From Candidatus Calescibacteriota bacterium (lineage in GTDB: Bacteria; CAIJMQ01; JAADFP01): DNA of 54,997 bases. The stretch's first letter is position 1, and the number at the start of each line of letters is the position of its first letter. Under the pieces are notes generated by a model. The model worked only from the letters and a program-made list of their open reading frames with translations. It was not told where the DNA came from and did not search any database. The stretch covers positions 1-54,997 of the forward strand of contig JAGGYA010000019.1 of NCBI GenBank assembly GCA_021162785.1. Direction: 5' to 3'. Of the stretch, positions 1 to 54,997 are shown piece by piece. The position numbers were made by a program, and so were the translations under genes.

Positions 1-32
1 CATCCCAATTATATTATAGCCAATCCTAAATT

Positions 33-53
33 AATCCCAAATTTGGATTTTTT
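33..53 (+). terminator. Weak hairpin plus T-run at the left edge
   Basis: A 5-bp stem (AATCC at 33-37, GGATT at 45-49) with a 7-base loop runs directly into a T-tract on the plus strand. This resembles a rho-independent terminator for a plus-strand gene lying left of the window. The stem is short and AT-rich, so it could be chance. Nothing else is recognisable in bases 1-84, which lie downstream of the minus-strand propeller gene. Confidence 0.25.
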
Positions 54-84
54 CAAATTTCTTTAAGAAGGAGACTCTATAGAC

Positions 85-912
85 TCATTCCACTTTAACT
101 CGCCAGATATTGCTCACCCCCTCTTCTTCACGAAGATAATAAATGTAGCCTTCGGGCCTCCACTCCAAATTGAATTCCCTGTATAAATCACAGGTTATCT
201 GTTTGAGACTCTTATCTGAGAGATTTATGATCCAAATATCGTATTGTCCGGTCCGGGTGGAAACAAAAGCAATTTTATCCCCGGAAGGGGAGAACACAGG
301 ATAGCCAGCCCAAGCTTTCTCTTTTAGCACTTCGGTTATATTGCCTGTTCTCACATTTACTATGGCTATACTTCCATCTGAAGAGAATACTATCTTTTTA
401 CCATCCGGCGACCATGATGGATGCACATTAAAACCTTCCATGGTAAGAAAACGAAAATCACTCCCGTCAATATTCATTGTCCAGATGTTGTGTTGATAGG
501 TGAGAGCAATTAAATCTCCCAAAGGGGACCATACAGGAGATTCCCCTTCTCTGCCCGTATCTTTTAATCCGTGTCCACCTGCAGTTACTAAGAAAATTCT
601 GGAAGATAAAGTCTCTGGATCGAAGGAATTAAAGACTAAACGATCCCCTCGAGGAGACCAGGAAGGATGATCCCCCTGGATATTGGTAATCTTTTTCATC
701 TCACCACTATTTAAAGTCTTCACATATATATGCACTCCTCCATCCTTCCAGTAACTTATAGCGATTTTCTCCCCATCAGGGGAGAAAGCAAATGAAGTCT
801 TAGGAATATTGTCCACTATAACTGGTTCAGGGGAAGGCAGGGGAGGTTTTTTGTTTTTTTCTCCATATAAAACAAATGTTGCGAGAAGGATTAAAAGAAT
901 TGTCCATCGCAT
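85..912 (-). CDS. TolB-like beta-propeller protein, exported
   Basis: 275 residues. The first about 17 residues are a hydrophobic signal or anchor segment, followed by charged residues, so the protein is probably periplasmic or membrane-anchored. The rest is at least five TolB/PD40-type blades, each carrying a variant of the F-SP-G-KIAF pattern (for example FAFSPDGEKIAI near residue 42, PSWSPDGKKIVF near 166, PVFSPSGDKIAF near 206). Such propellers usually bind proteins or peptidoglycan-associated partners. It has no Pal or TolA neighbour, so the TolB cell-envelope role is not shown. It is the last gene of the long minus-strand run and has its own apparent leaderless promoter inside the end of recG. 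I am sure of the fold, not of the function. Confidence 0.75.
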   Translation of the reverse strand: MRWTILLILLATFVLYGEKNKKPPLPSPEPVIVDNIPKTSFAFSPDGEKIAISYWKDGGVHIYVKTLNSGEMKKITNIQGDHPSWSPRGDRLVFNSFDPETLSSRIFLVTAGGHGLKDTGREGESPVWSPLGDLIALTYQHNIWTMNIDGSDFRFLTMEGFNVHPSWSPDGKKIVFSSDGSIAIVNVRTGNITEVLKEKAWAGYPVFSPSGDKIAFVSTRTGQYDIWIINLSDKSLKQITCDLYREFNLEWRPEGYIYYLREEEGVSNIWRVKVE

Positions 913-947
913 TTTTCAATTTTAAACAAGGGTATACTTCAAGTCAA
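913..947 (-). promoter_or_regulatory. Promoter giving a leaderless mRNA for the TolB-like gene
   Basis: Read on the minus strand: -35 TTGACT (947-942), exactly 17 bp, -10 TAAAAT (924-919), 6 bp, then ATG (912-910). At this spacing transcription would start at or next to the A of the ATG, leaving no room for a ribosome binding site, and none is seen. The -35 box lies in the last codons and stop of recG. Confidence 0.6.
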
Positions 948-3281
948 GGAAGTTTCTTCCCACTCGGGAAATCTTTCCTTCACAATCTTAAGATAAAGGG
1001 GGAGCAAATTCTTCTCCTTCATAAACCTCTTCGCTTCTTCTCTCGCTTTTTCTAAAAGATTTACAGCCTTTAAGATATTCACCACTCTAAATCCTTTAAA
1101 CCCGTGCTGAAGCGTCCCCAAGAGCTCTCCTGGACCTCTCAGCTTTAAATCCTCCTCCGCTATTTGAAACCCATCCTGAGTGGTAAGTATCTTTTCCAAT
1201 CTTACACCACCAGATGGTGTCTGGGGAGTGCCTATCAGGAAGCAGTATCCAGGATATTTACCTCTCCCAACTCTACCCCTTAACTGATGAAGCTGGGAAA
1301 GCCCAAATCTTTCAGCATTTTCAATTACCATCACTGTTGCGTCGGGGACATCAATTCCCACTTCAATTACCGGGGTGGAGAGAAGAATCTGAATTTTACC
1401 TTTCCTGAAATCATCCAGAATTTTTTTCTGCTTTTCCTTTTTTAATCTTCCATGAAGAACCCCTAAGGATACCTGAGGAAGTCTCTTTTCAAGAAGTAGG
1501 GCTATTCTCTCCAGAGATTCCATCTCTTTGTTTTTGTCTTTAATTCGGGGAACCACATAGTAAATTAACCTCCCTTTTCCAATTTCCTCAAGTATGAAGG
1601 GGAATATTTTTTCCCGTTCTTCCTCCTTCAACCAGTATGTCTCCACTTCTCTTTTGCCTCCTGGAATTTCCTCAAGAGTGGAAATATCCATTTCTCCATA
1701 GAGGGCAAGAGCTAAACTGCGGGGAATTGGAGTAGCACTCATTACCAGAACATGGGCTTTTTCTCCTTTCTTTATCAACTCACTTCTCTGGACTACTCCA
1801 AATCTGTGCTGTTCATCTATCACCACTAATCCCAAATTTTTGAATACTATCTCTTCGTTTAAAAGGGAATGAGTTCCGATGACCACATTTGCCTCTCCAC
1901 CTCTAATTTTCTCAATCACTTCTTCTCTTGCCTTCTTCTTCTCCTTTCCAGTAATAAGCACTACCTCAAACCCTAAGGGTGCAAGGAAACGTATGAAATT
2001 CCAATAATGTTGCTCCGCAAGGATATGGGTGGGTGCCAGAAAAGCAACTTGATATCCGTGTTTGAGAACCATTAAAGAAGCACCCAGTGCTACAACTGTC
2101 TTTCCAGAACCCACATCCCCCTGTAATAAACGATACATTCGTTTACCCGAGGTAAGATCCTGGCGAATCTCTTCCAGAACTTTTCTCTGGGAAGGAGTGA
2201 GAGTAAAAGGGAGTATTCTATTAAGATCTTCCCAGATGGAAGCATTAAAGATGCTTCCCTCCTCCTTCTCTCTCCATCCCCTTTTGGAAAGAATCCCTAA
2301 TTGAAATAGGAATAGTTCCTCCCAGGCAAATCTCAGCCTGGCCTTCTTAAGGTTCTTGACAGAGGTAGGAAAATGGATTTCTCGGATAGCATCCTTCACA
2401 CTGGGAAGTGCATATTTTTTCAATAGGTTGGGAGGTAAAGGATCAAATAGAAAGGGAGCAAATTCTTTTACTGTGCGGTAAAGAATTTGTCTCAATCTCC
2501 CCTGGGTAAGGGAGGTAGTGGCAGGATAAAAAGGTATGATTCTTCCACCATATAAAAACTCTTTCTTTTCTTTCTCTTCCTCCCACAATTCAAATTCTGG
2601 ATGTATTATTTCCAATCCAGAAAAATAACTCACTCTACCTGTAAATATCCCTTCTTTACCCGGCTTTATAATTTCTTTAATACCCTTAAAATAAAACCAG
2701 GTAAGAACAATCTTCCCCGTGCCATCATCTACAATGGCACGAAATATTTTCTTCCCTTTCCTGGTTCTTTCCTCACCCACTACAACTATCTTCCCTTGAA
2801 TGGTAACTTTTTCACCCGGTTTTACCTGGCTAATTCTGGTTATCTTCCTCCTGTCTTCATAACCGCGTGGAAAATGATAGAGGAGGTCTTTTACACTGCA
2901 AATACCCAGTTTCTCCAACTCTCTTGCTGTTTTCTTACCAATCCCTTTTATTTTTTGGATGTTTACATGCAGGGTTATCTCCTCTCTTAATTTCTCTAAA
3001 AGGGACTGGAGTTCTAATAGTAGAGAGCGTTTTTCTTCTTCTGGCAGAGTGGGATATTGAAGAATTCTCTGTTGAATTAATTTAAGAGAGGGAAGAACTC
3101 CTTCTCCGCTGGATAAAGAAGAGGTTATCTTCCTGAGCTCTTCCTCGCAGAATTTGTTAAAGCCTCCCATTACTGATGTATTTCTCAAATTTTTGGCTTC
3201 ATAAGGGAGAATTTTAAGGAGCCTATTTATGGTGCTGAGTAACTTATCATTCACAAACACTTTTTCCAAAATACTCTTCAA
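939..3281 (-). CDS. recG: ATP-dependent DNA helicase RecG
   Basis: 780 residues. RecG regresses stalled replication forks and processes branched DNA intermediates. Visible in order: an N-terminal extension of about 105 residues, the wedge/OB domain (IKGIGKKTARELEKLGI, then the PRGYEDRR stretch), helicase motif I GDVGSGKT, motif II DEQH (with the RecG-typical DEQHRFGV), motif III SATPIPRSLAL, and the C-terminal helicase lobe with VGIDVP and QLRGRVGRG. The C-terminal RecG segment (GPGELLGTLQHG) is present, so the enzyme looks complete. The longest reading starts with TTG at 3281; GTG at 3260 or 3254, nearer the lptB stop, are equally possible. It overlaps lptB and ends the lpt block. Confidence 0.95.
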   Translation of the reverse strand: MKSILEKVFVNDKLLSTINRLLKILPYEAKNLRNTSVMGGFNKFCEEELRKITSSLSSGEGVLPSLKLIQQRILQYPTLPEEEKRSLLLELQSLLEKLREEITLHVNIQKIKGIGKKTARELEKLGICSVKDLLYHFPRGYEDRRKITRISQVKPGEKVTIQGKIVVVGEERTRKGKKIFRAIVDDGTGKIVLTWFYFKGIKEIIKPGKEGIFTGRVSYFSGLEIIHPEFELWEEEKEKKEFLYGGRIIPFYPATTSLTQGRLRQILYRTVKEFAPFLFDPLPPNLLKKYALPSVKDAIREIHFPTSVKNLKKARLRFAWEELFLFQLGILSKRGWREKEEGSIFNASIWEDLNRILPFTLTPSQRKVLEEIRQDLTSGKRMYRLLQGDVGSGKTVVALGASLMVLKHGYQVAFLAPTHILAEQHYWNFIRFLAPLGFEVVLITGKEKKKAREEVIEKIRGGEANVVIGTHSLLNEEIVFKNLGLVVIDEQHRFGVVQRSELIKKGEKAHVLVMSATPIPRSLALALYGEMDISTLEEIPGGKREVETYWLKEEEREKIFPFILEEIGKGRLIYYVVPRIKDKNKEMESLERIALLLEKRLPQVSLGVLHGRLKKEKQKKILDDFRKGKIQILLSTPVIEVGIDVPDATVMVIENAERFGLSQLHQLRGRVGRGKYPGYCFLIGTPQTPSGGVRLEKILTTQDGFQIAEEDLKLRGPGELLGTLQHGFKGFRVVNILKAVNLLEKAREEAKRFMKEKNLLPLYLKIVKERFPEWEETSLT

Positions 3282-3957
3282 TAGCCCGAGGATGGGAAAT
3301 TACTTCCTCCCTCCTCCCTTGAATTACAATTTCTCCATCCAGAATCAAATAAGCTCTATCGGTAATTTCTAAAGTATCCCTAATGTTATGATCTGTAAGA
3401 AGGATTCCTATTCCTTTCTCTTTTAAACCTTTTATGACTTCTTTTATTTCTTCCACTCCCCTTGGATCAATTCCAGTAAAAGGTTCATCCAGGAGAAGGA
3501 ACCTTGGAGAAAGAAGCAAGAGTCTTGCAATTTCTAATCGTCTTTTCTCCCCGCCCGATAATGATGATGCTTTTTGAGTGGATAATCGAGCAAGATTAAG
3601 CGTCTCCAAAATTTCCTCTATTTTCCCACTTTTAAGAATAAAAGGATAAAACTCTGCTACTACAATAAGATTTTCATAAACATTTAATTCTTCAAAAAGA
3701 GTATGTTCCTGAGGAAGATAGCCGATGCCTTTCCTTGCTCTTACATAAAGAGGAAGATGGGTAAGATTCTCCCCATCCAAAAAGACCTCCCCTTCATCCG
3801 GGAATATTAAACCTGCCAAAATATGGAAAGTGGTGGTTTTCCCTGCCCCATTGGGGCCTAAAAGACCCACCACCTCCCCTCCTCTCACCATTACATTTAT
3901 TCCTTTAATTATCTTCCGTCTCCCTAACCTTTTATGGAGATTTTCTCCTCTCAGCAT
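3247..3957 (-). CDS. lptB: LPS export ABC transporter ATPase LptB
   Basis: 236 residues. This ATPase powers extraction of lipopolysaccharide from the inner membrane by LptFG and its transfer along LptC/LptA. Walker A GPNGAGKT is at residues 34-41, the signature LSGGEKRR near 133, Walker B LLLDEPFTGID near 155, and the H-loop TDHN near 188. The pattern LTDHNIRDTLEITDRAYLI is typical of LptB rather than a generic ABC ATPase. It overlaps lptA upstream and recG downstream, so translation is probably coupled. The membrane partners LptF and LptG are not in this window. Confidence 0.92.
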   Translation of the reverse strand: MLRGENLHKRLGRRKIIKGINVMVRGGEVVGLLGPNGAGKTTTFHILAGLIFPDEGEVFLDGENLTHLPLYVRARKGIGYLPQEHTLFEELNVYENLIVVAEFYPFILKSGKIEEILETLNLARLSTQKASSLSGGEKRRLEIARLLLLSPRFLLLDEPFTGIDPRGVEEIKEVIKGLKEKGIGILLTDHNIRDTLEITDRAYLILDGEIVIQGRREEVISHPRAIEEYFGKSVCE

Positions 3958-4363
3958 TTTTCCATATAACTGAAATTTTCCCCTTCAAAAATAGCTGGTT
4001 TTCCTTCAGGTCAAATACTGCACTTTCACCTTTAAGAATTAACTTTTCTTTTTCCACCTCTACATTCCCTCCCAGATAGAGTTTGTTTTCTTCTACGCGG
4101 AAAAGAAAAGTATCTGCTTTTATCTCTTCGTTTTCCTTCAAAATTCGCACTCCCTCTTTACTCTCTAAGCTCTTAATTTCCCCCTCTTTTAAAATTGCTT
4201 TTACCTCAGGGGAAAAGAGGGTAAATTCATCTTCCACAATCTTAGTATGCCCTGAAAAAATTGCTATTCCTTCTTTCTCCTTCCACATTGCAGTATCGCT
4301 TATAATCTCCTTTATTTCGCCCTGCAATAAGAGGGGGAAGAAGAGGAAAAGGAGGTTAATCAT
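3932..4363 (-). CDS. lptA: Periplasmic LPS-bridge protein LptA (OstA-like)
   Basis: 143 residues from the ATG at 4363, which overlaps the lptC stop by a few bases. A longer reading back to 4426 would put 21 residues before the signal peptide and is less likely. The start MINLLFLFFPLLLQG is a signal peptide. The rest is alternating short beta-strands with the OstA pattern (ISDTAMWKEKEG, FSGHTKIVEDEFTL, IKADTFLFRVEENKLYLGGNV, LILKGESAVFDLKENQLFL), which builds the LptA beta-jellyroll that shields the LPS acyl chains. The order lptC-lptA-lptB is the usual one. Confidence 0.85.
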   Translation of the reverse strand: MINLLFLFFPLLLQGEIKEIISDTAMWKEKEGIAIFSGHTKIVEDEFTLFSPEVKAILKEGEIKSLESKEGVRILKENEEIKADTFLFRVEENKLYLGGNVEVEKEKLILKGESAVFDLKENQLFLKGKISVIWKNAERRKSP

Positions 4364-4799
4364 CCACTTTATACCACTTAGCCCCTTCCTGAACATAAAC
4401 AATCTTATTTTCCAGATCAATTTCACCTCTCTCTCCTTTTAATTTCCATCCCTCGCCTTCAATGAAAAAAGGACCATCCAGCACCAACCAGCCGGATTCT
4501 TCCTGGAAAACAAATTTTTCACCTTTAAGAACCAGCCCCTCCCAAAAATTTATTTCTCCTTCTTCAAAAAAAATCCTTTCTTCATATATTTCACCTTCTC
4601 GAGCATTCAATGAAAATTCTTCTCCCTTTCGGTGAATAACCATTTTAATCTCTTTCAACTTCTTATGATTACTTTTTTCCATTACAGTTTGTGCCCACAA
4701 TTCCCAGCTTTCCTCCCTCCCCTTTTTTTCAAGGTAAAAATTTTTGCTCTGGAATCCCATTAAGAGAAGAATTACCAGAAGACTACCTATTATCCTCAT
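4356..4799 (-). CDS. lptC: LPS export protein LptC
   Basis: 147 residues. An N-terminal membrane anchor (about residues 1-15) is followed by a small beta-jellyroll of the LptC/OstA type (WELWAQTVMEKSNHKKLKEI, then LKGEKFVFQEESGWLVLDG). LptC accepts LPS from LptBFG and hands it to LptA. The family is poorly conserved; the call rests on the anchor, length and fold pattern, plus its position directly before lptA and lptB. It overlaps DUF502 upstream and lptA downstream. Confidence 0.8.
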   Translation of the reverse strand: MRIIGSLLVILLLMGFQSKNFYLEKKGREESWELWAQTVMEKSNHKKLKEIKMVIHRKGEEFSLNAREGEIYEERIFFEEGEINFWEGLVLKGEKFVFQEESGWLVLDGPFFIEGEGWKLKGERGEIDLENKIVYVQEGAKWYKVDD

Positions 4800-5433
4800 C
4801 CTTTTTAAGAAACTTCTCTTCTAACTTCAGGGGGAAAGTAGCCATACCTCCTGAAATCACAAAACTGAAAGCCTCTTGAACACTAACAGAAAGAGGTATG
4901 GTTTCCTCCTCTGGCAAGATGATGAGAAAACCACTTGTGGGATTGGGAGCAGTAGGGACAAACACCGATACCATACTTGAGCCTTCTGGAAGTGCTTTTT
5001 CCCATCGCGAAGTCACAAATCCCACGGTATAGGAACCTTTCCTTGGAAATTCTACAAGAACAACCTGTAAAAAGGCATGTCTTTCTCTTCCCAGGATAGC
5101 AAGACTGATTTTTTGGACAAGCGTGTAAATGCGGGAAAGGAGAGGGATTCGAGTAAAGGGTAATTCCACAAGTCTCAGGAGTCTCTTTCCCATGAAATTA
5201 CGGGTGAAAGCTCCTACAAAGGAAATACCAAGGAAAGCTACCAGAACCACAAAAAGTGTCCATAAGGCATAAGCCCATCTATATTCTCGGAAATACCTTT
5301 CCAGTTGGGGAGGAAGAATCACTAAGGAAAACTGTAGAAGATGGGTAACTACCCAATAGAGGAACCATAAAGTTACCGCTAAAGGTAAAAGAACTAAAAT
5401 TCCTGCAACAAAGTTATCCCTTACTCTCCTCAT
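4783..5433 (-). CDS. DUF502 family membrane protein
   Basis: 216 residues. Two transmembrane segments (about 10-32 and 52-75) precede a conserved soluble region with the DUF502 pattern: FTRIPLLSRIYTLVQKI, then FPRKGSYTVGFVTS, VFVPTAPNPTSGFL and a C-terminal ISGG. The function of the family is not established; in plants and bacteria it is a small inner-membrane protein. It sits between corC and lptC with overlaps on both sides, so it is made together with envelope proteins. Confidence 0.85.
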   Translation of the reverse strand: MRRVRDNFVAGILVLLPLAVTLWFLYWVVTHLLQFSLVILPPQLERYFREYRWAYALWTLFVVLVAFLGISFVGAFTRNFMGKRLLRLVELPFTRIPLLSRIYTLVQKISLAILGRERHAFLQVVLVEFPRKGSYTVGFVTSRWEKALPEGSSMVSVFVPTAPNPTSGFLIILPEEETIPLSVSVQEAFSFVISGGMATFPLKLEEKFLKKDEDNR

Positions 5434-6706
5434 CGGATAACCTTATGATTTTTACTCGTTTTACTCTTCTTTCATCCGCATCAAGGACAATAAATCTTAA
5501 ATTCTCATGTTCTACCACTTCACCCTTAGTAGGAACTTTTTGAAGTTTCTCCAAAATAAATCCACCTACTGTATCAAAATCATTTTTTGGCAAATTTAAA
5601 TTGAGTTCCTCATTAGCGGTATCAATATTCAATCGAGCATCTACAATATAAACATTGGGCGAGATTTCCTCCCAGAGTTTTTCCTCTCGATCGTATTCAT
5701 CAGAAATTTCTCCTACAATTTCTTCCAGAACATCCTCCAGTGTTACCAGGCCAGCTGTCCCTCCATATTCATCCACAACAATAGCCACATGTGTTTTTTC
5801 TCTTTTGAATTCCTGTAGAAGTTCATCCAGCCTTTTACTTTCAGGGACAAATATGGGCTTTCTTATAAGGTTTTCTAATTTTATTTCCATGAGTTCCTTT
5901 CCTTTAATACAGTTGAGTAGATCCCTGGCATACAAAATACCCACAATATTATCAATGTTCTTACGATAAACTGGTATGCGGGAGAATCCTCTCTTTTTCA
6001 CCTCTTCAATGACTTCCTCTAATGGGGTTTCTATATCTAAAGCAAAAATCTCTATACGAGGAACCATAACATCGTTAGCCCTTTTTTCTCCAAATTCAAA
6101 AACTCCCTCTATCATTTCTCTCTCCTCTTCTTCAATAAGTTTCTCCCTTTCAGCAGCTGCAATAAGTGTTTTAATCTCCTGATCTGTGAGGAAAGGAGTG
6201 GTAGGTGTTACCTTACCCCCCATTGCACGAATAACTATGTTGGAAAGAAAAGTAAGAGCTTTAACCAAGGGTAGAAGGAGTAGGGAAAATAACTTTATAA
6301 ATCGGAGAGCAAAGAAAGTGATCTTTTCTGGATTTTGCTGAGCATATATCTTAGGAATAATCTCTCCAAACATTAAAATTAGGAAAGTCATTATTCCAAT
6401 AGAAAGCCCAATAGCACGGGCATCGGTAAATCCTCTGAGTTCTGCATATTTTATGCTCAGAGATGCTGCTAAGGTTGAAGCAGAAATATTCACCACATTG
6501 TTTCCCACAAGAATAGTGGTAAGTATACGGTGAGGATCATGGGTCCAAAGTGAAAGTAAAGGAATTTTTTCCGGGAAAAGTTCTTCCAGTCTCTTTATCC
6601 TGAGTTTTCCCAATGCAGTCAAAGCAGTCTCCGAACCTGAGAATATTCCGGAAAGGATAAGAAGAGCAAAGAGTGAAATAATCTTTAATATAAACGACTC
6701 ATCCAA
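5414..6706 (-). CDS. Hemolysin C/CorC family CBS-domain membrane protein
   Basis: 430 residues starting with TTG that overlaps the ybeY stop. Domain order: DUF21/CNNM transmembrane domain (about 1-175, with the conserved SGSETALTAL), two CBS domains (about 195-330, with VMVPRIEIFAL and HVAIVVDEYGGTAGLVTLEDVLEEIVGEI shared by the family), and a C-terminal CorC/HlyC transporter-associated domain (about 345-425, with FDTVGGFIL). These proteins are linked to magnesium or cobalt export and adenine-nucleotide sensing. The order ybeY-corC is a very common bacterial gene pair. Confidence 0.9.
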   Translation of the reverse strand: MDESFILKIISLFALLILSGIFSGSETALTALGKLRIKRLEELFPEKIPLLSLWTHDPHRILTTILVGNNVVNISASTLAASLSIKYAELRGFTDARAIGLSIGIMTFLILMFGEIIPKIYAQQNPEKITFFALRFIKLFSLLLLPLVKALTFLSNIVIRAMGGKVTPTTPFLTDQEIKTLIAAAEREKLIEEEEREMIEGVFEFGEKRANDVMVPRIEIFALDIETPLEEVIEEVKKRGFSRIPVYRKNIDNIVGILYARDLLNCIKGKELMEIKLENLIRKPIFVPESKRLDELLQEFKREKTHVAIVVDEYGGTAGLVTLEDVLEEIVGEISDEYDREEKLWEEISPNVYIVDARLNIDTANEELNLNLPKNDFDTVGGFILEKLQKVPTKGEVVEHENLRFIVLDADERRVKRVKIIRLSDEESKG

Positions 6707-7145
6707 TCCTTTCTACCTCCTCTCCCACCTCTTTTATTCTTTTGTACTCTTTAAGCAATTCTTCCTGTTTGCTAAACATTCTTCTTCGTTCCTCCCGGGA
6801 ATAATCCCTTTCCCCTTTTAAATGTAGAATTCCATGGATTAACACACGTAATAGTTCTTCTCTCTCTTCCACATTATATTTTAAAGCATTTTCCCTTATT
6901 CTTTCCAGAGAGATAACTATCTCTCCCCAGAGGTTTTTTTCGTGATAAGGGAAACTAAGCACATCTGTGGGCTGATTTATTTTTCTAAACTGGTAATTCA
7001 TTTCTCTTATTCTTTTGTCATTGGTAATGAAAACATTCACCTTTTTGTTTCTACCTATTTTCTCTAATACCCATTCTCCACATTTTTTAATTTCTTCTTC
7101 CAAATCCTTGGGAAGTTCTATCTCTTCAACTATTACCCTTATCAC
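6699..7145 (-). CDS. ybeY: YbeY rRNA-processing metalloprotein, zinc motif altered
   Basis: 148 residues, probable GTG start at 7145 just inside the pgpH end. YbeY is a zinc-dependent RNase needed for 16S rRNA maturation. Family landmarks are present (NYQFRKINQPTDVLSFPY, WGEIVIS). The zinc motif HGxLHLxGYDH reads HGILHLKGERD here: His104 and His108 are kept, but the third ligand His is Asp114 and the YD before it is ER. Asp can bind zinc in other metalloenzymes, so the protein may still work. The phoH-pgpH-ybeY order is classical and supports the call. Confidence 0.9.
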   Translation of the reverse strand: MIRVIVEEIELPKDLEEEIKKCGEWVLEKIGRNKKVNVFITNDKRIREMNYQFRKINQPTDVLSFPYHEKNLWGEIVISLERIRENALKYNVEEREELLRVLIHGILHLKGERDYSREERRRMFSKQEELLKEYKRIKEVGEEVERIG

Positions 7146-8598
7146 TTTTTTCCCCTTGATTCTTTTGAGGGTATTCCACTCGGGTATGAAATATACTACT
7201 CAATGTCCGGATAAAACTCTCCTTTATAAGGTCAATCTCTTTTAGCGACAGGGGAGCATCATAGAGTTGCCCATCCTGTATTTTCTCATTTATAATCCTT
7301 TCCACTAAGTTCCTTATCCGGGAAGTGGTAGGGTTTTCCAAAGTGCGTGAAGCTGCTTCCACAGCATCTGCAAGCATTACTATTGCTGCCTCCTTGCTCA
7401 TAGGTTTGGGGCCGGGATACCGAAAATCTTCTTCCCTTACTTCCTCTTTCCCTTTAATCTCTTTTGCCTTTTCATAGAAAAAGGAGGTAAGAGTGGTGCC
7501 ATGATGTTGAGCAATTATATCTAAAACCGCCTGGGGAAGTTTATATTTTTTCCCAAGATGGATCCCTTCCTTGACATGGGAAGTGAGGATAAGGGCGCTA
7601 AGATTTGGATTTACCCGGTCATGAATATTTCTGAATCGAGGAAAAAAGGAAAGGTTTTCCCCATAAAACTGAGGATTTTTTAACTTCCCTATATCATGGT
7701 AATAGGCTCCTACACGGGCAAGGAGAGGATTAGCTCCTACAGCTTGTGCAGCAGATTCTGCCAGAATTCCCACCATTAAAGAGGATTGAAAGGTTCCGGG
7801 TGCTTCTTTTCTTAACCTCTGAAGAAGAGGATGATTAATGTCGGAGAGCTCAAGAAGTTTTGCATCCGTAACCATACCTGAAATATTTTCCAAAAGTGGA
7901 AGGATACCAAAAGTAACCATGGACCATAGGATACCGTTCAAGAAACCCCAGGAAGGTATCAACCACAACTTCTCTTTATAACCTTCAATTAATCCAAAAG
8001 CAGATAGATAAAGAGCAGAAAAAATTCCTACCACAAATCCTACTCTTAAAACTTCCATCCTTCTGTGAGTAAAAGAAACCCCTATGGTAGCTACACTTCC
8101 CCCAATAAGGGCGTAGGTGAAGGAGGCCCAAGATAATCCATTTATCAGGGAAATGAGAAAGGAAACCAAAATCACTGCTACAAAAGAAACACCGCTCCCA
8201 AAAAAGGGAGTTAATACCATTCCCAATAGAGGGAGGGGTAAGAAAAAATAATGATGAAAAAATTTAAGAGAACCCCAAGCCAAGTAATAAATAAAAACAA
8301 CTATTAAGGTAAAGAGGGAAAGATGTGAAGGTTGGGGGAAGGAATCCTTTCTATAACGGTAAAGGAAAGCTAAGGAGAGAAATAGCACCAATCCCAATAC
8401 AATCCCTTTACCCCAGAGTGTCTTTATCTCTCCACTACCTTTACAAGAATAAATCAGGGGGAGGAGAAGAAAAGCATAAAGAAAGACTCCTACAATCCAC
8501 CAGGCTCTATTCCTTTCCTTCTCTTTCTGCTTAAGGGTTTTCTTATCCCCTTTCCCTATTTTCCGTGTTTTTTTCTTCTTTCTTCTTAGCCCTTTCAT
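7126..8598 (-). CDS. 7TM-HD phosphohydrolase, PgpH-like, without the extracellular domain
   Basis: 490 residues from ATG 8598, overlapping the end of phoH by 56 bases. PgpH-type proteins degrade cyclic di-AMP. A very basic 30-residue N-terminus is followed by about seven transmembrane segments (33-240) and a cytoplasmic HD domain (about 245-470) with the HD pair at His301-Asp302 (YYHDIGKLKNP), a further His pair in AQHHGTT and DAVEAASRTLENP. In typical members a roughly 200-residue extracellular domain (7TMR-HDED) sits between helices 1 and 2; here the loop is only about 14 residues, so that sensor is missing. Position next to phoH and ybeY is standard. Confidence 0.88.
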   Translation of the reverse strand: MKGLRRKKKKTRKIGKGDKKTLKQKEKERNRAWWIVGVFLYAFLLLPLIYSCKGSGEIKTLWGKGIVLGLVLFLSLAFLYRYRKDSFPQPSHLSLFTLIVVFIYYLAWGSLKFFHHYFFLPLPLLGMVLTPFFGSGVSFVAVILVSFLISLINGLSWASFTYALIGGSVATIGVSFTHRRMEVLRVGFVVGIFSALYLSAFGLIEGYKEKLWLIPSWGFLNGILWSMVTFGILPLLENISGMVTDAKLLELSDINHPLLQRLRKEAPGTFQSSLMVGILAESAAQAVGANPLLARVGAYYHDIGKLKNPQFYGENLSFFPRFRNIHDRVNPNLSALILTSHVKEGIHLGKKYKLPQAVLDIIAQHHGTTLTSFFYEKAKEIKGKEEVREEDFRYPGPKPMSKEAAIVMLADAVEAASRTLENPTTSRIRNLVERIINEKIQDGQLYDAPLSLKEIDLIKESFIRTLSSIFHTRVEYPQKNQGEKSDKGNS

Positions 8599-9517
8599 AT
8601 GCCAGAACAATCTCCTGAACTAAGGGATGTCTGACCACATCCTTTTCTGTAAAATGGAAGAAAGTAATCCCCTTTATTTCCTTTAAAATCCTCTCAGCAT
8701 GGATAAGTCCAGAAACAACATTTTTGGGAAGATCTACCTGAGTGATATCTCCCGTAATCACTACCTTAGAATCGAATCCCAGACGGGTTAAAAACATCTT
8801 CATCTGTTCAGGGGTGGAATTCTGTGCTTCATCCAGAACTATGAAGGAATCATTGAAGGTTCGACCCCTCATATAAGCGAGGGGAGCAATTTCAATAATA
8901 CCTCTATCCACATACTCTTTAAGTCTATCTGCTTCCATCATATCATATAGGGCATCATAAAGTGGGCGTAGATAGGGAGCAATCTTCTGGTAAATATCTC
9001 CGGGCAGATATCCCAGTTTTTCTCCTGCTTCCACAGCTGGTCTTACAAGAATAACCCTATTTACCATCTTTTCTTTCAGGAAATTAACCGCCATAGCCAT
9101 TGCCAGATAAGTTTTTCCCGTGCCTGCAGGCCCTATGGCAAAGACAATTTCATTCTCAAGGATTGCTTTAATATACTTTTCCTGAGCAGGATTTTTGGGT
9201 CTAATAATTCTTCCTGAATATACTTCCACCCCTATTAAACTCACTTCTTTTCCTTCCTTCACATCTTTACTGACCTTTTCCAAGTCATCAGGTTGAAGGA
9301 CTCTCCCTCTCCTAATCTCCTTAAGCATTCCTTTTATTGCTTTCATTGCTTTTTCCACATCTTCTTCTTCCCCTCTAATGGAAAGTCTCCCCCCTCTCCC
9401 TATAATCTTTACATTAAACTCTTTCTCCAGTAACTTAAGTCCCCTGTCGTTCCCCCCTAAGAGGGAAAGAACCTCAAGCTGAGTAATAGGAGGAAGTTGA
9501 CGAACAACAGTACTCAT
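8543..9517 (-). CDS. phoH: PhoH-like ATPase
   Basis: 324 residues. An N-terminal KH-like RNA-binding region (about 25-75, FNVKIIGRGGRLSIRGEEEDV) precedes a P-loop ATPase domain with Walker A GPAGTGKT, the conserved VRPAVEAGEKLGYLPGD, Walker B IVLDEAQNSTPEQMKMFLTR and the arginine/sensor region GDITQVDLP. PhoH proteins are predicted RNA helicase-like ATPases linked to ribosome and RNA quality control, consistent with ybeY two genes downstream. Its ATG overlaps the stop of the radical SAM gene. Confidence 0.93.
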   Translation of the reverse strand: MSTVVRQLPPITQLEVLSLLGGNDRGLKLLEKEFNVKIIGRGGRLSIRGEEEDVEKAMKAIKGMLKEIRRGRVLQPDDLEKVSKDVKEGKEVSLIGVEVYSGRIIRPKNPAQEKYIKAILENEIVFAIGPAGTGKTYLAMAMAVNFLKEKMVNRVILVRPAVEAGEKLGYLPGDIYQKIAPYLRPLYDALYDMMEADRLKEYVDRGIIEIAPLAYMRGRTFNDSFIVLDEAQNSTPEQMKMFLTRLGFDSKVVITGDITQVDLPKNVVSGLIHAERILKEIKGITFFHFTEKDVVRHPLVQEIVLAYERAKKKEEKNTENRERG

Positions 9518-10974
9518 GAAAGTTTCCTAACCCCTCCGGAGATTGCTTGGTTATTTTTGAATTTTTCCATGAATTCCTCGTAGTATTTTAGATTATAAAT
9601 ACAGCCTGGATCTGGTGCTTTCAAATCACCAAAATAGGCATAGGCACGGGCTCTACAACCGCCACATATGGCATTGTATTCACACTCCCCACAATGACCT
9701 TTAAGATCGCTTCTATCCCTCAACATATTGAGCACGGGAGATTCATCCCAGATCTGCTGAAAGGAGTTTTCCAAAATATGACCTATAGTAAGTTGTGGCA
9801 TATAGACACAGGGCGTTATTCTCCCATCCGGCTGTATAACTGCATAGGCTCTTCCTGCACCACATCCACCTATAACATCTACTATTGCCCCCAATTCTTC
9901 ACTTCTTGCACATCCATAATGGGAAATACTCACAAATTTGCTTCCGTTTTGCTTACAGAATCTTCCAAACTGAGGTGCAGTAGTAGCCACGGTAAGATGT
10001 TCATTTTTAAGTTCTTTCAGCATAATTCGGTAAGCCTCTTCTCTCTCCAGAGGGGAGAGGTCATCAGCAATATCTCCCCTTCCCACTGGGACAAAATTAT
10101 ACACAAGGACTTTATAAGCACCAAGTTCTTCTCTCAGTTTCAGTAATTTTGGAAGTTCATCTTTGTTAACCCGGGTAAGGGTATATGCTATACAGGTAGT
10201 AACCCCTTCCTTTACCAAATTCTGGATACCCCTTACTGCCCTTTCCCACATCCCTTTCACACCACGAAAATTATCGTGCAGTTCAGGGGAAGCAGCATCC
10301 AGACTTATTGCCACATAGCCAACTCCCAAATCTTTTATTTTCTTAGCCATTTCCTCATCTATAAGAGTTCCATTAGTAGCTATGGAAATATAAAATCCAT
10401 ACTCTTTAGCTTTATAAGCAATGTCCCAGAAGTCAGGATGGATTAAAGGTTCACCGCCGGAGAAGAAAAGGGTGGGTATATGACTTTCCGCAAGGTTTTC
10501 CAGTGCCCTAAACTTCTCTTCCTTGGTTAGTTCTCGTGGTTTTTCCCCTCTTAAAACTCCTGCATTTTCATAGCAGTGTCTACACTTTAAATTACATCGA
10601 TAAGTAAAATTCCATACAATCATTAAGGGGGCTACAAAAATTTGGGGTGTAGTGACCCCATATTTTTCCAGCGATTTTACTGCATTAAGAAGTATCTTTT
10701 TCACGGTAAGATTCCTGAGCTCTTTTCCAAACTCTTCCGGAGTCCGGTTAAATGCTCTTCTCACAATATCTAATACTTTATAAATTGGATAATCCCTGAT
10801 TCTCTCCAGGACTGGGACATCCTTCCCATAGTTTTCTATAATCTTTTCCAGACGGGTTTTCCCATCCACTTCTTCAAGTGCCCTTCTCACAATACTCCGT
10901 GAAATAGCGTTCTCCAGGAGAAACTTCGTCTTTACAATATCAAACCTCCTGCGCGAAACTACCCACAAACCCAT
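9514..10974 (-). CDS. Radical SAM/SPASM domain protein, function unknown
   Basis: 486 residues with a clear Shine-Dalgarno (GGAGGTG) before the ATG. A helical N-terminal extension of about 115 residues is unusual. The radical SAM core follows with C127-x3-C131-x2-C134 (YRCNLKCRHCYENAG), the GGEPL motif and an ISLD strand. The C-terminal SPASM region carries many Cys (C-G-x-G, TPCVYMP, HCGECEYNAICGGCRARA, PDPGC), enough for auxiliary [4Fe-4S] clusters. It resembles the AhbD/NirJ/PqqE/peptide-maturase branch, which acts on heme precursors or peptides; no heme genes and no obvious peptide precursor gene are next to it, so the substrate is unknown. It lies between the leuB-like gene and phoH. Confidence 0.85.
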   Translation of the reverse strand: MGLWVVSRRRFDIVKTKFLLENAISRSIVRRALEEVDGKTRLEKIIENYGKDVPVLERIRDYPIYKVLDIVRRAFNRTPEEFGKELRNLTVKKILLNAVKSLEKYGVTTPQIFVAPLMIVWNFTYRCNLKCRHCYENAGVLRGEKPRELTKEEKFRALENLAESHIPTLFFSGGEPLIHPDFWDIAYKAKEYGFYISIATNGTLIDEEMAKKIKDLGVGYVAISLDAASPELHDNFRGVKGMWERAVRGIQNLVKEGVTTCIAYTLTRVNKDELPKLLKLREELGAYKVLVYNFVPVGRGDIADDLSPLEREEAYRIMLKELKNEHLTVATTAPQFGRFCKQNGSKFVSISHYGCARSEELGAIVDVIGGCGAGRAYAVIQPDGRITPCVYMPQLTIGHILENSFQQIWDESPVLNMLRDRSDLKGHCGECEYNAICGGCRARAYAYFGDLKAPDPGCIYNLKYYEEFMEKFKNNQAISGGVRKLS

Positions 10975-10998
10975 TCCGGCTTCACCTCCTTCCCTCTA

Positions 10999-12084
10999 TT
11001 ATACACCAACCTCTTCTTCAGGCGGGTTTTCCACATATCCCTTCACAAGATCCCCTACTTCCTCAGTGGAATACCCCATCTTACCAGCTGAAAGACTCTT
11101 TAAATGATCCCTCACTACCTTAATCACTGCTTTTTCCAGTCTCTCAGCTCCTTTCTCTTCACCCAGGAATTCCAACATCATCATCCCTGCACATATCGCT
11201 GCCAGAGGATTGATTACTCCTTTCCCTGTATATTTTGGAGCTGAACCACCAATTGGTTCAAACATTCCCAGTTTCCCCGGATGAATATTTCCACCCGCAG
11301 CAATTCCCATTCCTCCCTGCAAAATAGCACCCAAGTCTGTTATTATATCTCCAAACATATTGTCAGTGACTATCACATCAAAGTACTCAGGGTTTTTGAC
11401 CATCCACATACAAATAGCATCCACATGTGCATAATCTTTTTCAATATCCGGATATTCTTCCCCCACTTCATAAAATACTCTCTCCCAGAGGTCCCATGCA
11501 TAGGTAAGAACATTTGTCTTACCACATAGAGTTACCTTTTTCTTCCTATTCCTTTTCCGAGCAAATTCATATGCATACCTCACACATCTCTCCACACCTT
11601 TACGGGTAACCAGCATTTCTTGAATAGCCACTTCATCAACTGTGCCTTTCTTGAAAAAACCACCTATCCCCACATACAGACTTTCTGTATTTTCTCGAAC
11701 TACCACGAAATCTATATCTTCAGGACCTTTATCCCTTAAAGGCGTCCAAACACCTGGATAAAGTTTAACAGGCCTTAAGTTTATATAGAGGTCCAGTGAA
11801 AACCGCAGTTTCAAAAGTATTCCTTTCTCAAGAACTCCTGGTTTTACCCTGGGATCTCCAATAGCTCCTAAGTAAATAGCATCCATTTTTTCCATTTCAG
11901 CAAGGGCACTATCAGGCAGAGTCTCTCCAGTTTTAAGATATCTCTCCGCACCAAAATCGTAGAAATGGAAGTTGAGTTTGAAACCTTCCTTCCCTGCAAC
12001 TGCTTCCAGGACCTTTACCCCTTCCCGGATAACCTCAGGCCCTGTCCCATCACCAGGAATAACCGCTATTTCATAACTCTTCAT
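10999..12084 (-). CDS. Isopropylmalate/isocitrate-type dehydrogenase (LeuB-like)
   Basis: 361 residues of the beta-decarboxylating dehydrogenase family: NAD(P)-dependent oxidation and decarboxylation of a 2-hydroxyacid such as 3-isopropylmalate. Seen: [10 protein letters not shown] at the N-terminus, the substrate-arginine region [35 protein letters not shown], the metal-binding [12 protein letters not shown] and the nucleotide loop [14 protein letters not shown]. The ENTE-x-LY loop is also found in IDH-like and homoisocitrate-type enzymes, so substrate assignment is uncertain. A LeuC-like hydro-lyase is encoded far away at 52197-53474; leuA and leuD are not in the window. It overlaps iscU by 14 bases. 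Confidence 0.85.
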
Positions 12085-12466
12085 TTCTTACCTCTCCTTT
12101 CTGCTTCTTTAAATAATCCTTAATTGCTTCTCTTAAGGCATCCGTTGCCAGATTGGAACAATGCATTTTGATAGGAGGAAGCCCCTCTAAAGCGTCTGCA
12201 ATGTCATTCCTGGTTATTTTCATTGCTTCTTCAATAGTCTTTCCCTTTGCAAGTTCCGTTATCATACTTGAGGTGGCTATTGCTGCAGCACAACCAAATG
12301 TCTTAAATTTTATATCTTTTATCCTCCCATTTTCCACTTTTATCATTACCTCCATAAGATCACCACAGATGGGGTTCCCAACTCTTCCTACTCCATCAGG
12401 ATTCTCAATTCTCCCCATATTTCGAGGATTCATAAAATGCTCAATCACTTTTTTTGAATACTGCAT
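12071..12466 (-). CDS. iscU: Fe-S cluster assembly scaffold IscU/NifU N-terminal type
   Basis: 131 residues. The scaffold on which [2Fe-2S] and [4Fe-4S] clusters are built using sulfur from the cysteine desulfurase. The three ligand cysteines are Cys34 (NPICGD, with Asp36), Cys59 (FGCAAAIA) and Cys103 (MHCSNLA). The lysine-rich C-terminus lacks the LPPVK-type HscA motif context, but LPPIKMHC is present at 97-103. It is separated from iscS by mnmA and nadA and has its own extended -10 promoter, so it may be expressed apart from them. Confidence 0.93.
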   Translation of the reverse strand: MQYSKKVIEHFMNPRNMGRIENPDGVGRVGNPICGDLMEVMIKVENGRIKDIKFKTFGCAAAIATSSMITELAKGKTIEEAMKITRNDIADALEGLPPIKMHCSNLATDALREAIKDYLKKQKGEVRNEEL

Positions 12467-12483
12467 AGGACTTAATGATACCA
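12467..12483 (-). promoter_or_regulatory. Extended -10 promoter close to the iscU start
   Basis: On the minus strand TG-G-TATCAT (12483-12475) lies 8 bases before the iscU ATG, in the 38-base gap after nadA. No Shine-Dalgarno and no good -35 are seen. The spacing fits a leaderless or nearly leaderless transcript for iscU and the genes after it. Confidence 0.4.
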
Positions 12484-12504
12484 GATTTTACTCTCCATTT
12501 TAAA

Positions 12505-13410
12505 TCATGCCAGTGTTTCCACCATTCTCTGGATAGCCTTGTAGGCTCTCTTTACTATATCTTCAGGTAAAGTTATCTTAGGGGAAAGTGTCTCAAGTGA
12601 GTGGAGAACCTTTTCCAGAGTTATTTTCTTCATATCTTCACAAATTGCTTGAGGATTGGCTGGATAGAAAGATTTCTCAGGATTTTCTTTTTTCAATCTA
12701 TAAAGTATTCCTGTCTCTGTCCCCACAATAAACTCCTCCTTAGAGCTTTCCCGAGCTATCTTGACCATACCACCTGTGGAAAGCACTTCATCTGCAAGTT
12801 TTCTTACTTCTCTCCGACATTCCGGATGCACCATTACCAGTGCTTGAGGATGTTTTTCTTTTTCTCTCCAGATATCTTCAGGAAGTATTTTCATATGTAC
12901 CGGACAATAGCCTGGCCAGATGTGAATTTCTTTTTCTCTTACCTTATATTTCACATGGTCTCCAAGATGCTCGTCTGGGAAAAAGAGGATTTCTTTTTGA
13001 GGAATTTTTTTCACCACTTCCACAGCATTAGCAGAAGTGCAACAATAATCGGATTCAGCTTTCACCTCTGCATTGGTATTCACATAAGTAACTGCGGGAA
13101 CACCAGGATAGAATTCCTTTTTTCTCCTCACATCATCGGGTGTAACTGTTTCTGCTAAGGGACATCCAGCAGTAGTATCCGGGAGCAAAACAGTTTTTTC
13201 AGGAGCAAGAATATAAGCTATCTCAGCCATGAATTTTACCCCGCAAAAAACAATAACCTTTTGAGGCACCTTAGAAGCTACACGAGAAAGTTCAAGGGAA
13301 TCACCAATAAAATCAGCAATATCCTGAATTTCTGGAGATTGATAATTATGAGCCAGGATTACCGCATTTCTTTCTTTTTTAAGCTTTATAATCTCCTCAA
13401 TGATTTCCAT
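12505..13410 (-). CDS. nadA: Quinolinate synthase NadA
   Basis: 301 residues. NadA condenses iminoaspartate with dihydroxyacetone phosphate to quinolinate for NAD synthesis, using a [4Fe-4S] cluster. Typical motifs: AHNYQ-x-PEIQDIADFIGDSL near the start, GVKFMAE with the first Cys, DTTAGCPLAE, YVNT, PDEHLG, VHPECRREV and GTETG. Cysteines sit at the expected three places of the pseudo-threefold fold. The enzyme needs Fe-S delivery, which fits its place between mnmA and iscU; nadB and nadC are not in the window. Confidence 0.95.
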   Translation of the reverse strand: MEIIEEIIKLKKERNAVILAHNYQSPEIQDIADFIGDSLELSRVASKVPQKVIVFCGVKFMAEIAYILAPEKTVLLPDTTAGCPLAETVTPDDVRRKKEFYPGVPAVTYVNTNAEVKAESDYCCTSANAVEVVKKIPQKEILFFPDEHLGDHVKYKVREKEIHIWPGYCPVHMKILPEDIWREKEKHPQALVMVHPECRREVRKLADEVLSTGGMVKIARESSKEEFIVGTETGILYRLKKENPEKSFYPANPQAICEDMKKITLEKVLHSLETLSPKITLPEDIVKRAYKAIQRMVETLA

Positions 13411-14464
13411 TTTCTCTTACCCCTCTTCTTATCCATCCTCCTGCAATAACTCTATCCTCCCTGTAAAGGACCACAGCCTGACCAGGAGTAACTGCCCATT
13501 GAGGATGGAAAAATCGGAGCCGAATCCTTCTCCCATCCCAGTAAATAACCTCTGCTTTCTCTGGTTTCACCAGATACCTTATCTTTGCTTCCACTATATC
13601 TCCTTGTTTTAAAGGAAAATTTTTATCTGCTATAACCTCTTCTGCTTCCAATATTGAAGAGTAAATTTCTTCCCTTTTCCCTATTACAATTTTATTCTCT
13701 TCTGGTATGATCTCTTTTATATAATAAGGCTCTCCCAGCTTGATCTTCAATCCTCTTCTCTGTCCAATGGTAAAGAAATAAACTCCAGGATGTTCTCCCA
13801 CTATTTTCCCCTCGGTTGTAATAATGGGACCGGGACAGATACTTACTCCACCTTCCTTAGTCAAAAATTCTTTTATTCCCCTCCCTTCCAAGAAACAAAC
13901 TTCCTGTGATTCATGAAAAAGTGCAGGGATCCCTATCCTTCTTGCTTCTTGGTGGACTCTTTCCTTTCTCCATTCCCCTAAGGGGAAGTAAATCTTTGAA
14001 AGAGGTTTTTCCAGAAGGGGGAAGAGAAAATAGGATTGGTCTTTATCTACATCCACCCCTCTAAATAATCCCCATTCCCCATTTTCCTCTTTTATTCTGG
14101 CATAATGTCCAGTAACCAGACATTCACCTCCCAGTTCTAAAGCTTTATTAAGAAGATAACCAAATTTTATATATCTATTGCAAACTATACAGGGATTGGG
14201 GGTTTCTCCTTTGAGGTAAGAGTTAATGAAGTAAGATATCACCTTTTTTTCAAACTTTTCTCTAAAATTGAGCGAGTAAAAGGGGATTTTGAGGAATTCA
14301 GCTACTTTACGAGCCCTACTTTCCGAAAACCATCCTGAATACTCACTACCAAAAAGCTTTAGAAAAATTCCTATCACTTCATAACCTGATTCCAGCATCA
14401 AATATGCTGAAAAGGCAGAGTCTACTCCTCCACTTAAAGCTACTACTGCTCTTTTTTTTCTCAT
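13397..14464 (-). CDS. mnmA: tRNA-specific 2-thiouridylase MnmA
   Basis: 355 residues. MnmA adds sulfur to U34 of Lys, Glu and Gln tRNAs using sulfur from IscS. PP-loop SGGVDS is at about 10-15, followed by the catalytic Cys region TPNPCIVCNRYIKFG (near 100) and the second catalytic Cys in ESQEVCFL (near 190), then the C-terminal beta domains. It follows iscS by 68 bases. A TTGATT-17-TATGAA arrangement ends 6 bases before its ATG, and a separate TATATT box lies further upstream; either could serve as a promoter. Confidence 0.95.
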   Translation of the reverse strand: MRKKRAVVALSGGVDSAFSAYLMLESGYEVIGIFLKLFGSEYSGWFSESRARKVAEFLKIPFYSLNFREKFEKKVISYFINSYLKGETPNPCIVCNRYIKFGYLLNKALELGGECLVTGHYARIKEENGEWGLFRGVDVDKDQSYFLFPLLEKPLSKIYFPLGEWRKERVHQEARRIGIPALFHESQEVCFLEGRGIKEFLTKEGGVSICPGPIITTEGKIVGEHPGVYFFTIGQRRGLKIKLGEPYYIKEIIPEENKIVIGKREEIYSSILEAEEVIADKNFPLKQGDIVEAKIRYLVKPEKAEVIYWDGRRIRLRFFHPQWAVTPGQAVVLYREDRVIAGGWIRRGVRENGNH

Positions 14465-14532
14465 AATAGGTTCATACTCCCACAGAATATAACAATCAAA
14501 ACTTTACCATAACTCACCATTATCCAACTTTT

Positions 14533-15696
14533 TCATTTTCCTGAGTAAAGAGGGCTCATTTTCCTGAGTCTTTCAATTATGGGTGGGAGAACCTCCAGAA
14601 GATAATCTATATCTTCTTCCCTATTATCCTTACCCAGAGAAAATCTTACACTTCCCTGTGCAGTTACTGCAGGAACTCCCATAGCCATTAGGACATGTGA
14701 AGGTTCTAATGTCCCAGATGTGCAAGCTGAACCAGAAGATACTGCTATCCCTTCCAGATCCAGGTTTAATATTATTGATTCACCCTCAACATATTCAAAG
14801 GAAACATTGAGAGTATTGGGTAATCGGTATTGTGGATGGCCATTAATACGAACATAGGGAATCCGTTCCAAAATACCTTTTTCCAGTTTGTCTCTGAGAT
14901 TTTTTATCCTCTCACTTTCTTCCTTCCATTCCTTTCGGGCAATTTTTGCTGCTTCTCCCAACCCCACTATAGCTGGAACATTTTCTGTCCCTGCCCTCAA
15001 GTTTTTCTCATGATGCCCACCAGTAATAAGTGGCTCAATTTTTCTCCCTTTTTTTATGTAGAGAACCCCTATTCCCTTGGGACCATAGATTTTATGTCCG
15101 GAAAGGGAAAGGAAATCCACACCCAACTTTTTCACATCCACTTTAATCTTTCCCACTGCCTGAACTGCATCTGTATGGAAGGCAATCCCCCTTTCCTGAG
15201 AAATTTTGGCCAGTTCCCTTATAGGCTCTATTGTCCCCACTTCATTATTAGCCATCATGATGGAAACCAGAATTGTTTCCCGGGTAATAGCCTTTTTTAG
15301 ATCCTCCAAATCCACCCTGCCATACTTATCCACTGGAAGGTAAGTTACACGAAACCCCTCTTTTTCCAATTGTTTTACAGGATTCAAAACAGCATGATGC
15401 TCAATCTTGGTAGTGATTATGTGATTGCCCCTTTCTCGGTTTCTCCAGCAGTACCCTTTGATTGCCAAGTTGTTGGATTCAGTTCCTCCAGAGGTAAAGA
15501 TTATCTCCTGGGGTTCTGCATTGAGAAGTCTTGCCACTTCTTCTCTTGCTTTTTCCACAGCGTCTCTTGCTTCTCTTCCAAAGGAGTGTAGACTTGAAGC
15601 ATTTCCAAATTTCTCCTCAAAATAAGGAATCATAGCTTCTATTACTCTTTCATCCATTGGACAGGTAGCATTGTGATCCATGTATACTCTTCTCAT
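14533..15696 (-). CDS. iscS: Cysteine desulfurase IscS/NifS
   Basis: 387 residues. PLP enzyme that takes sulfur from cysteine as a persulfide and passes it to IscU, thiouridylases and sulfur carriers. The PLP lysine is Lys202 (SGHKIYGPKG), and the active-site Cys is Cys325 in the flexible loop SSGSACTSGTLEPSH. Other family marks: TSGGTESNN near 69 and TDAVQAVGK near 175. The start is preceded by a strong AGGAGG-type site. The order regulator-iscS-mnmA is common. It is likely the main sulfur source for the thiolation and homocysteine genes upstream in this operon. Confidence 0.96.
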   Translation of the reverse strand: MRRVYMDHNATCPMDERVIEAMIPYFEEKFGNASSLHSFGREARDAVEKAREEVARLLNAEPQEIIFTSGGTESNNLAIKGYCWRNRERGNHIITTKIEHHAVLNPVKQLEKEGFRVTYLPVDKYGRVDLEDLKKAITRETILVSIMMANNEVGTIEPIRELAKISQERGIAFHTDAVQAVGKIKVDVKKLGVDFLSLSGHKIYGPKGIGVLYIKKGRKIEPLITGGHHEKNLRAGTENVPAIVGLGEAAKIARKEWKEESERIKNLRDKLEKGILERIPYVRINGHPQYRLPNTLNVSFEYVEGESIILNLDLEGIAVSSGSACTSGTLEPSHVLMAMGVPAVTAQGSVRFSLGKDNREEDIDYLLEVLPPIIERLRKMSPLYSGK

Positions 15697-15713
15697 AACC
15701 TCTCCCTCCTTCC

Positions 15714-16160
15714 TCAGATATGAAAAATATAATTGTGGGAAATCTCCCTGCCTCCTTCTGGAAAAACGAGAAAATCTTGAAGAGTAAGTTCTTTAAGCCA
15801 TTTATGAAACTTTTCCTGTAGAGTTTTCCATAGATTAAAGGCAGGACAGTAATTCTTTCTCGGACATCCTCTTCTATCATTCAGACAATCTACAAAGGGG
15901 AAGTCTTCCCCCGTAGCCCTGAGAATTTTCTCCAGAGTAATTTCTTGAGGAGCATGGAGGAGATAATAACCTCCTTTCCTCCCACGAAAACTTCCCAGGA
16001 GTCCTTCCTTCTTGAGTCTATTAAGTAACCTTTCCAGATAATCTCGGGGAATACCCTCCTCTCTTGCAATTTCACTCACGGATACTGGGGTATTCTTTCC
16101 TTTACGAGCAAGATAGAGAAGGGCTCTCACACTGTAACGGGTGCGTGTGGAAAGATACAT
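15714..16160 (-). CDS. iscR: Rrf2 family regulator, IscR-like
   Basis: 148 residues from ATG 16160, which has a GGAGGGAAGG site; the longer reading to 16217 runs into the NIL-ferredoxin gene. An N-terminal winged helix (about 1-75, STRTRYSVRALLYLA and the RGRKGGYYL wing) is followed by the cluster-binding loop with Cys92, Cys99 and Cys105, nearly the IscR spacing (92/98/104). It therefore probably binds a [2Fe-2S] cluster and senses Fe-S or sulfur status. It lies directly before iscS. The 7-bp inverted repeat upstream of cysK is a candidate target, but no binding site can be proved from sequence. Confidence 0.88.
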   Translation of the reverse strand: MYLSTRTRYSVRALLYLARKGKNTPVSVSEIAREEGIPRDYLERLLNRLKKEGLLGSFRGRKGGYYLLHAPQEITLEKILRATGEDFPFVDCLNDRRGCPRKNYCPAFNLWKTLQEKFHKWLKELTLQDFLVFPEGGREISHNYIFHI

Positions 16161-16171
16161 TCCTTCCCTCC

Positions 16172-16579
16172 TCACAAAAGTATTTCCATAGCCTGATAGG
16201 GACAGGCAGGAATACAAAGTTCACAAGCAATGCATTTTTCTTTATCAAATCTAACTTCCCAGCTCTCTCGATCCACAGAAAGTGCACCGGTGGGACATAT
16301 GGTTATACAGGCAGTGCAATGTGTGCATCTTTCCTTTCTCCAAACCACATCCCTGGCCAGAGGCTGGATATGAACACCTATTTTTTGAAGATACTCTATG
16401 CCTTTGTTGAGAGCGTCGCTACTTCCCTCAAGATCGATTACCAGTTTACCTTCCTCCTCCGGAGTTACTCGTGCACGAAGAATATTAACTACCAGATGAT
16501 AATCCTTTACCAGATGGTAGGTGACTGGTTTATTAACCAGAGAAGGGGGAAAGGTAAGGACTAATCTTCTCTTGGCCAT
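16172..16579 (-). CDS. NIL-domain ferredoxin of the homocysteine pathway
   Basis: 135 residues. A NIL domain (about 3-77, LTFPPSLVNKPVTYHLVKDY) is fused to a 2x[4Fe-4S] ferredoxin domain with Cys85/88/91/95 and Cys116/119/122/126. This architecture matches the methanogen MA1822-type protein, which works with a DUF39 protein in forming homocysteine from aspartate semialdehyde and a reduced sulfur source, as reported for anaerobes. The DUF39 partner is four genes upstream in the same run. The neighbouring ubiquitin-like protein (16594-16782) could be the sulfur donor. The role is family knowledge plus context. Confidence 0.85.
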   Translation of the reverse strand: MAKRRLVLTFPPSLVNKPVTYHLVKDYHLVVNILRARVTPEEEGKLVIDLEGSSDALNKGIEYLQKIGVHIQPLARDVVWRKERCTHCTACITICPTGALSVDRESWEVRFDKEKCIACELCIPACPYQAMEILL

Positions 16580-16593
16580 TCTACCCTCCTTTT

Positions 16594-16782
16594 TTAACCT
16601 CCTGAAACCACTCTCATTACCTCTATTTCCTCATTTTCCTCCACCCATTCACTTTCTGTAAGGAGTTCTCCATTTTTGATTACCAGCACCTCTTCTCGGT
16701 TAAGTCCCAGTTCCTCAAGAATTTCACCCACTCTTTTCCTTCCTTTCACTTCTTTAATTTCACCGTTAACTTTCACCTGCAT
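16594..16782 (-). CDS. Ubiquitin-like sulfur carrier (TtuB/ThiS/MoaD type)
   Basis: 62 residues with a beta-grasp pattern and the C-terminal Gly-Gly (VVSGG at the end) needed for adenylation and thiocarboxylate formation. It overlaps ttuA by 17 bases, so TtuB, the carrier for 2-thiolation of tRNA U54, is the best match. ThiS is possible by size, but no thiG or thiazole genes are nearby. The activating E1-like enzyme (TtuC/ThiF/MoeB) is not in the window. Its other neighbour is the NIL-ferredoxin, which suggests that it may also feed homocysteine synthesis. Confidence 0.82.
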   Translation of the reverse strand: MQVKVNGEIKEVKGRKRVGEILEELGLNREEVLVIKNGELLTESEWVEENEEIEVMRVVSGG

Positions 16783-17674
16783 AATTTCTCACCTCTTCTT
16801 TCCTGAATGTTTTGCAAAAAGAACAAATTTCTGTCACTGTAGGGAAACCGCATAAAGCACATTCTCTCAAAGTAACTTTCCCCTCCCCAAATAATTGTTT
16901 GTTTTTAAGGAATCCCAGGTAGAAAGAATATTTTGTCCCTGGAGAAGAAACTTCCAGCTGATTGAGAAGATGTTTAATCTTGAGGAAAGAAGCAGTATAA
17001 GCATAAGGACAATCCTGGCGAGAAAAGGGAATTCTCTGAAGAAAAGCATAGGCTGCTATCTCCCTTTCTGTAAGATACACCAAAGGTTTAATCCTTTTTT
17101 TAAGTTTCCCTTCCTCGGGTAAGACGGGTGTCTGTTTTGCAATATAACTTATCCTCCACCCCAAAAGATTTGCCATTAACGCGGAAACCATATCATCTAA
17201 ATTATGACCGGTAGCCACACAGGAAAAACCATTTTCATAAGCAAACTTATTAAAGTAGTATCTTTTAACTAATCCGCAAAGTGAACAGGGGGACTTGTAA
17301 GTCTCCCGAGCCAGTTCCTTTATTCCCTTTCCCCATTCTTTCTTGATAGAAATTACTTGAAGAGGAAGCTGGTAGAGATGGGCAAACTCCTCACAGAACT
17401 TCCGTGAAATTTCAGAGTATCCGTCTATTCCCAGGTCAATGTGAAGGAGGGAAATTTTGTATCCAAGTTTTCTAAGGAGGAAGGCCAAGGTAAGGCTGTC
17501 TTTTCCCCCAGAGATAACTACTAAAACCCTTTCCTTCTTCCTAACCATCCCAAAATCAGTTATGGCCTTCTGAACCCTTCCTTCCACAAACTCAAGAAAA
17601 TGTTCCTTGCATAAAGGTAAATTATGCTCATAAAGCTTGATGATGGCCTTTTCTTTGCATTTCCTGCATTTCAT
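16766..17674 (-). CDS. ttuA: tRNA-5-methyluridine(54) 2-sulfurtransferase TtuA
   Basis: 302 residues. TtuA makes 2-thioribothymidine at position 54 of tRNA, which stabilises tRNA at high temperature, using the thiocarboxylated carrier TtuB. Seen: N-terminal zinc finger (Cys3, Cys6, Cys22, His25), PP-loop SGGKDS (55-60), the [4Fe-4S] ligands Cys130, Cys133 and Cys222, and a C-terminal zinc finger (Cys272, Cys275, Cys284, Cys287). The three cluster cysteines fall at the same numbers as in the Thermus enzyme as I recall it. Both tRNAs in this window carry the TTCAA T-loop that is the substrate. Strong marker of a thermophile. Confidence 0.92.
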   Translation of the reverse strand: MKCRKCKEKAIIKLYEHNLPLCKEHFLEFVEGRVQKAITDFGMVRKKERVLVVISGGKDSLTLAFLLRKLGYKISLLHIDLGIDGYSEISRKFCEEFAHLYQLPLQVISIKKEWGKGIKELARETYKSPCSLCGLVKRYYFNKFAYENGFSCVATGHNLDDMVSALMANLLGWRISYIAKQTPVLPEEGKLKKRIKPLVYLTEREIAAYAFLQRIPFSRQDCPYAYTASFLKIKHLLNQLEVSSPGTKYSFYLGFLKNKQLFGEGKVTLRECALCGFPTVTEICSFCKTFRKEEVRNYAGES

Positions 17675-17677
17675 CTT

Positions 17678-18064
17678 TCACTCCAGTATTTTTACTTTTT
17701 TTAAGGCTGTTTTCAGAATGATACGGGATAAAATAAAAGCAATGCCTAATCCTACAAGAAAAAAGATAAAAGTGGTAAGTAGTGAAAATCTCTGAGAGGT
17801 GAAGAATTTTTCTCCTACCCATGCTCCCATCATAAGGAAAAGTAAGGGGGGTAGGAAACTGGCAATAGAAACTAAAGCAAATCTACCTTCCGGGATACCC
17901 ACTTTTATCCTTTCTCCCACCTTAAACTCTCTTCTTTCCTCAATCTCAAGAACCTGACCTCCACCTTTGCAAATACCACATCTTTCACAATAGGGAGACC
18001 TTAACAGCCTTACCTTTACCTTCCCTTCCTTAGCTCCTTCCACTATTCCTTCCTCAATCCTCAT
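17678..18064 (-). CDS. RseC/MucC family membrane protein
   Basis: 128 residues. A cysteine-rich N-terminal part (Cys26, 29, 32: SPYCERCGICKGGG) followed by a small beta region and two transmembrane helices (about 63-85 and 92-115) is the RseC/MucC arrangement. RseC is associated with reduction of the [2Fe-2S] SoxR sensor and with Rnf complexes. No rnf or soxR genes are here; the gene sits between ttuA and a PP-loop ATPase with near-zero spacing, so its job may be tied to redox supply for sulfur transfer. That link is inference. Confidence 0.78.
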   Translation of the reverse strand: MRIEEGIVEGAKEGKVKVRLLRSPYCERCGICKGGGQVLEIEERREFKVGERIKVGIPEGRFALVSIASFLPPLLFLMMGAWVGEKFFTSQRFSLLTTFIFFLVGLGIAFILSRIILKTALKKVKILE

Positions 18065-19029
18065 ATCATTCTCCCTTTTCTCTCAGGTTCAACCCAGAAT
18101 CTGCCCTCTTCTTTTCCCCGCTTCCACTTTACCTCCACAAGCTCCCAACTCCTTTTCTTGCTGTAGAAAGCGGCTATTGCTCCTCCCTCTAAAAGTTCTT
18201 CCTCATCCACAGGAGAAGATAGAAAAACTACTGCACCTTTTCCCTCTATCTCCTGTAGAAGATAATCTTCAGGTCCAGCAAGAGAAAGTAATTTTCTGTT
18301 CTCTTCCCTATTCCTCCCTACAATAAGTTTTTTTCCGGAGGGGAGTCTGAAATGTCTTCCCACTTTTAAAAGTTCAACTTCCTTTAACCCAAAATTGGGA
18401 TTTTTCTCCATAAGATCCTTAAGTCGACGGGAAAAAATGGGATCGGTTAAGAGGCATCCTCCTGCAGGAGAAGAATAATTTGTTAGCCCTATCTTCTCAG
18501 CAAGAGCCAGTTGAATTTTCCTCCCTCTTCCCTGAATATCCAAGAGTTCTTCCCTTTTAATCCATCCTTCTTCCTCTGGAATAGTGGGTGGTAAAAGTTT
18601 TGCAGAGAGAGGCCGAAGCACCCTCTTCTCAAGGCCTGCTTCCCTCTCCATTAAAGGGAATACCTCTCTTCTCTGAGACATAGGCCTTTGTCCAAGAACC
18701 TCGCCGGTAATCACAAATTCAGCTCCCACTTCCTCCATTATCTCCTTTGCCTTTTTAAGCATGAGTATCCGGCAATCAATACACGGATTCATCCCCTGTC
18801 CATACCCATAGCAGGGATTTTTAATAACCTCAATCATTTCTTCTCCCAAGAAAATCTCCTTAAAAGGTATACCAAGGAATTCCCTCACTTTCTCCATATC
18901 CTTAAGTGTAAGGAAAGGAGTATGGAAATTCACTCCTATAACTTCTACCCCCTGGAGTTTCACCAGATATACTGCAAGAATAGAATCCAACCCTCCGGAT
19001 ACCAAAGCAACTGCTTTTGGTTTTCCCAT
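18061..19029 (-). CDS. PP-loop ATPase, ThiI/MnmA-like, no THUMP domain
   Basis: 322 residues. PP-loop SGGLDS at 11-16 and cysteines at 73, 83, 86 (NPCIDCRILML) and 192 (SPAGGCLLTDP) resemble sulfur-transferring PP-loop enzymes, but the RNA-binding THUMP domain of ThiI is absent. The C-terminal part (about 200-315, LKVGRHFRLPSGKKLIVGRN then PEDYLL) matches what I recognise as an NFACT-R-like domain attached to such proteins in anaerobes. The target is unknown: s4U8 of tRNA is one option. It overlaps rseC by 4 bases and follows the DUF39 gene, so a role in the sulfur relay is likely. Confidence 0.75.
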   Translation of the reverse strand: MGKPKAVALVSGGLDSILAVYLVKLQGVEVIGVNFHTPFLTLKDMEKVREFLGIPFKEIFLGEEMIEVIKNPCYGYGQGMNPCIDCRILMLKKAKEIMEEVGAEFVITGEVLGQRPMSQRREVFPLMEREAGLEKRVLRPLSAKLLPPTIPEEEGWIKREELLDIQGRGRKIQLALAEKIGLTNYSSPAGGCLLTDPIFSRRLKDLMEKNPNFGLKEVELLKVGRHFRLPSGKKLIVGRNREENRKLLSLAGPEDYLLQEIEGKGAVVFLSSPVDEEELLEGGAIAAFYSKKRSWELVEVKWKRGKEEGRFWVEPERKGRMI

Positions 19030-19043
19030 AATTTTCTTGTGTA

Positions 19044-20249
19044 TTATTTCACCTCCCTCATCTTCATCTTTTTAAGGACAATCCCTGACTCTTTTCCAGG
19101 CAGTGGAGCAACGGGTTCGGTAAGGAAAAACTTCCCTTCCTTTATCCAATCCTTTAGAATCCGGGCAATTTCCCTGGCCTTCCTGTAACTGGAGAGAGAA
19201 CCCGTGGGAATTTCCTTACCTTTGAATTTTATCTTCCCGCTCCTTAACTCTGCATAACTTACCTCTCCCAATACTTCTCCCGTACATTCAGGATAAGCCT
19301 TACTGTAATCAACAATGGGAGCGTAAATCTCGCTATCCTTGACTGAAGTAAACTCTGCCATTTCCTCATCAAGTATAGGTATGGGGATACCTATTCCCAC
19401 CGTGAGAGATACTCCATAACCAGTTATAGTTGTCCCCCGGAGCCATTCCGGTGACATCTGTTTTAAATCACCTATTACTGCAAGGGTCCCTGCACCTTCA
19501 CAGGGGACTCCATTCTCCTTCCTCTTTGCACAAGGATTGTGTTGGGTTCCCTGCCAGATAACATAACCAATACCTCCTCCCAGAAATATTCTCGTTCCAA
19601 TTCCCACTGTTCTGTAATATGGATCGTTAAGGAGAGGAGAAAGTTGTCCAGCACTGGAATAGGAAGCATTTCCCAAATGAGGTTTTAGAATGCCCATGTA
19701 AGTGTAAAGGGTTCTATCAGAAAGATTCACCGCAACATTATAGTTCTGGTAGGCGTTTCGAGGATTGAAAAGAACTGCCTCATTCACATCCTTAATGTTT
19801 ATCCATACTTTAAGATTTCTTCTTGGATAACAATCCGTCCCATAAGCCTCTGCTTCTAAGAGAACATCCTCACCAGCAACAAACGCTTCTATCACATGTC
19901 CACCACCATACCGGAATGATCCTGGATGAATGGTGTTTCGTGGATCATTATCAGGCAATGCTGTGCACCCGAGATATATATCCACTGCTCCCCATCCTGC
20001 ATAAGCAGGTACACCATTTAGATAACACCTTCCACCACCCAATTTTATCCGGGGTTGAGCATGACCAAGATTGAGGTATATACCGCTGGAACACATGGGA
20101 CCAAAAGTTCCCGTGGTTACCACATCCACTTCCTCTGCAGCTTTTTTAGCCCCCTTCTCCTCCACTATTTCAATCATCTCCTCCGCGGTTACCACCACCA
20201 CCTCCCCCTTTCTTATCTTCTCGTTTATTTCGCAAATGGTTTTTTTCAT
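19044..20249 (-). CDS. Homocysteine biosynthesis protein (DUF39/HcyBio family)
   Basis: 401 residues, full length for the core family, without the C-terminal CBS domains of some methanogen members. Conserved stretches are plain: TTGTFGPMCSSG (Cys53), GGGRCYLNG (Cys75), YLGCTALPDNDPRN (Cys95), GSFRYGGGHVIE and YGTDCYPRR (Cys140), GGGIGYVIWQGTQHNP, and SLSSYRKAREIA near the end. The family, with NIL-ferredoxin, is required in methanogens and some sulfate reducers to turn aspartate semialdehyde and a reduced sulfur source into homocysteine. It lies directly after cysK and opens the run of sulfur genes. Start has a GGGAGGGG site. Confidence 0.92.
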   Translation of the reverse strand: MKKTICEINEKIRKGEVVVVTAEEMIEIVEEKGAKKAAEEVDVVTTGTFGPMCSSGIYLNLGHAQPRIKLGGGRCYLNGVPAYAGWGAVDIYLGCTALPDNDPRNTIHPGSFRYGGGHVIEAFVAGEDVLLEAEAYGTDCYPRRNLKVWINIKDVNEAVLFNPRNAYQNYNVAVNLSDRTLYTYMGILKPHLGNASYSSAGQLSPLLNDPYYRTVGIGTRIFLGGGIGYVIWQGTQHNPCAKRKENGVPCEGAGTLAVIGDLKQMSPEWLRGTTITGYGVSLTVGIGIPIPILDEEMAEFTSVKDSEIYAPIVDYSKAYPECTGEVLGEVSYAELRSGKIKFKGKEIPTGSLSSYRKAREIARILKDWIKEGKFFLTEPVAPLPGKESGIVLKKMKMREVK

Positions 20250-20266
20250 TTTTCCCCTCCCAGTCT

Positions 20267-21190
20267 TTATACTTTAAAAATTCCAGTAGTAAGGTATCTC
20301 TCTCCTCGATCTGGCAAAATCACTACAATAACTTTATCCTTATTTTCTTTTCGAGAAGCTACTTCCATAGCTGCATATACAGCTGCTCCTGATGATATCC
20401 CAGCAAAAATTCCTTCTTCTCGAGCCAGTCTCCGGGTCATCTCTTCTGCATCTTCATCCCTTACCTTAATTACTTCATCAATTATATCCACATTCAGAAC
20501 TTGAGGGATAAAACCTGCTCCAATACCCTGGATTCCATGAGGTCCTGGTTTGCCTCCGGAGAGTACGGGAGAGGAAGCAGGTTCTACCGCTACGACTTTA
20601 AGGTGTGGTTTCCTCTTCTTTAGAACTTCCCCCACTCCAGTAAGAGTGCCACCTGTTCCTACTCCCGCCACAAAAATATCCACACTCCCTTCTGTATCCT
20701 TCCAGATTTCTTCAGCAGTTGTTTTCCTGTGTATCTCAGGATTGGCTGGATTTTTGAATTGCTGAGGCATATAAGCTCCTGAAATCTCTCGCACAATTTC
20801 CTCTGCCTTTTTCACTGCTCCTTTCATACCCTCTTCTCCCGGCGTGAGCACCACTTCTGCACCAAGCGCTTTCAAGATCAATATTCTTTCTTCACTCATC
20901 GTCTCCGGCATAGTAAGAATTAGCCGATAACCTTTAACTGCACACACAAAGGCTAAAGCTATACCAGTATTTCCACTTGTAGGCTCAACAATAACTGTTC
21001 CCTCCTTGATCCAGCCTTTCCTTTCCCCATCTTCTATCATTGCCACACCTATCCTATCCTTCACACTCCCTGTAGGGTTAAAAAATTCGCATTTTCCCAG
21101 GATGATTCCTTTCAGCCCCTTTCCTAACCTGGAAAATCTTACCAGTGGTGTTTTTCCTACCGTTTCCAAAATACTTTTATATACCCTCAT
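20267..21190 (-). CDS. cysK: Cysteine synthase A (O-acetylserine sulfhydrylase)
   Basis: 307 residues. PLP enzyme that replaces the acetyl group of O-acetylserine with sulfide. PLP lysine Lys44 ([11 protein letters not shown]), the substrate loop [10 protein letters not shown] near 70, the glycine-rich phosphate loop [10 protein letters not shown] near 175, and SSGAAVYAA near 265 are all present. It is the first gene of the sulfur block. The ATG has no clear Shine-Dalgarno; a promoter and an inverted repeat lie just upstream. Confidence 0.95.
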
Positions 21191-21205
21191 TTTATGACCA
21201 AATTA

Positions 21206-21253
21206 ATCATAATTTTAAAGTATAATTCAACCAATTATTACTTGAATTGTCAA
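21206..21253 (-). promoter_or_regulatory. cysK promoter with a 7-bp inverted-repeat operator
   Basis: In the 66-base gap before cysK an inverted repeat AATTCAA (21224-21230) / TTGAATT (21242-21248) is separated by 11 bases. On the minus strand TTGGTT-N17-TATGAT gives a reasonable promoter, with the -10 at about 21210-21205 and the -35 inside the repeat spacer; a TTGACA also touches the outer arm but is too far (23 bp) from TATACT. A dimeric repressor binding the repeat would block the -35 region. The IscR-like protein is one candidate regulator. Repeat: seen; role: inferred. Confidence 0.45.
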
Positions 21254-21256
21254 GTT

Positions 21257-22639
21257 TTAGGGATTAAGAGTAAAAACATCAAGATTGGCCTGGAAGAAAA
21301 GGGATTGAAGAAACTGTAATGGAAGAAGCCAGGTTAAAATGTTTTTCTCATCAATCTCAATAGCTGGCAGGAAAAACAAGGGATAGAGAAACATCCATAA
21401 CCTTGCTACTTCAGAAAGTGATATCCCCGAAAAATTGAGAAAAAGAAAAATGGCAAGGAAAGACCAGCCATAATTTTTTTCCATCTTCCTAACTCCCTTA
21501 AGGAAGAGATAAGAAAGAGGTATTCCAGCAAAAATGAGAAACTCCAGTGGATCATAAAGAACCCAGAAAGGATAAGAACGATGGATATTTACACCTACGA
21601 AATTGGCTCTACCTTTTTCAGTAAAGGCTGGAAGAAGGCGATAGAGAAAATTTAATATTGAGAAACCCGTCAAAATCCAGAAAAGAAAGTGGATAAGAAG
21701 GAATCCTCCTCCCATCCAGAGTAAACTTTCTTTCTTATTTTCTTCTTTCAGAGTTAGAAGAATGAGAAAGAGGAAGACCAGTCCCACAGATAAGGAAGAA
21801 AGCATACCCAGACCTAACCAAAACCCTGCCCAGAACCTCTTTTTCCCACCTTGATAAAAGAAGTAGAGGGCAAGGATGACAAAGAGTGGAAGTATCTGCT
21901 CAAATCCCGGAGAAAAGAGTAAAAGAGATGGAATTAAGGGATAAAAGGTTGCCAGTAAGAAAGCACTTCCTTTTTCCTTCAATAAAAGATATAAGGGTAT
22001 TGCTCCTAAGGAAGCTAAGAAGGGGAGAAGAATACTTAGGAAAATTAATGCTGCCCTTTCATAATTCTTAGATTTCCAACCTAACTTTTCCTCCATATAT
22101 TTGAAAGCATGGGAAGCATCATAGATTGTGTGATGGGAAAAATTTAAAATCGCATGGCTGAGAAAAGGGAACCGATAGAAAATCCATAGACATCCTCTGC
22201 AAATGAGCATATTTAAAGGGGGATGCAACTTGGCGTGTTTATAACTCACATTTTGAGGATATGTGCGAAAATATCTCCTGTCGCATTTTGAAACCATTGC
22301 TTCTGTAAAATAACCTCCCATCCAGGGCAAACTCAAAACCAGCACATTACGATTCATACCTATAGGTGAGAAGTATTCAAAGGAAACTTGCAGGGAAAAG
22401 GAGAATAAGAGGAGGAAGAAAAGGATAAAAGAAATAGGGAGTAATTTATTTTTGATGAAGCAAAGGATAAGAAAAAAAAGGAGGAAAAGAGAAATAGGGA
22501 AAAAGGCTCTCCACCAAAAGTTAAATTTATGATACTTCCAAACCCATTCTTCTTCTTTTCCCAGTTTTATCAAATGAAAATGAACCAGGAGAATAATGAG
22601 AAGGGTAAAGATGAGAGGGATAAGAACTTTTTTGATCAT
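21257..22639 (-). CDS. GT-C type membrane glycosyltransferase-like protein
   Basis: 460 residues, about 11 transmembrane helices. A luminal loop after helix 3 carries KLHPPLNML (near residue 140), resembling the HPPL pattern of ArnT/PMT-type (GT39) lipid-linked sugar transferases, and a second conserved-looking loop follows around GVNIHRSYPFWVLYDPLEF. I cannot name a substrate. Its position right after kdsC and kdsD suggests a step in LPS core or lipid modification. It is separated from cysK by 66 bases. Confidence 0.6.
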   Translation of the reverse strand: MIKKVLIPLIFTLLIILLVHFHLIKLGKEEEWVWKYHKFNFWWRAFFPISLFLLFFLILCFIKNKLLPISFILFFLLLFSFSLQVSFEYFSPIGMNRNVLVLSLPWMGGYFTEAMVSKCDRRYFRTYPQNVSYKHAKLHPPLNMLICRGCLWIFYRFPFLSHAILNFSHHTIYDASHAFKYMEEKLGWKSKNYERAALIFLSILLPFLASLGAIPLYLLLKEKGSAFLLATFYPLIPSLLLFSPGFEQILPLFVILALYFFYQGGKKRFWAGFWLGLGMLSSLSVGLVFLFLILLTLKEENKKESLLWMGGGFLLIHFLFWILTGFSILNFLYRLLPAFTEKGRANFVGVNIHRSYPFWVLYDPLEFLIFAGIPLSYLFLKGVRKMEKNYGWSFLAIFLFLNFSGISLSEVARLWMFLYPLFFLPAIEIDEKNILTWLLPLQFLQSLFFQANLDVFTLNP

Positions 22640-22665
22640 TTAGCAAAAGACGAGCCAGTTTGGAC

Positions 22666-23160
22666 TTAAAAGTCCCATAATCCTTTGGCTTTAAGAATTA
22701 TCTCCACAACTTCTCTGACTGCTCCTTCTCCCCCTTTTGCAGAAGTGACATAATCAGCTTTCTTTTTCACTTCTTCCCTGGCATTTGCCACTGCAAACCT
22801 TACCCCCACCAATTCAAATACTGGTAAATCATTGACATCATCGCCAATATAAGCCACTTCTTCTCTCTTCAATCCTTCTTTTTCCATAATTTCCTCAACC
22901 GCCTTTGCCTTATTCTCCCTTCCCAGATAGAGATAGGTCACTCCCAAATTTTCTCCCCGGGTGAGTAAAGAAAGTGAATGCCTGCGAGAAACCCAACCCA
23001 CTTTTAACCCCTTTTCTTGAGCCACTACAATACCCAAGCCATCCTGAACATGGAAAGAAGTGAGTTCTTCCCTTCCCAGGTAACTTATCTTTCCATCAGT
23101 AACCACTCCATCAACATCCATGAGAAGGAGTTTTATATGGGAAAGTTTCTCCTTATTCAT
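22666..23160 (-). CDS. kdsC: KDO-8-phosphate phosphatase KdsC
   Basis: 164 residues, HAD superfamily without a cap domain (the KdsC tetramer type). Nucleophile motif LLMDVDGVVTDG near the start, then WVSRR, KAVEEIMEKEGLKREEVAYIGDDVNDLPVF with the metal-binding aspartates. It removes phosphate from KDO-8-phosphate. Start overlaps the kdsD stop by 4 bases. Confidence 0.92.
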   Translation of the reverse strand: MNKEKLSHIKLLLMDVDGVVTDGKISYLGREELTSFHVQDGLGIVVAQEKGLKVGWVSRRHSLSLLTRGENLGVTYLYLGRENKAKAVEEIMEKEGLKREEVAYIGDDVNDLPVFELVGVRFAVANAREEVKKKADYVTSAKGGEGAVREVVEIILKAKGLWDF

Positions 23161-24155
23161 TCTTCTTCCTCTGGGAATGCTTCAAATCTGAATTCTCCTC
23201 TACCCAGAATATCGTGCAAATGGATTACTCCTTCCACTCCCCCTTTTCTGTCTTTTATTATTAGGGAAGTTATGGCATTTTTTTCCATTATCTCCAAAGC
23301 TTCATGAGCATATTTATTCTTGCTAATAGTTATGGGACTTTTCGTCATGACTTCAAAAGCCTTCGCTTTCTCAAATTTAATCCCTCTTTCCCAAGCCCGT
23401 CTTAAATCTCCATCCGTAATGATACCCACAAGTCTTCCCTCTTTATTAACTACCGTAGTGAATCCCAGCATCTTCCTGCTTATTTCTTTAATTGCATCCT
23501 TCATCAAAGTATCTTCCTCAACTATTGGTATTGCATCTCCAGTTCTCATCACATCCTTAACTTTAAGCATCAACCTTTTTCCCAATGAACCACCGGGATG
23601 AATGCGAGCAAAATCCTTCTTCCCAAATCCCTTTCTTTTAAGAAGTGCAATAGCCAGTGCATCTCCCATAGCCAGTGTAGCAGTGGTGGAAGAAGTGGGA
23701 GCTAACCCAAGAGGACAGGCTTCTTTCTTAACTCCCACATTGATTATCGCATCTGCATTTCTTCCCAGTGTGGAACGTGGATTACCTGTGAATGCAATTA
23801 TTGAATTTCCCTGCCTTTTGAAAAAGGGTAAAAGTCGTGTTATCTCTTCCGTCTCTCCAGAATTGGAGATGGCAAGTATCACATCCTCTGGGGAAACCAT
23901 ACCTAAATCCCCGTGGACTGCTTCCCCTGGATGGAGGAAAAAAGAAGGAGTTCCTGTAGAAGAAAGGGTAGCTGAAATCTTCTTCCCCACAATACCCGAT
24001 TTTCCCACACCAGTTACCACAACCCTCCCCCTTGAAGATAAAATTATTTCCACTGCTTTTTCAAATTCTTCATCCAGTTTCTCTGCTACCCCTAATATTG
24101 CCTTTGCTTCTTCCTCAAGTACCTCCTTTGCCCATTCTATGCATCTTTTCCCCAT
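23157..24155 (-). CDS. kdsD: Arabinose-5-phosphate isomerase KdsD/KpsF
   Basis: 332 residues: an SIS sugar-isomerase domain (about 35-185, VVVTGVGKSGIVGKKISATLSSTGTPSFFLHPGEAVHGDLG) followed by two CBS domains (about 205-325). It converts ribulose-5-phosphate to arabinose-5-phosphate, the first committed step to KDO. The start overlaps the end of the TauE-type gene by 41 bases. KdsC follows, and kdsA is two genes upstream, so the pathway to KDO is encoded together; kdsB is not in the window. Confidence 0.93.
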   Translation of the reverse strand: MGKRCIEWAKEVLEEEAKAILGVAEKLDEEFEKAVEIILSSRGRVVVTGVGKSGIVGKKISATLSSTGTPSFFLHPGEAVHGDLGMVSPEDVILAISNSGETEEITRLLPFFKRQGNSIIAFTGNPRSTLGRNADAIINVGVKKEACPLGLAPTSSTTATLAMGDALAIALLKRKGFGKKDFARIHPGGSLGKRLMLKVKDVMRTGDAIPIVEEDTLMKDAIKEISRKMLGFTTVVNKEGRLVGIITDGDLRRAWERGIKFEKAKAFEVMTKSPITISKNKYAHEALEIMEKNAITSLIIKDRKGGVEGVIHLHDILGRGEFRFEAFPEEEE

Positions 24156-25095
24156 AATTCCCTCTCCATAAATAAAAAATTACTATTGCACACATAACCC
24201 CTGCTACCCCAACAATTATGAGAAATGCTGGAAGGAAATAACCTTTAAGCCGGAGAATAACAGAGAGGGCGGTAGCTCCCACACTTAAGGAAAAAAGGAA
24301 TCGTATTTTCGTCCCGGGCGCATACTTGGTAGCCAATGCTCCTATCCTGGCTCCAATTCCCCCTCCTGCAAGGAGTAATAACCCACCCAGAACATCCACA
24401 TTCCCCTTTAGAGCATGGGTGAATGTCCCAAAAGCTCCTCCTACCATAATATTGAAGAGCCCTGTCCCAACAGCCATTTTTGTGGGTAGCCCCAGAAGAT
24501 AGATCATTAATGGCAAAAGTATAATTCCTCCCCCTATACCCATCAATCCTGAAAAAAAACCGCCAAGAATTCCCACCAGCACTCCACTCCAGATTGAGAC
24601 CTTCATACCCCTACAGGAGAGGAAGGGTGGAAGTAAGGAAAGGGGGAACTTTTCCTTCCAGGAAATCACTGCCTCTTCACTCTGTTTTCTCTGGGCTTTG
24701 GAGGATTCAAAGAAAGTGAAAGCAAAAATTAAGAGAAGGAAAAAGAAATAGAAATAACCAAGATAAGTATCAATCTCTCCCCGATTTTTAAGAAAATCTA
24801 CCACCCGGGCTCCTATCTCCACGGAAGGGAGCATCCCAATAAACAAAAGAAGTCCCAGAGGGAGATTTATATTCCCCAATTTTTTATGAGTAAGAGAAGA
24901 AACTATAGCCTGAGCATAGATGAAAGAAAGTGAAGTCCCCACAGCTAAATTCATAGGAAAACCAAGTATAAAAAGAGCGGGTGTGATGACCCAGCCTCCT
25001 CCCACTCCCCAGAAACCAGAAGATACTCCCGCAGTAAATCCCAGGAAGGGTAAAACCCAACCTTTTACATGAACTTCAGCAAAAGGGAAATACAT
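24115..25095 (-). CDS. TauE/SafE family permease
   Basis: 326 residues, eight or so transmembrane helices in two inverted repeats, each opening with the family pattern (GFTAGVSSGFWGVGGGWVITP near 19 and GGFFSGLMGIGGGIILLP near 178). The family exports sulfite, sulfoacetate or other organosulfur anions. It is embedded in the KDO operon, yet 4 kb downstream is a large sulfur block, so either an export role for sulfite or sulfide, or simple hitch-hiking, is possible. A 41-residue membrane protein is encoded just before it. Confidence 0.85.
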   Translation of the reverse strand: MYFPFAEVHVKGWVLPFLGFTAGVSSGFWGVGGGWVITPALFILGFPMNLAVGTSLSFIYAQAIVSSLTHKKLGNINLPLGLLLFIGMLPSVEIGARVVDFLKNRGEIDTYLGYFYFFFLLLIFAFTFFESSKAQRKQSEEAVISWKEKFPLSLLPPFLSCRGMKVSIWSGVLVGILGGFFSGLMGIGGGIILLPLMIYLLGLPTKMAVGTGLFNIMVGGAFGTFTHALKGNVDVLGGLLLLAGGGIGARIGALATKYAPGTKIRFLFSLSVGATALSVILRLKGYFLPAFLIIVGVAGVMCAIVIFYLWRGNYGEKMHRMGKGGT

Positions 25096-25101
25096 TTCTT
25101 A

Positions 25102-25227
25102 TTATTCTCTTTTTTCAAAAAAATGGAAAAACCCGGCAAAAACCATAGAAGTCAATCCCAGAAAAACCACTGTGAAAACTGCATAAATACCAGGATGGGT
25201 TTTCAGGAAATTTACTATATTTTGCAT
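25102..25227 (-). CDS. Small single-span membrane protein, 41 residues
   Basis: A short ORF in the gap between kdsA and the TauE-type gene. The ATG (25227-25225) overlaps the kdsA stop and the TAA is 7 bases before the next ATG, so there is just room for one tightly coupled gene. The product starts MQNIVNFLKTHPGIYAV, has one hydrophobic helix (about 15-35) and ends in the charged tail HFFEKRE. I do not recognise it. Translation-coupled small membrane proteins often assist the transporter encoded next to them. Seen: frame and spacing; role: inference. Confidence 0.6.
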   Translation of the reverse strand: MQNIVNFLKTHPGIYAVFTVVFLGLTSMVFAGFFHFFEKRE

Positions 25228-26036
25228 TTTACTAAAGCAAACAACTCTTTTAACTCTTTAAGTAATCCTTCCATCTCCTTCAAGGGCCACATATTTGGGC
25301 CATCTGAAAGAGCATTATCTGGTTCTGGATGGGTCTCCAGAAAGATTCCATCCACTCCACAGGCTATCCCTGCCCTTGCAAGATAAGGAACAAACTCCCT
25401 TCTCCCACCTGAAGCTTCTCCCAATCCGCCAGGTGATTGGACAGAATGAGTTACATCAAAGATAACCGGATATCCAAAACTCCTCATAATAGGGAAATTC
25501 CTCATATCCACCACCAGATCTCCATATCCAAAAAATGTTCCCCTTTCAGTAAGCAAAACTCTGTGATTACCAGTAGAGGTAACTTTCTCCAAAGCAAACC
25601 TCATTTGATGGGGTGAAAGGAACTGTCCCTTTTTGATATTCACTGCTCTCCCCGTCTTTCCTGCTTCTACCAGAAGATCCGTCTGACGGGAAAGGAAAGC
25701 AGGTATCTGGATAACATCCACCACCTCTTTTACTTCTTTCAGGTGGGAAGTGCAATGGACATCGGTAAGGAGAGGTATCTCAAAAAGATCCTTTACCTTT
25801 TTGAGTATCCTCAATCCTTCTTTAAGTCCTGGCCCACGGAAGGAACGAATTGAGGTTCTATTGGCTTTATCATAGGAAGCTTTAAAGATAAAGGGAAGAG
25901 AAACCTTCTCTGTAATCTTTTTTAACTCTTCCGCAATGTTAAGGGTGAGTTTCTCACTCTCTATCACACATGGCCCAGCTATTACCAGAAGCTCCCCACC
26001 ACCTACTTTAATATTCTCTATCTCCACTATATTCAT
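25215..26036 (-). CDS. kdsA: KDO-8-phosphate synthase KdsA
   Basis: 273 residues, DAHP synthase-fold class I aldolase that joins phosphoenolpyruvate and arabinose-5-phosphate. Motifs: AGPCVIESE near 20, FKASYDKANRTS near 52, TDVHCTSH, IPAFLSRQTDLL, KKGQFLSP, LTERGTFFGYGDLVVDMR, FDVTHSVQSPGG and GIFLETHPEPDNALSDGPNM. Cys23 in GPCVIES is the metal ligand of the metal-dependent class (as in Aquifex), not the Asn of the E. coli type. It overlaps argH by 4 bases. Confidence 0.95.
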   Translation of the reverse strand: MNIVEIENIKVGGGELLVIAGPCVIESEKLTLNIAEELKKITEKVSLPFIFKASYDKANRTSIRSFRGPGLKEGLRILKKVKDLFEIPLLTDVHCTSHLKEVKEVVDVIQIPAFLSRQTDLLVEAGKTGRAVNIKKGQFLSPHQMRFALEKVTSTGNHRVLLTERGTFFGYGDLVVDMRNFPIMRSFGYPVIFDVTHSVQSPGGLGEASGGRREFVPYLARAGIACGVDGIFLETHPEPDNALSDGPNMWPLKEMEGLLKELKELFALVKCKI

Positions 26037-27406
26037 TTTTTCATCAAGATTTTTTTCCCTTTCTCTATTTCTTTTTTTACCTCGGAAGTAGCTGTCCCAC
26101 CCAAAACTTTCTTTCTCTCTACAGAATCTTTAAACGAAAGAATCTCCTTTACCTCTTCCTCCTCAAAACCAAAACACCTTTTCCACTCATCTTGAGTAAG
26201 AGAAGAAAAATCCCTTCCTTCCTCTTCCAGTTTTTTCACCATTTCTCCAACTTTACGATAAGCACTTCTGAATGCCATCCCTTTTTCCACAAGCCTTTCC
26301 ACAATATCTGTGGCCATCAAATAATATCCCTTTGCTCCTCCTTCCATTTTCCCTTTTTCCACTTCCATCCCTTCAATTATCCCTTTCATCATGGAAAGAA
26401 TAGAAACGGTGAGTTTATATCCCTCCCAGAGGGGTATTTTATCTTCCTGAAGATCCCGATTATAGGTAAGAGGCAATCCTTTCATAACCATACTCATAGA
26501 AACCACATATCCCAAAATTCTTCCTGTTCTTCCCCTTATAAGTTCCAGAACATCCGGATTCATTTTCTGAGGCATTATGCTTGACCCGGTCATGTATTCT
26601 TGAGGAATTTTAATCCAGGAAAAATAAGGAGAAGAAAAAATGATGAGTTCCTCAGCAAGACGGGAAAGGTGAAGAATAACCTGAAGAGTAGCAGTCAGAA
26701 ACTCCAGTATGAAATCGCGGTCCGATACTGCATCCATACTGTTGGGAGAAACCTTCTTAAACCCCAATTTCCCTGCCATAAATTCCCTGTCAATGGTCAG
26801 AGAAGTTCCTGCAAGTGCCAGGCTTCCCCCTGGAAACTCATCCACTCTTTTCAAAACATCCTCAAACCTCCCCTTATCCCTTTCCAGCATCCAGAAATAA
26901 ACCATCAACCAGTGTGAGAAAAGAACAGGTTGTGCAGGTCGAAAATGTGTAAATCCCGCCATTACAACTCCCAAGTATTCTTCTGCCTTCCCAAGAATGA
27001 CTCTTTGAATAGCTTCTATCCTCTCAATTATCTCCGGTATTTTATCCTTAAGAAAGAGTTTCTCATCCAGAACAACCTGGTCATTTCTGCTACGAGCAGT
27101 ATGGAGTTTCTCTGCTAAATCACCCACAATCTCTTTCAACCTTCTTTCCACTGCCATATGAACATCCTCATCTCCCTTTACCTCAAATTTCCCTTCCTCC
27201 ATTTCCTTCTTGACCCTTTCCAGACCTTCAATAAGTTTTTCTTTTTCTTCAGAGGTCAAATATCCAGCCTTCTCCAGCATCAAAACATGTGCTTTACTTC
27301 CCTCTATGTCATAAGGGAAAAGAAAATTATCTTCATTGAAAGAAGATGTAAACTCCTCGATTTCCTTATCCGGTAGTTTCCTGAAACGCTTTTCCCATAC
27401 CTTCAT
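26033..27406 (-). CDS. argH: Argininosuccinate lyase
   Basis: 457 residues from ATG 27406; a reading 12 residues longer exists but would lie over the promoter. Splits argininosuccinate into arginine and fumarate. Signature GSSIMPQKMNPD is present, as are HTARSRNDQV near 90, TLHLQ-like region (GFTHFRPAQPVLFSHWL) and DFILEFL. First gene of the 27-kb minus-strand run, placed before kdsA; no other arginine genes are in the window. Confidence 0.94.
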   Translation of the reverse strand: MKVWEKRFRKLPDKEIEEFTSSFNEDNFLFPYDIEGSKAHVLMLEKAGYLTSEEKEKLIEGLERVKKEMEEGKFEVKGDEDVHMAVERRLKEIVGDLAEKLHTARSRNDQVVLDEKLFLKDKIPEIIERIEAIQRVILGKAEEYLGVVMAGFTHFRPAQPVLFSHWLMVYFWMLERDKGRFEDVLKRVDEFPGGSLALAGTSLTIDREFMAGKLGFKKVSPNSMDAVSDRDFILEFLTATLQVILHLSRLAEELIIFSSPYFSWIKIPQEYMTGSSIMPQKMNPDVLELIRGRTGRILGYVVSMSMVMKGLPLTYNRDLQEDKIPLWEGYKLTVSILSMMKGIIEGMEVEKGKMEGGAKGYYLMATDIVERLVEKGMAFRSAYRKVGEMVKKLEEEGRDFSSLTQDEWKRCFGFEEEEVKEILSFKDSVERKKVLGGTATSEVKKEIEKGKKILMKK

Positions 27407-27442
27407 GAGAGATAATATAACAGAATTCTCTCCCTCTCTCAA
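27407..27442 (-). promoter_or_regulatory. Promoter giving a leaderless argH mRNA
   Basis: On the minus strand: -35 TTGAGA (27442-27437), 17 bp, -10 TATATT (27419-27414), 7 bp, ATG. Transcription would begin at the start codon; no Shine-Dalgarno is present. It stands back to back with the FKBP promoter. Confidence 0.65.
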
Positions 27443-27448
27443 AATTTA

Positions 27449-27457
27449 TGTTATACT
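27449..27457 (+). promoter_or_regulatory. Extended -10 promoter of the FKBP gene
   Basis: TG-T-TATACT at 27449-27457, with no good -35. Unlike its neighbours this gene has a leader of about 70 bases and a good ribosome site (GGGAGGT at 27523-27529) before the ATG at 27534. Confidence 0.45.
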
Positions 27458-27533
27458 GGTGTATCTTCCCTTATCTCTATTGGTGGAGGTAGAGGGGAAG
27501 AGAGTGGGGAGTTTTTTCAAATGGGAGGTTAAT

Positions 27534-27947
27534 ATGATTAAAAGGGGTTCAAAAGTGAAATTTTTTTATGAGTTGAGAGTGGATGGAAAAAAGGTTGACA
27601 GTGGGCGCGCTGAATATGTTCAGGGTGAAGGGGATATCTTCCCTGCCTTAGAAGAAGAAATGGGAAAGATGAAGGAAGGGGAAAGGAAAATCATCACCCT
27701 TCCTCCTGAAAAAGCTTTTGGAGAATGGAGTGAAGAAGCAGTGAAGAGAATCCCATTGAGTCTTTTCTATAAGCCTGAAGAGATCCCCAATGAAGGCCCC
27801 ATGGATATCCAGGATGAAAAAGGGAGAGTATACTCCGTGCAGGTGAAAGAAAAGGGGAACGATTATGTGATCCTTGATTTCAATCATCCCTTGGCAGGAA
27901 AGACCCTGACTTTCGAGGTAGAGATTATTAAGGTGGAAGAGCCTTAA
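27534..27947 (+). CDS. FKBP-type peptidyl-prolyl isomerase, SlyD-like
   Basis: 137 residues from ATG 27534, chosen because GGGAGGT lies 5 bases upstream; longer readings to 27336 have no ribosome site and would overlap the argH promoter. The FKBP fold is split as in SlyD: N-terminal half (VKFFYELRVDGKKVDSG, then GDIFPALEEEMGKMKEGERKIITLPPEKAFGEW), an inserted chaperone-like flap (about 70-118), and the closing strand HPLAGKTLTFEVEIIKV. It lacks the His-rich metal tail of E. coli SlyD. Probable cytoplasmic folding helper. It converges on ribE with only 6 bases between stops. Confidence 0.88.
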   Translation: MIKRGSKVKFFYELRVDGKKVDSGRAEYVQGEGDIFPALEEEMGKMKEGERKIITLPPEKAFGEWSEEAVKRIPLSLFYKPEEIPNEGPMDIQDEKGRVYSVQVKEKGNDYVILDFNHPLAGKTLTFEVEIIKVEEP

Positions 27948-27953
27948 AAGTTT

Positions 27954-28580
27954 CTACCAGTTTTTCAGCATTTCCTCAAAATCCTTCTTCTTTTTCTCTT
28001 CTTCCCACCATTTCTTTAAATATCTGGCAAGAAAATCCACCTCTAAATTAACTTCTTCTCCCACCCTCTTTTCACCCAAAATGGTGTTTTCTGCAGTATG
28101 AGGAATTATATGGGTGGAAAATCTGTCCTTCTCAAGTTTCTGAATGGTCAGACTAACCCCATCTACAGCTATTGAACCTTTCACCACAAGATAGGGAAAA
28201 AGAGTTTCCGGATAAGAAATTTCTAAGGGAAACTCCTTCCCTCCTCCTTTCTTCAATATCTTACCCTTTCCATCCACATGTCCGGTGACAAAATGCCCCC
28301 CAAGGGGTTTATCCAGAGTAAGAGGTCTTTCAAGATTAACTCTTCTTCCCGGAAATACCTTCCCCAGAGTAGTTGTCAACTGGGTGGGTCGACTAACATC
28401 AACTTTAAAAAGAGGAGGAGAAATTTCCACCACCGTAAGACAAACACCATCCACCGCTATACTTCCACCCAACTCAAGAGATGAGGATATCTTTTCAGCA
28501 AGAATAGTGAGAGTAATTACCTCCCCCTTTTTCTCAACCCTTTTCACTACACCAACCTCTTCAATTATTCCAGTAAACAT
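27954..28580 (-). CDS. ribE: Riboflavin synthase alpha subunit
   Basis: 208 residues with two lumazine-binding repeats. Repeat 1 begins MFTGIIEEVG and contains GGSIAVDGVCLTV; repeat 2 contains GHVDG and KGSIAVDGVSLTI. It dismutates two 6,7-dimethyl-8-ribityllumazine molecules to riboflavin. A charged lysine-rich C-terminal tail follows the second repeat. Starts one base after the ribD stop, with GAGGG as ribosome site. ribBA and ribH are not in the window. Confidence 0.94.
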   Translation of the reverse strand: MFTGIIEEVGVVKRVEKKGEVITLTILAEKISSSLELGGSIAVDGVCLTVVEISPPLFKVDVSRPTQLTTTLGKVFPGRRVNLERPLTLDKPLGGHFVTGHVDGKGKILKKGGGKEFPLEISYPETLFPYLVVKGSIAVDGVSLTIQKLEKDRFSTHIIPHTAENTILGEKRVGEEVNLEVDFLARYLKKWWEEEKKKKDFEEMLKNW

Positions 28581-29675
28581 TCAACCCTCTATGTATCCGG
28601 AAATTATCATATCCTCCCCTTTCCTCAACCATTCAATCTTTTTCAATCTCAACCCATCCTTTATCCTCTCAAAACCTTTACCACCAAAAGGCGTGGGAGA
28701 ATCCTTCCCTCCCAGAAGAAGTGGAGAAACTATTGCATAAACCTTATCCACACAACCTTCCTCCAGAAACGAAGTAAAAACTTTTTCTCCACCCTCCACC
28801 AGAAGAGAAACCACCTCCATCTCCCCCAGAGCTTCCAGAAGTTTCTTAATCCTGATTCTCTCCCCTTCCATTTCTATAACTTCCACACCCTTATCTTGAA
28901 GGAAAGATACCTTCTCCTCATCCACTCCGGAAAGAGTGAAAATCACCACCTTTCCCCCTTCCTCTTTAAGTAACCTGGCCTGGGGAGAAATCTCAAGCCG
29001 GGGATCTATTATTACCCTTAAGGGTTGTTTTTCAGAGGGAACGAGTCTCACTGTAAGTAAAGGATCATCCTTTTTCACTGTCCCTATCCCCACAAGCACA
29101 GCATCCACACCCTTCCTCAGTGAGTGGACAAATTTCCTCGCCTCTTCCCCTGATATCCAGCGAGAATCACCTGTGGAAGTGGCTATTTTCCCATCCAGAC
29201 TCATTGCCCATTTAAGAATTACAAAAGGGATTTTCCGGGTGATATACTTTATGTAAAATTCATTTAACTTCCTGGCTTTTTCCTCCTCTATCCCGGTTAT
29301 CACCTCAATTCCTGCCTTCTCAAGCATCTTAACCCCTTTACCTTTCACAATTGGATTTGGATCCATCATGGCTATTACCACTCTTTTTATCCCTGAAGAA
29401 ACAATTCTGGGAACACAGGGAGGTGTTCTCCCATAGTGGATACAGGGTTCAAGAGTTACATAAAGGGTAGCTCCCTTCGCCTTTGTCCCTGCATCTTCCA
29501 GAGCAATAACTTCTGCATGGGGAGAACCTGCTCTTTTATGGTATCCCCTGCCCACTATCCGGTTACCCTTCACCACCACCGCACCCACCATGGGGTTAGG
29601 GCTGGTGGTGCCTCTCCCTTTCTCCGCAAGCCTTAAAGCTTCCTTCATGAACTTAATGTCTTTTTCTCTCTGCAT
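28581..29675 (-). CDS. ribD: Bifunctional riboflavin biosynthesis protein RibD
   Basis: 364 residues from ATG 29675, chosen because the deaminase begins about 8 residues later and because a promoter sits exactly before it. N-terminal cytidine deaminase-like domain (zinc motif HAEVIAL near 55, PCIHYGRTPPC near 83) and C-terminal reductase domain (about 155-360, KWAMSLDGKIAT, SRWISG, DAVLVGIGTV, VVSLLVEGG). It carries out the second and third steps from the GTP-derived pyrimidine to riboflavin. No FMN riboswitch precedes it; the mRNA seems leaderless. Confidence 0.95.
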   Translation of the reverse strand: MQREKDIKFMKEALRLAEKGRGTTSPNPMVGAVVVKGNRIVGRGYHKRAGSPHAEVIALEDAGTKAKGATLYVTLEPCIHYGRTPPCVPRIVSSGIKRVVIAMMDPNPIVKGKGVKMLEKAGIEVITGIEEEKARKLNEFYIKYITRKIPFVILKWAMSLDGKIATSTGDSRWISGEEARKFVHSLRKGVDAVLVGIGTVKKDDPLLTVRLVPSEKQPLRVIIDPRLEISPQARLLKEEGGKVVIFTLSGVDEEKVSFLQDKGVEVIEMEGERIRIKKLLEALGEMEVVSLLVEGGEKVFTSFLEEGCVDKVYAIVSPLLLGGKDSPTPFGGKGFERIKDGLRLKKIEWLRKGEDMIISGYIEG

Positions 29676-29711
29676 GGAAAATATTATGGGATAGTAAAGG
29701 TTAAAATGCAA
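29676..29711 (-). promoter_or_regulatory. Promoter giving a leaderless ribD mRNA
   Basis: On the minus strand: -35 TTGCAT (29711-29706), 17 bp, -10 CATAAT (29688-29683), 7 bp, ATG. No ribosome site. It points away from the pflX promoter only 13 bp further on, so the two promoters may compete or share an activator. Confidence 0.6.
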
Positions 29712-29724
29712 GAAAGAGGATTCT

Positions 29725-29739
29725 GATAAAATTGGAAAA
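29725..29739 (+). promoter_or_regulatory. Extended -10 promoter close to the pflX start
   Basis: The -10 TAAAAT (29727-29732) is followed by 7 bases and the ATG at 29740. The bases just before it are TG-A (TG at 29724-29725, overlapping numbering by one), an extended -10. No -35 and no Shine-Dalgarno are seen. Confidence 0.4.
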
Positions 29740-30651
29740 ATGACCAGAAGACTTTCTCAGGAAGAACTTCTGAGAAGAAAAGAATCCCTTTACGCACTCC
29801 TTTCCCCCTGCCGGCTTTGTCCTCGAGAATGCGGAGTGGATAGGAAAAAAGAGAAAGGATACTGTGGTGGCAGTTGGAAAGTGAAAATTGCAAGTTTCTC
29901 ACCCCACTTTGGGGAAGAGAAAGAACTTGTAGGAAGAGGGGGTTCGGGAACCATATTTTTCTCCGGATGCAATCTCAAATGTGTTTTCTGCCAGAACTAT
30001 GACATCAGCATTCTGGAAGAAGGAGAAGAAATAGAACCAGAGAAACTTGCCCAGATCATGCTGGTTTTGAAAAAATTGGGTTGCCACAACATAAACCTGG
30101 TTACCCCTACTCATTTTGTTCCCCAAATTGTGGATGCCCTTATAATTGCCTGGGAAAAGGGACTGGATTTGCCCATCGTTTATAACTGTGGGGGTTATGA
30201 AAAAGTGGAGACATTGAAACTCCTTGAAGGGATCATAGATATTTACATGCCAGACATAAAATACGGTTCTTCTCTACCCGGTCAAGCTTACTCCCATGTG
30301 CCTGACTACTGGGAGATAGTGAAAAAAGCTGTAAAGGAAATGCACCGCCAGGTGGGAGATCTGGTAGTGGAAAAGGGTATCGCAAAGAAGGGACTCTTGG
30401 TAAGGCACTTAGTAATGCCCAATAAAGTGGCGGAGTCTGAAAGAGTATTCAAATTCCTTGCAGAAGAAATTTCTCCCCATACCTATGTAAATATCATGGA
30501 TCAATACCGCCCCCTCTATCACGCACATTTATTTCCCGAAATTGCCCGCCCTATAACCAGTGAAGAATACCTTGACGCCATCAACAAAGCAAAATCCTAC
30601 GGTCTTTACCGCGGTTTCCCCACCGAATCCCGCAGATTCCTCATTTTTTGA
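29740..30651 (+). CDS. Radical SAM protein, PflX (COG1313) family
   Basis: 303 residues. The N-terminal segment has four cysteines (24, 27, 31, 42: CRLCPREC, GYCGG), then the radical SAM triad Cys77-x3-Cys81-x2-Cys84 (FSGCNLKCVFCQNYDIS). VTPTHFVPQI, YNCGGYEKVETL and DIYMPDIKYG are strongly conserved in the PflX group, related to pyruvate formate-lyase activases. The real substrate of PflX proteins is not established; no pyruvate formate-lyase gene is nearby. Single-gene unit diverging from ribD. Confidence 0.85.
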   Translation: MTRRLSQEELLRRKESLYALLSPCRLCPRECGVDRKKEKGYCGGSWKVKIASFSPHFGEEKELVGRGGSGTIFFSGCNLKCVFCQNYDISILEEGEEIEPEKLAQIMLVLKKLGCHNINLVTPTHFVPQIVDALIIAWEKGLDLPIVYNCGGYEKVETLKLLEGIIDIYMPDIKYGSSLPGQAYSHVPDYWEIVKKAVKEMHRQVGDLVVEKGIAKKGLLVRHLVMPNKVAESERVFKFLAEEISPHTYVNIMDQYRPLYHAHLFPEIARPITSEEYLDAINKAKSYGLYRGFPTESRRFLIF

Positions 30652-30707
30652 AAATCAGGCAATCTTCTCTTTTTCCAAGAAACCTCTAATAAACTCCGCA
30701 AATTTCT

Positions 30708-30723
30708 TCAAACTCAAGTTTGA
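30708..30723. repeat. Perfect 7-bp palindrome, operator-like
   Basis: TCAAACT (30708-30714), CA, AGTTTGA (30717-30723). It lies in the gap after pflX, 22 bases before the start of the broken small ORF at 30745, so it could be an operator for that ORF, or chance. Confidence 0.3.
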
Positions 30724-30744
30724 CACCTAATTTCTGAAAAGGGC

Positions 30745-30959
30745 ATGAATAAAGGGATTGGAAGATTAAGGGAGAGAGGTCATTACAGGGAAGGATTCGG
30801 GGAGGAAACTTTTATTTCCTTGCTTTCGGAAATTACTCTTGAGAATTTTTAGCGGAAACTGTCAAAGTTGAGTTTGAGGATAATGAGGGTGTTATATATA
30901 AGCGTGCTATCCTTAAAATTGATATGAATGGGAATATCTTGAAAATTGTTGACTGGTAG
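30745..30959 (+). pseudogene. Small ORF of about 71 residues broken by one base
   Basis: The 322-base gap between pflX and map contains two abutting readings. Frame one starts at ATG 30745 (RLRERGHYREGFGEET...) and stops at TAG 30850-30852. Frame two, open from 30843, continues AETVKVEFEDNEG and ends GNILKIVDW at the TAG 30957-30959. They meet in a run of five T (30846-30850): one more T would join them into a single protein. The second half has a clear strand-turn-strand amphipathic pattern. I do not recognise the family. Either a decayed gene or a homopolymer sequencing error. Confidence 0.4.
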
Positions 30960-30973
30960 AATAAAGATTGGCT

Positions 30974-31750
30974 TCAACCCAAAAACTCTCTCACCACTTC
31001 TTCCCATTCACGGGTGAGGATTTCTGGGCCATCACGGGTGATAGCTATGGTATGTTCAAAATGGGCAGAGAGTTTGCCATCCCGGGTAACTGCAGTCCAG
31101 CCATCTTCAAGTATCACCACCTCTTCCGTTCCTTGATTAACCATGGGTTCTATGGAAAGGGTCATTCCCTCTAAAAGTTTCATTCCCTTTCCCGGTTCAC
31201 CAAAGTTGGGGACTTGAGGGTCTTCATGAAGTTCCCTTCCTATTCCATGTCCCACAAATGCTCTTACCACACGGAACCCTTCTCCCTCAGCTTTTCTCTG
31301 AATAGCAGAAGAAATATCACCTAACCGATTACCCACCCGGGCATTTTTTATCCCCTCATGAAGTGCTTGATAGGTAACCTTCAAGAGTTTGAGGGCAATA
31401 GGAGAGATTTTCCCTACAGGATAAGTTATCGCTGCGTCACCATAGTATCCTTTCCATCTTGCTCCTAAATCAATACTGACAATATCCCCTTCTTCAATCA
31501 CCCTCTCACCGGGTATTCCATGGACAACCACCTCATTTACGGAAATGCAGGTGGCAAAGGGGTAGCCACGGTATCCTTTGAAAGCGGGAAGAGCTCCCTT
31601 TTCCCTTATCATTTCTTCCGCAATTCTATCGAGTTCCCCAGTTGTGATACCCGGGACTATTTCTTGGACAAGTCGTTTGAGTATTTCAGCAACAATACGA
31701 TTAGCTTCTCTTAAAAAAGTAATTTCCCTCGGCGATTTTAACACCACCAT
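30974..31750 (-). CDS. map: Methionine aminopeptidase type I
   Basis: 258 residues. Removes the N-terminal methionine from new proteins. Metal ligands of the pita-bread fold are visible: Asp in SIDLGARWKGYYGDAAITYPVG (two Asp), His in GHGIGRELHEDPQVPN, Glu in TLSIEPMVNQG and Glu in SAHFEHTIAI. Length is normal for the bacterial type Ia enzyme. Last gene of the GT9 operon, downstream of tRNA-Arg(CCG) in the same direction; AAAGGG serves as ribosome site. Confidence 0.96.
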   Translation of the reverse strand: MVVLKSPREITFLREANRIVAEILKRLVQEIVPGITTGELDRIAEEMIREKGALPAFKGYRGYPFATCISVNEVVVHGIPGERVIEEGDIVSIDLGARWKGYYGDAAITYPVGKISPIALKLLKVTYQALHEGIKNARVGNRLGDISSAIQRKAEGEGFRVVRAFVGHGIGRELHEDPQVPNFGEPGKGMKLLEGMTLSIEPMVNQGTEEVVILEDGWTAVTRDGKLSAHFEHTIAITRDGPEILTREWEEVVREFLG

Positions 31751-31771
31751 GGGATTTTTCCCTTTCTTCAG

Positions 31772-31846
31772 TGCGCCTGGCAGGACTTGAACCTGCGACC
31801 TATGGCTCCGGAGGCCATCGCTCTATCCGGGCTGAGCTACAGGCGC
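31772..31846 (-). tRNA. tRNA-Arg (anticodon CCG)
   Basis: 75 bases, full cloverleaf without an encoded CCA. Acceptor GCGCCTG pairs with CAGGCGC, D arm GCTC/GAGC with A20, anticodon stem ATGGC/GCCAT with loop CTCCGGA so the anticodon is CCG (codon CGG), T arm GCAGG/CCTGC with loop TTCAAGT. It lies 2 bases after the ABC permease stop and 21 bases before map, so it is cut out of the operon transcript. Its acceptor and T arm are identical to the second tRNA-Arg at 51549. Confidence 0.96.
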
Positions 31847-31848
31847 AT

Positions 31849-32556
31849 TTATCTCCATCGATAAGAATCTACCATTTTGATGGAGTAAAAAAGGAAAAGG
31901 GAGATCACTCCAGCATAGTAGAGTAAATCCCGGGTATCAATCACTCCTTTCCGGAAGGAATCGAAATGGTGGAAAATGGAGAGGTTATTAAAGAATTGTT
32001 TCCAGATACCCTGGGTTAATTCTCCAGCCCATCCGGAAATCCAGAAAAATAGCAGTATGAAGAAGGTGATTACAGCAGAAACCACCTGGTTATCGCTTAA
32101 AGTGGAACCAAAAAGACCAATGGAAAGAAAGGAAGCACCCAGAAGGAAAAGTCCTAAATAACCAGAAATTATTGGGCCTATCTCAGGGTCACCAAAGAGT
32201 TTGAGATAAACCACAAATTCTCCAGAGATTAAAAGTATTATGAAGTAAAGGAAAAGAACGCTCAAATATTTTCCCAGAACCATCTCTGTTACTCTTAGAG
32301 GTGAAGTATAGAGGAGCTCAATGGTACCCTGACGACGTTCTTCTGCAAAGAGTCGCATGGTTAAAATGGGAACAATGAAAAGTAGAGTTACTCCCATATT
32401 TGCCAGGACAAGATAAAGTTCCGCTGTTCTTAAATAGAAGGTAACTGCAACGAAAAAGTATCCGGATAATCCTAAGAAAATAGCCATAAGAACATAAGCA
32501 ATGGGAGAAGTGAAGTATGTTTTTACCTCTTTTTTGAAGATGCTCCCGACCTTCAT
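31849..32556 (-). CDS. ABC-2 type transporter permease
   Basis: 235 residues, six transmembrane helices. The start FKKEVKTYFTSPIAYVLMAIF and the loop ERRQGTIELLYTSPLRVTEMVLGKYL are characteristic of ABC-2 permeases of the GldF/NosY type. The matching ATPase and substrate are not encoded here; in gliding bacteria GldF works with GldA/GldG, but nothing else supports that role. It follows folK by 15 bases. Confidence 0.82.
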   Translation of the reverse strand: MKVGSIFKKEVKTYFTSPIAYVLMAIFLGLSGYFFVAVTFYLRTAELYLVLANMGVTLLFIVPILTMRLFAEERRQGTIELLYTSPLRVTEMVLGKYLSVLFLYFIILLISGEFVVYLKLFGDPEIGPIISGYLGLFLLGASFLSIGLFGSTLSDNQVVSAVITFFILLFFWISGWAGELTQGIWKQFFNNLSIFHHFDSFRKGVIDTRDLLYYAGVISLFLFYSIKMVDSYRWR

Positions 32557-32571
32557 ATTCTGGATATTATA

Positions 32572-33084
32572 CTACATTTTTTCCTCTTCCCATTTTTTAA
32601 CCTCTTCTTCAGCCACTTTTTCCTTCAGTTCTTTCACCTTCTTTTTCAGCACTGGATGGGCAAATTCGGGAGCAATCTCCGTAAGAGGGATTAGAACAAA
32701 GGCTCGCTCATGGAGATAAGGATGAGGAATAGTGAGGGAAGGTGAGTTTATTATCTTTTCTCCATAAAAGAGAATATCTATATCAATAATCCGTGGTCCC
32801 CATTTCTCCCCTTTTTCTCTTCCCAGCTCCTTTTCTATACCTTTAATAATGTTAAGCAATTCCTCAGGAGGGAGGGATGTAGCCACTTCAATAACCTGAT
32901 TGAGAAACCAGGGCTGATCTTTCTTCCCCCAGGGAGAAGTGAGATAGATAGAGGATTCCTTTATTATTTCTATCCCTTTCTTTTTTAAAAGATCCTTAGC
33001 CTTAGAGATATTCTTTTCTTTTTCTCCCAGATTGGAACCAAGAGAAAGGAAAACTCTTACAGGGTAAGTCCTATTTTCTCCCAA
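32572..33084 (-). CDS. folK: 2-amino-4-hydroxy-6-hydroxymethyldihydropteridine pyrophosphokinase
   Basis: 170 residues, TTG start overlapping the dapL end by 28 bases; no ATG fits. HPPK transfers pyrophosphate from ATP in folate synthesis. Seen: [14 protein letters not shown] at the start, [18 protein letters not shown], and the signature [15 protein letters not shown] followed by [23 protein letters not shown]-terminal helical tail (about 25 lysine/glutamate-rich residues) extends beyond the usual end. A folate product is consistent with the methyl-THF methyltransferase in the same operon. Confidence 0.94.
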
Positions 33085-34214
33085 CGCCTGATTACCTCTT
33101 CAATCCTCTGGGTAGGAAGTGTATAGGACATTCTCACATATCCTTCCCCCTCTTCCCCAAAACCTGTTCCTGGCGTAACCACCACTCCACTTTCTTTAAG
33201 GAGGAAAAGAGTAAATTCTTCCGAGGTAAACCTTTTAGGAACCTTTACCCAGAGATAAAAGGTGGCTTTTGGAGGATTTACCGAAAGGCCAAGTTTTTTA
33301 ATCCCTTCTATCAGGAGGTCCCTTCTTTTCCTGTACTCTTCAATCACCTCTTTCTCCGGTTTACCCTTTTCAAGAGCCTTAATTCCTGCCCATTGAATTG
33401 CCTGAAAAACTCCAGAATCCAGATGGGTTTTAACCTTACCCAGAGCTTTAATCACCTGAGCATTCCCCACAACAAATCCTATTCTCCAGCCAGTCATGTT
33501 AAAAGTTTTGGAAAGAGAATGGAATTCTACTCCCACTTCTTTTGCTCCTGGTATTTGAAGGAAAGAAGGGGCCTGGTATCCATCATAAGTTATCTCAGAA
33601 TAAGCTGCATCATGGCAGACAATGATTTCATTTTTTCTTGCAAAATCCACCACTTCTTCAAAGAATTCAAGACTGGCTACTCCTGAAGTGGGATTATTGG
33701 GATAATTGATAAACATGAGTTTTGCCTTCCTTCTAACATCCTCCGGTATTTTAGAAAGATCCGGTAAAAATCCATTTTCCTCTTTTAAAGGCATAGTAAA
33801 GTAATCCCCTCCAGCAAGTATTGTCCCTCCACGGTAAACAGGATAGCCTGGATCAGGTATAAGCACAAGATCCCCTGGATCTACGAAAGCCAAAGGAATA
33901 TGTCCAATACCCTCTTTGGAACCAATAAGGGTTAGGACTTCATTTTCTGGATCGAGTTGCACTCCAAATCTTTTCTCATACCATCCTGCCACTGCTTTAC
34001 GAAATTCCAGCATCCCCACATAGGATGGATACTTATGGTTACTCTCCTCTTCTATCCTCCTTTTCATCTCCTCAACAATGTAGGATGGTGTGGGGAGATC
34101 CGGATCTCCTACACCAAGGCTTATAATTTCTCTTCCTTTCTTCCTCTCTTCTTCAATCAAGGCATCCAGCCGGGCAAAAAGGTAAGGTGGAAGCCTTTTA
34201 ATCCTTTCCGCCAT
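33057..34214 (-). CDS. dapL: LL-diaminopimelate aminotransferase-type enzyme (DapL)
   Basis: 385 residues from ATG 34214 (start [17 protein letters not shown], the usual DapL opening); ATG 34226 is also possible. Class I/II PLP aminotransferase: [13 protein letters not shown] near 30, YPSYVG near 65, [11 protein letters not shown] near 165, PLP lysine in [16 protein letters not shown] near 230. DapL makes LL-diaminopimelate for lysine and peptidoglycan directly from tetrahydrodipicolinate. It could also be a broader aspartate-type aminotransferase. Overlaps glyQ. Confidence 0.85.
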
Positions 34215-35064
34215 TTTTCTTTCCATTTTCATCCCCCAGATAAACTTCTGCACACTTCTCTGCCAGTTTCCTTATCCTGTTTATGTAGTTAACTCTTTCG
34301 GTGGGAGATATGGTTCTCCGTGCATCCAGCAGGTTAAAGGTATGAGACATTTTTAAAACAAACTGATAAGCAGGTAAAGCAAGCCCTTTCTCAACCAGTC
34401 TCCACCCTTCTTTCTCATACTCCCGGAACCACTCCCGGTGAAGCTGAGTATCTGCCTCTTCAAAGGAAAATTTTGAAAACTCAAATTCGTCCCTCTTATG
34501 AAGATCTCCATATTTCAGGCCTGGAGCCCATTCCAGATCAAAAACATTATCTTTCCCCTGAAGGAACATACCTATTCTCTCCAGCCCATAGGTTATCTCT
34601 ACAGGAATACTTCTAAGTTCTCTTCCCGCCATCTGCTGGAAATAGGTGAACTGGGTTATCTCCATACCATCTATCCAAACTTCCCATCCCACACCAAATG
34701 CACCTAAGCTGGGAGATTGCCAGTCATCTTCCACAAATCTTATATCGTGTTTTTCTATCTCAATTCCCAGAGCAGAAAGGCTCCTTAGGTATACTTGCTG
34801 AATATCTGGCGGAGAGGGTTTTATCACCACCTGAAACTGATAATGCTGAAAAAGCCGGTTGGGATTCTCTCCGTATCTTCCATCCGTAGGTCTTCGGGAA
34901 GGTTCTACATATGCTACCTTCCATTCCCCATCCCTCAACACCCCGAAAAAAGTAAGGGGATTAAAAGTCCCTGCTCCAACTTCTTCACTTGTAGGTTGCC
35001 CTATAAGACATCCCTTATCCGCCCAGTATCTCTGAAGAGTAAGGATTATTTCCTGGAAATACAT
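34198..35064 (-). CDS. glyQ: Glycyl-tRNA synthetase alpha subunit
   Basis: 288 residues, normal length. The bacterial alpha2beta2 class II enzyme. Conserved stretches: [81 protein letters not shown] and [14 protein letters not shown]. The beta subunit glyS, normally next door, is not in this window; dapL follows instead, so glyS must lie elsewhere. Confidence 0.96.
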
Positions 35065-35087
35065 GGCTTTTTATTATACCTGAAGAT

Positions 35088-36674
35088 TTAATCCGTGAAA
35101 TGGTATTTCTGTTCTTCCTTAGGAACCCACCACTTTATAAAGTTATGTCCTATCCCCGCCTTCCCCAGTTCCACTCCCCGGAATCTCTTGTGGAGAGCAA
35201 TTAATGCATCGGGAACATAGAGAAAAGTGTATGGCTGATCACGATAGATCAGGTAATGAATGCGATGATAGTATTTTTTTCGCTCTTCAATATCAAATGT
35301 TCTTCTTGCTTTAACCAAGAGTTCATCCACCTCTGGATTTGAATAAGACACAAAATTGAACTCCCCTTCTCGAGTTCTTGAAGAATGCCAGATATCGTAA
35401 GGATCAGGATCACCAGCTAACCCACCCCATCCTAAGATAACCGCATCAAATTTTCTCTTATCAATAAATTCACTTAAGAAAGTGGCCCATTCCACTATCC
35501 TTATCTCCACCTTTACCCCTATCTTTTTCAAATTTTCCTGAATTATCTCCGCACATTTCTTTCTCTGAACATTCCCCTGGTTAGTTATGATGGTAAAAGA
35601 AAATGGTCTTCCATTCTTATCAATTATCCCATCCCCATCATGATCCCACCATCCTTCCTCTTTCAGAATCTCCTTTGCCTTATCCGGGTCATAGGGAAAA
35701 GGTTTCACCTCAGGATTAAAAGCCCAGGAAGATGGGACAAAAGGCCCGGTGGATACCTGTCCTAAACCAAAAATTACACCTTTAATTATTGCTTCTCTAT
35801 CAATGGCCATAGTCAATGCCTGCCGGACCCTTACACTTTTAAAGAGTGGGTTCTTCAAATTGTATCCTAAGTAGGTATAGGAAAAACTGGGGTATCTGAA
35901 GAGTCTGTAATTTTTACGGAAGAGTGCACTTCTTGTCTGGAATTTGAACTGATAAGGTGTGAGGCCCATTTCATCAATTCCTCCAGCTTTGAGTTCCATG
36001 AACATGGTAGCCTGATCCGGAATGATACGGTAAATATAGCGAGAAATATAGGGCTTCCCCTCAAAGTAATGTGGGTTGGCTTTAAGGACAATTCTTTCTC
36101 CTGTTTTCCAGTAAAGGAAAGTATAAGGGCCTGTACCCACTGGTTTCCGGGAGTAAGGGGTAGTATTGAGGTCTTCACCCTTCAAAAGATGCTCGGGAAT
36201 AATCCACATGGTCCAGGAAGAAAGACCCGGGGAAAAAGGTTCTTTATAGGTCACCTGAAAAGTGTAATCATCTACAACCTTTGCAGACTTAACCATTTCA
36301 AAACTTGAACTGTAAGGTGTCCTTACATTTGGATCTATCAATTTCTTATAAGTGAAAAGACAATCCCTGGCTGTAAATGGTTTGCCATCATGCCACTTTA
36401 CACCTTTTCTTAAGTGAAAGGTGATGGTGAGTCTATCCGGTGAAATTTCCCATGATTCTGCAAGATCTCCTGTAAGATTGAGATCCTTATCGTATTTAAG
36501 AAGCCCGTTATAAACTAAACCACAGATATCATGAGAAGCAGAATCAGAAGCTACTACGGGAATAAGAGTAGAAGCATCTCCTATAGAACCCACTACAATA
36601 GCATCACCATAAACTCCTTCGCTCCAAAGTGGTAATGAGAGAAAGAACAGGAAAAGAAAAGGGAATACTCTCAC
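35088..36674 (-). CDS. Peptide/solute-binding protein of an ABC transporter (SBP_bac_5)
   Basis: 528 residues. A signal peptide without a lipobox cysteine, so the mature protein is free in the periplasm. The family 5 fold is clear: SGDLAESWEISPDRLTITFHLRKGVKWHDGKPFTARDC, VGTGPYTF, LGYNLKNPLFKSVRVRQALTMAIDRE, and the C-terminal SNPEVDELLVKARRTFDIEERKKYY. Binds oligopeptides, nickel or similar; the pocket cannot be read by eye. No DppBCDF-type permease or ATPase is in the window, so it is orphaned. Overlaps secG by 4 bases. Confidence 0.93.
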   Translation of the reverse strand: MRVFPFLFLFFLSLPLWSEGVYGDAIVVGSIGDASTLIPVVASDSASHDICGLVYNGLLKYDKDLNLTGDLAESWEISPDRLTITFHLRKGVKWHDGKPFTARDCLFTYKKLIDPNVRTPYSSSFEMVKSAKVVDDYTFQVTYKEPFSPGLSSWTMWIIPEHLLKGEDLNTTPYSRKPVGTGPYTFLYWKTGERIVLKANPHYFEGKPYISRYIYRIIPDQATMFMELKAGGIDEMGLTPYQFKFQTRSALFRKNYRLFRYPSFSYTYLGYNLKNPLFKSVRVRQALTMAIDREAIIKGVIFGLGQVSTGPFVPSSWAFNPEVKPFPYDPDKAKEILKEEGWWDHDGDGIIDKNGRPFSFTIITNQGNVQRKKCAEIIQENLKKIGVKVEIRIVEWATFLSEFIDKRKFDAVILGWGGLAGDPDPYDIWHSSRTREGEFNFVSYSNPEVDELLVKARRTFDIEERKKYYHRIHYLIYRDQPYTFLYVPDALIALHKRFRGVELGKAGIGHNFIKWWVPKEEQKYHFTD

Positions 36675-36952
36675 TTTTTAAGGGGTGCTTCTTTCTGCAG
36701 AGCTTTCTTAAGTTTAGATTCTAAAAATTTTTCATGAGCAATAAGGGAGAGATATAGAGAGGTTAACATAAAGATTATGGCCAGACCCGAAGTCAAACGA
36801 GCAAAGAATGCACTTGTGGAAGCTCCAAATACACCACTCGGCCCTCCTCCAAAAATATTAGCCAACCCCGCTCCCTTACCCAGTTGTAGTAAAACGGTAA
36901 GAATTAAAAGAACGCATACCAAAACATGAAAAGCTATTAATAGTCCAAACAT
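36671..36952 (-). CDS. secG: Preprotein translocase subunit SecG
   Basis: 93 residues with two transmembrane helices (about 3-23 and 52-72) and, between them, the SecG loop QLGKGAGLANIFGGGPSGVFGAS. Stabilises SecYE during protein export. A further unrecognised membrane ORF ends 5 bases before its ATG. Confidence 0.93.
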   Translation of the reverse strand: MFGLLIAFHVLVCVLLILTVLLQLGKGAGLANIFGGGPSGVFGASTSAFFARLTSGLAIIFMLTSLYLSLIAHEKFLESKLKKALQKEAPLKK

Positions 36953-36957
36953 ATCTT

Positions 36958-37293
36958 CTAAAGATTAACAAAAATTTTCCTTTTTTTCAAAACAATAATC
37001 TCCACCATAAAAAGTATAAAAGCCAAAGAGGTAGAAAATAAGGAAAAAAGGAAAGATTCCCCACCCTCCTCTTTGATTTCTCTCTGGGAAGGAGAAGAAA
37101 TTATGGGAAATTTTAGAGTCAGCATCAGACAGATAAGCCCTATGAAAGAAGAAAAATTGAAGAGATAACCTCCAATAGGGGATGCAAAAAGAAAAGTTAA
37201 AGAACCAGAGATAAAATAAACACTCAGGACAAGGGAAACTTCGAGAAAAAGCCAACCCCAGACTGCCCGAAATGAAAAGCAAAAAGGGAGGTC
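36958..37293 (-). CDS. Unrecognised membrane ORF between smpB and secG, start unclear
   Basis: A frame open from directly after the smpB stop (37294) to TAG 36958-36960 encodes about 105 hydrophobic residues with roughly four membrane segments (WLFLEVSLVLSVYFI, then LTFLFASPIGGYLF, FSSFIGLICLMLTLKFP, and after the charged QREIKEEGGE, FLFSLFSTSLAFILFMVEII). It fills the gap exactly and reads like a protein, but has no ATG, GTG or TTG until an internal ATG that leaves about 55 residues. A shifted frame with a TTG start also exists (37282) but its composition is less protein-like. Possibly uses a rare start, is frameshifted near the start, or is decaying. Confidence 0.4.
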   Translation of the reverse strand, partial: DLPFCFSFRAVWGWLFLEVSLVLSVYFISGSLTFLFASPIGGYLFNFSSFIGLICLMLTLKFPIISSPSQREIKEEGGESFLFSLFSTSLAFILFMVEIIVLKKRKIFVNL

Positions 37294-37743
37294 TTAAATC
37301 CCTCTCTTCAATGCACGAGAAATTTCCCTTTCCAGTTCTCTTTTCTTTATTTTTTCTTTTTTCTCATATTTTCTCCAGGCTCTGGCAAGACCTATCTCTA
37401 CCTTCACCCATCCATTTTTTACATAGATTCTCAAAGGTATGAGAGTCAATCCACCCTGAGAGAGTTTCCCTTCCATTCTCTTTATTTCTTTTTTCTTAAG
37501 GAGTAGTTTCCTTTTTCTTGTGGGAGAGGGGGAGAAAGGAGAAGAAGGTTGATAAGGAGAAATATTGAGATGATAAAGATATACTTCTCCATTTTCTACT
37601 CTTGCAAAGGAATCCGCAAGAGAAACTTTCCCCTGCTTAACGGATTTCACTTCAGAACCTTTAAGCACTATACCTGCTTCCCAGCGATGCAGAATTTCAA
37701 AATCATGTTCTGCCTTCTTATTGACAACTATAACTCTTTCCAT
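37294..37743 (-). CDS. smpB: SsrA-binding protein SmpB
   Basis: 149 residues from ATG 37743, which overlaps the methyltransferase stop (ATGA); the longer reading would run back into that gene. Brings tmRNA to stalled ribosomes. Recognised by VVNKKAEHDFEILHRWEAGIVLKGSEVKSVKQGKVSLADSFA, YLYHLNISPY, RKRKLLLKKKEI, GLTLIPLRIYVKNGWVKVEIGLARA, and the basic C-terminal tail (EREISRALKRGI). tmRNA itself was looked for next to it and not found. Confidence 0.97.
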   Translation of the reverse strand: MERVIVVNKKAEHDFEILHRWEAGIVLKGSEVKSVKQGKVSLADSFARVENGEVYLYHLNISPYQPSSPFSPSPTRKRKLLLKKKEIKRMEGKLSQGGLTLIPLRIYVKNGWVKVEIGLARAWRKYEKKEKIKKRELEREISRALKRGI

Positions 37744-38540
37744 CAGTCCTCCAGAATCCCTTCTCGATATGCGGTAATGTATTCCATACAAAAAGAATCT
37801 TCTCCCCGCAAAGACTTGGAGGCTAATAAGATTTTCTTTATTCTGCTATCCAGAGGGTCAAGGATAGCCCCATCCAACCCTCTTCCCATAGCCATGGCCA
37901 GATAAACTGCATTGAGCAAGGATCGATTGGGAAGTCCAAAAGAAATATTACTCAATCCAACAATGGTCTTTGCCTGTGGTATCTCCTTTTTTATCAAAGA
38001 AATAGTCTCCAGTGCCACCCAACCTGCCTTTTCATCTGTGGATAGAGGTTTTATTATAGGATCAAAGAAAACATCCGCTATCTCCACCCCTTCTTTTTCC
38101 AATCTCTCGGTAACTTCAATAGCCACCTTTAATCTTCCTTCCGCAGTGGGAGGAATTCCTTTATCATCCATTAGAAGAACCACTATAAACGGTCTAAATT
38201 CTTTTATTAGGGGAAGGAGTGGTTTTATCCTCCCTTCCTCACCTGAAATGGAATTGAGGAAAGCCTTTCCCTTATGTTTCCGGAAACCTGCTTCTACCAC
38301 CTTAGGATTGGGAGAATCTATAGAAAGAGGGACCTCTACATTAGCCTGGATTACTTCCACCAGCCATTCCATACACTCCTTCTCCTCTTCCAGAAGAGTT
38401 CCACAATTAACATCCACAAAATCTGCGCCTGCTTCCTTCTGCTTCCTTGCCAGAGTTATAATAAACTCTTCATCTTTGCTTTTTAAAGCGGATTCCACTC
38501 TCCTACGAGAAGAATTTATTTTTTCTCCTATCACCAACAT
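37743..38540 (-). CDS. Methyltetrahydrofolate methyltransferase, AcsE-like
   Basis: 265 residues, pterin-binding TIM barrel. IGEKINSSRRRV at the start, GADFVDVNCGT, PLSIDSPNPKVVEAG, FLNSISGEE, and the conserved IVGLSNISFGLPNRSLLNAVYLAMAMGRGLDGAILDPLD near 200-245. It moves a methyl group from methyl-THF to a corrinoid protein, as in the Wood-Ljungdahl pathway (AcsE) or in methylamine and methoxyl catabolism. No CO dehydrogenase, corrinoid protein or reactivase is in the window, so which pathway is open. Confidence 0.85.
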   Translation of the reverse strand: MLVIGEKINSSRRRVESALKSKDEEFIITLARKQKEAGADFVDVNCGTLLEEEKECMEWLVEVIQANVEVPLSIDSPNPKVVEAGFRKHKGKAFLNSISGEEGRIKPLLPLIKEFRPFIVVLLMDDKGIPPTAEGRLKVAIEVTERLEKEGVEIADVFFDPIIKPLSTDEKAGWVALETISLIKKEIPQAKTIVGLSNISFGLPNRSLLNAVYLAMAMGRGLDGAILDPLDSRIKKILLASKSLRGEDSFCMEYITAYREGILED

Positions 38541-38553
38541 TTTCTACCCTCCT

Positions 38554-39573
38554 TCATTTAAGTAATTCCTTTATTTTTTCCCAGACTTCCTCTACCCCTA
38601 TTTTCTTCATACATAAAGGGGTAGGACACGATTTTATCTTAGGATAACAGGGCGAGCAAGGAAGTTTTTTTCTCACTATTTTTAATTCTCCAACCAAGGG
38701 AGCATAAAGAGAAGGAGGTGTGGGGCCAAAAAGTAATACCATAGGTACTCCCAATATTCCCGCTAAATGTGCCGGGCCAGAATCAATTCCCACAAATAGA
38801 TTACAAAACTTAATAAAAGCACCTAAAAGGAAAGGATGATTCAATCTGCCAGAAAGATCTATACTTCCAGGTATTTGGGAAGAAAGAAAAGAATATAATT
38901 TTCTCTCCTCTAAACTTCCAGCAAAAAATACCTTAATTCCTTCTTTTGACAAAATTCTGCCCAATTTAACAACTTTTTCCTCCTCCCAATTTTTGAACTT
39001 CAACCAGGGAGAGTGGAAATGGAAAAGCACCCAAATTTCTCCCTTCTTTTTAAGAGGAATTATCTGTTGCACCTTTTTTATAAAGTGTTCAGGAATTGAA
39101 AGAGAAGGTAAAGAAGGGTTTATGGAAGGGTCTATCAACTTAATCAATTCCCAATCTCTTTTCCCTATATGGAGATCTTTCGGCACAAATGTGGAGACAT
39201 TGTAGATTTTTCCACCTTTAAAATTACTTGCTCCCACTCGATAAGGAGCCATAGAAAGCAAAGATATAAAAGGAGATTTTCTATCTTCTACTTGTGCACT
39301 GGCAAAGGCCAGATCTATTCTCCCTTTTGGCCACAGTAATTTCAGGAAATTATTAATTTGTTTCCCTTTACTTCCCACTTCCCAAATTATGACTTTGTCA
39401 ATATATGGAAGAGAAGAAAAAAGTAAACTTGCCCCTCCTTTTCCAGCCATTACATTCAAGGTAGCCTCAGGGAAAATTTTTTTTAAACTTTTTAAAATAG
39501 GTAAAGAAAGTAATGCATTACCTAAACCATTAAAATGAAATACAAGTATTCTCCTAATCCTTGTTTTATCCAT
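38554..39573 (-). CDS. Glycosyltransferase family 9 (heptosyltransferase-like)
   Basis: 339 residues, GT-B fold. N-terminal FHFNGLGNALLSLPILKSLKKIFPEA replaces the usual DhIGD loop; the C-terminal donor site shows GIDSGPAHLAGILGVPMVLLFGPTPPSLYAP. Family members add heptose or related sugars to the inner core of LPS, matching the kds and lpt genes. Four cysteines lie in the last 60 residues, including PCSPC and CPTPLC, as in many members. First gene of the operon that ends with map. Confidence 0.88.
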   Translation of the reverse strand: MDKTRIRRILVFHFNGLGNALLSLPILKSLKKIFPEATLNVMAGKGGASLLFSSLPYIDKVIIWEVGSKGKQINNFLKLLWPKGRIDLAFASAQVEDRKSPFISLLSMAPYRVGASNFKGGKIYNVSTFVPKDLHIGKRDWELIKLIDPSINPSLPSLSIPEHFIKKVQQIIPLKKKGEIWVLFHFHSPWLKFKNWEEEKVVKLGRILSKEGIKVFFAGSLEERKLYSFLSSQIPGSIDLSGRLNHPFLLGAFIKFCNLFVGIDSGPAHLAGILGVPMVLLFGPTPPSLYAPLVGELKIVRKKLPCSPCYPKIKSCPTPLCMKKIGVEEVWEKIKELLK

Positions 39574-39608
39574 CAGAGTTATTTTAAATTAAAGTCACTA
39601 AAAAACAA
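39574..39608 (-). promoter_or_regulatory. Promoter giving a leaderless mRNA for the GT9 operon
   Basis: On the minus strand: TTGTTT (39608-39603), 16 bp, TAAAAT (39586-39581), 7 bp, ATG. No ribosome site. The sequence is very AT-rich, which raises the chance of a random match. Confidence 0.45.
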
Positions 39609-39758
39609 ATTTTTTACAAAAATTTCAAATGATAATAATAACTGAGTGATTTTTAGGGTTTTGGGGTTTTATATCTGCTTCTTTTCTACCCTTTTCAATC
39701 CTCACATTTATTACTGGTGTAGAAGTTACAAAAGACATCACTATGCCGTAAGGATACT

Positions 39759-39962
39759 TCAACTATTGATGGGTATAATAAAATCCCACAGGAAAACATT
39801 ATTGCGGTCCAAGAATACGGACCATTTTCAGGAAAGAATAACCAAATTATTCCCATCATTTATTCTCACACCCAATTTAAAAAACATGGTAGGTTTTGCA
39901 ATGATTTCAGAATATATTTTCCTGTTACCAAAAACACCCCAAATATACTCAAACTTATTACT
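39759..39962 (-). pseudogene. Possible decayed coding remnant in the divergent gap
   Basis: The 444-base gap 39574-40017 has no intact gene. On the minus strand a frame open from 39962 to a TGA at 39830-39828 reads like protein (NKFEYIWGVFGNRKIYSE, then FFKLGVRINDGNNLVILS) and after this single stop continues (KWSVFLDRNNVFLWDFIIPINS) to a TGA at 39761-39759. No start codon with ribosome site is seen and I do not recognise the family. A short hairpin (39806-39823) lies inside. The plus-strand reading at 39646-39984 is less protein-like. Confidence 0.25.
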
Positions 39963-40002
39963 TTGGATTTATAAATTTCGATAAGAAAAGGATGTTTTTT
40001 TC

Positions 40003-40017
40003 TGCTATCATATACCT
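40003..40017 (+). promoter_or_regulatory. Extended -10 promoter, leaderless coaD mRNA
   Basis: TG-C-TATCAT (40003-40011) followed by 6 bases and the ATG at 40018. No -35, no Shine-Dalgarno. It would drive the long plus-strand run to the ECF genes. Confidence 0.5.
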
Positions 40018-40497
40018 ATGAAAGTGATTTATCCTGGAACATTTGATCCCATTACTTACGGCCATATAGATCTCATTGAGAGAGCCTGTCGTATTTTTTC
40101 CTATGTATTGGTGGGGGTAGCGGTTAATCCGCAAAAAAAACCTCTCTTCAGCATTGAGGAACGTGTAGAAATGGTTAGGGAAGCAACTCGAGGATTCTCA
40201 AAAGTTGAAGTAGAAGCTTTTGATGGATTATTGGTGGATTTTGCAAGAAAAAAAGGAATAAAGATTATTTTGAGAGGGGTTCGAGCAATCTCTGATTTTG
40301 AATACGAATTTCAAATGGCTCTTTCCAATCGTAAACTTGCCCCAGATATTGAAACTGTATTCATGATGCCTAAGGAAAATTATTCTTTTTTAAGTTCTAA
40401 AATAATTAAGGAAGCTGCTTCCTTAGGAGCGGATTTAAAAGAGTTTGTGCCACCTTTGGTGGAAAAAAAACTTAAGGAGAAACTCTGGAAAAGATGA
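40018..40497 (+). CDS. coaD: Phosphopantetheine adenylyltransferase
   Basis: 159 residues. Penultimate step of coenzyme A synthesis. Nucleotidyltransferase motif YPGTFDPITYGHIDLIERA, the FDGLLVDFARKKG stretch, RGVRAISDFEYEFQMALSNRKL, and the ISSS-like YSFLSSKIIKEAASLGADLKEFVPP are all normal. Overlaps the nfeD-like gene by 4 bases. Confidence 0.97.
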   Translation: MKVIYPGTFDPITYGHIDLIERACRIFSYVLVGVAVNPQKKPLFSIEERVEMVREATRGFSKVEVEAFDGLLVDFARKKGIKIILRGVRAISDFEYEFQMALSNRKLAPDIETVFMMPKENYSFLSSKIIKEAASLGADLKEFVPPLVEKKLKEKLWKR

Positions 40498-41891
40498 GAT
40501 TTCCTCTCTTCCTCACATTCCTTTTTTCACTTTCCTTAATGGCAGGTGAAATCTACTGGATCCCTCTTAAAGGAGAAGTAGAATGGGGGATGGCTTCTTT
40601 GCTTAAAAGGGGGGTGAAATTAGCAGAAGAAAATGAGGCAGAAGGTATAGTAATTGAAATATCTACTTTTGGTGGCAGATTGGATGCTGCTGTGGAAATG
40701 AAAGATGTTCTTCTCCAGACCACCATCCCTACCTTTGCCTTTGTAAATCCCCGAGCTATAAGTGCTGGTTCTCTCCTGGCTCTTTCCACTCATCATATCT
40801 ATGTGCTTTCCGGTGGTTCCATAGGTGCAGCCACTCCTGTGACTGGTGGAATGGGGGAAATGGAGAAGGCTCCTGAGAAAATCATTTCTTATACTCGAGC
40901 ACTTTTTCGAACCACTGCAGAAGCACGCGGGCATTCCTCCGCCTTAGCAGAAGCATTTGTGGACGAAGATATAGAAGTTGTCCTTACTAAGGAAGGTAAG
41001 ATTGTGAAAAGAGAGGAAGTTGATAAGGAGGAGAATATCAAAAAAGTTATCTGCCCCAAAGGGAAACTTCTCACACTTTCTGGAAAAGAAGCACTGGAAT
41101 ATAAACTTTCTGAAGGGCTCCCCACCTCTAAAGAGGAATTTTTAAAACTGGCTCATCTAAAAGGGAAGAAAATTGTGTATATTCGGAAAAACTGGGGTGA
41201 ACAACTCTCCAGTCTCCTCACAAACTCCACAGTAGCTTCCCTCCTTTTTTCTCTCGGTTTGTTGGGTCTCATTTTTGAACTGAGTATGCCTGGCTGGGGA
41301 GTTTCAGGAACACTTGGAGCAATCTTCCTCATTTTATTCTTTACTGGAAAATATTTTGCGGGGCTTGCAGGTTGGGCTGAGATATTTCTTTTCCTTCTTG
41401 GTTGCACCCTTTTAGCTATTGAAATCTTTCTCATACCGGGGTTTGGAATCACAGGAATTTCTGGGATAATCCTTATTCTGCTTTCTCTTTATCTATCGTT
41501 GGTCAAACATCCTATCCCCAAAAGTCCCTTAGAGTGGGTAGCTTTGAGAGAAGCATTATATTCCCTATCCATTGGTTTTATTCTCTTAAGTGCTGGTTTC
41601 CTTCTTTTCCTAAAATTTTTACCCCAGACTCCTATTTTTTCTCATCTTGGTCTCTCCACCCGTTTAGAAGAGAGTCATGCAATTCCTGACTATTCAGCAC
41701 TTCTTGGAAAAACAGGGAAAACTTTAACACCCATACGACCTGTAGGAAAAGCGATAATTGAAGGTAAATTATATGATGTGGTAAGCGAAGGAGAATTCAT
41801 TGAAAAGAATAAAATAGTGAAGGTAAGACATGTGGAAGGCATGAGAATCGTAGTGGAAGAAGAGAAAAATAAGAATGAGACTCCAGAATAA
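40494..41891 (+). CDS. NfeD-type membrane serine protease, long form
   Basis: 465 residues. Signal peptide (1-18), ClpP/SppA-fold protease domain (about 20-225) with the nucleophile Ser90 in AISAGSLLAL and a likely catalytic lysine Lys129 (APEKIISY), four transmembrane helices (about 248-390) and a C-terminal OB domain (about 400-455, LLGKTGKTLTPIRPVGKAIIEGKLYDVVSEGEFI). In Pyrococcus the homolog cleaves the C-terminus of its stomatin partner. The flotillin FloA and a short NfeD are encoded four and three genes further on, as expected; two-component genes are inserted between. Confidence 0.9.
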   Translation: MRFPLFLTFLFSLSLMAGEIYWIPLKGEVEWGMASLLKRGVKLAEENEAEGIVIEISTFGGRLDAAVEMKDVLLQTTIPTFAFVNPRAISAGSLLALSTHHIYVLSGGSIGAATPVTGGMGEMEKAPEKIISYTRALFRTTAEARGHSSALAEAFVDEDIEVVLTKEGKIVKREEVDKEENIKKVICPKGKLLTLSGKEALEYKLSEGLPTSKEEFLKLAHLKGKKIVYIRKNWGEQLSSLLTNSTVASLLFSLGLLGLIFELSMPGWGVSGTLGAIFLILFFTGKYFAGLAGWAEIFLFLLGCTLLAIEIFLIPGFGITGISGIILILLSLYLSLVKHPIPKSPLEWVALREALYSLSIGFILLSAGFLLFLKFLPQTPIFSHLGLSTRLEESHAIPDYSALLGKTGKTLTPIRPVGKAIIEGKLYDVVSEGEFIEKNKIVKVRHVEGMRIVVEEEKNKNETPE

Positions 41892-43692
41892 ATTAATCAT
41901 ACTCTTTGTTTCCATCTTAATCCTTACCTTTCTGACCAATATTTTCCTGGTAATCTTTCTCATCCGCCATTCTCTAACCCGACTACAACAGGAAGAAATG
42001 ATTATTGCTGGAGAGATGCTTCGCAACTCTTTGGAGGGGAAAATTAGAACTTTTGAGATATTTATTAAGCAACATTTAGTCGACTCTTCCATGGTTAAAA
42101 ACCAAATGAAAGACTTAGAGAAAAAAGTGAGATTCTTTAAGGAAGAAAAAATTCTTTATCTAAAAGAGAACTGGTCTGCCCTGGATAACTCTCAACCCCC
42201 TTTCCCTCTTCTTTTAAACAATCCGTTAAGTAAATATTTAAAAGGACTACTATCAACACCCGGGCTGGAAATAGGAGAAATTGTAATTACAGATAAGGAT
42301 GGTTTCCCCTTAGCTTTCACAAAAATTCCTCCTTCTCCCCTCTTAGATAAAGAAAAATGGTGGAAAAAAACGATAAATTTAGGGTTCTACTCAGGGATAG
42401 TAGAGGATAAACTATCTTTCTCTTATCCAATCTTTGATAATCAAAAATTAATTGGTGTAGTGAGAGTATTAGCAGATATAGATGGTATTTTTAAACCTTT
42501 AAAATTGTTTTCCTTGGGTAAAACAGGAACTGCCCATTTCCTTATCGGTAAAAAACTTGTTCTTTCTTCTTCCAATTGGAAAGGAAGTAAATTGGATTTT
42601 TTCAGAATTTTAGAGAAGGGAGATTACCAAAAGAAAGAATGGTTACTTCGTATTTTCCCTTCTCATCCTTCCCTGGAATGGAAACTCATCCTTATAAAAA
42701 ATCCCCAAGAAGAAGAGTATATTCTTACCTCTGTGATAAAAAATGTCTTTAAACAATTCTTAATATCTCTTTTGATTTTCATACTTATAGGAATTTATTT
42801 TGCCCGTTATCTTACCACCCCTCTAAAACATATAGAAAAATTTGCTAACCGATTAGCTAAAGGCAGGCTTTCTTACAGATTGAGAATAAACACAGGTGAT
42901 GAAATTGAGAGTTTAGCAGAAGCACTTAATACGATGGCACAAAAATTAGAAAAAGCCATGAAAGCTTTAAAGGAAGAAAAGGAAACTATTAAAAAGGTGA
43001 GCGAAACCAAATCTTTATTCCTCTCCGCGGTTTCCCATGAATTCAAAACTCCTCTAACCATCATCACCAATTATGCCCAGCTCTTAGCGACGGGTAAATT
43101 GGGAGAAGTCAATGAAGAACAAAAGAATAGGTTAATAAAAATATCTTTACATTCCCGTTATTTAATTCGATTAGTGGAAAATCTTCTTAATCTTTCTCGA
43201 TTAGAATCAGGTGAATGGGAAACTCAATTTCAGGAGTTTTCTTTACGAAACTTTTTAGAAGAGGTTAAACAGGAATTTTCGCCTCTGGCTAAAAATAAAA
43301 ATATTCAACTCTCTTTAGAACTTCCTGCTCGTCTACCTCGTTTACTCTCTGATCCCTATGCTTTAAGATTAGCCCTGGATAATCTCATAGAAAATGCTAT
43401 TAAATTTACTCCTCCAAAAGGTGAGGTTATAATAAAAGCAGGAAGAACAGATAGTAAGGTGAGAATAGAAGTTGAGGATACTGGACCTGGAATACCTCCT
43501 GAAGAAAGAGAAAAAATTTTTGAACCTTTCTATCGAGTGGATAGGAAGGAAGTAAGAAAAAGCTGGGGTACAGGGTTAGGATTAAGTATTACCCGGGAAT
43601 TGTTAAAAATTTTGGATGGTGAAATTGAAGTGAGAGAGGGTAAAAAGGGGGGGAGTGTGTTTGTAATCACTTTACCTATCAAAGGAGGTTAG
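41875..43692 (+). CDS. Sensor histidine kinase with extracellular Cache domain
   Basis: 605 residues: TM1 (about 7-30), extracellular dCache-like sensor (about 35-285, GEIVITDKDGFPLAFT and SGIVEDKLSFSYPIFDNQKLIGVVRV), TM2 (about 293-313), HAMP (312-365), HisKA with the phosphorylated His388 (SAVSHEFKTPL), and HATPase with N box NLIENAIKFTPP, DTGPGIPPEE and GTGLGLS. Overlaps the long nfeD gene by 17 bases and precedes the receiver gene by 3, so it is made with both. The ligand is unknown. Confidence 0.94.
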   Translation: MRLQNKLIILFVSILILTFLTNIFLVIFLIRHSLTRLQQEEMIIAGEMLRNSLEGKIRTFEIFIKQHLVDSSMVKNQMKDLEKKVRFFKEEKILYLKENWSALDNSQPPFPLLLNNPLSKYLKGLLSTPGLEIGEIVITDKDGFPLAFTKIPPSPLLDKEKWWKKTINLGFYSGIVEDKLSFSYPIFDNQKLIGVVRVLADIDGIFKPLKLFSLGKTGTAHFLIGKKLVLSSSNWKGSKLDFFRILEKGDYQKKEWLLRIFPSHPSLEWKLILIKNPQEEEYILTSVIKNVFKQFLISLLIFILIGIYFARYLTTPLKHIEKFANRLAKGRLSYRLRINTGDEIESLAEALNTMAQKLEKAMKALKEEKETIKKVSETKSLFLSAVSHEFKTPLTIITNYAQLLATGKLGEVNEEQKNRLIKISLHSRYLIRLVENLLNLSRLESGEWETQFQEFSLRNFLEEVKQEFSPLAKNKNIQLSLELPARLPRLLSDPYALRLALDNLIENAIKFTPPKGEVIIKAGRTDSKVRIEVEDTGPGIPPEEREKIFEPFYRVDRKEVRKSWGTGLGLSITRELLKILDGEIEVREGKKGGSVFVITLPIKGG

Positions 43693-43695
43693 AAA

Positions 43696-44106
43696 ATGGC
43701 CAAAATTATGGTGGTGGATGATTCTGAAGACCTGGTGGATTCTATAGCCATTTACTTAGAAAAAGAAGGACATAAAATTGCTCCAGTATACCGAGGAGAA
43801 GAAGCTATATCTTTAGCTCCTATTGAAAAACCCGATTTAATTATTCTGGATGTTAATCTTCCAGGATTGGATGGGTTTGAAGTAGCAAGAAGATTAAGAA
43901 GCCACCGTTTGACTGCTGGTATTCCTATCATTTTTCTGACCGTGCGTTCAGAGTTAAAGGATAGACTCAGGGGGTTAAGTTATGGAGCTTTAGACTATAT
44001 CACCAAACCCTTTTCCATGGAAGATCTGGGAAGAAGGGTAGAAGAAGCCTTAAGAAAAGTGAGAGAAACTAAACGGAAGGTTCGCTGGAGGAGAGCACAC
44101 AGATGA
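43696..44106 (+). CDS. Single-domain response regulator
   Basis: 136 residues. A CheY-type receiver with acidic Asp8/Asp9, phosphoacceptor Asp52 (IILDVNLPGLDGF), Thr82 and Lys104 (YITKPFS). After the receiver only about 16 basic residues ([12 protein letters not shown]) remain, so there is no DNA-binding output domain; it must act through protein contact or pass phosphate on. Cognate of the kinase just upstream. Confidence 0.93.
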   Translation: MAKIMVVDDSEDLVDSIAIYLEKEGHKIAPVYRGEEAISLAPIEKPDLIILDVNLPGLDGFEVARRLRSHRLTAGIPIIFLTVRSELKDRLRGLSYGALDYITKPFSMEDLGRRVEEALRKVRETKRKVRWRRAHR

Positions 44107-44579
44107 TGTGGGTCCCCACCCTATTCATAGGTGGGTTAATTCTCATCTTTTTGGAGGTTTATCTCCCGGGTGGGATCTTAGGGAGTATGGGTGGGGGCAT
44201 GATTTTTGCCAGTATGATCCTTTCTTACCGTTACTATCCCAACCATGCTCCTTTTATAATTGGAGGAGAAATTTTACTCACCGGTTTTGTGCTATACTTT
44301 TGGGTGAAAACCTTCCACACCACTCGGATGGGGAAAAAACTTATACTTGATGAAAGCCTATCTACTATAGAAAGCGACCTGGGAAAATATGTGGGGAAGG
44401 AAGGGATAACTCTAACCCCCTTAAGACCGGTAGGAATAGCAAAAATTGCTGGGAAAAGGATACCTGCTAAAGCAGAAGGGATGTTTATTGGAAAGGGGAA
44501 AAAGGTTCAGGTTATCGGATTTAGTGGTAAGGAGGTAATAGTTAAGGAAATGGAAGAGAAGGAGGGTGAAAATGGCTAA
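44103..44579 (+). CDS. NfeD-like protein, short form
   Basis: 158 residues: three transmembrane helices (about 3-24, 28-46, 56-75) then an OB-fold domain (about 95-155, [43 protein letters not shown]). Lacks the protease domain. Short NfeD proteins pair with flotillins (YuaF/YqeZ type) and tether them at membrane microdomains; floA follows immediately. The OB domain resembles that of the long NfeD upstream. Overlaps the receiver stop (ATGA). Confidence 0.9.
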
Positions 44580-45570
44580 AGGACTGGGTGTTTTCCTTCT
44601 GGTAGTTTTGGGATTAGTGGTACTGGGTACAGTTCTGAGATTCTTTGGACTTTGGTTTAGAGCGCTTCTTTCCGGTGCTCGTGTGGGTATGCTCAATATT
44701 ATCGGTATGGCTTTAAGAAAGGTCAATCCAGCAGTTATAGTTAATTCCAGAATAATGGCTGTAAAAGCAGGGCTGGATATCCCTACCAATGAAATGGAGG
44801 CGCATTATTTGGCAGGAGGAAATGTTATTCGAGTAATTCAAGCATTGATTGCAGCCAGTAAGGCAAATATACCTCTTACCTTCCCGCAAGCAGCAGCCAT
44901 TGACCTGGCAGGTAGAGATGTGTTGGATGCAGTGAGAACCTGTGTAACCCCTAAGGTGATCGATTGCCCTGATCCAACGAAAGGGCCGGGAACAGTTTCC
45001 GCTGTTGCCAAAGATGGGATTCAACTTAAAGCAAAAGCAAGGGTTACCGTGAGAATGAATATTGAAAGACTTGTGGGAGGAGCTACAGAGGAAACTATTA
45101 TTGCACGAGTGGGAGAAGGTATTGTAAGTGCTATAGGTTCTTCAGAAACCCATAAAGAAGTGCTGGAAAATCCAGATGTTATCTCTAAAACAGTGTTGGA
45201 TAAAGGGCTGGATGCAGGCACAGCTTTTGAAATTCTATCCATTGATATTGCAGATGTAGATGTTGGTGAAAACATAGGTGCACGACTCCAGATTAAACAA
45301 GCAGAAGCAGATAAACAGATTGCTCAGGCAAGAGCAGAACAAAGGAGAGCAATGGCAGTGGCACTTGAACAGGAAATGAAAGCTAAAATTGCAGAGATGC
45401 AGGCTAAACTTGTAGAAGCCGAAGCAGAAGTCCCAAAAGCCATAGCCGAAGCATTTCGAAAGGGACAGCTGGGAATAATGGATTACTACAGACTTAAAAA
45501 CATCCAGGCGGATACCAGGATGAGGGAATCCATAGCTGGAGAAGGTAAAAAAGAGAGGGAAAAGAAATGA
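44572..45570 (+). CDS. floA: Flotillin-like protein FloA
   Basis: 332 residues from ATG 44572, which has GGAGGG 5 bases upstream. N-terminal hydrophobic hairpin (about 6-45), then the SPFH/UPF0365 core ([35 protein letters not shown]-like [67 protein letters not shown]) and a C-terminal Ala/Glu-rich coiled coil (about 240-310). It forms membrane microdomains and belongs with the NfeD proteins upstream. Confidence 0.93.
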
Positions 45571-45980
45571 AAATAAATCCTGAGTTAATCGTCAACTTAA
45601 TTATCCTTACTGCATTTGTGATCTTGAGTCTCTTTAGCCTTCTCGGGAAGAAAAAACCAGAAGAAAAAGAAGAAGAGGTTTATATAGCAAGTAAAGAAGA
45701 AGTAGAAAGATTTTTAAAAGAACGAGGAATAATCACACCACCAACCGAAGAAGAGTTAGAATTGAAAGAAGTTACTCCTGAAAAACCATCCCCTCCTGAA
45801 ACAACCGTCCCTCCCCCTAAAAAAGAAGCAATCCCATCCTACTTAGAATACACATATCATCCCCTAAGACGCCCTATCCATCCCACCCTCACCTTCTCCC
45901 CAGAAGAACTGAGAAAAATTATAATATACACCACCATCCTTGGACCGCCTCGAGCAATGGAGGAATGGGAATGGAAATAA
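45567..45980 (+). CDS. Small membrane-anchored protein with proline-rich linker
   Basis: 137 residues. One N-terminal transmembrane helix (about 7-27), a Lys/Glu-rich helix (30-55), a proline-rich linker (about 60-92, including [13 protein letters not shown]), and a compact C-terminal segment with [22 protein letters not shown] do not recognise the whole, but that last segment looks like a small docking motif and the protein overlaps floA by 4 bases, so it may be recruited to FloA domains. Role is inference. Confidence 0.7.
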
Positions 45981-46738
45981 TAAACATGTGGAAAGAAACA
46001 CGGATGGTGGTTTTAACTGCACTTACTGCTGCTGTTTATGCAGCGCTTCTCATCCCTTTTAAAGGGATTCAGATAATTCCTGGAATTACTGAATTCAGAC
46101 CAGCAGCAGTGGTTCCTATAGTTTTTGGGATACTTTTTGGGCCTGCTGGTGCCTGGGGATCAGCAATAGGAAATGTTATTGGGGATTTCTTTGGCACATT
46201 TGGCATTGGAAGCATATTTGGATTCTTTGGTAACTTCTTTTTTGCTCTAACTGCTTATAAACTCTGGAATGGTTTTGGGAAGGAACTCTACATTAAATCT
46301 CGCAGTGATTGGGGAATCTTTGTTCTAACGGTTATAGTTTCCAGCATAACCTGTGGTTTTATTATTGCCTGGGGACTGGAAGTTCTAAAACTCCTCCCTT
46401 TCACTGCTTTGGGGAGTATTATACCCATAAATAACTCCGTGGCAGGCATTATTCTGGGGCCACCGGTTTTCCTTCTACTTTCGCGTAGAGTTAAAAAATG
46501 GGGAATTTACTGGAAGGATCTCCTGCATCCTACGAAAAAAAAGAGGGAAGTTAAAGCAATAGGGATCCTCTTGCTTCTTCTAAGCATCCTGGGAGGATGG
46601 ATTAGCGGACTCCTGATTTCCTCAGGTAAATACAACAATATCTTTTTTGCCTTCAAAGGTGTGAAAGGTGAACCTACTATCACAGTGGGTCTCATACCCT
46701 TTCTCCTCATCTACTTGATATCTCTGTGCTTCCTTTAA
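45971..46738 (+). CDS. ECF transporter S component-like membrane protein
   Basis: 255 residues from ATG 45971 (GGAGGA 6 bases upstream); GTG/ATG alternatives at 45965 and 45986 exist. Six or seven helices; the first part (MVVLTALTAAVYAALLIPFKG, ITEFRPAAVVPIVFGILFGPAGAWGSAIGNVIGDFFG) has the pattern of S components that capture vitamins or metals. The ATPase and T subunits follow in the same operon. Substrate cannot be read; no riboswitch precedes it. A basic loop (about 185-195) splits off the last two helices. Confidence 0.8.
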   Translation: MEIINMWKETRMVVLTALTAAVYAALLIPFKGIQIIPGITEFRPAAVVPIVFGILFGPAGAWGSAIGNVIGDFFGTFGIGSIFGFFGNFFFALTAYKLWNGFGKELYIKSRSDWGIFVLTVIVSSITCGFIIAWGLEVLKLLPFTALGSIIPINNSVAGIILGPPVFLLLSRRVKKWGIYWKDLLHPTKKKREVKAIGILLLLLSILGGWISGLLISSGKYNNIFFAFKGVKGEPTITVGLIPFLLIYLISLCFL

Positions 46739-46743
46739 TTTTA

Positions 46744-48393
46744 ATGCTGGAAGTAAAGAATTTAGAAGTAAAATTATTTCCTTCCCACCGCAAAGTGTTG
46801 AAGAACCTTTCTTTTAATCTAAAAGAAGGAGAAAGCCTTGCCATCCTGGGAGCTTCAGGGTCCGGGAGAACTATTCTTCTCTATACCTTGACCGGTATCA
46901 TTCCCGAGTATATAAAGGGGGAGGTAAACGGCGATATTATACTTGGAGGAAAGAAAATAAACGAAGAAAAACTTAAAGAGAGAGCGCATAAAATTGGTAT
47001 TCTTTTTGAAGATTTTGAAGCACAACTCTTCTCCACCTCTGTGGAACTTGAGCTTGCTTTTGGGCCAGAAAACTTAGGGCTGGGAAGGGAAGAAATATCT
47101 CAGCGTATAGAAAAATATCTTCAACTTACCGGCATACTCCATTTAAAGAGGAGGGAGCCCTCCACCCTTTCAGGAGGAGAAAAGCAAAGAACAGCCCTTG
47201 CCTCCATTCTTACTCTTGAACCCCAGCTTCTTCTTTTGGATAAACCAGTTACGGATCTTGACCCTAAGGGGAGGAAAATCTTGAAGGAAATTCTGGCTAA
47301 ATTAAAGAAGGAAGGGAAAAGCATTATCATTTGTGAAGATGAAATAGAGGAATTATACTCTCAAGATAAATTTCTCCTTTTAAAGGATGGAGAAGTAATT
47401 AAAGAAGGTAGAAGAGAAGAAGTATTAAAAGATGAAAATTTACTTTTAGATACAGGGATAAATCCGCCTTTCTTAGCCCGTTTAAGTAATTATGCTGGAT
47501 GGGATACACTTCCTGAAAATCTTGAAGAAGCAAAGAAAAGATTAGAAAAAGAAGGGTGGAAACTCAAACCCGTCACCTCTCCTCCTTCGCCCACAAGAAA
47601 ACCTCTCTTAGAAGTAAAAGAAGTCACTCACGCTTATGAAAAGGGGAAAGAAGTAATCAAAAATGTTAGCTTTACTGTAGGTAAAGGTGAATTCTTTGCT
47701 TTAATAGGAGAAAATGGAGCAGGGAAAACCACCCTTCTGGAAATAATAAATGGATTAATTACTCCCTCTAAAGGGAAAATATTCCTGGAAGGAGAGGAGG
47801 TTAAAAAAATTCCACCCCAAAAACTGGCTCAGAAAGTGGGATACCTTTTCCAGAATCCTGACCACCAGATATTTTGTAGTACTGTAAAAGAAGAAGTAGA
47901 ATTTACTTTAAGGCTTCTTAAATTTCCAGAAAAGGAAATCCAAATGAGAGTGGAAGAAGCTCTTAGAGCGGTGAAACTTGAGGATAAAAAGGAAGAAGAC
48001 CCTTTCTCTCTTTCCAAAGGAGAAAGACAGAGGCTTGCTCTTGCTTCCCTCTTGGTTAGAAGGCCTTCGCTTATTCTTCTGGATGAACCATCAACCGGGC
48101 TTTCCTACAAGGAACTTCAAGGATTCATGTCTCTTTTAAAAAAACTCCATGAAGAAGGAACAACCATCCTCATGACCACCCATAACCTTTCTCTGGTGTG
48201 TGAATACGCGGAAAGATGTTTATGGCTGGAAAAAGGAGAAATTAGACTTCTGGGAGAACCCAGAGAAGTGTTTACAAAGATGAATAAAATGGATTCCCCT
48301 TTACCTCTTCCTCCCTGGGTATCTCTTTCCCAAAGCATGGGAGTAACTCTCCTCTCTTGGGAAGAGTGGAAAAACTCCCTTTTTAAAACTTAA
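46744..48393 (+). CDS. ECF transporter ATPase, two fused domains, first one degenerate
   Basis: 549 residues from ATG 46744. Two ABC ATPase domains joined by a linker around 250-285. Domain 2 is intact: Walker A GENGAGKT (322-329), Gln370, signature LSKGERQR, DE at 447-448, H-loop His480. Domain 1 keeps the signature LSGGEKQR (142-149) but has Arg42 instead of the Walker A Lys (GASGSGRT), Glu89 instead of the Q-loop Gln, Lys167 after the Walker B Asp, and Glu198 where the switch His should be. One of the two ATP sites built from these domains should therefore be poor at hydrolysis. Confidence 0.92.
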   Translation: MLEVKNLEVKLFPSHRKVLKNLSFNLKEGESLAILGASGSGRTILLYTLTGIIPEYIKGEVNGDIILGGKKINEEKLKERAHKIGILFEDFEAQLFSTSVELELAFGPENLGLGREEISQRIEKYLQLTGILHLKRREPSTLSGGEKQRTALASILTLEPQLLLLDKPVTDLDPKGRKILKEILAKLKKEGKSIIICEDEIEELYSQDKFLLLKDGEVIKEGRREEVLKDENLLLDTGINPPFLARLSNYAGWDTLPENLEEAKKRLEKEGWKLKPVTSPPSPTRKPLLEVKEVTHAYEKGKEVIKNVSFTVGKGEFFALIGENGAGKTTLLEIINGLITPSKGKIFLEGEEVKKIPPQKLAQKVGYLFQNPDHQIFCSTVKEEVEFTLRLLKFPEKEIQMRVEEALRAVKLEDKKEEDPFSLSKGERQRLALASLLVRRPSLILLDEPSTGLSYKELQGFMSLLKKLHEEGTTILMTTHNLSLVCEYAERCLWLEKGEIRLLGEPREVFTKMNKMDSPLPLPPWVSLSQSMGVTLLSWEEWKNSLFKT

Positions 48394-48395
48394 AA

Positions 48396-49130
48396 ATGGT
48401 TTTTCTCTACATAGAAAGGGAGACCTTCTTCCATCGATTGGATCCCCGAACGAAACTCTTTTTCCTCTTTGTAATGCTGGTAACTTTCCTTTCCCTTCCC
48501 CTCCCTTACTTTTTGATCCCTGCCCTTATTACCCTTCTTCTGCTCCTTTTCACACATGCTATAACCAGATTAAAACCCCTTCTCCCTTTACTTTTCATTA
48601 TTCTCCTCTTCTCCACTTTTGTGTGGGGGATAAAGGGAGATAACGACATTCTTTTCTTTAACTACGAAAATCTTTTATTTGGTTTTCTGACCGGATGGAG
48701 AATAGATTTTATTATGTTAGCGGGGCTATTATTCCTTGCTACTACAAGAAATGAAGAAATTTTCGCTGCCTTACTCAAACTCCACCTACCTTATGCTTTT
48801 AGCTTTGCCTTTTCAACCGCTTTAAGGCTTCTCCCTTCTTTTACAGACACAGGTTTCACCATACTTAAAGCCCAGAGAACACGCGGGCTCATCTTCACAG
48901 GTGGAATAATTGCCCGGCTGAAATCCTATATCCCTTTAATCACCCCTCTTTTTCTATTAACCTTAAGAAAAACCCATATAATGTCCATGGCCTTGGAAAG
49001 TAAAGGATTTGGTAATCCCACCCGCACATCCTATATCCAGCTTCGTCTATCTCCGCTGGACTACCTTTCCTTCTTTCTTCTTTTCTCTCTTCTTTTTCTC
49101 CCTCTAATTTTGAAAAAAATTGGGATATGA
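48396..49130 (+). CDS. ECF transporter T component (EcfT)
   Basis: 244 residues, about five transmembrane helices. Opening YIERETFFHRLDPRTKLFFLFVML is typical of EcfT. The coupling helices carry the two short basic motifs that contact the ATPases, AQRTRGLIF near 162 and ALESKGFGN near 200 (usual form ARxxRG / AMxARGF). It follows the ATPase gene by 2 bases and completes the S-A-T set. Confidence 0.9.
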   Translation: MVFLYIERETFFHRLDPRTKLFFLFVMLVTFLSLPLPYFLIPALITLLLLLFTHAITRLKPLLPLLFIILLFSTFVWGIKGDNDILFFNYENLLFGFLTGWRIDFIMLAGLLFLATTRNEEIFAALLKLHLPYAFSFAFSTALRLLPSFTDTGFTILKAQRTRGLIFTGGIIARLKSYIPLITPLFLLTLRKTHIMSMALESKGFGNPTRTSYIQLRLSPLDYLSFFLLFSLLFLPLILKKIGI

Positions 49131-49147
49131 GAAAGGAGGGGATTAGT

Positions 49148-51535
49148 ATGAAAAAATTAACCATTATCTATCTAACTTTATTTATTGCCTTTGCTGTAGA
49201 TCCTCACCCTATTTCCCTTTCCGGAAAATGGGAACAGCTAAAAGGATTAGATGGTGGAGATATGCATTTCTTGTACGCAACAAAAGACGGTATTCTTTTC
49301 GTTTCTCACGGCTTTAGTGGCGTATGGAGAAGTACTGATAGAGGAAAACACTGGGAGCTCATAAAGCAGGAGGATTTTGTAGATACCATTTTCTTTTCCA
49401 TGGCAGAAAAAGGAAACTTACTCTATGCAGGAACAAATAAGGGGCTCTGGATGAGCAAAGATAAAGGTAAAACCTGGAAAAAAATCATCACAGGATTTGA
49501 TGAAGTAGACACTGGGAGATACCCCGTTTTTTCTCTTGCAGTAGTGGATGACAAACTCTTCTTTTCTGCGGTCTTGGAAAAATCTTTAAGAAGAAGACAA
49601 CCCGGTTTATCCAAAATTTTTTGCCTTTATCCAGATGGCAAAATCAAACAATTTCCCGTTCCAGAAGGGTCTAATCTGGAAGCTGTATTAGCAGGGAAAT
49701 ACCCTTACCTTTTTCTTTCCTCTATTTACTCTGGTCTTTATGTATACTCTTTCCAGGAAAACCATTGGGAGAAACTCCTTTCTACTAAAACCACCAAGGT
49801 ATTTGTAGACGATAATTATGATCTATATGTAGGTACCTTTGGAGACTGGTACTATATTGGCAGAAAAACTCAAGAAGGCTGGAAATGGAAAAAAATTACT
49901 ATTCCTCTGGAAGCTTTCCACAAAGGTAGAGGATTTCCTCGCCGGGAAAGGAGTCATCTGCAAAGAAGAGGAAAATTTCTCTACCAAGAAAAACAGTATT
50001 CTCATCGGCAAGGTTTCTTCCAAAAGGAAGAGAATTTCCAAACCTTTTTCCATTTCATTCTCCCCGATCCAGTGAATAAAAAATACTTGTGGTTTGGAGC
50101 AGGTGGAATAGGAGGGTTTTACACTATCAGCGCCAGGAGGAAAGGCACCTCTTTCACAGGCACGGGTTTTTATGAAAATGGAAGATGGCTAAGTGTAAAT
50201 ATATCCAGCCGAAACTATGCCCATTCCTTAGCTTTTCTTCCAGGTGAAAAAATATATACTCAGTATGGAGAAATTACAAAAACTGCTCTTATTACCCAAG
50301 CGGGTAGAGGCTGTGTACAGAGAACGGAGGATAGTGGGAAAACCTGGATACATTCCTACGAAGGAGTTTATGGAGATACTGTAAATGCAGTAAATATTAT
50401 CAAAAAAGGACTCCTTAAGGGCTACATTGTGTGTACGGCAGTTTCGGGGATAGAAATAGCTACAGATTATGGAGATAAATGGATACCTGGTATAGACTTT
50501 ACTCTTGGACCAGAAATAAAAAAGAAAAAAGAAAAGTTCTTTGGGCAAGAAGGATTCCAAAGACCCACTGGAAGCCCAAGAAAAAGAAAGTTTAGAGAGC
50601 TCCCCAGCTTTGGTTACTCCACCAGTAGTTCCACCACTCCTTCCCCTTTCGCATCCTTGGGCCGAAAGGGAATTGAACTCCCTGGATATTCTTGGTGTGC
50701 AATTTCTCCCCCAGAAAAAATAAAAGGTAAATATGACCTCCTCATCTCCACTGGATACCCTACTGCTTTTGGAAGAGAAAGCAGAGGAGACGGTGTCTTT
50801 GCTTTTTCCTTTTCATCTTTAAAAACTGGCCGGCCAGAAAAAGAAAAACTCCTCTCTGGTCCCCATTATGAAATGGTAATAGTGGAAGGGAAACTTTATG
50901 CAGGGAATATGGAAGGTGGAGTAGATATCCTTGATTTAAGAACATTTGCTCAAGGAAAAATTGCATTGGAAGGAGCAGGAAATTTGGTAAGGGAATTTGA
51001 TGGAAAAATCTTTATTGCCACTTATAAGAGAAGAGCATTCCCAAGATATAGACAAACAGCAAGTGACGGAAAGCCTTTTTATATGGGGGACATGTGGAGA
51101 ATGCAGGGAGAAGATGGAGGACTTTACTTTTACGACCACCATTCTGGAGAACTTAAAAAAATCTATTCAGGATATGTAATAAGTTTCTTCATAAAAGATA
51201 ACCAACTCTTGGCACTTACTCCCAATGCACTTGTCTTCAAACCCACTATATTTGGAGAAGAGGAAAAAAGAGTGGAGTTTCAGGAAATAATGTTCAGCGA
51301 TATGGCTGTGGACTGGGAGAATGGCGTCATCTTTCTCTCTAACTTTGACAGTGATACAGCGGGTGTATTCTGGACCACGATTGAAGAAGTAAAAAATGGG
51401 ATATTAAATTTAAGAAAGTTCACCCATGGACTCCTAACTAATCGGGTAAGAAATCTCTCTTATTATCAAGGTTATCTCTTTGCAGGTACAGAAGGTCTTT
51501 CTGTATGGAGAGTGAAAGTTAAAATTTCCAGATAA
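49148..51535 (+). CDS. Large exported propeller protein with BNR/Asp-box repeats
   Basis: 795 residues from ATG 49148 (strong AGGAGGGG site). Signal peptide about 1-20. Asp-box motifs of the S-x-D-x-G-x-x-W type recur: RSTDRGKHWELI near 60, MSKDKGKTWKKI near 105 and RTEDSGKTWIHS near 390. Such repeats build beta-propellers found in sialidases, photosystem assembly factor Ycf48 and VPS10 proteins; no sialidase RIP motif is seen, so I do not call it an enzyme. A Lys/Arg/Pro-rich insert lies about 455-500. It is the last gene after the ECF transporter; substrate capture is possible but unproved. Confidence 0.82.
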   Translation: MKKLTIIYLTLFIAFAVDPHPISLSGKWEQLKGLDGGDMHFLYATKDGILFVSHGFSGVWRSTDRGKHWELIKQEDFVDTIFFSMAEKGNLLYAGTNKGLWMSKDKGKTWKKIITGFDEVDTGRYPVFSLAVVDDKLFFSAVLEKSLRRRQPGLSKIFCLYPDGKIKQFPVPEGSNLEAVLAGKYPYLFLSSIYSGLYVYSFQENHWEKLLSTKTTKVFVDDNYDLYVGTFGDWYYIGRKTQEGWKWKKITIPLEAFHKGRGFPRRERSHLQRRGKFLYQEKQYSHRQGFFQKEENFQTFFHFILPDPVNKKYLWFGAGGIGGFYTISARRKGTSFTGTGFYENGRWLSVNISSRNYAHSLAFLPGEKIYTQYGEITKTALITQAGRGCVQRTEDSGKTWIHSYEGVYGDTVNAVNIIKKGLLKGYIVCTAVSGIEIATDYGDKWIPGIDFTLGPEIKKKKEKFFGQEGFQRPTGSPRKRKFRELPSFGYSTSSSTTPSPFASLGRKGIELPGYSWCAISPPEKIKGKYDLLISTGYPTAFGRESRGDGVFAFSFSSLKTGRPEKEKLLSGPHYEMVIVEGKLYAGNMEGGVDILDLRTFAQGKIALEGAGNLVREFDGKIFIATYKRRAFPRYRQTASDGKPFYMGDMWRMQGEDGGLYFYDHHSGELKKIYSGYVISFFIKDNQLLALTPNALVFKPTIFGEEEKRVEFQEIMFSDMAVDWENGVIFLSNFDSDTAGVFWTTIEEVKNGILNLRKFTHGLLTNRVRNLSYYQGYLFAGTEGLSVWRVKVKISR

Positions 51536-51548
51536 AGAAGTTCTGGTG

Positions 51549-51622
51549 TGCGCCTGGCAGGACTTGAACCTGCGACCTTGGGGTCCGCAACCCCACGCTC
51601 TCTCCAGCTGAGCTACAGGCGC
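51549..51622 (-). tRNA. tRNA-Arg (anticodon GCG)
   Basis: 74 bases, full cloverleaf, no encoded CCA. Acceptor GCGCCTG/CAGGCGC, D arm GCTC/GAGC with A20, anticodon stem TGGGG/CCCCA, loop TTGCGGA, so the anticodon is GCG (codons CGC, CGU), T arm GCAGG/CCTGC. Acceptor, T arm and part of the D arm match the CCG tRNA at 31772 base for base. Most bacteria read these codons with an ACG anticodon edited to inosine, so GCG is unusual. It lies 13 bases after the propeller gene, in the opposite direction. Confidence 0.93.
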
Positions 51623-51633
51623 CTTACAAAATG

Positions 51634-51642
51634 ATTATAACA
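51634..51642 (-). promoter_or_regulatory. Extended -10 promoter of tRNA-Arg(GCG)
   Basis: On the minus strand TG-T-TATAAT (51642-51634), 11 bases before the mature tRNA 5' end, which leaves a precursor leader of about 5 bases. No clear -35. Confidence 0.5.
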
Positions 51643-51659
51643 TACCTTGATAAATCCGG

Positions 51660-51684
51660 TATAATAAGGGATTCTAAAGGAGGG
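51660..51684 (+). promoter_or_regulatory. -10 box and ribosome site of the nitroreductase gene
   Basis: TATAAT (51660-51665) with a leader of about 20 bases and AAAGGAGGG (51676-51684) 7 bases before the ATG. A -35 is not obvious. This unit has a normal leader, in contrast to the leaderless starts elsewhere. Confidence 0.45.
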
Positions 51685-51691
51685 TTGAAAA

Positions 51692-52207
51692 ATGGAATTT
51701 TATACAGTAATAGAAGAAAGGAGGAGTGTGAGAAGTTTCCGAGTGGACCCTATCCCTGATGATGTTCTTTTACGAATTCTTGAAGCAGCAAGAAAAGCCC
51801 CTTCAGCAAATAATTTTCAGCCCTGGAAATTCATAGTAGTTAAAGATGAGGAGAAGAAGAGAAAAATAGCTGACTTCTGCATGGGACAGAATTTCATTGC
51901 GGAAGCTCCTGTGGTAATAGTTGCCTGTGGTCTTCCCACACCTTCCAGAATAGGTGGATACACTACCAGTATGTTAGTAGATGTAGCTATTGCTGTGGAA
52001 CACCTAATCCTTGCTGCCACAAATGAAGGGTTAGGTACCTGCTGGATTGGTGCTTTTGACAATATAAAACTTAAAAGACTTCTGGGTATCCCGGATGAGA
52101 TACAGGTAGTGGCAGTTATTCCTGTGGGATATCCTTTAAGGAAAGGATGGAAAACCCCAAGGAAAGAACTTGAAGAAATTGTGTGCTTTGAAAAATATGA
52201 AGATTAG
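51692..52207 (+). CDS. Nitroreductase family FMN oxidoreductase
   Basis: 171 residues. FMN-binding nitroreductase fold: [44 protein letters not shown] at the N-terminus and the FMN phosphate loop [11 protein letters not shown] near 112, then [10 protein letters not shown]. The physiological substrate of such proteins is usually a quinone, enone or flavin and is not predictable. It overlaps the LeuC-like gene by 11 bases. Confidence 0.92.
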
Positions 52208-53474
52208 ACCCCAGACAATTACAGAGAAAATCCTTGCTGAACACGCAGGAAAAAAGGAAGTAATTCCAGGAGAATTTATTCTTGCAAATATTGATTTAGC
52301 CTTGGGAAATGACATTACTGCACCCTTAGCCATAAAGAAACTTAAAGAGTTAGGAGAAGAGAAGGTTTTTGATAAGGAAAAAATTGCTCTTGTCCCGGAC
52401 CATTTCACTCCAAATAAAGATATTCCCTCAGCAGAGCAGTGCAAAGTGGTAAGAGAATTTGCCAGGAAACTCCAGATATCCCATTATTACGAAGTGGGAA
52501 GAGTAGGAATAGAACATGCCCTCCTTCCGGAAGAAGGACTTACCCTCCCTGGAGAGTTAATAATTGGTGCAGATTCTCACACCTGCACTTATGGAGCTGT
52601 AGGAGCTTTCTCAACCGGGATTGGGAGTACAGATCTTGCCTTTGCTATGCTTACAGGAAAAATCTGGCTTAGAGTCCCGGAGAGTATAAAACTCCTGTTC
52701 TACGGAAAATTAAAAAAATGGGTTACTGCAAAAGACCTCATTCTCTTCACTATTGGAGAACTGGGAGTAAATGGTGCAAATTACAAGGCTCTGGAATTTA
52801 CGGGTGAAGCAATAAAAGAGTTAGGGATGGATGGCAGATTCACTATCTGCAACATGGTTATTGAGGCAGGAGCAAAAAGTGGTATTATCCCACCCGATGA
52901 GAAAACATTGGATTTTTTGAAAAAAGTAAATAGAAAAAACCGACCTTTTAAAATTTATCATAGTGACGAGAATGCTGAGTATTCTGAGATAAGGGAATAT
53001 GATGCTGGGAAAATTGAACCATTGGTAGCCTTCCCTCATCTTCCCTCAAATATTAAACCGGTAAGAGAATCTACTCATATAGATGTTGACCAAGTAGTTA
53101 TCGGTTCCTGCACAAATGGAAGGATAGAAGATTTAAAAATTTCAGCAGAAATCTTGAAAGGCAAAAAAGTTCATCCAAATGTTAGACTGATAGTCATCCC
53201 TGCCACCCAGAGAATATATCTGGAGGCACTCAAACGAGGATGGTTAGAAATCTTTATTGAAGCAGGGGGAGTAATTTCTCCACCCACCTGTGGCCCGTGC
53301 TTAGGAGGGCATATGGGTGTTCTTGCAAAAGGTGAAAGGTGTCTTGCCACCACTAACCGGAATTTTATAGGAAGAATGGGACATCCAGAAAGTGAAGTCT
53401 ACTTGGCTTCACCTGCAGTAGCTGCAGCTACCGCAATTAAGGGCAGGATATCTCATCCAGAAGAAGTTATATAA
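52197..53474 (+). CDS. 3-isopropylmalate dehydratase large subunit-like hydro-lyase
   Basis: 425 residues from ATG 52197. Aconitase superfamily, LeuC/homoaconitase branch typical of archaea and thermophiles. The [4Fe-4S] cysteines are in IGSCTNGR (about residue 300) and TCGPCLGG (about residue 363). [23 protein letters not shown] near 122 and [27 protein letters not shown] near 385 are typical. The small subunit leuD is not next to it: the following gene is on the other strand. A LeuB-like dehydrogenase lies at 10999. Leucine, or a related chain-elongation route, remains open. Confidence 0.9.
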
Positions 53475-53479
53475 ATTTT

Positions 53480-54292
53480 TTACCTTCTGAGTTTTTCTTC
53501 CAATAAAGGTATTACTTCCGGAGCCAGTAAGAAATTCAAAATCTTGTTTTTTACTCCAAAACTTAAGTGAGGAACAGCAAAATTTTCTTTAAGCTTGCGA
53601 GCAAGATTGCTCTTCTCAAGGGAAAATTCTATATCAGATAAGGCTCTGGCCTCCTCAAAAATCTTTATTACCCTTTCTTTTTCTTTTTCCTCATCCATGA
53701 TTTTAACAGGAGAATGTAATTTACCTGCTTTAACAATTTCTTCCGCCCATTCCTCTTTCTTCAATGCATACACACTTTCTGGTGCTTCCCTTATCTCCAT
53801 TAGAATTCTTTCCAGAGCCCGGTAATTCTCTGCCTGACCAATCCTATTACCTTCCTTAGGGGGTATAAGGCAGGGTTTATAATTGGATAAAGCATTTAAC
53901 TGATAATCGTGAAGACTCTTTTCTACTTCTTCTGCCAGTTTAAAGAGTTTATCATAATAATCTCTCTTAATTTTCTTCTTCTGAATCTGCATGCGAGATA
54001 CCTGCCTCCTCAATCTCCCCTCTATTACTCCACCCTTCATCAATTCTCTTTTCAAGCTACGAAGGGCATCCAGATACAGGGATTCATTTTGCTTTAAATT
54101 TGCTTTCATCTCTTCCCTTAACTTCTTTGCTTCCTTTGCTTTAGAGAGTATGAAATTCATCTGGTCCCGGGATAGTTCCAATCCATTGAGAAGGTTAAGA
54201 ATCATTATTTCTTTAACAGTTTTTTCAATCTCAGTTAAAGATAAGAGGGGTAGGGATAATGATAATAGAAGAAGGAATGTTATTCCCCGCAT
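53480..54292 (-). CDS. Exported helical protein, function unknown
   Basis: 270 residues from ATG 54292; two GTG codons just upstream would add at most two residues. Signal peptide about 1-18 (RGITFLLLLSLSLPLLS). The mature part is nearly all helix, rich in Lys, Glu and Arg, with a coiled-coil look at about 45-130 (ILSKAKEAKKLREEMKANL, then LRRQVSRMQIQKKKIKRDY), faintly like periplasmic Spy/CpxP-type proteins, but no LTxxQ motif is seen. One cysteine in KPCLIPP. I do not recognise the family. Confidence 0.8.
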   Translation of the reverse strand: MRGITFLLLLSLSLPLLSLTEIEKTVKEIMILNLLNGLELSRDQMNFILSKAKEAKKLREEMKANLKQNESLYLDALRSLKRELMKGGVIEGRLRRQVSRMQIQKKKIKRDYYDKLFKLAEEVEKSLHDYQLNALSNYKPCLIPPKEGNRIGQAENYRALERILMEIREAPESVYALKKEEWAEEIVKAGKLHSPVKIMDEEKEKERVIKIFEEARALSDIEFSLEKSNLARKLKENFAVPHLSFGVKNKILNFLLAPEVIPLLEEKLRR

Positions 54293-54324
54293 CACCACTA
54301 TTTATTTTAATACATTTACATTGC

Positions 54325-54330
54325 ATTATA
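54325..54330 (-). promoter_or_regulatory. -10 box upstream of the helical exported protein
   Basis: On the minus strand TATAAT (54330-54325), 32 bases before the ATG, so the mRNA would have a short leader of about 25 bases. No convincing -35 is found 16-18 bp upstream. Confidence 0.4.
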
Positions 54331-54360
54331 CAAAAATCTTTTCCAGGTAGTGTTTTAAAA

Positions 54361-54477
54361 TTCCTGTAAAAAAGAGAGAGGGTCCTGATAAAAATGAGAA
54401 AAATTATTAACTTAGAGAGAAAGAGAATTTGCTAAAGATTAAGGCGCTCCGAAGAGCCTCTTTCTTTTTTACAGGAA
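54361..54477. repeat. 117-bp element with 21-bp terminal inverted repeats
   Basis: Left arm 54361-54381 and right arm 54457-54477 are inverted copies matching at 20 of 21 bases (starting TTCCTGTAAAAAAGAGA and ending in its complement). The 75 bases between have no ORF. This size and shape fits a MITE-like element or a long stem-loop. The right arm is preceded by a small hairpin (GGCGCTC / GAGCC, about 54442-54458) running into TCTTTCTTTTTT, which would also work as a plus-strand terminator. Flanks are AT-rich, so a target duplication cannot be judged. Confidence 0.5.
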
Positions 54478-54497
54478 AAACGAGGCTTGACCACATC

Positions 54498-54527
54498 TTT
54501 ACAAACACTTAATTTTTCCGATACAAT
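54498..54527 (+). promoter_or_regulatory. Promoter of the coiled-coil repeat gene
   Basis: TTTACA (54498-54503), 18 bp, TACAAT (54522-54527), then a leader with AAGGAGG (54541-54547) 4 bases before the ATG at 54552. Confidence 0.55.
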
Positions 54528-54551
54528 AAAAAGAAAGAGGAAGGAGGAAAA

Positions 54552-54997
54552 ATGAAGAGTTTTAAAAGTGTTATTGATAAGTTTCCTCCAGAAGTTAAAG
54601 ATGGAGTAATAGAACTTTACGATCTTTTCAGAGAGGAATTTGGGATAAAAAGAGAAGAATTTGAAAGGTTAAAGGAAGCAATTGAAAAACTGACTTTTGC
54701 CCAGCAAAAAACAGAAGAAAGATTAAATCAACTCGCCCAAAGAGTAGACCAACTTGCTATCGCTCAGCAAAAAACGGAAGAAAGGCTAAATCAGCTTGCT
54801 CAAAGAGTGGACCAACTCGCTATAGCCCAGCAAAAAACAGAAGAAAGATTAAATCAGCTTGCCCAAAGAGTAGACCAGCTCGCTATAGCCCAGCAAAAAA
54901 CAGAAGAAAGGTTAAATCAGCCCGCTATCACTTCCCAAAAAACGGGAGACACGCGAAACCGTCGACCCCAACAAACAAACCCACAACCATACGACCC
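54552..54997 (+). CDS. Coiled-coil repeat protein, 3' end cut off by the contig end
   Basis: At least 148 residues. The first about 49 residues (FKSVIDKFPPEVKDGVIELYDLF, then FERLKEAIEKLTF) are helical, then a 21-residue unit AQQKTEERLNQLAQRVDQLAI is repeated three full times and begins a fourth. This layout resembles the N-terminal coiled coil of DUF3782/PD-(D/E)XK nuclease-like proteins common in thermophiles, but the C-terminal domain is outside the window, so this is a guess. From about 54921 the reading becomes proline/threonine/arginine-rich and unlike the rest; the sequence there looks unreliable. Confidence 0.75.
   Translation, partial: MKSFKSVIDKFPPEVKDGVIELYDLFREEFGIKREEFERLKEAIEKLTFAQQKTEERLNQLAQRVDQLAIAQQKTEERLNQLAQRVDQLAIAQQKTEERLNQLAQRVDQLAIAQQKTEERLNQPAITSQKTGDTRNRRPQQTNPQPYD
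54699..54920 (+). repeat. 63-bp tandem repeat inside the coiled-coil gene
   Basis: Units start at 54699, 54762, 54825 and 54888, exactly 63 bp apart, with only a few silent differences; the last is partial. In-frame units of 21 codons imply three heptads. The near-identity at DNA level suggests recent expansion. Confidence 0.9.
54921..54997. other. Probably error-rich contig end
   Basis: After 54920 the expected repeat skips 21 bases and continues with many mismatches (a recognisable but corrupted copy of the CTCGCTATAGCCCAGCAAAA segment), then turns into C/A-rich sequence unlike any neighbour. This looks like low-quality read ends collapsed on the tandem repeat rather than real biology. Confidence 0.6.

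Follow-up and report, generated by a model that had tools for sequence, protein, structure and literature searches.

The cluster described here brings known homocysteine-forming proteins and a known tRNA-thiolation pair together at one locus. Its small Gly-Gly sulfur carrier, proposed in an earlier note on this DNA as sulfur donor to the neighboring DUF39 protein, is by its sequence characteristics a TtuB-type partner of TtuA, rather than of homocysteine synthesis; since it appears to belong to TtuA, the cluster reads as a shared sulfur hub, with no evidence for a new route. In all likelihood this is an Rrf2-linked sulfur and Fe-S hub, comprising several separate sulfur-using enzymes and no single linear relay, in which the carrier and TtuA would thiolate tRNA. 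One proposed DUF39 donor is thereby removed at this locus.

Gene content and limits of the cluster

The window (the whole stretch of DNA analyzed, 54,997 nt) includes a run of twelve genes between 12071 and 21190, all on the minus strand, given here in transcription order:

20267..21190, minus: cysK, cysteine synthase A (TIGR01139, 466.9 bits vs. cut-off 350.95)
19044..20249, minus: DUF39/HcyBio (PF01837), sulfur-incorporating subunit of L-aspartate-semialdehyde sulfurtransferase (523.1 bits, profile positions 1-349 of 349)
18061..19029, minus: ThiI/MnmA-like PP-loop ATPase with an NFACT-R_2 domain (PF18297, PF02568, PF03054)
17678..18064, minus: RseC/MucC membrane protein (PF04246, 63.2 bits)
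16766..17674, minus: ttuA, tRNA 2-thiouridine/2-thioribothymidine-54 sulfurtransferase (solved-structure matches, key residues)
16594..16782, minus: ttuB-type Gly-Gly sulfur carrier, 62 aa, ending in RVVSGG (ThiS PF02597, 40 bits)
16172..16579, minus: NIL domain plus two [4Fe-4S] ferredoxin domains (PF09383 NIL, Fer4 x2)
15714..16160, minus: Rrf2/IscR-like regulator with Cys92, 99, and 105 (PF02082, 124.9 bits; corrected ATG start)
14533..15696, minus: IscS/NifS cysteine desulfurase (TIGR03402, 610.4 bits vs. 530.75)
13397..14464, minus: MnmA, tRNA 2-thiouridine(34) synthase (NF001138, 359.6 bits vs. 284)
12505..13410, minus: NadA, quinolinate synthase, an Fe-S enzyme (NF006878, 428.6 bits vs. 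294)
12071..12466, minus: IscU-type Fe-S scaffold (PF01592, 170.3 bits)

Gene content, order, and strand agree with the earlier note. Its description of the spacing (mostly overlapping or within 20 bases) does not hold for two of the gaps, which range overall from -17 to +68 nt: 17 (CysK to DUF39), 14 (to the PP-loop/NFACT-R gene), -4 (to RseC), 3 (to TtuA), -17 (to the carrier), 14 (to the NIL-ferredoxin), 11 (to Rrf2), 17 (to IscS), 68 (to MnmA), -14 (to NadA), and 38 (to IscU). The regulator it called IscR-like does belong to the Rrf2 family; the start is most likely the ATG at 16160, preceded by GGAGGG, instead of the TTG at 16217. The closest model to the IscS protein is NifS. The IscU gene shares 14 nt with a gene for an isocitrate/isopropylmalate-type dehydrogenase and the run goes on past it, so that 12071 is not the end of the operon; promoter and terminator scans gave signals no better than those from shuffled sequences and so mark no operon limits.

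TtuA and its carrier

The best solved matches to the TtuA protein are TtuA PH0300 (E = 1.6e-86) and Thermus thermophilus TtuA (6.1e-70), and it has the residues expected of these: Fe-S cysteines C130, C133, and C222, K137, an SGGKDS PP-loop, and zinc-finger cysteines. The top solved match of the carrier, in a single-sequence search and thus free of the profile circularity described below, is TtuB (5ztb, E = 1e-8). As in the T. thermophilus TtuA-TtuB system, the metal-binding and catalytic residues of TtuA and the Gly-Gly end of the carrier are present and the genes overlap or abut (here by 17 nt). The differences are that the carrier gene is 3′ of ttuA here (5′ in most other loci), and that no TtuC-like E1 was found in this 64% complete genome. 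Carrier homologues abut ttuA, in either gene order, at 17 of 27 ttuA loci outside the bacterium's own family.

Across 290 genomes, a TtuB-type carrier was found in 25, all of which have TtuA (Fisher 2e-28), a perfect match that is partly circular because the carrier profile used (A2) was built including TtuA-linked carriers. Five TtuA-containing genomes in which the carrier lies away from ttuA (G027, G093, G156, G198, and G217), like the abutting homologues recovered with the carrier sequence alone, provide evidence free of this circularity. A point against the TtuB reading is that no ThiF-type E1 (TtuC/ThiF family), which would charge the carrier, was found in the 64% complete genome itself (G000); E1 genes of this family are present in G001 and G002, from the same family of bacteria.

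Homocysteine synthesis and the neighborhoods of DUF39

The DUF39 and NIL-ferredoxin proteins are the likely homocysteine route here. In this respect the earlier reading of the sequence is borne out: HcyBio and NIL-2[4Fe-4S] are complete, and the same genome encodes COG2122 on another contig (C25:31356-32072, 284 bits vs. a cut-off of 271) and a homocysteine methyltransferase (C25:24339-25160). Among 14 relatives compared, C140 of the DUF39 protein is invariant and C53 nearly so; a sequence search of solved structures found no relative of this protein. The NIL-ferredoxin, with cluster motifs at residues 85 and 116, is its probable reductase partner. The check for a competing route suggested in the note likewise favors the assignment: no true MetY, MetB, or MetZ was found in the bacterium's own genome (64% complete) or in six class relatives (G000-G006), which gave partial matches only, of at most about 35 bits, while all 14 control genomes were positive.

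The L-aspartate-semialdehyde sulfurtransferase system (MA1821-MA1822, and its Desulfovibrio counterpart) is similar in its HcyBio protein with conserved cysteines, in the NIL-2[4Fe-4S] protein encoded in the same run, and in having COG2122 in the genome and no MetY or MetB; it differs in that four genes separate DUF39 from the NIL-ferredoxin gene here, with COG2122 on a different contig. Genetic work in Desulfovibrio has shown that DUF39, NIL/ferredoxin, and COG2122 serve this route (PMC5764234).

Within 5 kb of DUF39, at 131 distinct loci, we found NIL-ferredoxin genes at 100, CysK at 46, Rrf2 at 37, and IscS at 18, the last spanning several phyla. Linkage of DUF39 to these neighbors exceeds chance, and the recurring bacterial Rrf2-CysK-DUF39-NIL-ferredoxin-(IscS) neighborhood points to regulation shared with sulfide assimilation. 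TtuA together with the carrier occurs near DUF39 only in this bacterium's own family, and the only homologue of the window's carrier near DUF39 among the 131 loci is at L020, from a sister member of that family. A confident RseC homologue was likewise seen near DUF39 only in the window's own family, which lends no support to the suggestion that RseC gives electrons to the pathway.

From the families, domains, key residues, linkage, and co-occurrence established here, we infer reactions, donors, and co-regulation as follows. The DUF39 protein would take up sulfur, probably as a cysteine persulfide, and add it to aspartate semialdehyde; the NIL-ferredoxin would reduce the product to homocysteine, with COG2122 and the methyltransferase acting from elsewhere in the genome. 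Sulfide, as in methanogens, or else IscS persulfide would be the most likely source of this sulfur. The TtuB-type carrier, charged as a thiocarboxylate, would donate to TtuA's [4Fe-4S] cluster the sulfur with which tRNA is 2-thiolated (T54/U54), and IscS and IscU would supply Fe-S clusters and, directly or not, sulfur to MnmA and TtuB.

Candidate sulfur donors to the DUF39 protein

The relay proposed in the earlier note, in which DUF39 would receive its sulfur directly and mainly from the thiocarboxylated carrier, now seems highly improbable. The carrier gene does lie directly before the NIL-ferredoxin gene, and both probably share an operon with DUF39; the direct sulfur donor of the DUF39 pathway is unsettled (PMC12068725), and organisms with TtuB reportedly cannot maintain a high level of cytosolic sulfide (PMC7138817). 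However, a TtuB-type carrier is present in just 10 of 57 DUF39 genomes and missing in 47, and 23 of the 57 have no E1 over the cut-off, making a charged carrier unlikely as a general DUF39 requirement. Seven other genomes with both genes have them far apart or on different contigs. Desulfovibrio genetics, in the passages of PMC5764234 concerned with it, names DUF39, NIL/ferredoxin, and COG2122, with no mention there of a carrier.

Carrier-DUF39 co-occurrence in related genomes, the absence of which had been named in advance as telling against the relay, also came out against it. Two relatives of the same class, G003 (96% complete) and G004 (92%), retain DUF39 and NIL-ferredoxin, in G004 within a matching cluster. 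Neither has TtuA, a TtuB-type carrier, a ThiS-family match, or an E1 over the cut-off; the ThiS-family absence is weaker than that of E1, because both searches used can miss short genes (the PF02597 search overlooked the carrier of G002).

A variant in which TtuB serves mainly TtuA, and in this family also feeds DUF39 when sulfide is scarce, is quite unlikely. Co-transcription with DUF39 is probable, and several pathways use ubiquitin-like carriers redundantly in Thermococcus kodakarensis (PMC11323500), but the linkage is confined to one family, and among TtuA-containing genomes those with DUF39 do not have the carrier more often (10/17) than the others (15/18).

Carriers of other kinds do occur near DUF39. 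Including a profile search, carriers of any kind were found at 9 of the 131 loci, one of them a thiamine ThiS (L078), and MoaD-like carriers lie within 5 kb at seven (L038, L043, L049, L069, L076, L240, and L255), which might be taken to favor the relay. At L076, L240, and L043 (Dehalococcoidia/Chloroflexi) the carrier adjoins DUF39-NIL-ferredoxin-COG2122; at L049, a deltaproteobacterial MAG, it is between IscU and DUF39. As an internal control, the 1072 kb within 5 kb of DUF39 contained 15 carrier genes and the 584 kb at 5-10 kb contained 2, a modest enrichment not taken as proof because it was seeded by the same matches. We did not accept just any carrier near DUF39 as support for a relay. 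A thiocarboxylated carrier of the ubiquitin-like kind might in certain lineages donate sulfur to DUF39, either by moonlighting of the TtuB type here or through the MoaD-like carriers of L076/L240/L043 and L049; this is an unlikely reading, of which the MoaD-like version has the better genomic support. It is worth testing in these few lineages (L049, L043, and L076/L240): if true, carrier donation to DUF39 would be a protein-bound, sulfide-free homocysteine route. A literature search on the NIL domain together with E1 found nothing useful.

Methionine synthesis in Wolinella succinogenes (HcyS/MetY) reportedly proceeds through a thiocarboxylate, using MetY and not DUF39. It shares the idea of a thiocarboxylated carrier with the present proposal, but a MetY-type sulfhydrylase was not found here. 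In Mycobacterium, CysO/CysM carry out thiocarboxylate-dependent cysteine synthesis; the sister-genus genome G002 is comparable in that it has fusions of ThiS to CysK and of MoaD to E1, while a ThiS domain is missing from the window's CysK. The earlier note did not mention the Wolinella precedent, a known protein-thiocarboxylate way of making homocysteine to which PMC5764234 refers.

The block of ThiS-CysK, ThrC, MoaD-E1, and NIL genes preceding DUF39 in G002 was considered as an ancestral arrangement and rejected: a CO-dehydrogenase-like C-terminal remnant lies in between, and in G001 an intact CO-dehydrogenase-like gene precedes DUF39, with the fusions on another contig.

IscS persulfide, rather than free sulfide, is a tentative candidate for the physiological DUF39 donor in bacteria with IscS in the cluster, possible though on balance doubtful. 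It is compatible with the hub explanation, of which it would specify the sulfur-donor step. The IscS genes near DUF39 in several phyla are consistent with it, as is the persulfide that, according to work cited in PMC5764234, is present in vivo on a cysteine of the DUF39 protein MA1821. Against this, methionine sulfur in Methanococcus maripaludis reportedly does not come from cysteine (Liu 2010, as cited in PMC11323500), and IscS may instead serve IscU, MnmA, and TtuB.

The PP-loop/NFACT-R protein probably acts in RNA thiolation, to go by its domains. We found no literature on NFACT-R combined with ThiI. Its gene is kept beside IscS/NadA in G004, a genome without TtuA.

The gene run and its predicted homocysteine genes

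Between 21190 and 12071 the minus strand carries, in order, genes for CysK, DUF39/HcyBio, a PP-loop ATPase with NFACT-R, RseC, TtuA, the carrier, an NIL-2[4Fe-4S] ferredoxin, Rrf2, a NifS/IscS desulfurase, MnmA, NadA, and IscU, with intergenic gaps of -17 to +68 nt. The run extends beyond 12071, since the IscU gene overlaps a dehydrogenase gene downstream. One start is listed separately:

16160, minus strand: best-placed start of the Rrf2 regulator gene

All genes named in the earlier note are thus present and tightly packed, in the order it gave, and 12071-21190 is a genuine, dense sulfur hub with parts all of known kinds. A TauE/SafE-family transporter (sulfite exporter family; 24115-25095) is encoded on the strand of cysK, about 3 kb upstream of it.

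The window genome (949 kb, 64% complete), of which the window is contig C14, comes from a small lineage, and was compared with two genomes of its family (G001, G002) and four of its class (G003-G006). A PF01053 search found no complete MetY, MetB, or MetZ in any of the seven (top match 35 bits, over a partial stretch), while 14 of 14 control genomes were positive. The window genome does encode COG2122 (C25:31356-32072) and, on the same contig, a homocysteine S-methyltransferase (C25:24339-25160). In this it resembles Desulfovibrio, where DUF39, NIL-ferredoxin, and COG2122 were found necessary, according to Price et al. (2018; PMC5764234), who also cite a persulfide on the methanogen DUF39 protein. 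Because all four genes are present and MetY/MetB/MetZ were not found, the predicted role in homocysteine synthesis, as first proposed from DUF39 and NIL-ferredoxin, is well supported; this support comes from homology and the logic of the pathway, not from assay. Most likely, DUF39 takes sulfur onto a conserved cysteine (Cys53 or Cys140), then builds a thio-adduct with aspartate semialdehyde, with electrons supplied by the NIL-ferredoxin. The sulfur donor for this route is unsettled (PMC12068725); sulfide and IscS persulfide are each compatible with the comparative data.

The carrier and TtuA

The earlier note had proposed that the thiocarboxylated carrier, or else IscS persulfide, may be the direct donor to DUF39. 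The carrier, a 62-aa ThiS-like protein ending in RVVSGG, best matches TtuB chains among solved structures (5ztb, E 1e-8; 5gha, 4e-8), with SAMP2-type proteins ranking below. The protein encoded before it, by a gene overlapping its own by 17 nt, matches the solved TtuA structures of PH0300 (E 1.6e-86) and T. thermophilus. It keeps Cys130, Cys133, Cys222, and Lys137, with SGGKDS at 55; these three cysteines and the lysine bear the same numbers in Thermus TtuA. Work on Thermus found Lys137 to be essential for the desulfurization of TtuB (PMC7138817). The [4Fe-4S] cluster of TtuA would receive sulfur from the TtuB thiocarboxylate and use it in tRNA 2-thiolation, a modification that predicts a thermophilic host.

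A search of 290 genomes supplied 30 TtuA loci. With the window carrier as single query, 20 of these prove to have a homologue abutting TtuA, at most about 85 nt away, including 17 of the 27 that lie outside the window's family. The carrier is 3′ of ttuA in the window and ahead of it in most other loci, so the adjacency outlives changes in gene order. Among 131 distinct DUF39 loci, the same query matches only L020, from the sister genus. Direct donation from this carrier to DUF39 is not supported.

Co-occurrence over the 290 genomes points the same way. TtuA (at least 200 bits) is found in 35, a TtuB-type carrier (at least 55 bits) in 25, and DUF39 in 57. All 25 carrier genomes have TtuA (Fisher P 2e-28), an association partly circular because the profile was built in part from these carriers; five carriers away from ttuA (G027, G093, G156, G198, G217) are free of this circularity, and their genomes all have TtuA. 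The carrier is missing from 47 of the 57 DUF39 genomes, and its weak association with DUF39 (P 0.015) disappears once TtuA is accounted for (10 of 17 TtuA genomes with DUF39, versus 15 of 18 without). In the seven genomes outside the family that have both carrier and DUF39, the two are separated by 42 kb to 1.1 Mb or sit on different contigs.

No ThiF-type activating enzyme (E1) was found in the 64%-complete window genome. Two genomes at least 93% complete (G027, G174) have TtuA and a TtuB-type carrier, yet no ThiF-family E1 over cut-off.

DUF39 genomes lacking carrier or E1

Same-class genomes G003 (96% complete) and G004 (92%) encode DUF39 and NIL-ferredoxin, in G004 within a corresponding cluster (Rrf2-CysK-DUF39-NIL-ferredoxin-(AIR-synthase/SelD-like)-IscS-PP-loop-NadA-IscU). 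Genome searches found neither TtuA nor a TtuB-type carrier in either, and no ThiS-family or ThiF-type E1 match over cut-off. E1 is likewise missing, at that cut-off, from 23 of the 57 DUF39 genomes, including four at 98-100% completeness (G134, G147, G152, G284). The DUF39 pathway is therefore unlikely to depend in general on a thiocarboxylated carrier.

Other genes near DUF39

Across 80 named loci, 40 more from a Chloroflexi genome's class (five of them duplicating others), and the relatives' loci, the recurring order is Rrf2-CysK-DUF39-NIL-ferredoxin, frequently with IscS, IscU, MnmA, NadA, a homologue of sulfide-dependent thiazole synthase, and the PP-loop/NFACT-R protein; the neighbourhood suggests that sulfur assimilation and the supply of Fe-S clusters are regulated together. 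The PP-loop ATPase-NFACT-R_2 fusion (window 18061-19029), a candidate RNA thiolase, recurs in 8 of the 131 loci, mostly without TtuA.

Nine of the 131 have a ThiS/MoaD-type carrier no more than 5 kb from DUF39. In two Chloroflexi loci (L076:12767-13611, L240:5940-6781), a tandem of three MoaD-like genes follows DUF39-NIL-ferredoxin at a short distance, with COG2122 between in L076; the middle copy has lost its Gly-Gly (C-terminus ..MFFCFPRS(G)). L043 has an E1, a MoaD-like protein, and an NIL-only protein near DUF39, and a deltaproteobacterial MAG has a MoaD-like carrier ending in PLGGG between IscU and DUF39-NIL-ferredoxin (L049:1983-2267). These four loci's carriers are not of the window type and are the remaining leads.

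A ThiF/MoeB-type E1 (PRK12475-like, with a C-terminal extension) adjoins DUF39 in three lineages, at L032:328-1380 (G001), L036:120-1316, and L037:3460-4476, with no adjacent carrier gene. In G002, L020:8909-12678 encodes in one run a ThiS-CysK fusion, a threonine-synthase-like protein, a MoaD-E1 fusion, and an NIL-only protein, and resembles a module for cysteine or homocysteine that is fed by a thiocarboxylate; G001 contig C44 has ThiS and MoaD-E1 matches with frame lengths equal to those of G002. The L032 DUF39 frame is broken into two overlapping ORFs (1515-2724), probably by a frameshift or assembly error. L020:8571-8819, a rearrangement or assembly joint, is a remnant similar to the C-terminus of a CO-dehydrogenase-like protein, whose intact version precedes DUF39 in G001 (L032:2817-4808).

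Follow-up and report, generated by a model that had tools for sequence, protein, structure and literature searches.

ATP sites in ABC transporters are composite, each being built from the A-loop, Walker motifs, Q-loop and H-loop of one nucleotide-binding domain and the signature motif of the other (PMC7756269). At the interface between the domains are the D-loops, and in TM287/288 one of them, that of the canonical domain, extends into the degenerate site (PMC7756269). In the same transporter a D-loop Asp matters little when it is at the degenerate site and much when it is at the consensus one (cited in PMC7544095). In the ECF-CbrT transporter of Lactobacillus delbrueckii, the module closes and the coupling helices of EcfT bend when ATP is bound at both sites, and each single catalytic Glu-to-Gln mutant is reported to have a severe growth defect (PMC10368641), a result which supports the premise of the original prediction that in known ECF importers both sites are functional. 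Degenerate ATP sites are, as that prediction stated, known in exporters (PMC7756269), but they are not limited to them, and RbsA and NupO, two ATPases of importers with fused domains, are described as having one (PMC11466899). How a transporter may come to tolerate such a site is illustrated by human ABCB1, in which the mutation E556M alone gives a dead protein that traps ATP and stops transport, while the addition of three residues from BSEP, one of them an Arg in place of the opposing signature's first Gly, brings transport back, avoids ATP occlusion and weakens ATP at the dead site (PMC7544095). We found no report in the open-licence literature of a naturally degenerate ATP site in an ECF transporter, and a design with one dead site has apparently not yet been described in ECF importers.

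The window analysed here is a stretch of 54,997 nucleotides which constitutes one whole contig of a 949,252-base draft assembly (27 contigs, 64% complete). On its forward strand lies an operon with the gene order S-AA'-T, which starts with a 257-aa S-component of the QueT family (45965..46738; PF06177, 64.3 bits, cut-off 33.7) and continues with a 549-aa fused EcfA-EcfA' ATPase (46744..48393), containing two ABC_tran stretches, and a 244-aa EcfT of the CbiQ family (48396..49130; PF02361, 94.1 bits, cut-off 25). The coordinates and frame originally given for the ATPase gene were correct, with an ATG at 46744 and a stop codon ending at 48393, and a longer version starting from a GTG at 46726 is possible. 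The protein, in which domain 1 spans approximately residues 1-245 and domain 2 approximately residues 286-515, scores above the cut-offs of two equivalog ECF_ATPase models (TIGR04521, 394 bits against 330; TIGR04520, 389 bits against 315). The EcfT falls below the stricter cobalt CbiQ model TIGR02454 (54 versus 111.8 required) and has both coupling-helix motifs, TRG and SKG, when its motifs are aligned with those of 17 relatives; the Lys of SKG is also found in seven of the 16 relatives with letters at that position. The locus therefore contains the parts by which an ECF transporter is recognised, namely a fused EcfA-family ATPase pair, an adjoining membrane S-component and an EcfT with two coupling motifs, and the operon would encode a dedicated, group I-like ECF importer.

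The same arrangement was seen around relatives of the ATPase. A phmmer search of the flanked loci of 23 relatives identified an S-component homologue in 16 and an EcfT homologue in 17, so that S-AA'-T is a recurrent operon, and contig ends may be the reason for some of the missing neighbours. When neighbouring genes from 22 loci were clustered, only the ATPase, EcfT and the S-component were widely shared among the first 15 clusters. The S-component is linked to QueT, a family associated with queuosine precursors, by its Pfam match. No riboswitch, preQ1 included, reached the gathering threshold in the window or in the loci of 13 relatives, where Rfam matched only tRNAs, and because neither approach pointed to a ligand, a substrate assignment was dropped.

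Directly upstream of the operon is a cluster (40494-45570) of NfeD-type genes (40494-41891 and 44103-44579) and a FloA flotillin-like gene (44566-45570), which surrounds an apparent sensor kinase and response regulator, both named from sequence. Downstream, the EcfT stop codon overlaps by a few bases with the start of an 802-aa ORF (49127-51535), which matches Sortilin/BNR repeats weakly and is possibly co-transcribed with the importer. Two tRNA-Arg genes, with anticodons CCG (31771-31846) and GCG (51548-51622), lie on the reverse strand of the window.

For comparison we collected 35 close fused relatives, with 36-44% identity to the window protein, from 60 genomes, phylum searches and a 386-genome sample; a further search of 43 genomes gave no additional close relatives. 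All 35 were aligned, L011 being without the start of domain 1 and L042 without the end of domain 2, in both cases at contig ends. In what follows, site 1 denotes the composite ATP site made of the A-loop, Walker, Q-loop and switch (H-loop) residues of domain 1 and the signature and D-loop of domain 2, and site 2 the reciprocal one.

All five cis motifs of site 1 deviate from the family. Three of the losses had been placed in the correct columns from the start: the Walker A Lys is replaced by Arg42 (AGA, 46867..46869; Lys in 34 of 34 relatives with letters), the Q-loop Gln by Glu89 (GAA, 47008..47010; Gln in 35 of 35) and the catalytic Glu of Walker B by Lys167 (AAA, 47242..47244; Glu in 35 of 35). 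The switch His is also lost, though one residue further on than proposed. Glu198, which had been taken for the switch position, is rejected as such by the alignment: it is the ordinary acid that precedes the His in the family motif [E/D/T]-H (Glu in 30 of 35 relatives), and the His column holds Asp199 (GAT, 47338..47340; His in 33 relatives and Tyr in two). Of the four positions named at the outset, this is the only one that the alignment moved, and by a single residue. Two further losses in domain 1 are those of the A-loop Tyr, which is Leu11 in the window (46774..46776; Tyr in 33 of 34 relatives with letters), and of Thr44, a nucleotide-binding residue.

The elements that site 1 receives in trans from domain 2 are altered as well. 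The domain-2 signature reads LSKGE (48010..48024), and at its first Gly there is Lys in 27 and Arg in eight of the 35 relatives, so that this signature is non-canonical in the window and in every close relative; its Ser is moreover Thr in 33 of the 35. The D-loop of domain 2 has Ser454 (TCC, 48103..48105) where all 34 relatives with letters have Asp. The description of domain 2 as intact therefore holds for its Walker A, Q-loop, Walker B and H-loop but not for its signature or its D-loop, which, together with Leu11 in the A-loop of domain 1, had been overlooked. As the trans elements of site 1 are changed too, the argument that the protein combines one dead and one live composite site is supported beyond the residues on which it was first built.

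Site 2, in contrast, is complete. Domain 2 supplies the A-loop Tyr298 (47635..47637; Tyr in 33 relatives and Phe in two), the Walker A Lys328 (47725..47727; Lys in 35 of 35), the Q-loop Gln370 (47851..47853; Gln in 35 of 35), the catalytic Glu448 (48085..48087) and the switch His480 (48181..48183), the last two being invariant in the 34 relatives with letters there. From domain 1 come the D-loop Asp173 (47260..47262; Asp in 35 of 35) and the signature LSGGE (47167..47181), which was rightly said to be kept and is LSGG in all 35 relatives. The catalytic Glu is thus missing from one composite site only (Lys167 versus Glu448), and it is at that site that the trans signature is non-canonical, as expected of a degenerate site.

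In order to quantify this asymmetry, positions at which 90% or more of the other sequences agree were sorted by composite site. The window protein is changed at 9 of 15 such positions in site 1, at 0 of 19 in site 2 and at 13 of 89 elsewhere (Fisher's test, site 1 versus site 2, p = 1e-4; site 1 versus elsewhere, p = 4e-4), and no relative has more than three site-1 changes by the same count. The list of whole motifs behind the 9/15 and 0/19 figures was compiled after the main changes were known, and the D-loop was allotted to the opposite site on the basis of published structures; leaving out position 454 gives 8 of 14 for site 1. A test on matched positions (6 of 6 against 0 of 6, p = 0.002), likewise made after the changes were known, is descriptive. 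On this count a single composite ATP site has suffered the loss, in a gene that is not generally decaying.

Because both faces of site 1 are affected, misplaced motifs and sequencing errors are poor explanations. A sequencing, assembly or binning artefact could be suspected given that the losses occur in a single genome, known from a fragmented and incomplete draft assembly, and that four of the changes are one base away from the family codon. However, Tyr11 to Leu and Asp454 to Ser each require at least two base changes, the reading frame and codon use are clean, and errors would not be expected to fall together in a single composite site (p about 1e-4), and we consider an artefact very improbable.

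Decay of a transporter under relaxed constraint, in which the whole system has become dispensable and erosion happened to begin at site 1, deserves more attention. The window protein has the longest branch (1.65) of the 24-row close clade and its EcfT the longest branch in the EcfT tree, and some relaxation of the whole system is therefore possible. The 13 changed positions outside both sites point in the same direction. So does the distribution of the gene, as a fused ATPase was found at E <= 1e-40 in only one of seven genomes of the phylum, the source genome itself, and a gene missing from the other six could be a dispensable acquisition. Against this, random decay would not pick out one composite site built from both domains while sparing every conserved position of the other, all three ORFs are open, codon use is normal, with domain 1 resembling other genes of the window, and the terminal branch of the S-component (0.75) is the fourth of 17 and not extreme. 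A version of this explanation restricted to domain 1 was rejected on branch lengths, identity and codon use: the terminal branches of the window row are similar for domain 1 (0.95) and domain 2 (0.89), and the two domains are on average 38.7% and 42.0% identical to those of the 35 relatives, a gap of 3.3 points that is not unusual among the relatives, whose own gaps run from -2.5 to +7.9. We therefore regard decay of the transporter as unlikely.

Of 18 matches to the ATPase in the source genome, the window ORF is the only one that spans the whole query. The closest relatives found reach 44% identity, and none of the relatives has the losses. A scan of genome contigs gave one fused relative (L015) among nine loci, and this protein belongs to a set of 11 distant fused ECF ATPases (L013-L015, L090, L094, L096-L100 and L104), all of which keep the Walker A Lys, the Q-loop Gln and the catalytic Glu of domain 1. 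Among the 46 fused ECF ATPases compared, neither the Gln nor the Glu is lost in any, and the Lys is lost in none of the 45 with letters there, so that the co-occurrence of these changes, which the original prediction had proposed to look for in aligned fused EcfA proteins, was not observed. Milder departures are more widespread. The domain-2 signature differs from LSGG in five of the ten readable distant rows (L097 has unread letters), and a separate group of fused ECF ATPases, L098, L099 and L100, has Gln at the domain-1 switch position and keeps the Walker residues. L038 and L042, which belong to the same genus, have Tyr for the domain-1 switch His and Ala instead of Pro after Walker B, their other residues being kept, and it is possible that they represent an earlier stage of site-1 loss. 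Judged from the aligned sequences, asymmetry is common in fused ECF ATPases, and the wholesale loss of site-1 chemistry is found in the window alone among those compared. Since this is a single genome and the losses have no counterpart in the relatives, conservation cannot show selection on the dead state.

The reading we favour, with moderate confidence, is that the operon encodes an ECF importer in which the fused ATPase acts as a motor with a single hydrolytic site, probably using one ATP per stroke. Site 2, with the Walker motifs of domain 2 and the LSGGE and D-loop of domain 1, would bind and hydrolyse ATP. Site 1, with the Walker motifs of domain 1 and the LSKGE and D-loop of domain 2, would not hydrolyse ATP, would hold it loosely at most and would serve as a hinge. 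By analogy with characterised ECF transporters, ATP at site 2 would close the domains, bend the coupling helices of EcfT and eject the emptied S-component, and hydrolysis at this site would reopen the module, upon which a loaded S-component could dock and topple. The weakened contacts of site 1, where the A-loop Tyr, the Walker A Lys and the D-loop Asp are lost and the signature carries a Lys, would prevent ATP from becoming stuck where it cannot be cleaved, and such trapping is a likely reason why ordinary ECF transporters do not tolerate a plain Glu-to-Gln change. In favour of this reading, the S-component and EcfT are also intact and keep their genomic context. The original expectation that site 1 should bind but hardly hydrolyse ATP was too confident in its first half, because with the A-loop Tyr, the P-loop Lys and Thr44 gone binding of ATP at this site may be weak or even absent.

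It could also be that site 1 is a structural lock free of nucleotide, in which salt bridges involving Lys167-Asp199, Glu89 and Arg42 fill the pocket and hold one half of the dimer closed while site 2 alone cycles. The disappearance of nucleotide-binding as well as catalytic residues is consistent with such a lock, and the exchanges of Gln for Glu, Glu for Lys and His for Asp would together leave the net charge approximately unaltered, as compensatory substitutions might; as a hypothesis, Lys167 and Asp199 have the look of a pair in which the charges of the original Glu and His were swapped. Yet Pdr5 is reported to retain ATP in its degenerate site (PMC8421411), and the AlphaFold model, built from a two-row alignment, has a pLDDT of 44, too poor for distances to be read from it. 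We think a lock of this kind quite unlikely, although binding of ATP in the similar site of Pdr5 also means that the merely loose binding assumed for site 1 in a single-site motor is not assured.

The relatives may indicate how a single-site motor could have arisen. In all 35 the domain-2 signature is basic at its first Gly and the catalytic Glu is still in place, and the altered signature is therefore possibly a permissive change separable from the loss itself. The simplest reading is that the permissive signature came first and that the lineage of the window then lost the rest of site 1. A more ambitious proposal, which we offer tentatively and which may well go too far, is that this is the first known ECF transporter to use one ATP per stroke: the basic domain-2 signature, fixed in 35 relatives from several phyla, would have loosened site 1, one lineage would then have discarded every catalytic and binding residue of both its faces, and the dead site would perhaps be a hinge without nucleotide, salt-bridged through Lys167 and Asp199. 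If real, a natural one-site ECF motor would mean that one hydrolysis suffices for expulsion and docking of the S-component, it would provide a minimal system in which to ask what the second ATP is for, and its family would allow the order of events in the evolution of degenerate sites to be tested.

Among described proteins with one degenerate ATP site, RbsA and NupO, the fused sugar and nucleoside importer ATPases of Bacillus subtilis, resemble the window protein in missing a Walker A Lys, but it is their second domain that has the degenerate Walker motifs, and they belong to an importer class other than ECF (PMC11466899). Pdr5, as described, also has one site (NBS1) which deviates in the Walker B Glu, the Q-loop Gln and the trans signature, next to a canonical one; however, it is an exporter with its own transmembrane domains and its D-loops are unchanged, whereas the window protein has lost the trans D-loop Asp (PMC8421411). 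In BSEP (ABCB11) NBD1 has lost its catalytic Glu and NBD2 has a basic residue in place of its signature's first Gly (PMC7544095), the same Gly that is changed throughout the family of the window protein. Only four residues are reported to set the interface between the BSEP domains apart from that of ABCB1 (PMC7544095), whereas the losses in the window protein extend to the Walker A, Q-loop, switch and D-loop residues. In its overall design the system resembles group I ECF transporters with a fused EcfAA', with which it shares the S-AA'-T operon, the matches to ECF_ATPase models, the two coupling motifs of EcfT and an S-component of the QueT family, and from which it differs in having a site 1 without the A-loop Tyr, the Walker A Lys, the Q-loop Gln, the catalytic Glu, the switch His and the trans D-loop Asp.
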